This document shows, in pieces, positions 1-22,679 of a stretch of 22,679 bases of DNA. The translations under genes and the position numbers were made by a program. Positions within the stretch are counted from its first letter, which is position 1. Every line of letters starts with the position of its first letter. Origin of the DNA: a virus; IMG/VR virus record IMGVR_UViG_3300044858_003657, positions 1 to 22,679 of that record; one strand, 5' to 3'. The notes under the pieces are model-generated. The model was not told where the DNA came from. It saw only the letters and a list, made by a program, of their open reading frames with translations, and searched no databases.

Positions 1-367
1 CAGTATTAGTTACAAAAAACTGATCTTGTTGAAGATTGTCTGCTGCCTGTAGGTCACGTTGAACTGAATAACCAGTAGGTTGATAAACATTTACTCCCAT
101 GTTTTGTTTTAAGAATGTTTCCAAAACAAAAGGATTACGCCGTTCACGAACTTTTGGTGGTGGTGCAGCCTGAAAAGAACTGTAAAAATTACCAAACCGA
201 CCCATAGATAAACTAGGGCTATATTGCCCCATAGGGCCAAGTCCGTATGTCTGGGCTATCCCAGCCCGAAGATCATCAGTTGAAGTTAGAGCATCTGAAG
301 GTGGGCTTTCCCCACCATCAGTTTGACTACCAGCGTCAACACCTGAGTCGCCGCCGACATCCGACAT
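1..367 (-). CDS. Unknown phage protein, C-terminus cut by window edge
   Basis: The open frame starts with ATG at 365-367 and runs off the left edge, giving 122 residues. The first 35 residues are acidic and rich in Gly, Ser and Asp. A Gly/Ser/Tyr/Phe-rich stretch follows, then a charged segment with the Arg run RERR near residue 76 and a Gln-rich end. No catalytic motif or membrane segment is visible. It begins two bases after the stop of the 133-residue gene, downstream of the large terminase, so it is probably in the same operon. The position next to the terminase would suit a portal-associated or head protein, but that is inference from gene order only. I do not recognise the family. Confidence 0.75.
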   Translation of the reverse strand, partial: MSDVGGDSGVDAGSQTDGGESPPSDALTSTDDLRAGIAQTYGLGPMGQYSPSLSMGRFGNFYSSFQAAPPPKVRERRNPFVLETFLKQNMGVNVYQPTGYSVQRDLQAADNLQQDQFFVTNT

Positions 368-369
368 AA

Positions 370-771
370 TCAGTCGTAAACAACCGTTGGGTTTGGTCGG
401 TTCATGTGAGCACCAGTGTTGTACGAGTACTCAAACTTAGGCATGTCATCGCCAGCCATTGCGCCTTCAACGAACTCTGAAAGTACCGATGGGGCTTCAA
501 TCCACGATGCTGAACCTACGTGAGCACGTTCACGCATGGTGTCTGCTGCATGCTTGTAGAACATTTCAGGATTGTTCTGGTTCTGACGCATTGGCGATGG
601 TGCAGTGTCCTCATAGGCTCCACGACCAAAGTCGTTTGGAACGTCAGTGTCGGTTGCGACACCTTCTTCAAAGCGAAGAGGTCCTTTGTTTCCTGGGATG
701 CTTGGTGCCAGTGTTCGTTCAAATACAGGAGAATGTTTCTCAGGGAACATAGGCGATGGTGCTACTGTCAT
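370..771 (-). CDS. Unknown small phage protein next to the terminase
   Basis: This is a 133-residue frame with an ATG start preceded by a good ribosome binding site, GAGGAG with a six-base spacer. The protein is hydrophilic, rich in Pro, Met, Asn and Glu, with no membrane segment or recognisable catalytic motif. The central part (about residues 60-105) is probably helical; the ends look extended or disordered. It lies 40 bases downstream of the large terminase and 2 bases before the next gene, so it belongs to the packaging/head operon. A minor virion or head-assembly protein is plausible from position alone. I do not recognise the family. Confidence 0.75.
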   Translation of the reverse strand: MTVAPSPMFPEKHSPVFERTLAPSIPGNKGPLRFEEGVATDTDVPNDFGRGAYEDTAPSPMRQNQNNPEMFYKHAADTMRERAHVGSASWIEAPSVLSEFVEGAMAGDDMPKFEYSYNTGAHMNRPNPTVVYD

Positions 772-811
772 GTGTGACTCCTCAATAAATAGGGGTGTTC
801 ATAGAATACCA

Positions 812-2377
812 TCAATTGAAAAATGGGTTTTCTCCAACTTGGATGGTGGGCATTACATCTTGTACCGTCAAATAACAAGCAATTGCTAAAGAGTCGGGGT
901 AGTCGTCAAATGCTCCTTTTTCATCAGGTGCTTCAGCCAACAGATAAGGACCACGGTAAACCTTCTCAAGATCATTCATTTGTTGATTAAAGCGCTTCCA
1001 TGAACGGGTACGGCGGGCTTTGGAGTGACCTGGGATCACTAATTGCTCACGTTGAATTAGTTCAGTTAAGTGAACCCAGCGTTCATTTTGTGCTTTTGAA
1101 TCAGACCCAATTGGTAAAACTTCAATGTCTGGTAACAAGATTTTAAGGCGTTCCGCTACAGCGCCGCCAACACCTTGTGCGTCAACACCAATTCTTAAAA
1201 CATCATAGTTTCTCAAGAAGTCAATAATCTGGAAGTACTGTGACTCCCATTCTTCGTTGTTGATTTCCAACCAATTCAAAATACGGTGTTCATAGAAACC
1301 AAAAGGATCTGGATGATCCCAATCCACCCAGCAGACAGTTACTACCGTAGAGTCATTTGAACGGGCAACGTCAATACCGACCACAACAGGTGTTCTCCAC
1401 CACTGCTTGACCATTGGCATTGACGGGTCATACAATCGTTCCATTCGTTCTTCTGTAACGAACATACCCTTTTCAAGCATCCACCTATTGCAATAGGACA
1501 TTTGAAATTCATCAGAGTCTTCACCGATACGTAGTTTTTCTTTAGAAATAAACTTCCCGTAGTTAGGGTTGTATTTAGATGCAACCCTCCAGTCGTACTC
1601 AAAATGAGCCTCACGAATTGCTTTCCTTGCTTGTGTAGCACGGCGTTTGTTGTATTGAATCGCTTTATAAAAGTACGATTTAGTACGAGAAGCCGTTCCA
1701 GTAAGCATGATGCTTCCGTTGTTAAACGCCAACATTGGCTTAATTGACTTGGTGATCATAAACTCATCTGCTTCTTGAGCCTCGTCAATAAGTACAAAAT
1801 GATAAGTCTTTGATTCAATCTTTGCTTTTGGGTTACAAGTTTGCATACGACAAATAGACCCAGACCGCTTCATCGTGATAATCTTTCCCTTGCCACGAGT
1901 ACCACCGGATTGTGCTTTGTCGTCTAATTCTGGATCAAGCAAAAACCCAAGAGCGTGGTCACTAGTAAGGCGGCTTACAATACGACTAAATACTGTATCT
2001 GCCTGGTCTTCGGTTGGGGCAAATACACCAACCCAAAACCCCTTGTCAAACTTAGACAACCATGTCGGGTATACCTTAGCCAACTTTGGAAGGATAACCA
2101 TCTGTGCAGCAAGCACGTTGGACAGTACTTCTGATTTACCAGACTGACGTGTTGCAATTAGGGTTAGTTCTTCACCGTCACCCAAGACAATAGATTCAAT
2201 AATTCTGTACGCAATAGGAATTTGGTACGGAAACAACTCAACATTACAGAATTGTTCTGTGAATAAAACAAGTTTAGTAACTAATTGGTCAACAAATTCA
2301 GCCGAGGTTTCGTCAAGTTCCTCGACTAATTCTTCAGGTAATAACTCTTGTTCTTGATCCAATAGGGAGTCTGACAT
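812..2377 (-). CDS. terL: Terminase large subunit (TerL)
   Basis: This is the phage DNA-packaging motor ATPase and nuclease, which acts at the portal of the prohead. The 521-residue length is typical. The N-terminal ATPase domain has a Walker A motif ATRQSGKS at residues 75-82, a Walker B motif FVLIDEA at 194-200 (D198, E199) and a coupling motif TGTAS at 226-230. The C-terminal RNase H-like nuclease has the expected acidic residues: D336 in VGIDVARS, D399 in IGVDAQG, and D491/D492 with D495 near the end. All motifs are intact, so the protein should be active. The ATG start has only a weak upstream GTAGGG. No small terminase subunit is recognisable; the two or three small genes just upstream are positional candidates only. 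Confidence 0.96.
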   Translation of the reverse strand: MSDSLLDQEQELLPEELVEELDETSAEFVDQLVTKLVLFTEQFCNVELFPYQIPIAYRIIESIVLGDGEELTLIATRQSGKSEVLSNVLAAQMVILPKLAKVYPTWLSKFDKGFWVGVFAPTEDQADTVFSRIVSRLTSDHALGFLLDPELDDKAQSGGTRGKGKIITMKRSGSICRMQTCNPKAKIESKTYHFVLIDEAQEADEFMITKSIKPMLAFNNGSIMLTGTASRTKSYFYKAIQYNKRRATQARKAIREAHFEYDWRVASKYNPNYGKFISKEKLRIGEDSDEFQMSYCNRWMLEKGMFVTEERMERLYDPSMPMVKQWWRTPVVVGIDVARSNDSTVVTVCWVDWDHPDPFGFYEHRILNWLEINNEEWESQYFQIIDFLRNYDVLRIGVDAQGVGGAVAERLKILLPDIEVLPIGSDSKAQNERWVHLTELIQREQLVIPGHSKARRTRSWKRFNQQMNDLEKVYRGPYLLAEAPDEKGAFDDYPDSLAIACYLTVQDVMPTIQVGENPFFN

Positions 2378-2398
2378 ACCCTACTAGGCTACCCCAAT

Positions 2399-2635
2399 TT
2401 AGAACAACGATAGTTGGTCGGGATTATGAGGTGCAAACATACGGCGATTTGCCTCTACCTCATCCACGTACTTCTCCACTTGGCGTAGAAAATCAAGCAT
2501 GTCACCAGTGTCTGCTACCAACTGGTAATCAATCCGCTTCAGTAGCCCATTGTGGGGGAATGCCTGAATACGATTTGCGAGTTCCTTTGCTAGCCAGATA
2601 GTGCTATCCATTCTAAGTTCTTCTGGTGATCTCAC
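2399..2635 (-). CDS. Small unknown protein upstream of TerL
   Basis: This is a 78-residue protein starting at GTG 2633-2635, which makes a four-base GTGA overlap with the stop of the upstream gene. The same arrangement occurs at two other junctions in this window, which is why I prefer it to the TTG nine codons upstream (2660-2662); the ATG at 2609-2611 is another option. The protein is charged and mostly helical, with a Trp-Leu-Ala-Lys segment near the N-terminus and a C-terminal PDQLSLF. Its position directly before the large terminase, small size and helical character would fit a small terminase subunit or DNA-binding adaptor. I see no clear helix-turn-helix, so the function is unassigned. 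Confidence 0.7.
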   Translation of the reverse strand: MRSPEELRMDSTIWLAKELANRIQAFPHNGLLKRIDYQLVADTGDMLDFLRQVEKYVDEVEANRRMFAPHNPDQLSLF

Positions 2636-2874
2636 TTTTTTCTCTTTTCTATTTCTTCCCAAAGAATCTGTAATGTCTCTATGGAGTCTTTGACTTCACT
2701 ATCGGGTGCGGATTTATATCTCCAAGCATCAAATGCTTGCCCCAAATACATAATGGTGTTATCCATAGTTGCGTATAAACCACTGTTGTCCAATTTAGAT
2801 GCTCGTTCTTGCGCCTTACTAGGTGGTAATTCGTTTATCTTTTTTGTTTCCTTCTTAAATATTCCTAACGCCAT
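2632..2874 (-). CDS. Small unknown helical protein
   Basis: This is an 80-residue protein from ATG 2872-2874, overlapping the previous gene's end by 10 bases and the next gene's GTG by 4. It is Lys/Glu-rich at both ends, with a central helical segment around residues 30-72 and a Lys/Arg-rich C-terminus. There are no Cys pairs, signal peptide or membrane segment. Tight overlap on both sides makes translation as part of the KTSC-to-TerL operon likely. The family is not recognised; a structural or packaging accessory role is only a guess from position. Confidence 0.7.
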   Translation of the reverse strand: MALGIFKKETKKINELPPSKAQERASKLDNSGLYATMDNTIMYLGQAFDAWRYKSAPDSEVKDSIETLQILWEEIEKRKK

Positions 2875-3134
2875 TTTTTGATCTCCTCCACTGTTGTGTC
2901 CATTTCACGACCACCTAGAGCAAAAAGTAGTCCTTCTTTTTCATTCTTAATCTCATTGCGTTTACAGAACCCAAACTGTAGCAAGTATTTACCAACCCTG
3001 AGTTGGGGACCTTTACCTTTGCGCCAATATCCACCAAGTTCTTGGCATGTACCCATTGCAATATGGGGAATGTTAGGAGTGCCTGTATCACGGGCGATCC
3101 AATAGAAGAACAAAATTCCTTTTACCTTATTCAT
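2865..3134 (-). CDS. Small unknown protein
   Basis: This is an 89-residue basic protein. I chose the ATG at 3132-3134 because longer versions starting up to 3248 would run through the end of the upstream KTSC gene, while this start leaves a 16-base gap. No good ribosome binding site is visible. The N-terminal half has aromatic residues (LFFYWIAR) and two Cys residues lie at about 30 and 56. The middle is Gly/Lys-rich, and the C-terminus is charged and ends in Trp-Arg. The N-terminal hydrophobic stretch is too short for a confident membrane helix. The family is not recognised. Confidence 0.65.
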   Translation of the reverse strand: MNKVKGILFFYWIARDTGTPNIPHIAMGTCQELGGYWRKGKGPQLRVGKYLLQFGFCKRNEIKNEKEGLLFALGGREMDTTVEEIKKWR

Positions 3135-3150
3135 TTTTAGAATACTAGTC

Positions 3151-3717
3151 TTATTCTTGGCCCCACTGCAAACCAAGTTGGTTCTGCGACATGTCACGTT
3201 GAACTGGGTTAATTTCACCCATCTCATCAAAAAGGTTGCGTTGAACATTGTCTTGACTTTGGATTAACCCACTCATGAATTTCCTACCCATAGGGGTTCC
3301 TTCTTGTCTAGAGAAGTATTCACCTTCGCCACCACGATGTTGGTAATACCCGTATTGCTCAAACGATGGAATTGTTTTTCCTTTTGATAAAGCATCATAT
3401 ATTCTCCGAGCAGCGTATACGGGCACCCCCGTGTACACATACTCACTCCCCTTACGGCGAAACTTAACATAAAAGTTTCCAGACATTGTTTCTGGGTCAA
3501 AGAAATACTGAGCATGAGACAACCTTGTACTGTCCATGCCGTTTGTGTTTTGCCCGAGCATTGCTGGAACAGCATTATCAAACCCAGGACTCGCAGCAAC
3601 CCACGGATCAAATGCTTCCTCACGGTTACTTTGTGTTTGGGTTACATCCTTAGAGGTAGCGTTCAGCGCTTCTCTAATTCTATCTTTACCGTATTTTCCT
3701 AAACCACGTTGTGCCAT
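3151..3717 (-). CDS. KTSC-domain phage protein
   Basis: This is a 188-residue protein. Residues about 62-122 match the KTSC domain pattern: an N-terminal Ser-x-Arg-Leu, a strand with FDPETMSGNFYVKF, a hairpin ending YVYTGVP, and a helix YAARRIYDALSKGK. The KTSC fold is small and of uncertain function, often found in phage or as a fusion to other enzymes. The flanks are Gln/Asn/Gly-rich and look disordered. The ATG start at 3715-3717 has no Shine-Dalgarno, but a promoter with a consensus -10 lies exactly where a leaderless transcript would begin (see the promoter at 3724-3752). It is the first gene of the block leading into the terminase. The domain call is fairly firm; the role is unknown. 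Confidence 0.78.
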   Translation of the reverse strand: MAQRGLGKYGKDRIREALNATSKDVTQTQSNREEAFDPWVAASPGFDNAVPAMLGQNTNGMDSTRLSHAQYFFDPETMSGNFYVKFRRKGSEYVYTGVPVYAARRIYDALSKGKTIPSFEQYGYYQHRGGEGEYFSRQEGTPMGRKFMSGLIQSQDNVQRNLFDEMGEINPVQRDMSQNQLGLQWGQE

Positions 3718-3723
3718 ACAGCA

Positions 3724-3752
3724 ATTATAGTTTGTTATTAAATCTTAGGCAA
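3724..3752 (-). promoter_or_regulatory. Predicted sigma70-type promoter, leaderless start for the KTSC-to-TerL operon
   Basis: On the minus strand, TTGCCT (3747-3752) is separated by exactly 17 bases from a perfect TATAAT (3724-3729). Six bases then lead directly to ATG at 3715-3717. Transcription would start at or next to the A of the ATG, giving a leaderless mRNA, and the gene indeed lacks a Shine-Dalgarno. It overlaps the very end of the upstream methyltransferase gene. The -35 matches the consensus at four of six positions. It would provide separate expression of the head/packaging genes. Confidence 0.6.
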
Positions 3753-4297
3753 AGTTGCCAAGCAGCCTTACCTACTACAGGCCAAACTAAGTCTGTAATG
3801 TGGTTGTCTTCCCATGAGTTTCCATCAGGGATAAGGCTAAATACGTTTTCGATGTTGGAGAACCCCATTTTTTTAAGAAGGTCTTCCACCCGTTTCTCAT
3901 GAGCATTCCAGTGATGCGCCGCCCCATTCCACCATTTAACCGATTTGTCTTCTGGAGCAACATCAGCATGCTCCATTGTAGATTCAACTAACCACCAAGG
4001 TAGAGATCCTTGATGCCACAACTTAATCGTCTTTAAAACATCTGGGCAGATAATAAGGATTGGCGCTTCAGGTTTAGCCACACGAGACATTTCCCGAATG
4101 AAGTCTGGAACTTCGTGCCAGTTGATGTGCTCAAGCACATGGCTTAACATCACTGCATCAAAAGTATTGTCTTCAAATGGGTAGGGCTTACCTGGTTCTA
4201 CAAGGACATCAGGTTTGGTTTCATCGTTTTCCCAAACATCTGTGTTGACCCAACCTTTGGCGTAGTGCGTTCCACAGCCTGCATTAAGTAATTTCAC
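3725..4297 (-). CDS. Class I SAM-dependent methyltransferase
   Basis: This is a 190-residue protein of the Methyltransf_11-like group. Motif I is LNAGCG at residues 4-9, almost at the N-terminus. An acidic residue ending strand 2 (D20 in VNTDVW) should bind the SAM ribose. Residues 46-58 (FDAVMLSHVLEHI) form the motif after strand 4 that is characteristic of small-molecule and sugar methyltransferases. The compact size leaves little room for a separate substrate domain. It starts at GTG 4295-4297 in a GTGA overlap with the PhyH-type oxygenase, so the two are translationally coupled. With a glycosyltransferase two genes upstream, a sugar or glycan substrate is plausible, but unproven. Confidence 0.88.
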   Translation of the reverse strand: MKLLNAGCGTHYAKGWVNTDVWENDETKPDVLVEPGKPYPFEDNTFDAVMLSHVLEHINWHEVPDFIREMSRVAKPEAPILIICPDVLKTIKLWHQGSLPWWLVESTMEHADVAPEDKSVKWWNGAAHHWNAHEKRVEDLLKKMGFSNIENVFSLIPDGNSWEDNHITDLVWPVVGKAAWQLCLRFNNKL

Positions 4298-5064
4298 GAA
4301 ACAAGACCACCTTCAATTGGGAAATACCACCCACCGTTATGGCTTTTTGCTGTTGGCATATCTTGACGATGATTGATCCCTGAGTAGTGGGCAATCAAAG
4401 ATTTACGTGGCATACCAACAACATTAGGCTCAGAACCTCGATGTAATAAACGACCATGCCAGAACAACACGTCACCACGCTCTGGTAAGTACGTAACTAC
4501 CTCAGCGTTACGGTTTTCAATCTCCGCTTCAAACAGTGGTGTAAGTAGGCGCTCGCTGTGCTTAGGCCATGTGTGGTCTTGTTCATCTGGGTTGAGCGCA
4601 TCAAGAATCTTTTCTCGTGTTACAACAGGCCAGCGGTGTGAGCCACGAACAAACTGAAACGGACCAGAATCTGGATGAATAGTTTCAAGCGCAATCCAAA
4701 TTGCAACATAATAATCACCAACATGTGCAGGATTTAAATATGTATCTTGATGCCAATTACGGCGAGTAGTAACCCAACCAGTTAGATTTAGATGAAGACC
4801 AGCAGGTTCACCAATGAGATCTTGCATAGTGTTACTAATACCACTGTAAGTAAGAATTTCCAGCACTTCTGGATGCCTGCGATATGGTGTGCAATCAGGC
4901 CATCCACCAGGTCGTTCAGAGTTATTCTCTAGCCAGCACTGTTCGTAGTTGACCATCAACTCTTCTGGAACTAAGTTTTTCTTAATAACAAATCCGTCTG
5001 CGTTCCAATCCATCGGTCCAATGGGTGGTGCAGGTATCGTCAGGTCATCTAGTGTTACAGCCAT
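4294..5064 (-). CDS. PhyH-type Fe(II)/2-oxoglutarate dioxygenase
   Basis: This is a 256-residue protein of the phytanoyl-CoA dioxygenase superfamily, which hydroxylates small molecules or modifies glycans and lipids using Fe(II), O2 and 2-oxoglutarate. The metal triad is present: H105 and D107 in WHQD, and the distal His H208 in LLHRGSEPN. The Arg at 220 in MPRKSL is the expected 2-oxoglutarate anchor. I start at ATG 5062-5064; a TTG directly upstream would add one residue. There is no Shine-Dalgarno, though TACGAT lies six bases upstream and could serve as a -10 for a leaderless start. It is coupled by GTGA to the methyltransferase and follows two glycosyltransferase-type genes. Its substrate is unknown. 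Confidence 0.87.
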   Translation of the reverse strand: MAVTLDDLTIPAPPIGPMDWNADGFVIKKNLVPEELMVNYEQCWLENNSERPGGWPDCTPYRRHPEVLEILTYSGISNTMQDLIGEPAGLHLNLTGWVTTRRNWHQDTYLNPAHVGDYYVAIWIALETIHPDSGPFQFVRGSHRWPVVTREKILDALNPDEQDHTWPKHSERLLTPLFEAEIENRNAEVVTYLPERGDVLFWHGRLLHRGSEPNVVGMPRKSLIAHYSGINHRQDMPTAKSHNGGWYFPIEGGLVS

Positions 5065-5076
5065 CAAAAAATCGTA

Positions 5077-5754
5077 TCACAGGTTTATTTTTGATACCCC
5101 ATCAAAAGGAACACCCTCAAGGTTGAAGTTTACAAAAGGGTTTAAAGAATAAACCTTTGCTCCAAAGTTCTCTAGTATCCAGCGTTTCATCATTACAAGT
5201 TTTGTGTTGTATTCAGACCAAGGATTATCCCCTATTACGTAGCCCGTAAAACGGTCAGCATTGTTTAACTTTCCACAATCAGCCCCGACCAAAACTATGT
5301 GTTTAGCGCCTAAGTAAGCCGCTAAATGTATTGATCCGTGGATACTTGAGTTCCCGATCATTAGTCCAGCCGTAGGTTTGTCCTTCCCAAATGGGTCAAA
5401 ACTATCCCCAGGTGCTCCTGCATTTGAGTCAAATAACACCACGTTTGCTGGAAGGTGTCCTGACCACTCTGCTCTGTTTCCGTGTTCTTTTCTGGGTGTA
5501 AATACAAACCTAGAGGATTCCGCCATCTCTAAGGAGTCTGAGTGGTAATGAGAAAAGGTGAAGTAGTTAGCCAATCCAAATACTTTTCCAACAAAGTTTA
5601 CTCCTACGCAAATTTTGTCATCAAAGAAAGATGGGTCAAGGAAATCTAATGACCCACCAGAACCAAGAACCCAGATCGTTTCACCTTTATGGATGTCTTT
5701 AAAAGACTCCAGGGTTCTTATAGTGCGGAGATTTTCTCCATCACTTCGTTCCAT
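5077..5754 (-). CDS. DUF115/MptE-like protein, probable glycosyltransferase-related
   Basis: This is a 225-residue protein with a Rossmann-like layout. A glycine-rich nucleotide-binding loop GETIWVLGSGGSLDFLD lies at residues 24-40, and a second strand-loop GAKHIVLVGADCG at 149-161. This combination is typical of the DUF115/MptE-like family and of related sialyltransferase-like proteins found beside glycosyltransferases in phages and in surface-polysaccharide clusters. The ATG at 5752-5754 lies 37 bases inside the end of the glycosyltransferase gene, suggesting coupled translation. A role in adding or transferring a sugar is inferred from context. An alternative is a pterin diphosphokinase-like enzyme, the function that gave MptE its name. 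The family call is moderate and the substrate unknown. Confidence 0.62.
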   Translation of the reverse strand: MERSDGENLRTIRTLESFKDIHKGETIWVLGSGGSLDFLDPSFFDDKICVGVNFVGKVFGLANYFTFSHYHSDSLEMAESSRFVFTPRKEHGNRAEWSGHLPANVVLFDSNAGAPGDSFDPFGKDKPTAGLMIGNSSIHGSIHLAAYLGAKHIVLVGADCGKLNNADRFTGYVIGDNPWSEYNTKLVMMKRWILENFGAKVYSLNPFVNFNLEGVPFDGVSKINL

Positions 5755-6800
5755 TCAGCACCACGCACTTCCATTGAAAACTTCTCTTTAACTATCTCGT
5801 AGTTTACCATTGCGTCATCTTTACGCATTTGTGGGTCTAGTAGTTCATTTAAATGGTAAGTCCATTCCTCTGGGCTTTTAGCAATACGCCCGACCCCGGC
5901 ATCAGCAAGGTATTGATACTCGGGGGAATACGAAGAAATAAAAGGAACTCCAGCAGCAGCGTATTCAAGACCTTTAATAAATGACTTGGCATGGTTAAAC
6001 TCAAGATTGTTAAGTGGGACTAACCCAACATCAATTGGTGGAAACAATTTTGGGTAGTCAAGAATTGGGGCCATAGGCATGATGGTTGATTTTTGTCTGT
6101 GGTATCCAATTTGCTCGTAGGCAAACGGTGCTTCGGGGGTATGACCAGAGTGGTGAAACGTCAAATTATGTTTCTTCAAAAATTTAGGAACGTATGGATT
6201 CAGACTTTCTAGGTCTTTAGAACGCCACGGTGTAGCACCAACCCAACCAACAACTGGTGAGCGTTTTGCTTTGTCTTTTCGCAGTCTCCAACGATCAATA
6301 TCTATTCCATTGCGAACTAAAAATACGTTGTTTCTTTTTGCTGCATAGTAGTTATACAAAAACGGAGTAGATGTAATGACAGCATCTGCTTCATAAATCA
6401 TTTTTATGTAATGATCTCGATTGTTGTCTGGGTGGAGTTTGGGGTCTGTTGCCGAATACGCACGGTTAGATGGGTCAAGACCTTCAAAGAAATCGTCAAT
6501 ATCTACAACAATCTTTTGACCTTTAGCCTTTGCTAACCGCACAAGATCAGTAATCTCTTTACGCATTACTAACTTGAATACAAGTATTTCCCAGCCGTGA
6601 ATGGCTTTATCATTGGAAATAATTAATCCGTACCCATACTCATCGTGCCAACGGGGAAACCCAAGACCTGTTTTCCAACCAAACTTTTCTAATTCATTCT
6701 TGGGCAGCAAACAGCGATACCAAGCACAACCATTTGGTTGTAGCGGTTTTGTCCCGTGCGCCCAGTCGTATGTCAAAAAACCAATCGTTTTGTTACCCAT
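5718..6800 (-). CDS. GT4-type (GT-B fold) glycosyltransferase
   Basis: This is a 360-residue glycosyltransferase of normal length for a single-domain-pair GT-B enzyme. The N-terminal acceptor half contains VVDIDDFFEGL at 98-108 and ADAVITSTPFL at 138-148. The linker holds VRNGID at 162-167, a typical domain boundary. The C-terminal donor half starts with GWVGATPWRSKDL at 185 and has KSFIKGLEYAAAGVPFI at 272-288, the nucleotide-sugar binding motif. The usual E-x7-E is present in modified form, with E279 the visible acidic residue. AGAGG precedes the ATG at 6798-6800. The gene lies just downstream of a Ser/Thr-rich secreted protein, a candidate acceptor. Modification of a virion fibre or host surface glycan is also possible. 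Confidence 0.88.
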   Translation of the reverse strand: MGNKTIGFLTYDWAHGTKPLQPNGCAWYRCLLPKNELEKFGWKTGLGFPRWHDEYGYGLIISNDKAIHGWEILVFKLVMRKEITDLVRLAKAKGQKIVVDIDDFFEGLDPSNRAYSATDPKLHPDNNRDHYIKMIYEADAVITSTPFLYNYYAAKRNNVFLVRNGIDIDRWRLRKDKAKRSPVVGWVGATPWRSKDLESLNPYVPKFLKKHNLTFHHSGHTPEAPFAYEQIGYHRQKSTIMPMAPILDYPKLFPPIDVGLVPLNNLEFNHAKSFIKGLEYAAAGVPFISSYSPEYQYLADAGVGRIAKSPEEWTYHLNELLDPQMRKDDAMVNYEIVKEKFSMEVRGAEWNEVMEKISAL

Positions 6801-6809
6801 GAACCTCTA

Positions 6810-6983
6810 CTATTCGTCTGTGTCACTACCCTTTCCAGCAACAGCAACGAAGTGTACAACAAGACCAGCCACAGTAATCCACACACCCCAAGTTAGGGTT
6901 TGACCAGACAGGGTAATAAGAACCATGCCTGTTCCAGCCAGTGTCCAAACTAGCCCATGTACCTCATTCCAAAGTCTTTTCAC
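6810..6983 (-). CDS. Small two-helix membrane protein
   Basis: This is a 57-residue protein starting at GTG 6981-6983 with a strong AAGGAG ribosome binding site six bases upstream. Residues about 10-28 and 30-50 form two hydrophobic segments rich in Leu, Val, Gly, Thr and Trp, separated by a short polar turn (SGQT). The C-terminus is short and charged (KGSDTDE), and the N-terminus begins with Lys-Arg. Two short membrane helices with a charged tail resemble small holins. I see no endolysin next to it, so membrane anchoring of the neighbouring surface-modification enzymes is an equal possibility. It ends nine bases before the glycosyltransferase start. Confidence 0.75.
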   Translation of the reverse strand: MKRLWNEVHGLVWTLAGTGMVLITLSGQTLTWGVWITVAGLVVHFVAVAGKGSDTDE

Positions 6984-7023
6984 AATTCTCCTTAGTTAGG
7001 GTCGTTTTGCCCATTTACGCTTG

Positions 7024-7051
7024 TCTACGGGCCTCCTAGGAGGCTCTACGG
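7024..7051. repeat. 7-bp direct repeats abutting a 14-bp perfect palindrome
   Basis: TCTACGG at 7024-7030 and again at 7045-7051 directly abut the perfect palindrome GCCTCCTAGGAGGC at 7031-7044. A third partial copy, TCTACG, lies at 7069-7074 inside the end of the mucin-like gene. The element fills most of the gap between the secreted-protein gene (ends 7063) and the small membrane-protein gene. As RNA the palindrome could fold into a 5-base-pair stem with a CTAG loop, but no U-tract follows, so a classical terminator is doubtful. A protein-binding site or a trace of recombination is also possible. Confidence 0.6.
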
Positions 7052-7062
7052 GGATTGTAGGG

Positions 7063-8670
7063 TTATCGTCTACGACTAGAAACAACTGGTGCAGGCAGTA
7101 TAAATGATACCGTAGTGGCGGCTACTACAACACGGCGTACCCCTACAGATACCGTAGAATCCGTAGGAACATAGTTATCAAAGCCACCTTCAAAGACGTT
7201 AATTTCTTCTTCAAAGGCTTCTTTTACTTCGGTTGGCGCATCTTGTACAGCATCAACAATTGCTTGTGCTTGTTCGCTAGTTAACTCGCCAGTATCTACT
7301 GTGGCGAAAATCTCAGTTGCTTGGTTAGCAGTTACGTTTTCCAGAACGGCTGCGCTGGTAGCAAGTTCCGTTGCCTGGTCGCTAGAGATTTCTGTAGCCA
7401 AGATGGTGTCCACAACTTCTTGAACTTGTTCTTGGGTAATGCTGTCTGACTCCAAGACATTTAATACTTCTTCAAGAACTTCTGAAGTTATCTCCTCAAG
7501 AGTATCTAGGTTTTCAACCACAGCATCAACAATGGCTTGAACTTGCTCTTCTGTGATGTTGTCTGAGTTCAGAGCGTCTACAACTTCGGACAAAATCTCT
7601 GGCGTAATTTCTGTAATGGTGGTCAACTCCTCAACCACCGCATCTACCTCTTCTTCGGTAATTACGTTATCAATGACAGTATCTTCAGGAATAATTTCTT
7701 CAAGGGTAGTTGTGGTTGTAGTTTCTTCCACAGTAGTATCAGGGTATGTTTCAGTTGTTGTGGTTTCTGGCTCAGTCATTTCTGGCTCTGGCTCAGTTGT
7801 CGTGGTTGTTTCTTCTACAGGCATCTCTTCTATATAAGGTTCCTCTACTACTGTTGTTGTGGTTCCTGTTGGTACTTCCACGACAATTTGAGGCACGGAG
7901 GTGGTCGTAGATGAAGTTGTTGTTGTGGTGCTTGTTGTATTCTCCACTAACGTGGTACTTGTTTCTGGCACTGTCGTGGAAGTCGTGGAAGTCGTGGAAG
8001 TCGTTGAAGAGGTAGTAGATGTTGACTGCTCTGGCGGTAGTGTCGTGGTCGTTGTTGATTCTGGCAATGTTGTTTGGGGTACGGAAGAAGAAGTAGTTGA
8101 CTGAGGAATAGTTGTACTTGTAGTACTTGTAGTTGTTGTAGTACTAGTAGTTGTAGTCGTTGACGATGTTGTAGAACTGGTGGTTGTTGATTCAGCAAGA
8201 CCATTCCATAGAGATAAATTGCTAATTGTAAGATGACCAGGTTGGCAGCATGAGTCAGTTGAGTACTGGCGGAACGTGAAGATGTCGCCCTCGTTGACGG
8301 GTACAGACTTGGTTCCTGTTGCGTTGTTCTGCTGTGTAAGCAAGGTGTAAACGCCGTTGATGCCGTACTGGGGTGGGTCATACACCCAACCATCGTTGGT
8401 TTGATATGCCCAAGTGAAATCTATTGTGTCCACATTGGCAGGAATTGTGGTTTCAATCTTCACCCAATGCGATTGACCCCCACACCCACCATCGTTAGGA
8501 CCATGCAAGATGATGGTGTCATTTATGACTTCTATTGAGCCATTACAGGATGCTGATTGACTGTATGTCCAGTTTCCAAGAGCATCTGCTTTAACGGAAG
8601 TGACTGGTGCAAACCAAGCCAGAAGCGCTACGGGAAAGTAAAACCAAAATCCTTTGCGTAGTTTAGGCAC
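7063..8670 (-). CDS. Secreted mucin-like protein with helical repeats, similar to actinobacterial surface proteins
   Basis: This is a 535-residue protein starting at GTG 8668-8670; a stop three codons upstream in frame excludes earlier starts. Residues 1-29 are a signal peptide (KLRK, hydrophobic core, cleavage near VKA-DA). Residues 30-157 form a beta-rich domain with four Cys (C42, C63, C141, C142). Residues about 160-325 are a Thr/Ser-rich stalk with Pro and later Glu, like mucins. Residues about 336-475 contain acidic helical repeats of the type ITEEQVQAIVDAV. The C-terminus has EGGFDNYVP, then a hydrophobic segment at 513-530 ending SSRRR, which could be a membrane anchor. I recall this architecture from planktonic Actinobacteria, so host origin is likely. 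It may have its own promoter and a downstream hairpin, like a moron gene. Confidence 0.85.
   Translation of the reverse strand: MPKLRKGFWFYFPVALLAWFAPVTSVKADALGNWTYSQSASCNGSIEVINDTIILHGPNDGGCGGQSHWVKIETTIPANVDTIDFTWAYQTNDGWVYDPPQYGINGVYTLLTQQNNATGTKSVPVNEGDIFTFRQYSTDSCCQPGHLTISNLSLWNGLAESTTTSSTTSSTTTTTSTTTTTSTTSTTIPQSTTSSSVPQTTLPESTTTTTLPPEQSTSTTSSTTSTTSTTSTTVPETSTTLVENTTSTTTTTSSTTTSVPQIVVEVPTGTTTTVVEEPYIEEMPVEETTTTTEPEPEMTEPETTTTETYPDTTVEETTTTTTLEEIIPEDTVIDNVITEEEVDAVVEELTTITEITPEILSEVVDALNSDNITEEQVQAIVDAVVENLDTLEEITSEVLEEVLNVLESDSITQEQVQEVVDTILATEISSDQATELATSAAVLENVTANQATEIFATVDTGELTSEQAQAIVDAVQDAPTEVKEAFEEEINVFEGGFDNYVPTDSTVSVGVRRVVVAATTVSFILPAPVVSSRRR
7696..8193 (-). repeat. Low-complexity Thr/Ser codon repeats in the secreted protein
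   Basis: This segment encodes the Thr/Ser stalk and is dominated by ACT/ACA/TCC-type codons, so the plus strand is GT-rich. A clean tandem array lies within it: the 9-base unit TCGTGGAAG at 7974-7982, 7983-7991 and 7992-8000, then one variant copy at 8001-8009. Such tracts change length by slippage, so the stalk may vary among related phages. The long open frames on the opposite strand here are by-products of the repeat. Confidence 0.85.
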
Positions 8671-8675
8671 GGCCC

Positions 8676-8681
8676 ATTATA
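8676..8681 (-). promoter_or_regulatory. Consensus -10 element placed for a leaderless start of the secreted protein
   Basis: A perfect minus-strand TATAAT lies five bases before the GTG start codon at 8668-8670, which has no Shine-Dalgarno. Transcription from it would begin at about the start codon. No convincing -35 is seen at 16-18 bases, so the case is weaker than for the promoter at 3724-3752. Confidence 0.4.
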
Positions 8682-8685
8682 GCCG

Positions 8686-8913
8686 TTACCACTTACCTAG
8701 GGGGCAGGTTGCTTTAAGTAGTTTTGTTTTTGCTGGCATAACGCAACCACATTGCTTACATTGTTTAGTTAAGGAAATAAGTTCGGGACATTTGTTACAA
8801 GTATCCATACGTGCTTCTGCAACTTCTTCTGATGCACGTTCTACATTTGGGTTCAACATATCCCAAGGTCGTGTAGTTCCTAACTTTTTTTTGTATTCCT
8901 GCCAAGCATTCAT
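8686..8913 (-). CDS. Small Cys-rich (zinc-ribbon-like) protein
   Basis: This is a 75-residue protein whose C-terminal half carries CNKCPE at about 39, CKQCGC at about 52-57 and a final CPLGKW. Two CxxC knuckles plus the extra Cys residues suggest a small zinc-binding fold; the conserved-looking GKW end and the KTKLLKATCP stretch match small proteins I recall from cyanophage and actinophage genomes. The N-terminal half is a charged helix. It starts with ATG inside the ATGA overlap with the upstream gene and ends 15 bases before the secreted-protein start. The function is unknown; protein binding is more likely than catalysis. Confidence 0.75.
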   Translation of the reverse strand: MNAWQEYKKKLGTTRPWDMLNPNVERASEEVAEARMDTCNKCPELISLTKQCKQCGCVMPAKTKLLKATCPLGKW

Positions 8914-9128
8914 TGCGGTGATTTAAACTCCCCGTTTTCGTATGTCCAACCATACATATTTGTTCCTTGTAAGTTTTCAGGTAACTCAACAATCTTAGGG
9001 TCAGAGGACATAACAGCAATCAAATATTCTAGTTCAAGTGCTACTGTCTGTACCCAGGCAACTTCACCGTCAACTATAAATGTGTACCAACGCATTGGCT
9101 TATTTGGGTCAAATTCTTTTTGTTCCAT
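8910..9128 (-). CDS. Small unknown phage protein
   Basis: This is a 72-residue protein with a two-strand core (RWYTFIVDGEVAWVQTV at about 13-29) followed by a helix and a YGWTYENGEF end. It is similar in style to small beta proteins common in cyanophage-like tail regions. There is no membrane segment. It starts at ATG 9126-9128, 12 bases after the Ig-repeat protein, and overlaps the zinc-ribbon gene by ATGA, so the two are cotranscribed and translationally coupled. The family is not named. Confidence 0.7.
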   Translation of the reverse strand: MEQKEFDPNKPMRWYTFIVDGEVAWVQTVALELEYLIAVMSSDPKIVELPENLQGTNMYGWTYENGEFKSPQ

Positions 9129-9140
9129 ACCCGTATGCTA

Positions 9141-10118
9141 TCAGCAATATGTTCCGCAAACTGCACAACAGGTTCCAACACATTCGTACCAAGAACCAAT
9201 GGCAGCGTTGCAACCTATGCATGGGTTTGGTGACCCTGTGTAAAAGAAAATGTCGTAACAAACGATGTGGGTGTTTCCAAATATATTACAGGTTCCACAG
9301 TTTCCACCCTCAGTTGCTTTATATGAAAAAGTGCAAGATGAACAAGCAGGGATGGCAGTACCAGACACAAGGCCATTATCTGATGAAACAAAACCACTTC
9401 GTGAAGCAGACACAGTAGCAGTTGATGAAGCACCGTTGCCCAATCCTGACGCAGTTAGCCCACTGCCAGAACGAGAAATACTTCCTGAGTTTACACTTAA
9501 GGTATAGGTATTAGAAGAGTCATAGTTTGTAATGGTCGCTGTCCAACCCCCACTTGTTGCTGTAGAACCACTAAAAGTTGGTGTAGCCAACTTAGATTGA
9601 GAAGTTCCAGAGAATGAAGCGGAAGCAGAAACGTACCCAGACCTAGAAGCGGTTACGGTTACTGTTGCCGAAGCGCTATTACCCAGTCCAGTTTGGGTAA
9701 CAGTACTAGATGTAATGGATGAAACAGACCCAGCAGTAGTAGTTGCTGTATACGAGTTCGCTGCATCGTAGTTAGTAATCGTTGCTGTAAACCCACCAGC
9801 AGTTGCTGTTGTAGCACTAAATGTGGGTGCTGATAGAGCAGGAAGTGATGTTCCACTTGCTGTTGCGGTGTCTGAATCTTCGTAACCAACACGGGTTGCT
9901 TGTACAACCACGGATGCAGAAACATTATTACCAAGTCCAGAAAGTGTGACCGTTCCGCTTACTTCAGAAGCACTACCACTAGATGGAGTTAGTACGTACG
10001 TGTTTAATGCAGAATAGTTTGTAATGGTAAAGGTAAACCCACCAGCAGCATTGGTTACTGAACTCAGAGTAGGGGTAAATAGTTTTTCTACCCCACCAAC
10101 TCCACCAATGATAATCAT
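9141..10118 (-). CDS. Virion surface protein: three Ig/Fn3-like repeats plus Cys-rich C-terminus
   Basis: This is a 325-residue protein. Three beta-sandwich repeats with a period of 82 residues lie at about 16-91, 97-172 and 179-254, each starting PT(L/F)S and containing GG(F/W)T-TITNY and a GLGN turn. Residues 259-325 form a separate domain with 12 Cys, many in CxxC or CC pairs, plus aromatic residues. The repeats are of the type used as decoration on phage fibres or capsids. Cys clusters this dense suggest disulfide knots or metal binding at the tip. The N-terminus (MIIIGGVGG) is short and hydrophobic, not a signal peptide. It follows the two-module protein by two bases. A receptor-binding or host-adhesion function is inferred. 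Confidence 0.82.
   Translation of the reverse strand: MIIIGGVGGVEKLFTPTLSSVTNAAGGFTFTITNYSALNTYVLTPSSGSASEVSGTVTLSGLGNNVSASVVVQATRVGYEDSDTATASGTSLPALSAPTFSATTATAGGFTATITNYDAANSYTATTTAGSVSSITSSTVTQTGLGNSASATVTVTASRSGYVSASASFSGTSQSKLATPTFSGSTATSGGWTATITNYDSSNTYTLSVNSGSISRSGSGLTASGLGNGASSTATVSASRSGFVSSDNGLVSGTAIPACSSCTFSYKATEGGNCGTCNIFGNTHIVCYDIFFYTGSPNPCIGCNAAIGSWYECVGTCCAVCGTYC
9357..10073 (-). repeat. Three tandem ~246-bp repeats encoding Ig-like domains
   Basis: The three protein repeats are spaced 82 codons apart and keep the same landmarks, such as TITNY and GLGN. At the DNA level the copies differ at many third positions, so the duplication is not recent. Copy number may vary between relatives. 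Confidence 0.75.
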
Positions 10119-10120
10119 GG

Positions 10121-10828
10121 TTATACCGTTGCTGTGGTTACGTTACCGACTAGCACCCATTCATCAGAGGCGATTTTTACCAAAGTAGCAAGTGCGTACT
10201 GACCGTTCAGTTTGGTTTTTCCACCCTGCGAACGGATTGTTGCGCTAGAGGAAATAGTTACTTGACCAGCACCAAGTTGCATGATGTTTACCTGATCACC
10301 AATTGCAAACGCTGTAACACCATTTGTAGGAATAGTGAGCGTAATCCCAGAAGCGTTACTGAGCGTGACCAACTTGTGGGCATCTGAAAGTGCCAACGTG
10401 TAGGTGGTACCAGTTTGGGCGTTTAACGTTAGACCGTCATAGGCGGCTGAACCAACTGATCGAGAAGCAACCACGTTTTTGGAAAGAAGTTCCCAGGTAT
10501 TTGCACTCCGCTTAACAAGCGTTGCTGAAGCCCATTGCCCGTTAAGAGAAAGCGAACCATTAAATCCGTTGATAGTTACTCCGCCTGCGGCTGAAAAGGT
10601 TACAATCCCAGCACCAGTCTGAACCACTTCCATGACATCTCCGTCATAGAAAGTAGTGGTTGAGTCGGAAGGAACAGTAACGGTAATCGCACTGGCGTTA
10701 TTAAACTCCAAAATCTTTCCACGATCATCAAATACGAGGGTGTAAGTAGTTCCAGTTTGGGCATTAATTGGGCGGTTAATACCCGTCAAATCCCTAGTTG
10801 TACCTACCTCAGAAAGGCGTGAAATCAC
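10121..10828 (-). CDS. Virion protein with two copies of a beta-rich tail-fibre module
   Basis: This is a 235-residue protein starting at GTG 10826-10828, in a GTGA overlap with the upstream gene and with GGAG upstream. It contains two copies of the same roughly 97-residue module (about 22-119 and 136-231). Each begins NAQTGTTYTL, has NAS-I-T-TVP, a QTGAG or QLGAG turn, and ends with LNGQ(W/Y)A-ATLVK and a Trp-(E/V)-L. The same module closes the 1337-residue fibre. Such modules occur at the C-terminus of tail fibres of many aquatic phages and probably form a trimeric tip. The protein itself is likely a short fibre or decoration protein. Confidence 0.83.
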   Translation of the reverse strand: MISRLSEVGTTRDLTGINRPINAQTGTTYTLVFDDRGKILEFNNASAITVTVPSDSTTTFYDGDVMEVVQTGAGIVTFSAAGGVTINGFNGSLSLNGQWASATLVKRSANTWELLSKNVVASRSVGSAAYDGLTLNAQTGTTYTLALSDAHKLVTLSNASGITLTIPTNGVTAFAIGDQVNIMQLGAGQVTISSSATIRSQGGKTKLNGQYALATLVKIASDEWVLVGNVTTATV

Positions 10829-11154
10829 GAAATTTCTACTCCAAAGATTGAGAAGGAAAGGTTGGCATTAGATGCGTAAATGGTTACTACGTCTGTAGTT
10901 GCCAAGGTAAAACCAACGCTTAAAGTAGCGGTGTCTTTTGGCAAGATGTTTGCATCGTAAATGATGTAGTGCTGGTTAGCAATTGACGTACCAGCAGGGC
11001 GAATAGCCACACGGTAAGTGGCTGCCGTAGTACCTCGGTTACACACGGACAGCGTTGAAGCCACTACCGATTTACCAGCACCTACGGTGAGGAGGTCGGT
11101 ATTAGTAGTTGCTGATGGTGCTGATTGGGCAAGAACCTTATATGCTTGGGCCAC
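10825..11154 (-). CDS. Small beta-rich virion protein
   Basis: This is a 109-residue protein starting at GTG 11152-11154 with a strong AAGGAG site five bases upstream. The predicted secondary structure is all beta, with Ala/Thr/Val/Ser-rich strands, one Cys, and a central motif HYIIYDANILPKDTATL that I recall from small structural proteins of cyanophages and related phages, where it is found beside tail fibres. Its MAQ start resembles the fibre genes at 20068 and 21421. It is the first gene of the minus-strand run below the plus-strand oxygenase and probably has its own promoter. The exact location in the virion is unknown. Confidence 0.78.
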   Translation of the reverse strand: MAQAYKVLAQSAPSATTNTDLLTVGAGKSVVASTLSVCNRGTTAATYRVAIRPAGTSIANQHYIIYDANILPKDTATLSVGFTLATTDVVTIYASNANLSFSIFGVEIS

Positions 11155-11185
11155 GGGTGCTCCTTAAAAGTCTGTAATGGTCCCT

Positions 11186-11216
11186 ATTTTATCATGGAAG
11201 CATCCTGTGGGGTCAA
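11186..11216 (-). promoter_or_regulatory. Candidate minus-strand promoter before the small virion gene
   Basis: TTGACC (11211-11216, five of six consensus bases) and TAAAAT (11186-11191, five of six) face the gene starting at 11154. The 19-base spacer is longer than ideal. It sits in the 79-base gap between two divergent genes, the one place where a new minus-strand promoter is required unless transcription reads through the plus-strand gene. Confidence 0.4.
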
Positions 11217-11233
11217 TGTTGTAGTCTCTAGAT

Positions 11234-12067
11234 ATGAAGCACCTTAGTGTTATTAACAACTCTTCTTTTCAAGAGTTCTTAGAAAATAGTGAAAAATACG
11301 TTAACTCCCTTAAAGACCTTGGTGCAATAGTCTTGCGTGGTCATAGGTTTTCTAGAAAAGAGCAGTTAATTGCTACCCAGGTATTCGGTAACTATTTAGG
11401 TTATTACCCCAACCTTAACAGTATGAAATTTTGGCATTATGAGGAAAGCCATACTGTGTCAATTAACAGAAGAAAATGGGCCACAAAACAAGACATACTA
11501 GTTCCGTGGCATCTTGAGCATTTTGGTTACCCAAACCCAGCAATTGGGGCTACTTGGAACATGGAAAAATTTACGTGTGACAATGACGTTGGGGCAACCT
11601 TGTTTGTTGACACCTCAGATGTGTTTGCTTTATTAGACAATGAACAAAAGTCGTTTCTTAGGTTATGCAAGATTTCTGCGCTCCCATCTTGTGATGACCC
11701 AGTGATGCCAAAAACTCCAACAGTTTTTAATGCCATACAAAAACACAAATTATCTAATAAAGAGATTATGCGTATGACCTTCTGTAGGGAGGGTGAAACA
11801 AGTACTAATTGTAAATTAATTGAGTTTAATGGAAGCGAACCAAACGATTATGCAATTGGAATGTTTGGGTGGTATGAACAGTGGCTTGGAGAGCAAGTAC
11901 TAAATAATACAAACATCCGCCAAGTGCATTATTGGCAAGATGGTGATTTACTAATTGTTGATTTAATGGTTATGTTTCACGCTGTTTTAGGAGGATTTTC
12001 TGAAACAGAACGCTTCTTTAATGGGTTTTGGATGCACCAATACGATACTTCTAAGTATGGTAACTAG
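11234..12067 (+). CDS. TauD/clavaminate-synthase-like Fe(II)/2-oxoglutarate dioxygenase
   Basis: This is a 277-residue protein and the only plus-strand gene in the window. It fits the TauD/TfdA superfamily. The motif PWHLEH at 91-96 gives the metal ligands H93 and E95 (HxE, as in clavaminate synthase, instead of HxD). The following segment GATLFVDTSDVFALL has the family pattern after the HxD/E. The C-terminus has GDLLIVDLMVMFHAV with the distal His H249 and R260 in ETERFF for 2-oxoglutarate. There is no Shine-Dalgarno; TAGTCT six bases before ATG could serve as a -10 for a leaderless start. The region looks more AT-rich than the flanking fibre genes, suggesting acquisition. The substrate is unknown. 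The stop shares a CTAG with the convergent gene. Confidence 0.8.
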   Translation: MKHLSVINNSSFQEFLENSEKYVNSLKDLGAIVLRGHRFSRKEQLIATQVFGNYLGYYPNLNSMKFWHYEESHTVSINRRKWATKQDILVPWHLEHFGYPNPAIGATWNMEKFTCDNDVGATLFVDTSDVFALLDNEQKSFLRLCKISALPSCDDPVMPKTPTVFNAIQKHKLSNKEIMRMTFCREGETSTNCKLIEFNGSEPNDYAIGMFGWYEQWLGEQVLNNTNIRQVHYWQDGDLLIVDLMVMFHAVLGGFSETERFFNGFWMHQYDTSKYGN

Positions 12068-12777
12068 TTCTTTAGGAAATAAGTACTTCCAAGGAAGTTA
12101 GCAAGATGTATGGTTAGTCCATCAGCGTTATTAAGTGTCTCATGTAGTGGGTACATGTCGTGTTCTTTATACAAAGGTGAGTAAAGAGTTGAAAACCCAT
12201 TAGTAGAAGAAGCACTTATCATGCCTCCTGGCAGTAGTAGGTTAGAAAAAGAATCCAATACTTCAGAATTGTTAAACATTGCGTAACCCGAAATAAAAAT
12301 CATGTCAAATATTGGTTCTTGCATTTCAACCAACTCTTCAATAGAGTAGGCAGTGTACCCAAATGAGTGGTTTTCTGATGTGTTCTTTAGATGTTTTTCC
12401 CACCAAAAGAAATACTGATTGTTTACAAAATTTATATTCGAGTCTTTTAACAATCCGTACAAGGGAAGTCGGTTGATTAACCCGTCAACAATAAGGACAT
12501 TTTGTGGTTTTTTTGTTGAAATAAGTAATAAATCAACTAAGCAGTTTGCCCCAGCAATGGCATGTAAATCTTCGGTAAATGGAATATCGTACCAATTTGT
12601 TTCAAGATGCACTCCACGAGCAATAAAACGAGCATCAAGGTTTGCTTCAACCGTAGTTTGTTTTACTTTACTAATGAAATCATTCCACTCTGTACGTGTT
12701 TCTTCTGATGAAACCTGTGAATTAAAGGAAGACAGTTTAGAAGAAATTAAGGCAGTATACGCAACGTCTTTGTTCAT
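12064..12777 (-). CDS. Methyltransferase-like (Rossmann-fold) protein, degenerate
   Basis: This is a 237-residue protein. The region from about residue 90 to 200 follows a Rossmann methyltransferase plan: a strand NVLIVDG at 93-99, a strand at about 115, an acidic strand FDMIFISGYAMF at about 156-167, and LLLPGGMISAS at about 185-195, which resembles the strand 5 hairpin of class I methyltransferases. The usual GxGxG of motif I is missing, so SAM binding is doubtful. It starts with ATG in an ATGA overlap and has GGAG five bases upstream. It converges with the TauD-like gene, sharing CTAG. The family call is moderate; it may be an inactive or divergent enzyme. Confidence 0.55.
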   Translation of the reverse strand: MNKDVAYTALISSKLSSFNSQVSSEETRTEWNDFISKVKQTTVEANLDARFIARGVHLETNWYDIPFTEDLHAIAGANCLVDLLLISTKKPQNVLIVDGLINRLPLYGLLKDSNINFVNNQYFFWWEKHLKNTSENHSFGYTAYSIEELVEMQEPIFDMIFISGYAMFNNSEVLDSFSNLLLPGGMISASSTNGFSTLYSPLYKEHDMYPLHETLNNADGLTIHLANFLGSTYFLKN

Positions 12778-13106
12778 GCTTGCTCCAAATACTTACAAAG
12801 GGTCAACCCTTGCCAACTGACTCTTATTCTATGGATAAAATATTGATAGTTTTTACTTACAAACGGATAAATAGAAAACATATCGTTACTATAATTCTCT
12901 TCCTCAGATTTGTTATCAGGAACTAGTATGTAGTTGTATGTTTTGCGTAATGCATCAATATACTCATCTATTGTCATTTCTTCTAATTTAGATGGGTCTA
13001 GTCCTGTAATCATTATAAGAACAGTAAACCAATACTCATGCCTGTTTAAATCCTCAGCCCAATCGTAAAGTACTGCTGACGAACCTGGTTCACATGAAAC
13101 TGGCAT
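12774..13106 (-). CDS. Unknown small protein
   Basis: This is a 110-residue acidic protein with aromatic residues (HEYWFTVLIMITGLD at about 23-37, and Tyr/Phe later) and a C-terminal basic stretch. The ATG at 13104-13106 has AGGATAAC upstream, a motif shared with two other genes nearby. It overlaps the following gene by ATGA and follows the previous gene by one base. The middle hydrophobic segment is short, so membrane association is uncertain. A helical protein of the same operon as the DUF6065 and P4H-like genes is all that can be supported. Confidence 0.65.
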   Translation of the reverse strand: MPVSCEPGSSAVLYDWAEDLNRHEYWFTVLIMITGLDPSKLEEMTIDEYIDALRKTYNYILVPDNKSEEENYSNDMFSIYPFVSKNYQYFIHRIRVSWQGLTLCKYLEQA

Positions 13107-13107
13107 A

Positions 13108-13311
13108 CTAGTTATCCTCTGTCTTGTCTTTGTACGTAGCCATTTGTGCTGAACAAATTAAAAGCACATTTTCATCTTGAGTAAACCATTGCTTTGAGTT
13201 TGGGTCATAACGAACAATCAACTCATCAAGGTTGGTTTCTGGAACCTTTGTAGTGTCGTCATCCGTTGTTTCATCCACATTTGGTGGAAACGGGGTTTCA
13301 AAAGGCTTCAT
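13108..13311 (-). CDS. Unknown small acidic protein
   Basis: This is a 67-residue protein, very acidic in the first half (ETTDDDTT) and with a beta-like stretch LIVRYDPNSKQWF at about 31-43 in the second. The two parts look like a disordered arm on a small domain. ATG 13309-13311 has AAGG 11 bases upstream. It sits six bases after the 70-residue gene and one base before the next. The family is not recognised. Confidence 0.6.
   Translation of the reverse strand: MKPFETPFPPNVDETTDDDTTKVPETNLDELIVRYDPNSKQWFTQDENVLLICSAQMATYKDKTEDN
13111..13118 (-). promoter_or_regulatory. AGGATAAC ribosome-binding motif before the 110-residue gene
   Basis: Minus-strand AGGATAAC lies four bases before ATG 13104-13106. 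The same octamer precedes two other genes at 13534-13541 and 14938-14945. A looser version, AGGGTAAC (14278-14285), precedes the DUF6065 start. AGG alone pairs with the anti-Shine-Dalgarno; the conserved TAAC extension is unusual. Confidence 0.5.
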
Positions 13312-13317
13312 AACTAA

Positions 13318-13530
13318 CTATGCCTTAAGTTTTTCCAAATTTGAAACGTGCTTTTTTAGCAATTCATGCGATTTAAACATGAGGTCAGTTTCAGGAAAGT
13401 CATGTTCATATGGGTGTTCAATAGTAGATATATCAACACCTAATGCAGCAGCCAATACGCTGATGGAGTACTCCAAGTGTGAAGTTGCTTCAGTTTTTGC
13501 TTTAAGCATTTGCTCTGGTGAAAGGGCCAT
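13318..13530 (-). CDS. Unknown small helical protein
   Basis: This is a 70-residue protein with two predicted helices: one at residues about 5-29, and one at 49-69 with repeating Leu and Lys (SHELLKKHVSNLEKLKA) that could form a coiled coil. The linker contains an ISTIEHPYEHDFPETD loop. ATG 13528-13530 is preceded by AAAGGATAAC, a motif shared with other genes in this cluster. A small oligomerising or adaptor protein is possible, but there is no family match. Confidence 0.62.
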   Translation of the reverse strand: MALSPEQMLKAKTEATSHLEYSISVLAAALGVDISTIEHPYEHDFPETDLMFKSHELLKKHVSNLEKLKA

Positions 13531-13533
13531 AAT

Positions 13534-13541
13534 GTTATCCT
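13534..13541 (-). promoter_or_regulatory. AGGATAAC ribosome-binding motif before the 70-residue gene
   Basis: Minus-strand AAAGGATAAC with the octamer at 13534-13541, three bases before ATG 13528-13530. It supports this start for an otherwise unrecognised gene. Confidence 0.5.
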
Positions 13542-13565
13542 TTGTATATAGTTAACTAGTGTAGT

Positions 13566-14273
13566 TTACACTACTGGGGTGTCTAATCTGGGTAAGCCTC
13601 TAGTGGGTGGTCCAATACGATTACCGTCTGCGTCAACTCCTGTTTTTATACCCTTAACCCAAGTCCAAGGGTTTTCAACGCTATTTTTCTGTTTTGATTC
13701 CATGTACCGTAACCGTTGGCGAACCTTTTCTTTATCATCCCCCCAGTTTCCTGTTGAGACTGTCACATTTTCTAAAATGGTATTGTCGTAAATAGTCAAG
13801 AAACAAAAAGGTTCTCCAGCATGGAAGGTCACTGGTTTTCCAATTGTGCGAATTCTCCAACTAATGTCAACTGTGTCAGGCCACCAGAAACTAGGAATTG
13901 ACGCTGATAGTGGGTCAGCATCTGGATGAAAATAGTTTGGCGAACCAGTAATCCACGTACTGTAGTTTTCATCAGTCTCAATAGCCCAATCTAGGTGAAA
14001 AGTAACCATGTCTATGATTCCTGCTCGTGCCTGTTCCCTACCGTCTGCTGTTGTTTCTCCAGATATAATCCTTGCCACTGAGTTTGGCTCATCAAGTTGT
14101 ACGACAACATCTTCTTGTAGTACAAACTCCCATCCTAAAACATTGGCTGTTGTAACAGGTAGGCACTGGTATGCATGTTTGTTATGTGTAGCATCCATCC
14201 AGTCCCTTTTTAAGCGTGATTGCCTTATTTCAGGTGGGTTATTAGATGCTTTTAGGAACTTAATGCTTGGCAC
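13566..14273 (-). CDS. DUF6065-family protein
   Basis: This is a 235-residue protein. The pattern RDWMDATHNKHAYQCLP at about 24-40, then NVLGWEF and, in the middle, TGSPNYFH and WWPDTVDISWRI, and GEPFCFLTIY, matches the DUF6065 family I recall from bacterial and phage clusters. In that family these are the conserved blocks (WMD, AYxCLPL, GW, WVTGPPN, F-GEP-CF). The function is not known. It starts at GTG 14271-14273, overlapping the P4H-like gene by 14 bases, with a GGGTAAC sequence upstream. Tight coupling with a 2OG oxygenase suggests both act on the same target. Confidence 0.78.
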   Translation of the reverse strand: MPSIKFLKASNNPPEIRQSRLKRDWMDATHNKHAYQCLPVTTANVLGWEFVLQEDVVVQLDEPNSVARIISGETTADGREQARAGIIDMVTFHLDWAIETDENYSTWITGSPNYFHPDADPLSASIPSFWWPDTVDISWRIRTIGKPVTFHAGEPFCFLTIYDNTILENVTVSTGNWGDDKEKVRQRLRYMESKQKNSVENPWTWVKGIKTGVDADGNRIGPPTRGLPRLDTPVV

Positions 14274-14934
14274 TATAGTTACCCTGACTTATTCCTGTGC
14301 ATTTGTGGTGTCTATCGTTGTAATCAAACATAGTGACCGCAGAATACTTTGTCCCACTAGTAACTGGTAGTGAGGCATGTTGGAAAAGAAATGAGGATGG
14401 GAAGAAAATAATATCTCCTGCATCTGGTTTAAACTTTAGGTCAAATCGTGGAAACCACAATTCACCACCCTCGTAGTCATCATTGAGGTACATAACAGAG
14501 GATACAACACAAGTATAAGAAAATCCGTGGTCTGCGTGTGTTTGGAAGTGCTGCCCAACTCCGTATTTAACGTAATTAATTGCTTCCATGTACTCAGTTT
14601 TAACATTGACAAGGGATTCGTAATGTTTAAGGCAGGCTGTTAACGGGTCAACGGTATCTTTCCAGATGTTATATATCTCAGAATATTGTGATGGAGCAGC
14701 CTTTGCTCTAATTTCATCTATTTTGCAATCAAAACAATTTCTATATTGGGGCATAGATTCATAGTCACCAACCAATGCTTCTTGCCACATGTACGTGGGA
14801 GTTGTACTATCACCTATGGTTTCTTCAAGTCTTTCAATAATCTTTAAGGACTTAGGCAAAACATTTCGGTATACAACAACACCTAACTTAAAATCTGAAA
14901 GATATTCAAAGGTAATATCCATCTTGTTTTCCAT
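14260..14934 (-). CDS. Prolyl-4-hydroxylase-type Fe(II)/2-oxoglutarate dioxygenase
   Basis: This is a 224-residue protein of the P4H alpha-subunit-like superfamily. Active-site residues are visible: H133 and D135 in THADH, distal H186 in LFQHASLPV, and K196 in SGTKYSAV in the 2-oxoglutarate position. The surrounding segments YVKYGVGQHF, YLNDDYEGGEL and GDIIFFPSS are the standard strands of this family. The known role is hydroxylating Pro or other residues in proteins, or small molecules. The ATG at 14932-14934 has AAAGGATAAC upstream; a second ATG lies four codons inside. It is 30 bases downstream of the Pro-rich fibre gene, which makes that protein a candidate substrate (inference). Confidence 0.88.
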   Translation of the reverse strand: MENKMDITFEYLSDFKLGVVVYRNVLPKSLKIIERLEETIGDSTTPTYMWQEALVGDYESMPQYRNCFDCKIDEIRAKAAPSQYSEIYNIWKDTVDPLTACLKHYESLVNVKTEYMEAINYVKYGVGQHFQTHADHGFSYTCVVSSVMYLNDDYEGGELWFPRFDLKFKPDAGDIIFFPSSFLFQHASLPVTSGTKYSAVTMFDYNDRHHKCTGISQGNYSAKH

Positions 14935-14937
14935 CTT

Positions 14938-14945
14938 GTTATCCT
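14938..14945 (-). promoter_or_regulatory. AGGATAAC ribosome-binding motif before the P4H-like gene
   Basis: Minus-strand AAAGGATAAC with the octamer at 14938-14945, three bases before ATG 14932-14934; it favours this ATG over the one four codons downstream. The upstream leader (about 14946-14964) is A-rich, which may favour ribosome access. Confidence 0.5.
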
Positions 14946-14964
14946 TTTATTTTTACTTTTTTTG

Positions 14965-15546
14965 TTATTTAAATGCAGGTGCAAACGATGGGCCAAACGA
15001 TGGACCAAATGGTGGTGGAAATGAAGGACCAAAAGATGGTGGTGCTACATAACCACACAACCCATCTCGGTATGCTCCGTTATAACCACCTACCCCAGGA
15101 CATGTCTGACATCCACCACAATCATAATACTGGTAAGAAACTTGACCATCACAAGTAATACCAACGTATGAGCAGTTAGCAGGCCAAGGTTGCGGAGCAC
15201 ATGGTGGGCAAAAACTTGGAGGGAAATAAGGTGGTGTAACAGAAGGTGAAGCATCAGATACGTCTGCGGTAACACCGTAGTTTGTTGTTGCAGAAACTGT
15301 AAAGGTATAAGCAGTGTTAGAAGTTAAACCAGAAACGGTAACAGGAGAGGATGAAGAGGTTCCAGTCCTACCACCAGGTGAAGATGTTGCGGTGTAGGTT
15401 ACCGTACCTTTACCCGTATAAGCATGCGTAAATGTTACTTGTACTTGCTGCGAGTTTGAGTCACTAGTTACGTTGTTTAACCTATTGGGAGTTCCAATAA
15501 CTGGTTTAGTTGGCTTTTTACCGCCTGAGTCCTTTGGTGATGCCAT
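14965..15546 (-). CDS. Fn3-like virion protein with Cys-rich domain and Pro-rich tail
   Basis: This is a 193-residue protein. Residues about 13-104 look like one fibronectin type III-like domain (strands ending VTVSGLTSNTAYTFTVSA at 69-86). Residues 105-120 are Pro-rich (PPYFPPSFCPPCAPQP). Residues 113-164 contain eight Cys, including CPPC and CGGCQTC. The C-terminus (170-193) repeats FGPSF-type units with extra Pro. The design is similar to the 325-residue Ig-repeat protein, which also has a Cys-rich end. It begins with ATG three bases after the giant fibre stop. A receptor-binding or fibre-tip protein is inferred; the Pro-rich repeats lie beside a P4H-type gene. Confidence 0.82.
   Translation of the reverse strand: MASPKDSGGKKPTKPVIGTPNRLNNVTSDSNSQQVQVTFTHAYTGKGTVTYTATSSPGGRTGTSSSSPVTVSGLTSNTAYTFTVSATTNYGVTADVSDASPSVTPPYFPPSFCPPCAPQPWPANCSYVGITCDGQVSYQYYDCGGCQTCPGVGGYNGAYRDGLCGYVAPPSFGPSFPPPFGPSFGPSFAPAFK
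14979..15037 (-). repeat. Short degenerate tandem repeats encoding FGPSF units
   Basis: On the plus strand, near-identical 12-base units (AAACGATGGGCC, AAACGATGGACC, AAATGGTGG...) repeat through this stretch. They encode the Pro/Phe/Gly/Ser tail of the Fn3-like protein. The repetition points to slippage or selection for a repeated peptide. Confidence 0.7.
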
Positions 15547-15549
15547 AAA

Positions 15550-18500
15550 TTATGCCGAAATGTCTCCGACCAATACCCATGTATCGGTTGCTCGTTTGAT
15601 GAGCGTAGCATATGACCACTGTGCTCGCATCTTAAGTCCTGGAGTGGCGTTGATGGTCACTCCACCCGTAGCCACGATTGTGGTTTGACCTGAGCCAGTC
15701 TGAAGAATATTGATTTGCGACCCTACTGGGAATGCTACCGAAGAGTTGAGGGGTACTGTCAAACTGTTTGCGGAGCCGACACCCATCTCCACAACCTTGT
15801 TTTTGTCAGCCAACACGAGTGTGTAAGAAGCAGTTTGGGCGTTTGTTGAAACGTCAGCCAACTTACCAAGTTCAATTGCAGCAGATGCACTGATGTCAGC
15901 GTTCACAATCACACCAGAAGCAATTGCGGTTACGCCAGTATCCGAGATAGTTACATCTCCAGTTTCAGTAACTGCCGTTGGTACGCCAGATGAGTTGTAA
16001 ACAATGATGTTTCCAGCAGTACTTGTTGCCAATTTGCTGAGTGCAATTCCAGCAGATGCGCTGATGTCACCATTGACAATGGTTGCATCGGCAATCATTG
16101 TGCTTGTGACAGTCCCACTATCACTAGTAGTTACAACACCACTTGCGTTAACCCAAGCAGAGCCGTTCCATTTAAGGAAATCACCTGAAGTAGGGGCTGA
16201 AGCAGAAACATTACCAATGTCGTCAAGTGCATTGATTGTTGGAATTGAATCTGGAACCCATGCAGTACCGTTGTACTTAAGGAATTGACCATTTGAAGGT
16301 GCTGAAGCACTGACATCCAAAATGTCATCAAGAGCATTAATTGTTGGAATTGCTGCTGGAATCCACGCTGTTGACGCAGAAACATACTTGAGGAAATGAC
16401 CATCAGTTGGTGCTGATGCAGAAACATCGGATAAAAAGTCAAGGGTAGGAGTTGTTGGACCCCATGTTCCACCACTACCGCCACCAGGAGTAAACGCCAG
16501 AACCTGACCACTAGTACCCCAGTATGGGTCTATTTGAAATACATCTGTACCATTACTGAAATTAATACTATTAGCATTTAATGAATAATAAGGACCATCC
16601 AAGGCGTTTGCCCCAAGAATTTGGTCCACTGTTATATCCAATGTGCCTTCCGATGCAGAGGACATGGAAATACCAGATGTAGCGCTTATTGTTAGGTAGT
16701 CGGTAGTACCAGGAACACCTAAAGTCAATCCTTGACTGTTTGCAACCCATGCGGATGCAGATGAAGACCAAACAAGAGGACTATTATCAACAGGCGCTGA
16801 AGCACTGACATCTGAAATGTTATCCAGTGTTGATGACGTATTCAGGTAATACGAACCCTCTTGCCCATCAAGAAGGTCAGCGTTAAGGTTTGTAACAACC
16901 GTAGACGATGAAACAGACATTGGAGCAGTGCCAGTTGCAATTGTGCTTTCAAGGGTCTTTACAACAAGAGGTGCGGCTGAGTAACTTGCATGAGCAGTAT
17001 TGATTGGGTCAGTTGGTTCTGGTTGATAAGAATCAAAGAACTTCCATTTACCATCTGTGGCATCACGGAATACACCAGCATGTCGGTAAGTCCCATCGTT
17101 GTAGTTTCCAGCAATACCGAGGTCTGGGTTTGAAATGGTGTTTCCATCATTCAAGTAAATAAATGAGTCTTCAATTGCAAGGTTTGTCTCTGTTGTTGTG
17201 TAGTAGACACCACCAACATGCAAGTCAGTACCTATATACATAGCACCAGTTGTTGACAACGAGCCAAATGTTGGTGAAGCAGATGTAGCAACTGATTGAC
17301 CAATTGCAATTGTTGGAGTTGTACCCTCACCAGAGTTGTTGGTGATTGTTAAACCAGTACCAGCAACAAGCGATGCAACATAGTCACCAGTAGTCTTTGT
17401 TCCAAGAGCCACTGTGTTGTCTGGGAGTGTTACAACTCCAGTAAAAGTAGGCGAGGCGCTTGGGGCCTTAGCATCAATCTGTGTTTGGATAGCAGACGTA
17501 ACCCCATCAACGTAGTTAAGTTCAGTTGTTGAAAGCGTAGCCCCATCAAGAATATTTAGTTCTGCGGCTGTTGAAGTAACACCAGTTAAATCCGTTGGAG
17601 CGATAGAAATATTTGTAGAACCATCAAATGATTGACCAGCGATATTTCTTGCTGTCTGTAAGACTGTTGCAGTAGATGCGTTACCAATTACTGGAGCAGT
17701 AACAGCAGCAAAAGTTACCGATGCGCTTGTCCCAACAGCCTGCCCAATGGCGATGGTTGGACTTGAGCCTTCACCAGGAGTGTGTGTTACCGTGACACCA
17801 GTACCAGCAGTTACGTCATTTACGTAGTTGCCAGTCGTGTCTGTGCCAAGCGCTACAGAGTTTGGTTCAATTGTTGCTGTGAGAGTTGCATTCCCAAGAT
17901 TGGTAAATGTTGCTGAACCACTAAGGTCACCACCAAGTGTGATTACTGGGGATGCAGTAGCACTTGCTTTATTATCTAACTGGGTTTGAATAGCCGAAGT
18001 TACGCCATCCACATAGTTAAGTTCTGTGGCAGTAGCGGTTACACCAGTAAGGTCAGTTGGGGCAATAGATATATCAGCAGAACCGTTAAATGCTTGTCCA
18101 GCAATGTTGCGAGAAGTCTGTAATGTGGTCGCTGAAGTGGCGTTTCCAAGCAATGTTGCTGTTACCTGACCAAATGTTACGCTTGCGCTAGTACCTACAT
18201 CTTGCCCAATTGCAATTGTGGCGTTAGAACCCTCACCAGGAGTATGTGTAATGGTTACACCAGTTCCTTGGGTTAGGTCTACCATGTAGTTACCAGTGGT
18301 GTCGGTTCCTAGATTAATAACTTCAGGTTCCCAACCAGTGTTTACCCATTTAAGGAAGGCATTTTCACCAGGAGCAGACGCAGATACGTCTGTTAATGAA
18401 CCCAATGTTGAATTCATAGTTGAAAGAATTTCTACGTTGGAACTTCCATTAAAAGGCACTGTTCCAGTTACTGCCCCAGTTAACTGAATGTTTCTTGGGG

Positions 18501-19563
18501 TAGCAAGTGTTGTGGCTGTATCAGCATTACCTGTAAACTCTCCGTAAACCCTAGCAAAAGTAACAGAAGCACTGGTTGCTACGTCTTGTCCAATGGACAG
18601 AGTGTTTCCAGTTTTTGTAATGCCCGTACCAGCAATAATGTTTGCTGTACCTGTAAATTGAGCAAAGACGATATCATCAGTACCAATTTCATGGTGTTGT
18701 TCTGTTCCATTACCTGTACCAGTTGAACTAACAAGAAATCCTTGGTTACCGTTCACAGAACCTGAACCAATGTAACAAGCATCTCCACGAACAACATTGT
18801 CTTCAAAACCATCAAAGTCTATTGCTCTTGTAAGAATGTACACAGCACTAGCAGAACCCTGGTCTGAAACAAGGTAGATACCGTTTTGCGTTGCATCAGC
18901 CTGATTCTTAATCAGAACTCTGTCATTTGTTGTTGCATTCACACCATCAATAGACAAACGACCATTTTGAGTAGCGGTAAGTGTTGCCCCAACACCACCT
19001 GTTCCGTTGTCGTAATCTGGTAGATTAGGCAAAATTGTTGCTGTTGCAAGTTTTACAGACAAATGCCAGTTGATACCTGCGGCAATAGCATCAACATACT
19101 GTTTTGTTACAGCATGGTTTGATGAAACTGGGCTGTTAGTAAGTGATACTTGAGCAAAAGTTACAGAGGCAGATGTACCTACCGCTTGACCAATTGCAAG
19201 TGTTGGGGTAGAACCTTCACCTGAATTGTTTGTAATGGTCAGACCAGTACCAGCAACCAGTGACTCAACATAGTTACCAATGGTGTCGGTAGCAAGGTTT
19301 ACGGCATCGTTGTACCAAACAGATGAGGAGTTGTTATAACGGAGAAAATCACCTGCGGCTGCTTCCGTAATAGTTACATCAAGTAATTCTGCAAGTTTTG
19401 TGTCTTCGTAAACAAAGTAGTCAGTGCTGGACCAGTTAGCGCCAGTACCAATTTTCATCCTGCCACTGTCTGTTTCGTAGCAAAGTTCACCAGCAAGAAG
19501 TGCTGGGTTAGCACTAGTCCAGTTTGCTGCAGTATCTCTACGTATTTGGATTCTAGAAGCCAT
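15550..19563 (-). CDS. Giant repetitive tail fibre / receptor-binding protein
   Basis: This is a 1337-residue protein. I start at ATG 19561-19563, which has GGAGG eight bases upstream; a longer frame to 19617 would lie inside the upstream gene. The N-terminus (ASRIQIRRDTAANW...LAGELCYETDSGRMKIGTG) resembles the N-terminal domain of major tropism determinant-type fibres. Residues about 150-325 share a module with the 434-residue fibre. The central part is built from repeats containing GTSASVTF, APTDLTGVT and TPGEGS. Near residues 1000-1150 are three SDVSASAP-type repeats. The last 97 residues are the NAQT module that is duplicated in the 235-residue protein. Trimeric fibre architecture and a role in host recognition are expected. 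Confidence 0.9.
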   Translation of the reverse strand: MASRIQIRRDTAANWTSANPALLAGELCYETDSGRMKIGTGANWSSTDYFVYEDTKLAELLDVTITEAAAGDFLRYNNSSSVWYNDAVNLATDTIGNYVESLVAGTGLTITNNSGEGSTPTLAIGQAVGTSASVTFAQVSLTNSPVSSNHAVTKQYVDAIAAGINWHLSVKLATATILPNLPDYDNGTGGVGATLTATQNGRLSIDGVNATTNDRVLIKNQADATQNGIYLVSDQGSASAVYILTRAIDFDGFEDNVVRGDACYIGSGSVNGNQGFLVSSTGTGNGTEQHHEIGTDDIVFAQFTGTANIIAGTGITKTGNTLSIGQDVATSASVTFARVYGEFTGNADTATTLATPRNIQLTGAVTGTVPFNGSSNVEILSTMNSTLGSLTDVSASAPGENAFLKWVNTGWEPEVINLGTDTTGNYMVDLTQGTGVTITHTPGEGSNATIAIGQDVGTSASVTFGQVTATLLGNATSATTLQTSRNIAGQAFNGSADISIAPTDLTGVTATATELNYVDGVTSAIQTQLDNKASATASPVITLGGDLSGSATFTNLGNATLTATIEPNSVALGTDTTGNYVNDVTAGTGVTVTHTPGEGSSPTIAIGQAVGTSASVTFAAVTAPVIGNASTATVLQTARNIAGQSFDGSTNISIAPTDLTGVTSTAAELNILDGATLSTTELNYVDGVTSAIQTQIDAKAPSASPTFTGVVTLPDNTVALGTKTTGDYVASLVAGTGLTITNNSGEGTTPTIAIGQSVATSASPTFGSLSTTGAMYIGTDLHVGGVYYTTTETNLAIEDSFIYLNDGNTISNPDLGIAGNYNDGTYRHAGVFRDATDGKWKFFDSYQPEPTDPINTAHASYSAAPLVVKTLESTIATGTAPMSVSSSTVVTNLNADLLDGQEGSYYLNTSSTLDNISDVSASAPVDNSPLVWSSSASAWVANSQGLTLGVPGTTDYLTISATSGISMSSASEGTLDITVDQILGANALDGPYYSLNANSINFSNGTDVFQIDPYWGTSGQVLAFTPGGGSGGTWGPTTPTLDFLSDVSASAPTDGHFLKYVSASTAWIPAAIPTINALDDILDVSASAPSNGQFLKYNGTAWVPDSIPTINALDDIGNVSASAPTSGDFLKWNGSAWVNASGVVTTSDSGTVTSTMIADATIVNGDISASAGIALSKLATSTAGNIIVYNSSGVPTAVTETGDVTISDTGVTAIASGVIVNADISASAAIELGKLADVSTNAQTASYTLVLADKNKVVEMGVGSANSLTVPLNSSVAFPVGSQINILQTGSGQTTIVATGGVTINATPGLKMRAQWSYATLIKRATDTWVLVGDISA
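15553..15843 (-). repeat. NAQT fibre module, third copy (C-terminus of giant fibre)
   Basis: The final 97 codons encode the same module as the two copies at 10136-10423 and 10472-10765. The stretch CAGTTTGGGCGTTT at its start is identical to the copy at 10410-10423. This points to domain duplication or shuffling between fibre genes. Confidence 0.75.
17461..18280 (-). repeat. Two long imperfect repeats (~460-bp period) within the giant fibre
   Basis: Two copies about 460 bases apart share the same peptide landmarks: LNYVDGVTSAIQTQ, APTDLTGVT, ARNIAGQ or SRNIAGQ, TPGEGS and GTSASVTF. For example the segment at 17583-17659 matches 18044-18120 along its length with scattered substitutions. Further weaker copies flank them. 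Boundaries are approximate. Confidence 0.7.
18589..19116 (-). repeat. Module shared with the 434-residue fibre (copy in giant fibre)
   Basis: This segment encodes H-(V/I)-TK-YVDA, L-IDGV, DRVLIKNQADATQNGIYLV and a GF(L/I)VSS or STNG turn. The partner module is at 20567-21019 in the neighbouring fibre gene. The two copies are clearly diverged, so this is an old duplication or a common fibre module. Confidence 0.72.
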
Positions 19564-20068
19564 TAGCATTTCCTCCGTCAATTGGTGACATATCAAAGGT
19601 ACTACTTGCTGTACCACCGTCTAAATAGCCTGAAAAACCACCACCACCACTGTTGTCTTGGTTTACCCAGTTTGTACCGTTATATGCAAGAACTTGCCCG
19701 TTAGCAGCAGTTGTAATAATAACATCTGACAGGTCATCAATGGAGCCAACGGTGCTGGCAACCCCTGGGGCAAATTTAGTTCCATCAAATTTAAGAACTT
19801 GATTTGTAGTTGCACCCGTAGGGTCTATTTCAATACTGTCTACAAATAAAACAGGTGCTTTAAAAGTGTCATCTGTTTTAAGAACATTAGCAGAGTCACG
19901 GTATAGGTTTACATCGCCAACAGCAGAACCATCTCCCCACGTAAGACGACCACCTGCTTCAACTTTTAAGCGAGCATATGTGTCTTGGTCAACATAGACA
20001 GTTACAGCGTCAGAACCAGCAGATGATAACTGCTTAACAGTGATAGGTACTGTAAATTTCTGTGCCAC
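19553..20068 (-). CDS. Short tail fibre-like protein
   Basis: This is a 171-residue protein starting at GTG 20066-20068; the start is supported by MAQKF, identical to the neighbouring 434-residue fibre. The middle is beta-rich. A segment at about 110-140 with LSDVIITTAANGQVLAYNGTNWVNQ is the same type of fibre repeat found in the giant fibre (SDVSASAP-FLKYN-W). The C-terminus is glycine-rich (SGGGGFSGYLDGG...DGGNANGF), typical of linkers or tips in aquatic phage fibres. It overlaps the giant fibre start by 11 bases, implying coupling. No strong Shine-Dalgarno: GAGG lies only two bases from the GTG. Confidence 0.8.
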   Translation of the reverse strand: MAQKFTVPITVKQLSSAGSDAVTVYVDQDTYARLKVEAGGRLTWGDGSAVGDVNLYRDSANVLKTDDTFKAPVLFVDSIEIDPTGATTNQVLKFDGTKFAPGVASTVGSIDDLSDVIITTAANGQVLAYNGTNWVNQDNSGGGGFSGYLDGGTASSTFDMSPIDGGNANGF

Positions 20069-20092
20069 GACCTCAATCGCTTTCTATGTTGT

Positions 20093-20106
20093 GACTCCTC
20101 AGAGTC
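20093..20106. other. Small inverted repeat between two fibre genes
   Basis: GACTC and GAGTC flank CTCA, giving a five-base-pair stem with a four-base loop, in the 48-base gap after the 434-residue fibre gene. No U-tract follows on either strand. It might attenuate transcription or be chance. Confidence 0.3.
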
Positions 20107-20116
20107 TATTTAGGTA

Positions 20117-21421
20117 CTAACCTACTACAACGATGGTGTAATCGTTAGCGGAGATAGTTCCGTAAAGAACAACTGACACAGTATCTGCGTTAGCACGGGT
20201 CACATCTCCAATTACCGTAGCACCAGTTGATACTTCGTAAATCTGCACGTTTACATCTGTTGTATTAAAGTTGTGAGTAACTGTAGTCGTTGAAACACCT
20301 GTGCTGCTTGCGGCACAACCTTGCTTGGCAATACGAGCAAGTGTTGAGGTTGATGTTGTGACTGCACCAGCACTAGTTTTAATACCAAGGTTTGTACGAG
20401 CAGTTGCCGCATCACTTGCGCCAGTACCACCGTCTGAAACGGCAACGTCTGTACCGTTCCAAACACCTGTGGTGATTGTACCGAGCGTGGTGATTGAGGA
20501 CTGACCAACGTAAGTTGATGCAATGTCAATCGCATCAGCCGTAATTGCAGTACGGTTTGCTGTGACGTTGACATTGATGGTGTTTCCGTCTTTTGAAAGA
20601 CCATCACCTGAAGTGAACGAGCCAGCGCCAGAGAACTGTGTCCAAGCAATTGCTGTTGAACCAATGGTGATTGTTCCGTTGGTGGATACAATAAATCCCT
20701 TGTCAGAGTTGGTTGAACCCTCTTCAACGAAGGTAAAAGTACCTGGCTTGAGTTCACCTGTGTCGGCTGTACCGTTAGCATCAGATGAGCGTGAAGCAGC
20801 GCCAGAAGCAACAGCGACATAAATACCGTTCTCTGTAGCGGTGCTTTGGTCTTTTACAAGAACACGGTCACCAGCAACAAGTGTTACTCCGTCAATTGTG
20901 TCGCCAGCCTCAAGGTCAGCAGAAATGTTGATTGCTGCAGTTGTTGCAACTCTTACGGATTGCTTGACATCAAGACCTTGACGGGCAGCATCAACATAAC
21001 CCTTAGTGGCAATGTGGTTAGAATCTGTTGGTGTGGCAACTTTGGCATTTCCATTAGCATCACGTTTTACAAGTTTGGAAGCCGTTGCATCTGAGGTTGC
21101 ATCTGTGAGCATTTGCCACATTGCGGCTGGCAATAGACCAGCACTATCTGTATCGGCAACATTAAGAGTGAGGGTTACTGTGCCGTTTGATTCAGAAACC
21201 GTAAGGGCTTCAGCAATGCCCGCTCCACCACCAGAAACAATGGTGTGAGGAATAGAAACAAACGCTGAACCCGTGTACACCTTGATGGTGTCGGTCGCAG
21301 TGTTGTAGATGAGGCGACCTTCAAAGTTGCCCGATGATGGGTCGGTAGCCAACTTCTCAAAGGTGGCATTAATCAGTTGGTTCTGATTGAGGTCAATATT
21401 AGTTAGAAATTTTTGAGCCAT
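20117..21421 (-). CDS. Tail fibre protein
   Basis: This is a 434-residue protein. The N-terminus MAQKFLTNIDLNQNQLINATFEKL is a common start of aquatic phage fibres. Residues about 135-285 form the IDGV/DRVLVKDQ module shared with the giant fibre. Residues 319-347 carry TGVWNGTDVAVSDGGTGASD and ARTNLGI, a widespread phage fibre repeat. The last 57 residues (VTHNFNTTDVNVQIYEV...YTIVVVG) form a small beta-sandwich tip like that at the end of the next gene upstream. TAAGGAT five bases before ATG 21419-21421 is the likely ribosome binding site. Host binding as a trimeric fibre is expected. Confidence 0.88.
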   Translation of the reverse strand: MAQKFLTNIDLNQNQLINATFEKLATDPSSGNFEGRLIYNTATDTIKVYTGSAFVSIPHTIVSGGGAGIAEALTVSESNGTVTLTLNVADTDSAGLLPAAMWQMLTDATSDATASKLVKRDANGNAKVATPTDSNHIATKGYVDAARQGLDVKQSVRVATTAAINISADLEAGDTIDGVTLVAGDRVLVKDQSTATENGIYVAVASGAASRSSDANGTADTGELKPGTFTFVEEGSTNSDKGFIVSTNGTITIGSTAIAWTQFSGAGSFTSGDGLSKDGNTINVNVTANRTAITADAIDIASTYVGQSSITTLGTITTGVWNGTDVAVSDGGTGASDAATARTNLGIKTSAGAVTTSTSTLARIAKQGCAASSTGVSTTTVTHNFNTTDVNVQIYEVSTGATVIGDVTRANADTVSVVLYGTISANDYTIVVVG

Positions 21422-21430
21422 TAAAAATCC

Positions 21431-21859
21431 TTACGTGAGGTAGGCGTAGCCTGAGAACGCTGATGAAAAGTTTACTACAATTTGTGAGGTGCTTGTATAA
21501 CTGATTTCTCCAAATACAACCGTTTTTGCACTATCAACAATAGATACGGATGGGTAACCACCTAAAGAGTGGGTAATTGTCCATATTGTTGATGCTGTTC
21601 CTTGTGTATGCACATGGCGTGATGCCTTGGGATAAACAAGGTTAAGAACTTGGTTTGGCGAAATTCCTGTAATGCTGGCAGAAGCAGTCTCACCAGTAGT
21701 AACTGTGCCGATAGTTAGAACATTTGGGGGACCAGCAACACCAGGGTCGCTGACAACTATGTCAACGGTTGAAGAGTTTACACTTAAGTTACCAAGAGCA
21801 GATTCGTCTACATAGACAATGCTGTCATCTGGACTAAGTTCAAGGGTGTAATCAGGCAT
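21431..21859 (-). CDS. Tail-tip/fibre protein with small beta-sandwich end
   Basis: This is a 142-residue protein. The first 50 residues are variable and acidic; a central strand GTVTTGETASASITG precedes the linker VYPKASRHVHTQ. The C-terminal 60 residues (STIWTITHSLGGYP...VVNFSSAFSGYAYLT) follow a motif frequent in phage fibres: TWTITHNLG, a V-I-D core and a SG-A/G-YLT end. The 434-residue fibre has a similar end, so these modules are probably interchangeable. ATG 21857-21859 overlaps the upstream gene by eight bases. A short fibre or tail-tip role is inferred. Confidence 0.8.
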   Translation of the reverse strand: MPDYTLELSPDDSIVYVDESALGNLSVNSSTVDIVVSDPGVAGPPNVLTIGTVTTGETASASITGISPNQVLNLVYPKASRHVHTQGTASTIWTITHSLGGYPSVSIVDSAKTVVFGEISYTSTSQIVVNFSSAFSGYAYLT

Positions 21860-22565
21860 ACGGGTTAGTTGCCACCGAAGCGTCTACAACAATGGTTCCT
21901 GAAGCAATTCTGTCCCAATCTCCAGCGCTGTCTTGAACAAAAAGGTCAAAGGTATGCCTACCTGCAGGAATAGGGTTTTTATCCGAAATATGCATTTCTA
22001 AGGTAGTCCCAGTCTTTGGGGCCAAGTAACCACGTCTGTTAGCAGTGAGGGCAATAATTGTTGCTTCGTTGGGGGCAGTTGAGTACCAACGCAAGTCAAG
22101 AGTCTTTACATCGTTAGCGTCTACTGCCTGAAGGTATGCGTTAGAGACAACCTGAAGTACTCCAGTACTGTCTTTCCACGTAAATGTTTTACGGAAATCC
22201 TGATTTTGGGTCATACGCAGTTCCATTGCTTGCGCCTCATTTCCATCTGTTACTGTAGTGTTTGCCTCTACTGAAATAACACCAGCACTAACTTTGTAGT
22301 ACGTGTCATTAAACTTGGCTAAAACATCATACTCTAAGTCACCAACTGGAAGTTCAGCAGTTTCTGCGGCTGTCAATGACAGCATAATTTCTCCAGCACC
22401 AGTCAATTCAGCATTCAGTTTTCGCTTAGACGTGCTTGTTGATTGGATCTGCGCTTTTACCTCTGTTGGAACCATCAAACGATGGTGGCTCCTGCTTTTA
22501 ATTATAATTATGCGCTTTAAAGGGATGCCTTGTGTAGCGGTGTAATTGACAGTACGGGCGACCAT
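21852..22565 (-). CDS. Baseplate-like/upper fibre protein, two beta domains
   Basis: This is a 237-residue protein with two similar domains (about 1-105 and 110-230), each with a basic N-terminal strand and an Ig-like beta fold. The second begins TQNQDFRKTFTWKDSTGVLQ, a start often seen in phage baseplate proteins of the BppU N-terminal type; the first begins NYTATQGIPLKRIIIIK, the analogous strand. Its position before the fibre genes fits an adaptor that connects fibres to the tail tip. ATG 22563-22565 lies 12 bases after the stop of the preceding truncated gene. The fold call rests on recall of similar phage proteins, so it is moderate. Confidence 0.7.
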   Translation of the reverse strand: MVARTVNYTATQGIPLKRIIIIKSRSHHRLMVPTEVKAQIQSTSTSKRKLNAELTGAGEIMLSLTAAETAELPVGDLEYDVLAKFNDTYYKVSAGVISVEANTTVTDGNEAQAMELRMTQNQDFRKTFTWKDSTGVLQVVSNAYLQAVDANDVKTLDLRWYSTAPNEATIIALTANRRGYLAPKTGTTLEMHISDKNPIPAGRHTFDLFVQDSAGDWDRIASGTIVVDASVATNPYA

Positions 22566-22577
22566 TTACATAGTTTA

Positions 22578-22679
22578 CTACAGGTCTCTAGGTATCCTGT
22601 AGGGCAAAATGTCGTTCATGCGAGACAACGCTGAGTCAAACTCTTCCTCGGTGCTAAAAACACGAATCACGTGCAGGCA
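22578..22679 (-). CDS. C-terminal end of a gene cut by the right edge
   Basis: The last 33 codons of a minus-strand gene are present, ending TAG at 22578-22580. The peptide is charged and probably helical: HVIRVFSTEEEFDSALSRM, then a short NDILPYRIPRDL end. It lies 12 bases upstream of the baseplate-like gene, so it is the preceding operon gene, possibly a tail protein. The family is not recognised from this short piece. Confidence 0.7.
   Translation of the reverse strand, partial: CLHVIRVFSTEEEFDSALSRMNDILPYRIPRDL

Follow-up and report, generated by a model that had tools for sequence, protein, structure and literature searches.

A conserved spacer element between a secreted-protein gene and a small membrane-protein gene in a group of related uncultivated phages

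Translationally coupled gene pairs with leader hairpins are a known class of gene arrangement. Another described system which comes close to the locus presented here is the SAS/ESAS of cluster K mycobacteriophages, a short conserved motif with an AGGAG core. There are 11-19 copies of SAS per genome, typically placed 3-7 bp before start codons, and about half of them have inverted repeats upstream (PMC3203893). The 28-bp element of this work lies between two genes of a virus genome and, as judged from comparison with its relatives, is this genome's version of a conserved spacer piece in one group of related uncultivated phages.

The window analysed comprises an entire virus record (IMGVR_UViG_3300044858_003657; 22,679 bases). 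On the minus strand a secreted-type gene is followed by a 79-nt spacer, a gene for a 57-aa protein and a glycosyltransferase-like gene. The upstream gene (7063..8670, minus strand; TAA stop at 7063-7065) encodes a secreted-type protein of 535 aa that has long Ser/Thr runs, a Ser/Thr-rich linker, a conserved C-terminal domain, a hydrophobic stretch and an RRR end (the terminus reads VVSSRRR). The downstream gene (6810..6983, minus strand; GTG start at 6983-6981) encodes a putative membrane protein of 57 aa with two hydrophobic stretches detected by eye, which belongs to phrog_29041, a family of unknown function; its Shine-Dalgarno-like sequence AAGGAG is at 6988..6993 (minus strand). The glycosyltransferase-like gene (5718-6800, minus strand) comes next and is adjoined at 3725-5754 (minus strand) by a row composed of a methyltransferase, a dioxygenase of PhyH type and an MptE-like match that is weak and below cutoff, located between the membrane-protein gene and the terminase. 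Elsewhere in the window (15550-19617, minus strand) is a gene for 1355 aa, whose product carries the major tropism determinant N-terminal domain (Mtd_N).

The element is found by exact sequence match at 7024..7051 (minus strand). TCTACGG at 7024-7030, GCCTCCTAGGAGGC at 7031-7044 and TCTACGG at 7045-7051 are all exact and abut each other, which confirms the gapless arrangement of repeat, palindrome and repeat described in the sequence-only reading of this DNA. On the transcript the upstream repeat, CCGTAGA (7045..7051, minus strand), comes first, followed by the perfect 14-bp palindrome (7031..7044, no strand), which as RNA would be a 5-bp hairpin GCCUC-CUAG-GAGGC, and by the downstream repeat CCGTAGA (7024..7030, minus strand). 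The conserved core is TAGGAGGCCCGTAGACAAG at 7020..7038 (minus strand). The same reading had placed the element exactly at the end of the secreted-protein gene; it is close to it, but lies 11 nt past the TAA stop, inside the spacer and 40 nt from the downstream start. The third, partial TCTACG that had been pointed out is present at 7069-7074 (minus strand), but represents the Arg-Arg codons CGT AGA in the end of the upstream gene.

How unusual this arrangement is was estimated by simulating the window 100 times with a first-order Markov model. Perfect palindromes of at least 14 bp occurred at a mean of 1.43 per simulation, with at least one in 80 of the 100 simulations, and the window itself has two (1484-1497 and 7031-7044); the 14-bp palindrome alone is therefore at chance level. 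Only the combination of repeat and palindrome is unusual, 7-bp direct repeats abutting a palindrome of at least 10 bp being found once in the window and in none of the 100 simulations, by a test framed after the element had been seen. The window contains no second copy of the element when up to three mismatches are allowed.

Relatives were fetched through two neighbour genes, the glycosyltransferase (20 loci) and the 57-aa protein (80 of 443 loci), and are designated here by L numbers. In L016-L020, out of the 20 glycosyltransferase loci, the sequence upstream of that gene looks unrelated. The element was counted in the window and the 80 loci of the 57-aa protein, from which L033, L038 and L099 were dropped as they have less than 120 nt upstream, leaving 78 rows; many of the 77 relative loci are near-copies from different samples, and the rows with the element reduce to 11 distinct ones. 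Something is conserved at this site: among the matches listed, 18 of the 77 relative loci have the core in this position, which with the window makes 19 of 78 rows and leaves 59 without, and in these 59 the best match to the 19-nt core is 12 out of 19. The spacer measures 79-97 nt in rows with the core versus -8 to 39 nt in rows without it (78 rows, among the matches listed). Seven records of 84-98 kb were searched for the core with up to three mismatches, and four of them carry one copy each and the other three none. Viral contigs were also scanned with a pattern for the element's right half, which yielded 19 stretches, 18 in this context and one, L118, in unrelated sequence; since the scan required the right half it is unable to show that this half is conserved, for which the gene-based loci serve.

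The rows differ in how much of the element they keep. Six of the 11 distinct rows, the window among them, have the upstream repeat as CCGTAGA; it reads ACGTAGA in L035, L039 and L044 and TCTCAGA in L034 and is missing from L037, and is thus changed or lost in five of 11 variants. The palindrome is perfect in six variants; L029 and L031 differ in the loop alone, and the stem is damaged in L037, L039 and L044. The right half reads TAGGAGSCCCGTAGACAAG in nine of the 11 rows and CTCGTAGACAAG in L029 and L030, L029 having also TTGGAG; the downstream repeat is intact in nine variants and is TCGTAGA in L029 and L030. In each of the 11 rows the two CGTA, one in the gene end and one in the core, are 45 nt apart; the remaining spacer is variable in length, the core being located 36-51 nt before the start codon. 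Within the 3' end of the upstream gene, ACTACGGTATCATTTATA (7099..7116, minus strand) is invariant in the 11 element-bearing rows, and its CTACGG is able to pair with CCGTAG of the core.

Over the 55 pairs of these 11 rows the identity of the element is 0.86, with 0.91 for the right 17 nt and 0.78 for the left 11 nt, while in the same pairs the fourfold-degenerate sites within the initial 138 nt of the gene for the 57-aa protein reach an identity of 0.64. The element is more similar than the fourfold sites in 51 of the 55 pairs, which are not independent of each other. Compared individually with the window, on fourfold samples which are small (23-31 sites), the binomial p is 3e-5 for L031, 2e-4 for L032, 1e-3 for L039 and L044, 6e-3 for L035 and 0.01 for L034. 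For L026 two yardsticks were available, the fourfold sites of the glycosyltransferase gene (identity 0.54, p 3e-8) and a nearer one of 0.84 (p 0.007, i.e. 7e-3), and the latter was used. The comparison with the window alone is not significant for L037 (p 0.08), L030 (p 0.20) and L029 (p 0.44). Taken as a whole, these identities make selection on the element likely, a signal which local recombination could mimic. The palindrome and the upstream repeat are mostly incidental, and the better conserved part is the asymmetric right half.

The secreted proteins of these phages end in two types, the window-like PTDS...SVG and AIGS...PVS. In the tree of the C-terminus two starred halves are found, one with seven element and three element-free rows and the other with four of each. 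In the tree of the 57-aa gene a starred group of eight, made up of seven close element-free rows and L103, is without any element row; the rows with the element form no single resolved clade, five more distant element-free rows being placed among them, and the element accounts for two changes on a tree with many open forks. L029 and L030 combine a PVS-type end with the element (26 and 27 of 28 positions) and a membrane-protein gene close to that of the window. As the element occurs with both C-terminal types of the secreted protein, and the starred clade of the 57-aa gene is without it, the element is linked to the downstream gene and does not depend on the type of secreted gene.

Shortly ahead of the gene end lies a conserved coding stretch, ACTACGGTATCATTT (window 7102-7116, minus strand), which is a possible place of crossover. 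It is identical in 18 close rows, which were chosen by eye from the relatives of the 57-aa protein and located by the CTACGGTATCATTT motif itself, so that this identity is partly selected. L029 and L030 look recombinant across this stretch, and it may be the crossover point for swapping the C-terminal types.

The same secreted-protein tail is present upstream in 53 of the 59 core-free rows (by a simple pattern, among the matches listed); among the remaining six the domain is present in L056, a different ORF, of 75 aa, is found in L057-L059, and L067 and L069 do not extend far enough for a judgement. The element had been suggested to mark the junction of an acquired segment. In the comparison of genomes with and without the element both C-terminal types of the secreted protein are found in each, and because the secreted gene is present in either case the element is not an acquisition junction.

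In many other relatives the two genes overlap or are a few nt apart. In phage DSL-LC01 (OQ999401) the secreted C-terminal domain and a segment like the 57-aa protein form one 944-aa ORF (L121:2331-5165), and a similar fusion is found at L122:2-1738, on a MAG contig of 21 kb labelled Gammaproteobacteria which may be phage DNA. The fusion in DSL-LC01 and L122 suggests that the two proteins work as a pair. The ORF after the fused protein of L122 (1812-2636) looks by eye like a peptidoglycan-cutting endolysin with a binding domain, and would put the protein pair beside lysis genes. When the genome collection was scanned with two short peptide patterns from the C-terminal domain, an approach that would miss distant relatives, L122 came out as the one relative. 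The secreted gene had been called host-like, a description which was not supported by this two-pattern scan; host origin of the gene was considered and rejected, the lone genome-collection match carrying both proteins fused.

The explanation we prefer, to which we would give somewhat less than an even chance, is that the element is a lineage-specific mRNA leader element which sets the translation of the 57-aa membrane-protein gene. The spacer lies between two co-directional and probably co-transcribed genes of an uncultivated phage lineage. In relatives where these genes overlap, follow closely or, in two distant cases, are fused, translation of the membrane protein would be coupled to that of the secreted protein. 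In the element lineage, with its spacer of 79-97 nt as the presumably derived state, the element would separate the two genes and, acting as RNA through its SD-like AGGAG, the hairpin predicted for most variants and the CCGTAGACAAG tail, would set the amount of membrane protein made from the gene's own AAGGAG site.

RNA predictions bear on this reading in both directions. The hairpin is predicted in eight of the 11 variants with a mean pair probability of 0.47-1.0; it reaches at least 0.8 in seven rows and 0.47 in the window. At 0.11 or less it is broken in L037, L039 and L044, which is a point against a leader element. Of the hairpin cells in the 11-row alignment, 90.9% are paired. Covariation for the given structure, again in 11 rows, amounts to one both-sided change and is not significant, 146 of 500 shuffles being as high, and folding of the spacer is not clearly better than that of shuffles (z -1.24 and -1.03). 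Sequestration of the AAGGAG site by the first arm of the hairpin was considered and discarded, with a predicted probability of 0.35 in the window and 0.00-0.14 in the other ten rows. A search of Rfam 15 over 6900-7200 gave nothing above the gathering score, and one sub-threshold match at 6926-6962 is on the other strand and outside the element.

The main rival to a leader element is a relic of a partial duplication, in which the right half would be a diverged second copy of the 3' end of the upstream gene (CTAG..CGTAGACAA), left from an exchange or duplication of the C-terminal module and without present function. We consider this possible but doubtful. In L037 the gene end matches the row's own spacer (CCCGTAGACAA is identical, and 0 of 1000 shuffles are as good), the CGTAGA copies of the window are 24 and 21 nt apart and in frame, and the gene end plus spacer of the element-free L046, L049, L051 and L052 align to the right copy with 0 or 1 of 1000 shuffles as good, in a score that includes the shared ribosome-binding site and start. 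When the ribosome-binding site is excluded, however, just L049 against the window, L030, L032 and L037 is left, at about 1-2%, and the other sister comparisons are mostly not above shuffles. The gene end of the window compared to its own spacer is at chance (359 of 1000), and a sequence without function should not beat fourfold sites in conservation.

It is unlikely that the element is a DNA site at which a phage or host protein, such as a repressor or an activator, would read the palindrome or the core. The perfect palindrome of six of the 11 variants and a conserved core in single copy in the records searched are what such a site may look like, but symmetry is lost in L029, L031, L037, L039 and L044 and it is the asymmetric right half which is better kept. 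A scan for sigma-70 promoters, which covers that promoter type alone, lists no promoter-like site between the two genes. Slightly less likely again is a transcription terminator or processing hairpin between the genes. A GC-rich 5-bp hairpin after a stop codon would fit, and L037 has, by eye, a second hairpin and then a T-rich stretch further down; still, on the minus strand no T run follows the hairpin, the terminator scan lists none at the element, and in three of the 11 variants the hairpin is not predicted.

A further reading, rather improbable in our estimate, has a lineage-specific RNA element spanning the stop codon of the secreted-protein gene, in which CTACGG of the coding end would pair with CCGTAG of the core and the hairpin would be stacked inside, replacing as a new switch the coupling or fusion seen in relatives. 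The CTACGG/CCGTAG helix is 100% paired across the alignment, yet its sequence hardly varies; in nine of the 11 rows it is predicted with a probability of no more than 0.20, and it is likely just in L035 (0.64) and L037 (0.87), which counts against the leader element preferred above as well. If true, such a switch would set the proportions of the secreted protein and its membrane partner in lysis or assembly.

The sequence-only reading had also offered a mini-insertion with target-site duplication or a site-specific recombination site, on the strength of the abutting repeats. In this genome direct repeats do flank a palindrome, and the single CGTAGACAA at the gene end of the element-free L049 can be read as the empty site of a 45-nt insert. 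Against this, the upstream abutting repeat is not kept as a pair with the downstream one, every carrier seen has the element at the same place, no second copy exists in the window or, by core, in the seven records searched, and the L049 match is short, lies in coding bases and is weak outside the ribosome-binding site. We regard this origin as very improbable, and the case illustrates that a repeat and palindrome may catch the eye without being a site of insertion or recombination.

A frameshift adding an out-of-frame C-terminal extension, a +1-frame tail that would run across the element past the gene stop, is hardly credible. Read by eye, the +1 frame has no stop between the end of the gene and the far side of the core, and most rows finish in PVDK. 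Changes are, however, rarest at third positions of the +1 frame, inspection by eye shows neither a start codon nor a slippery site in common, and L044 has a +1 stop shortly upstream. The 11 changes among eight close rows, a small number, fall 2, 3 and 6 on positions 1, 2 and 3 of frame 0, which equals 3, 6 and 2 in the +1 frame; this substitution pattern supports coding neither in frame 0, which has stops, nor in +1. After the core, the seven further close rows have TAG in the +1 frame, in place of which the window has TGG (7009-7014, minus strand); the longer +1 open stretch of the window is probably neutral.

Compared to the known systems, the element shares features with each. The variants of L037, L039 and L044 have TAGGAGCCC in common with GGGATAGGAGCCC of SAS (PMC3203893). 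The element differs from SAS in being found as one copy per carrying record (four of seven records, with none in three), and in that its AGGAG ends 49-64 nt before the start (11 rows). Identity with SAS/ESAS was considered for TAGGAGCCC and is ruled out by copy number and distance to the start codon. The likeness to translationally coupled pairs lies in the neighbouring position and common direction of the two genes, which in many relatives overlap or almost do so, and in a hairpin-capable spacer here; the difference is that the hairpin is not kept in all carriers. DSL-LC01 (OQ999401), the one annotated phage record matched, shares a similar secreted C-terminal domain and membrane-protein segment, but has both parts in one ORF and so no intervening spacer. 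The comparison ties the secreted protein and the small membrane protein of these uncultivated phages together as a unit, adjacent in many and fused in the two cases found, and if the spacer controls the ratio of the two proteins it would offer a handle on lysis or assembly in these phages.
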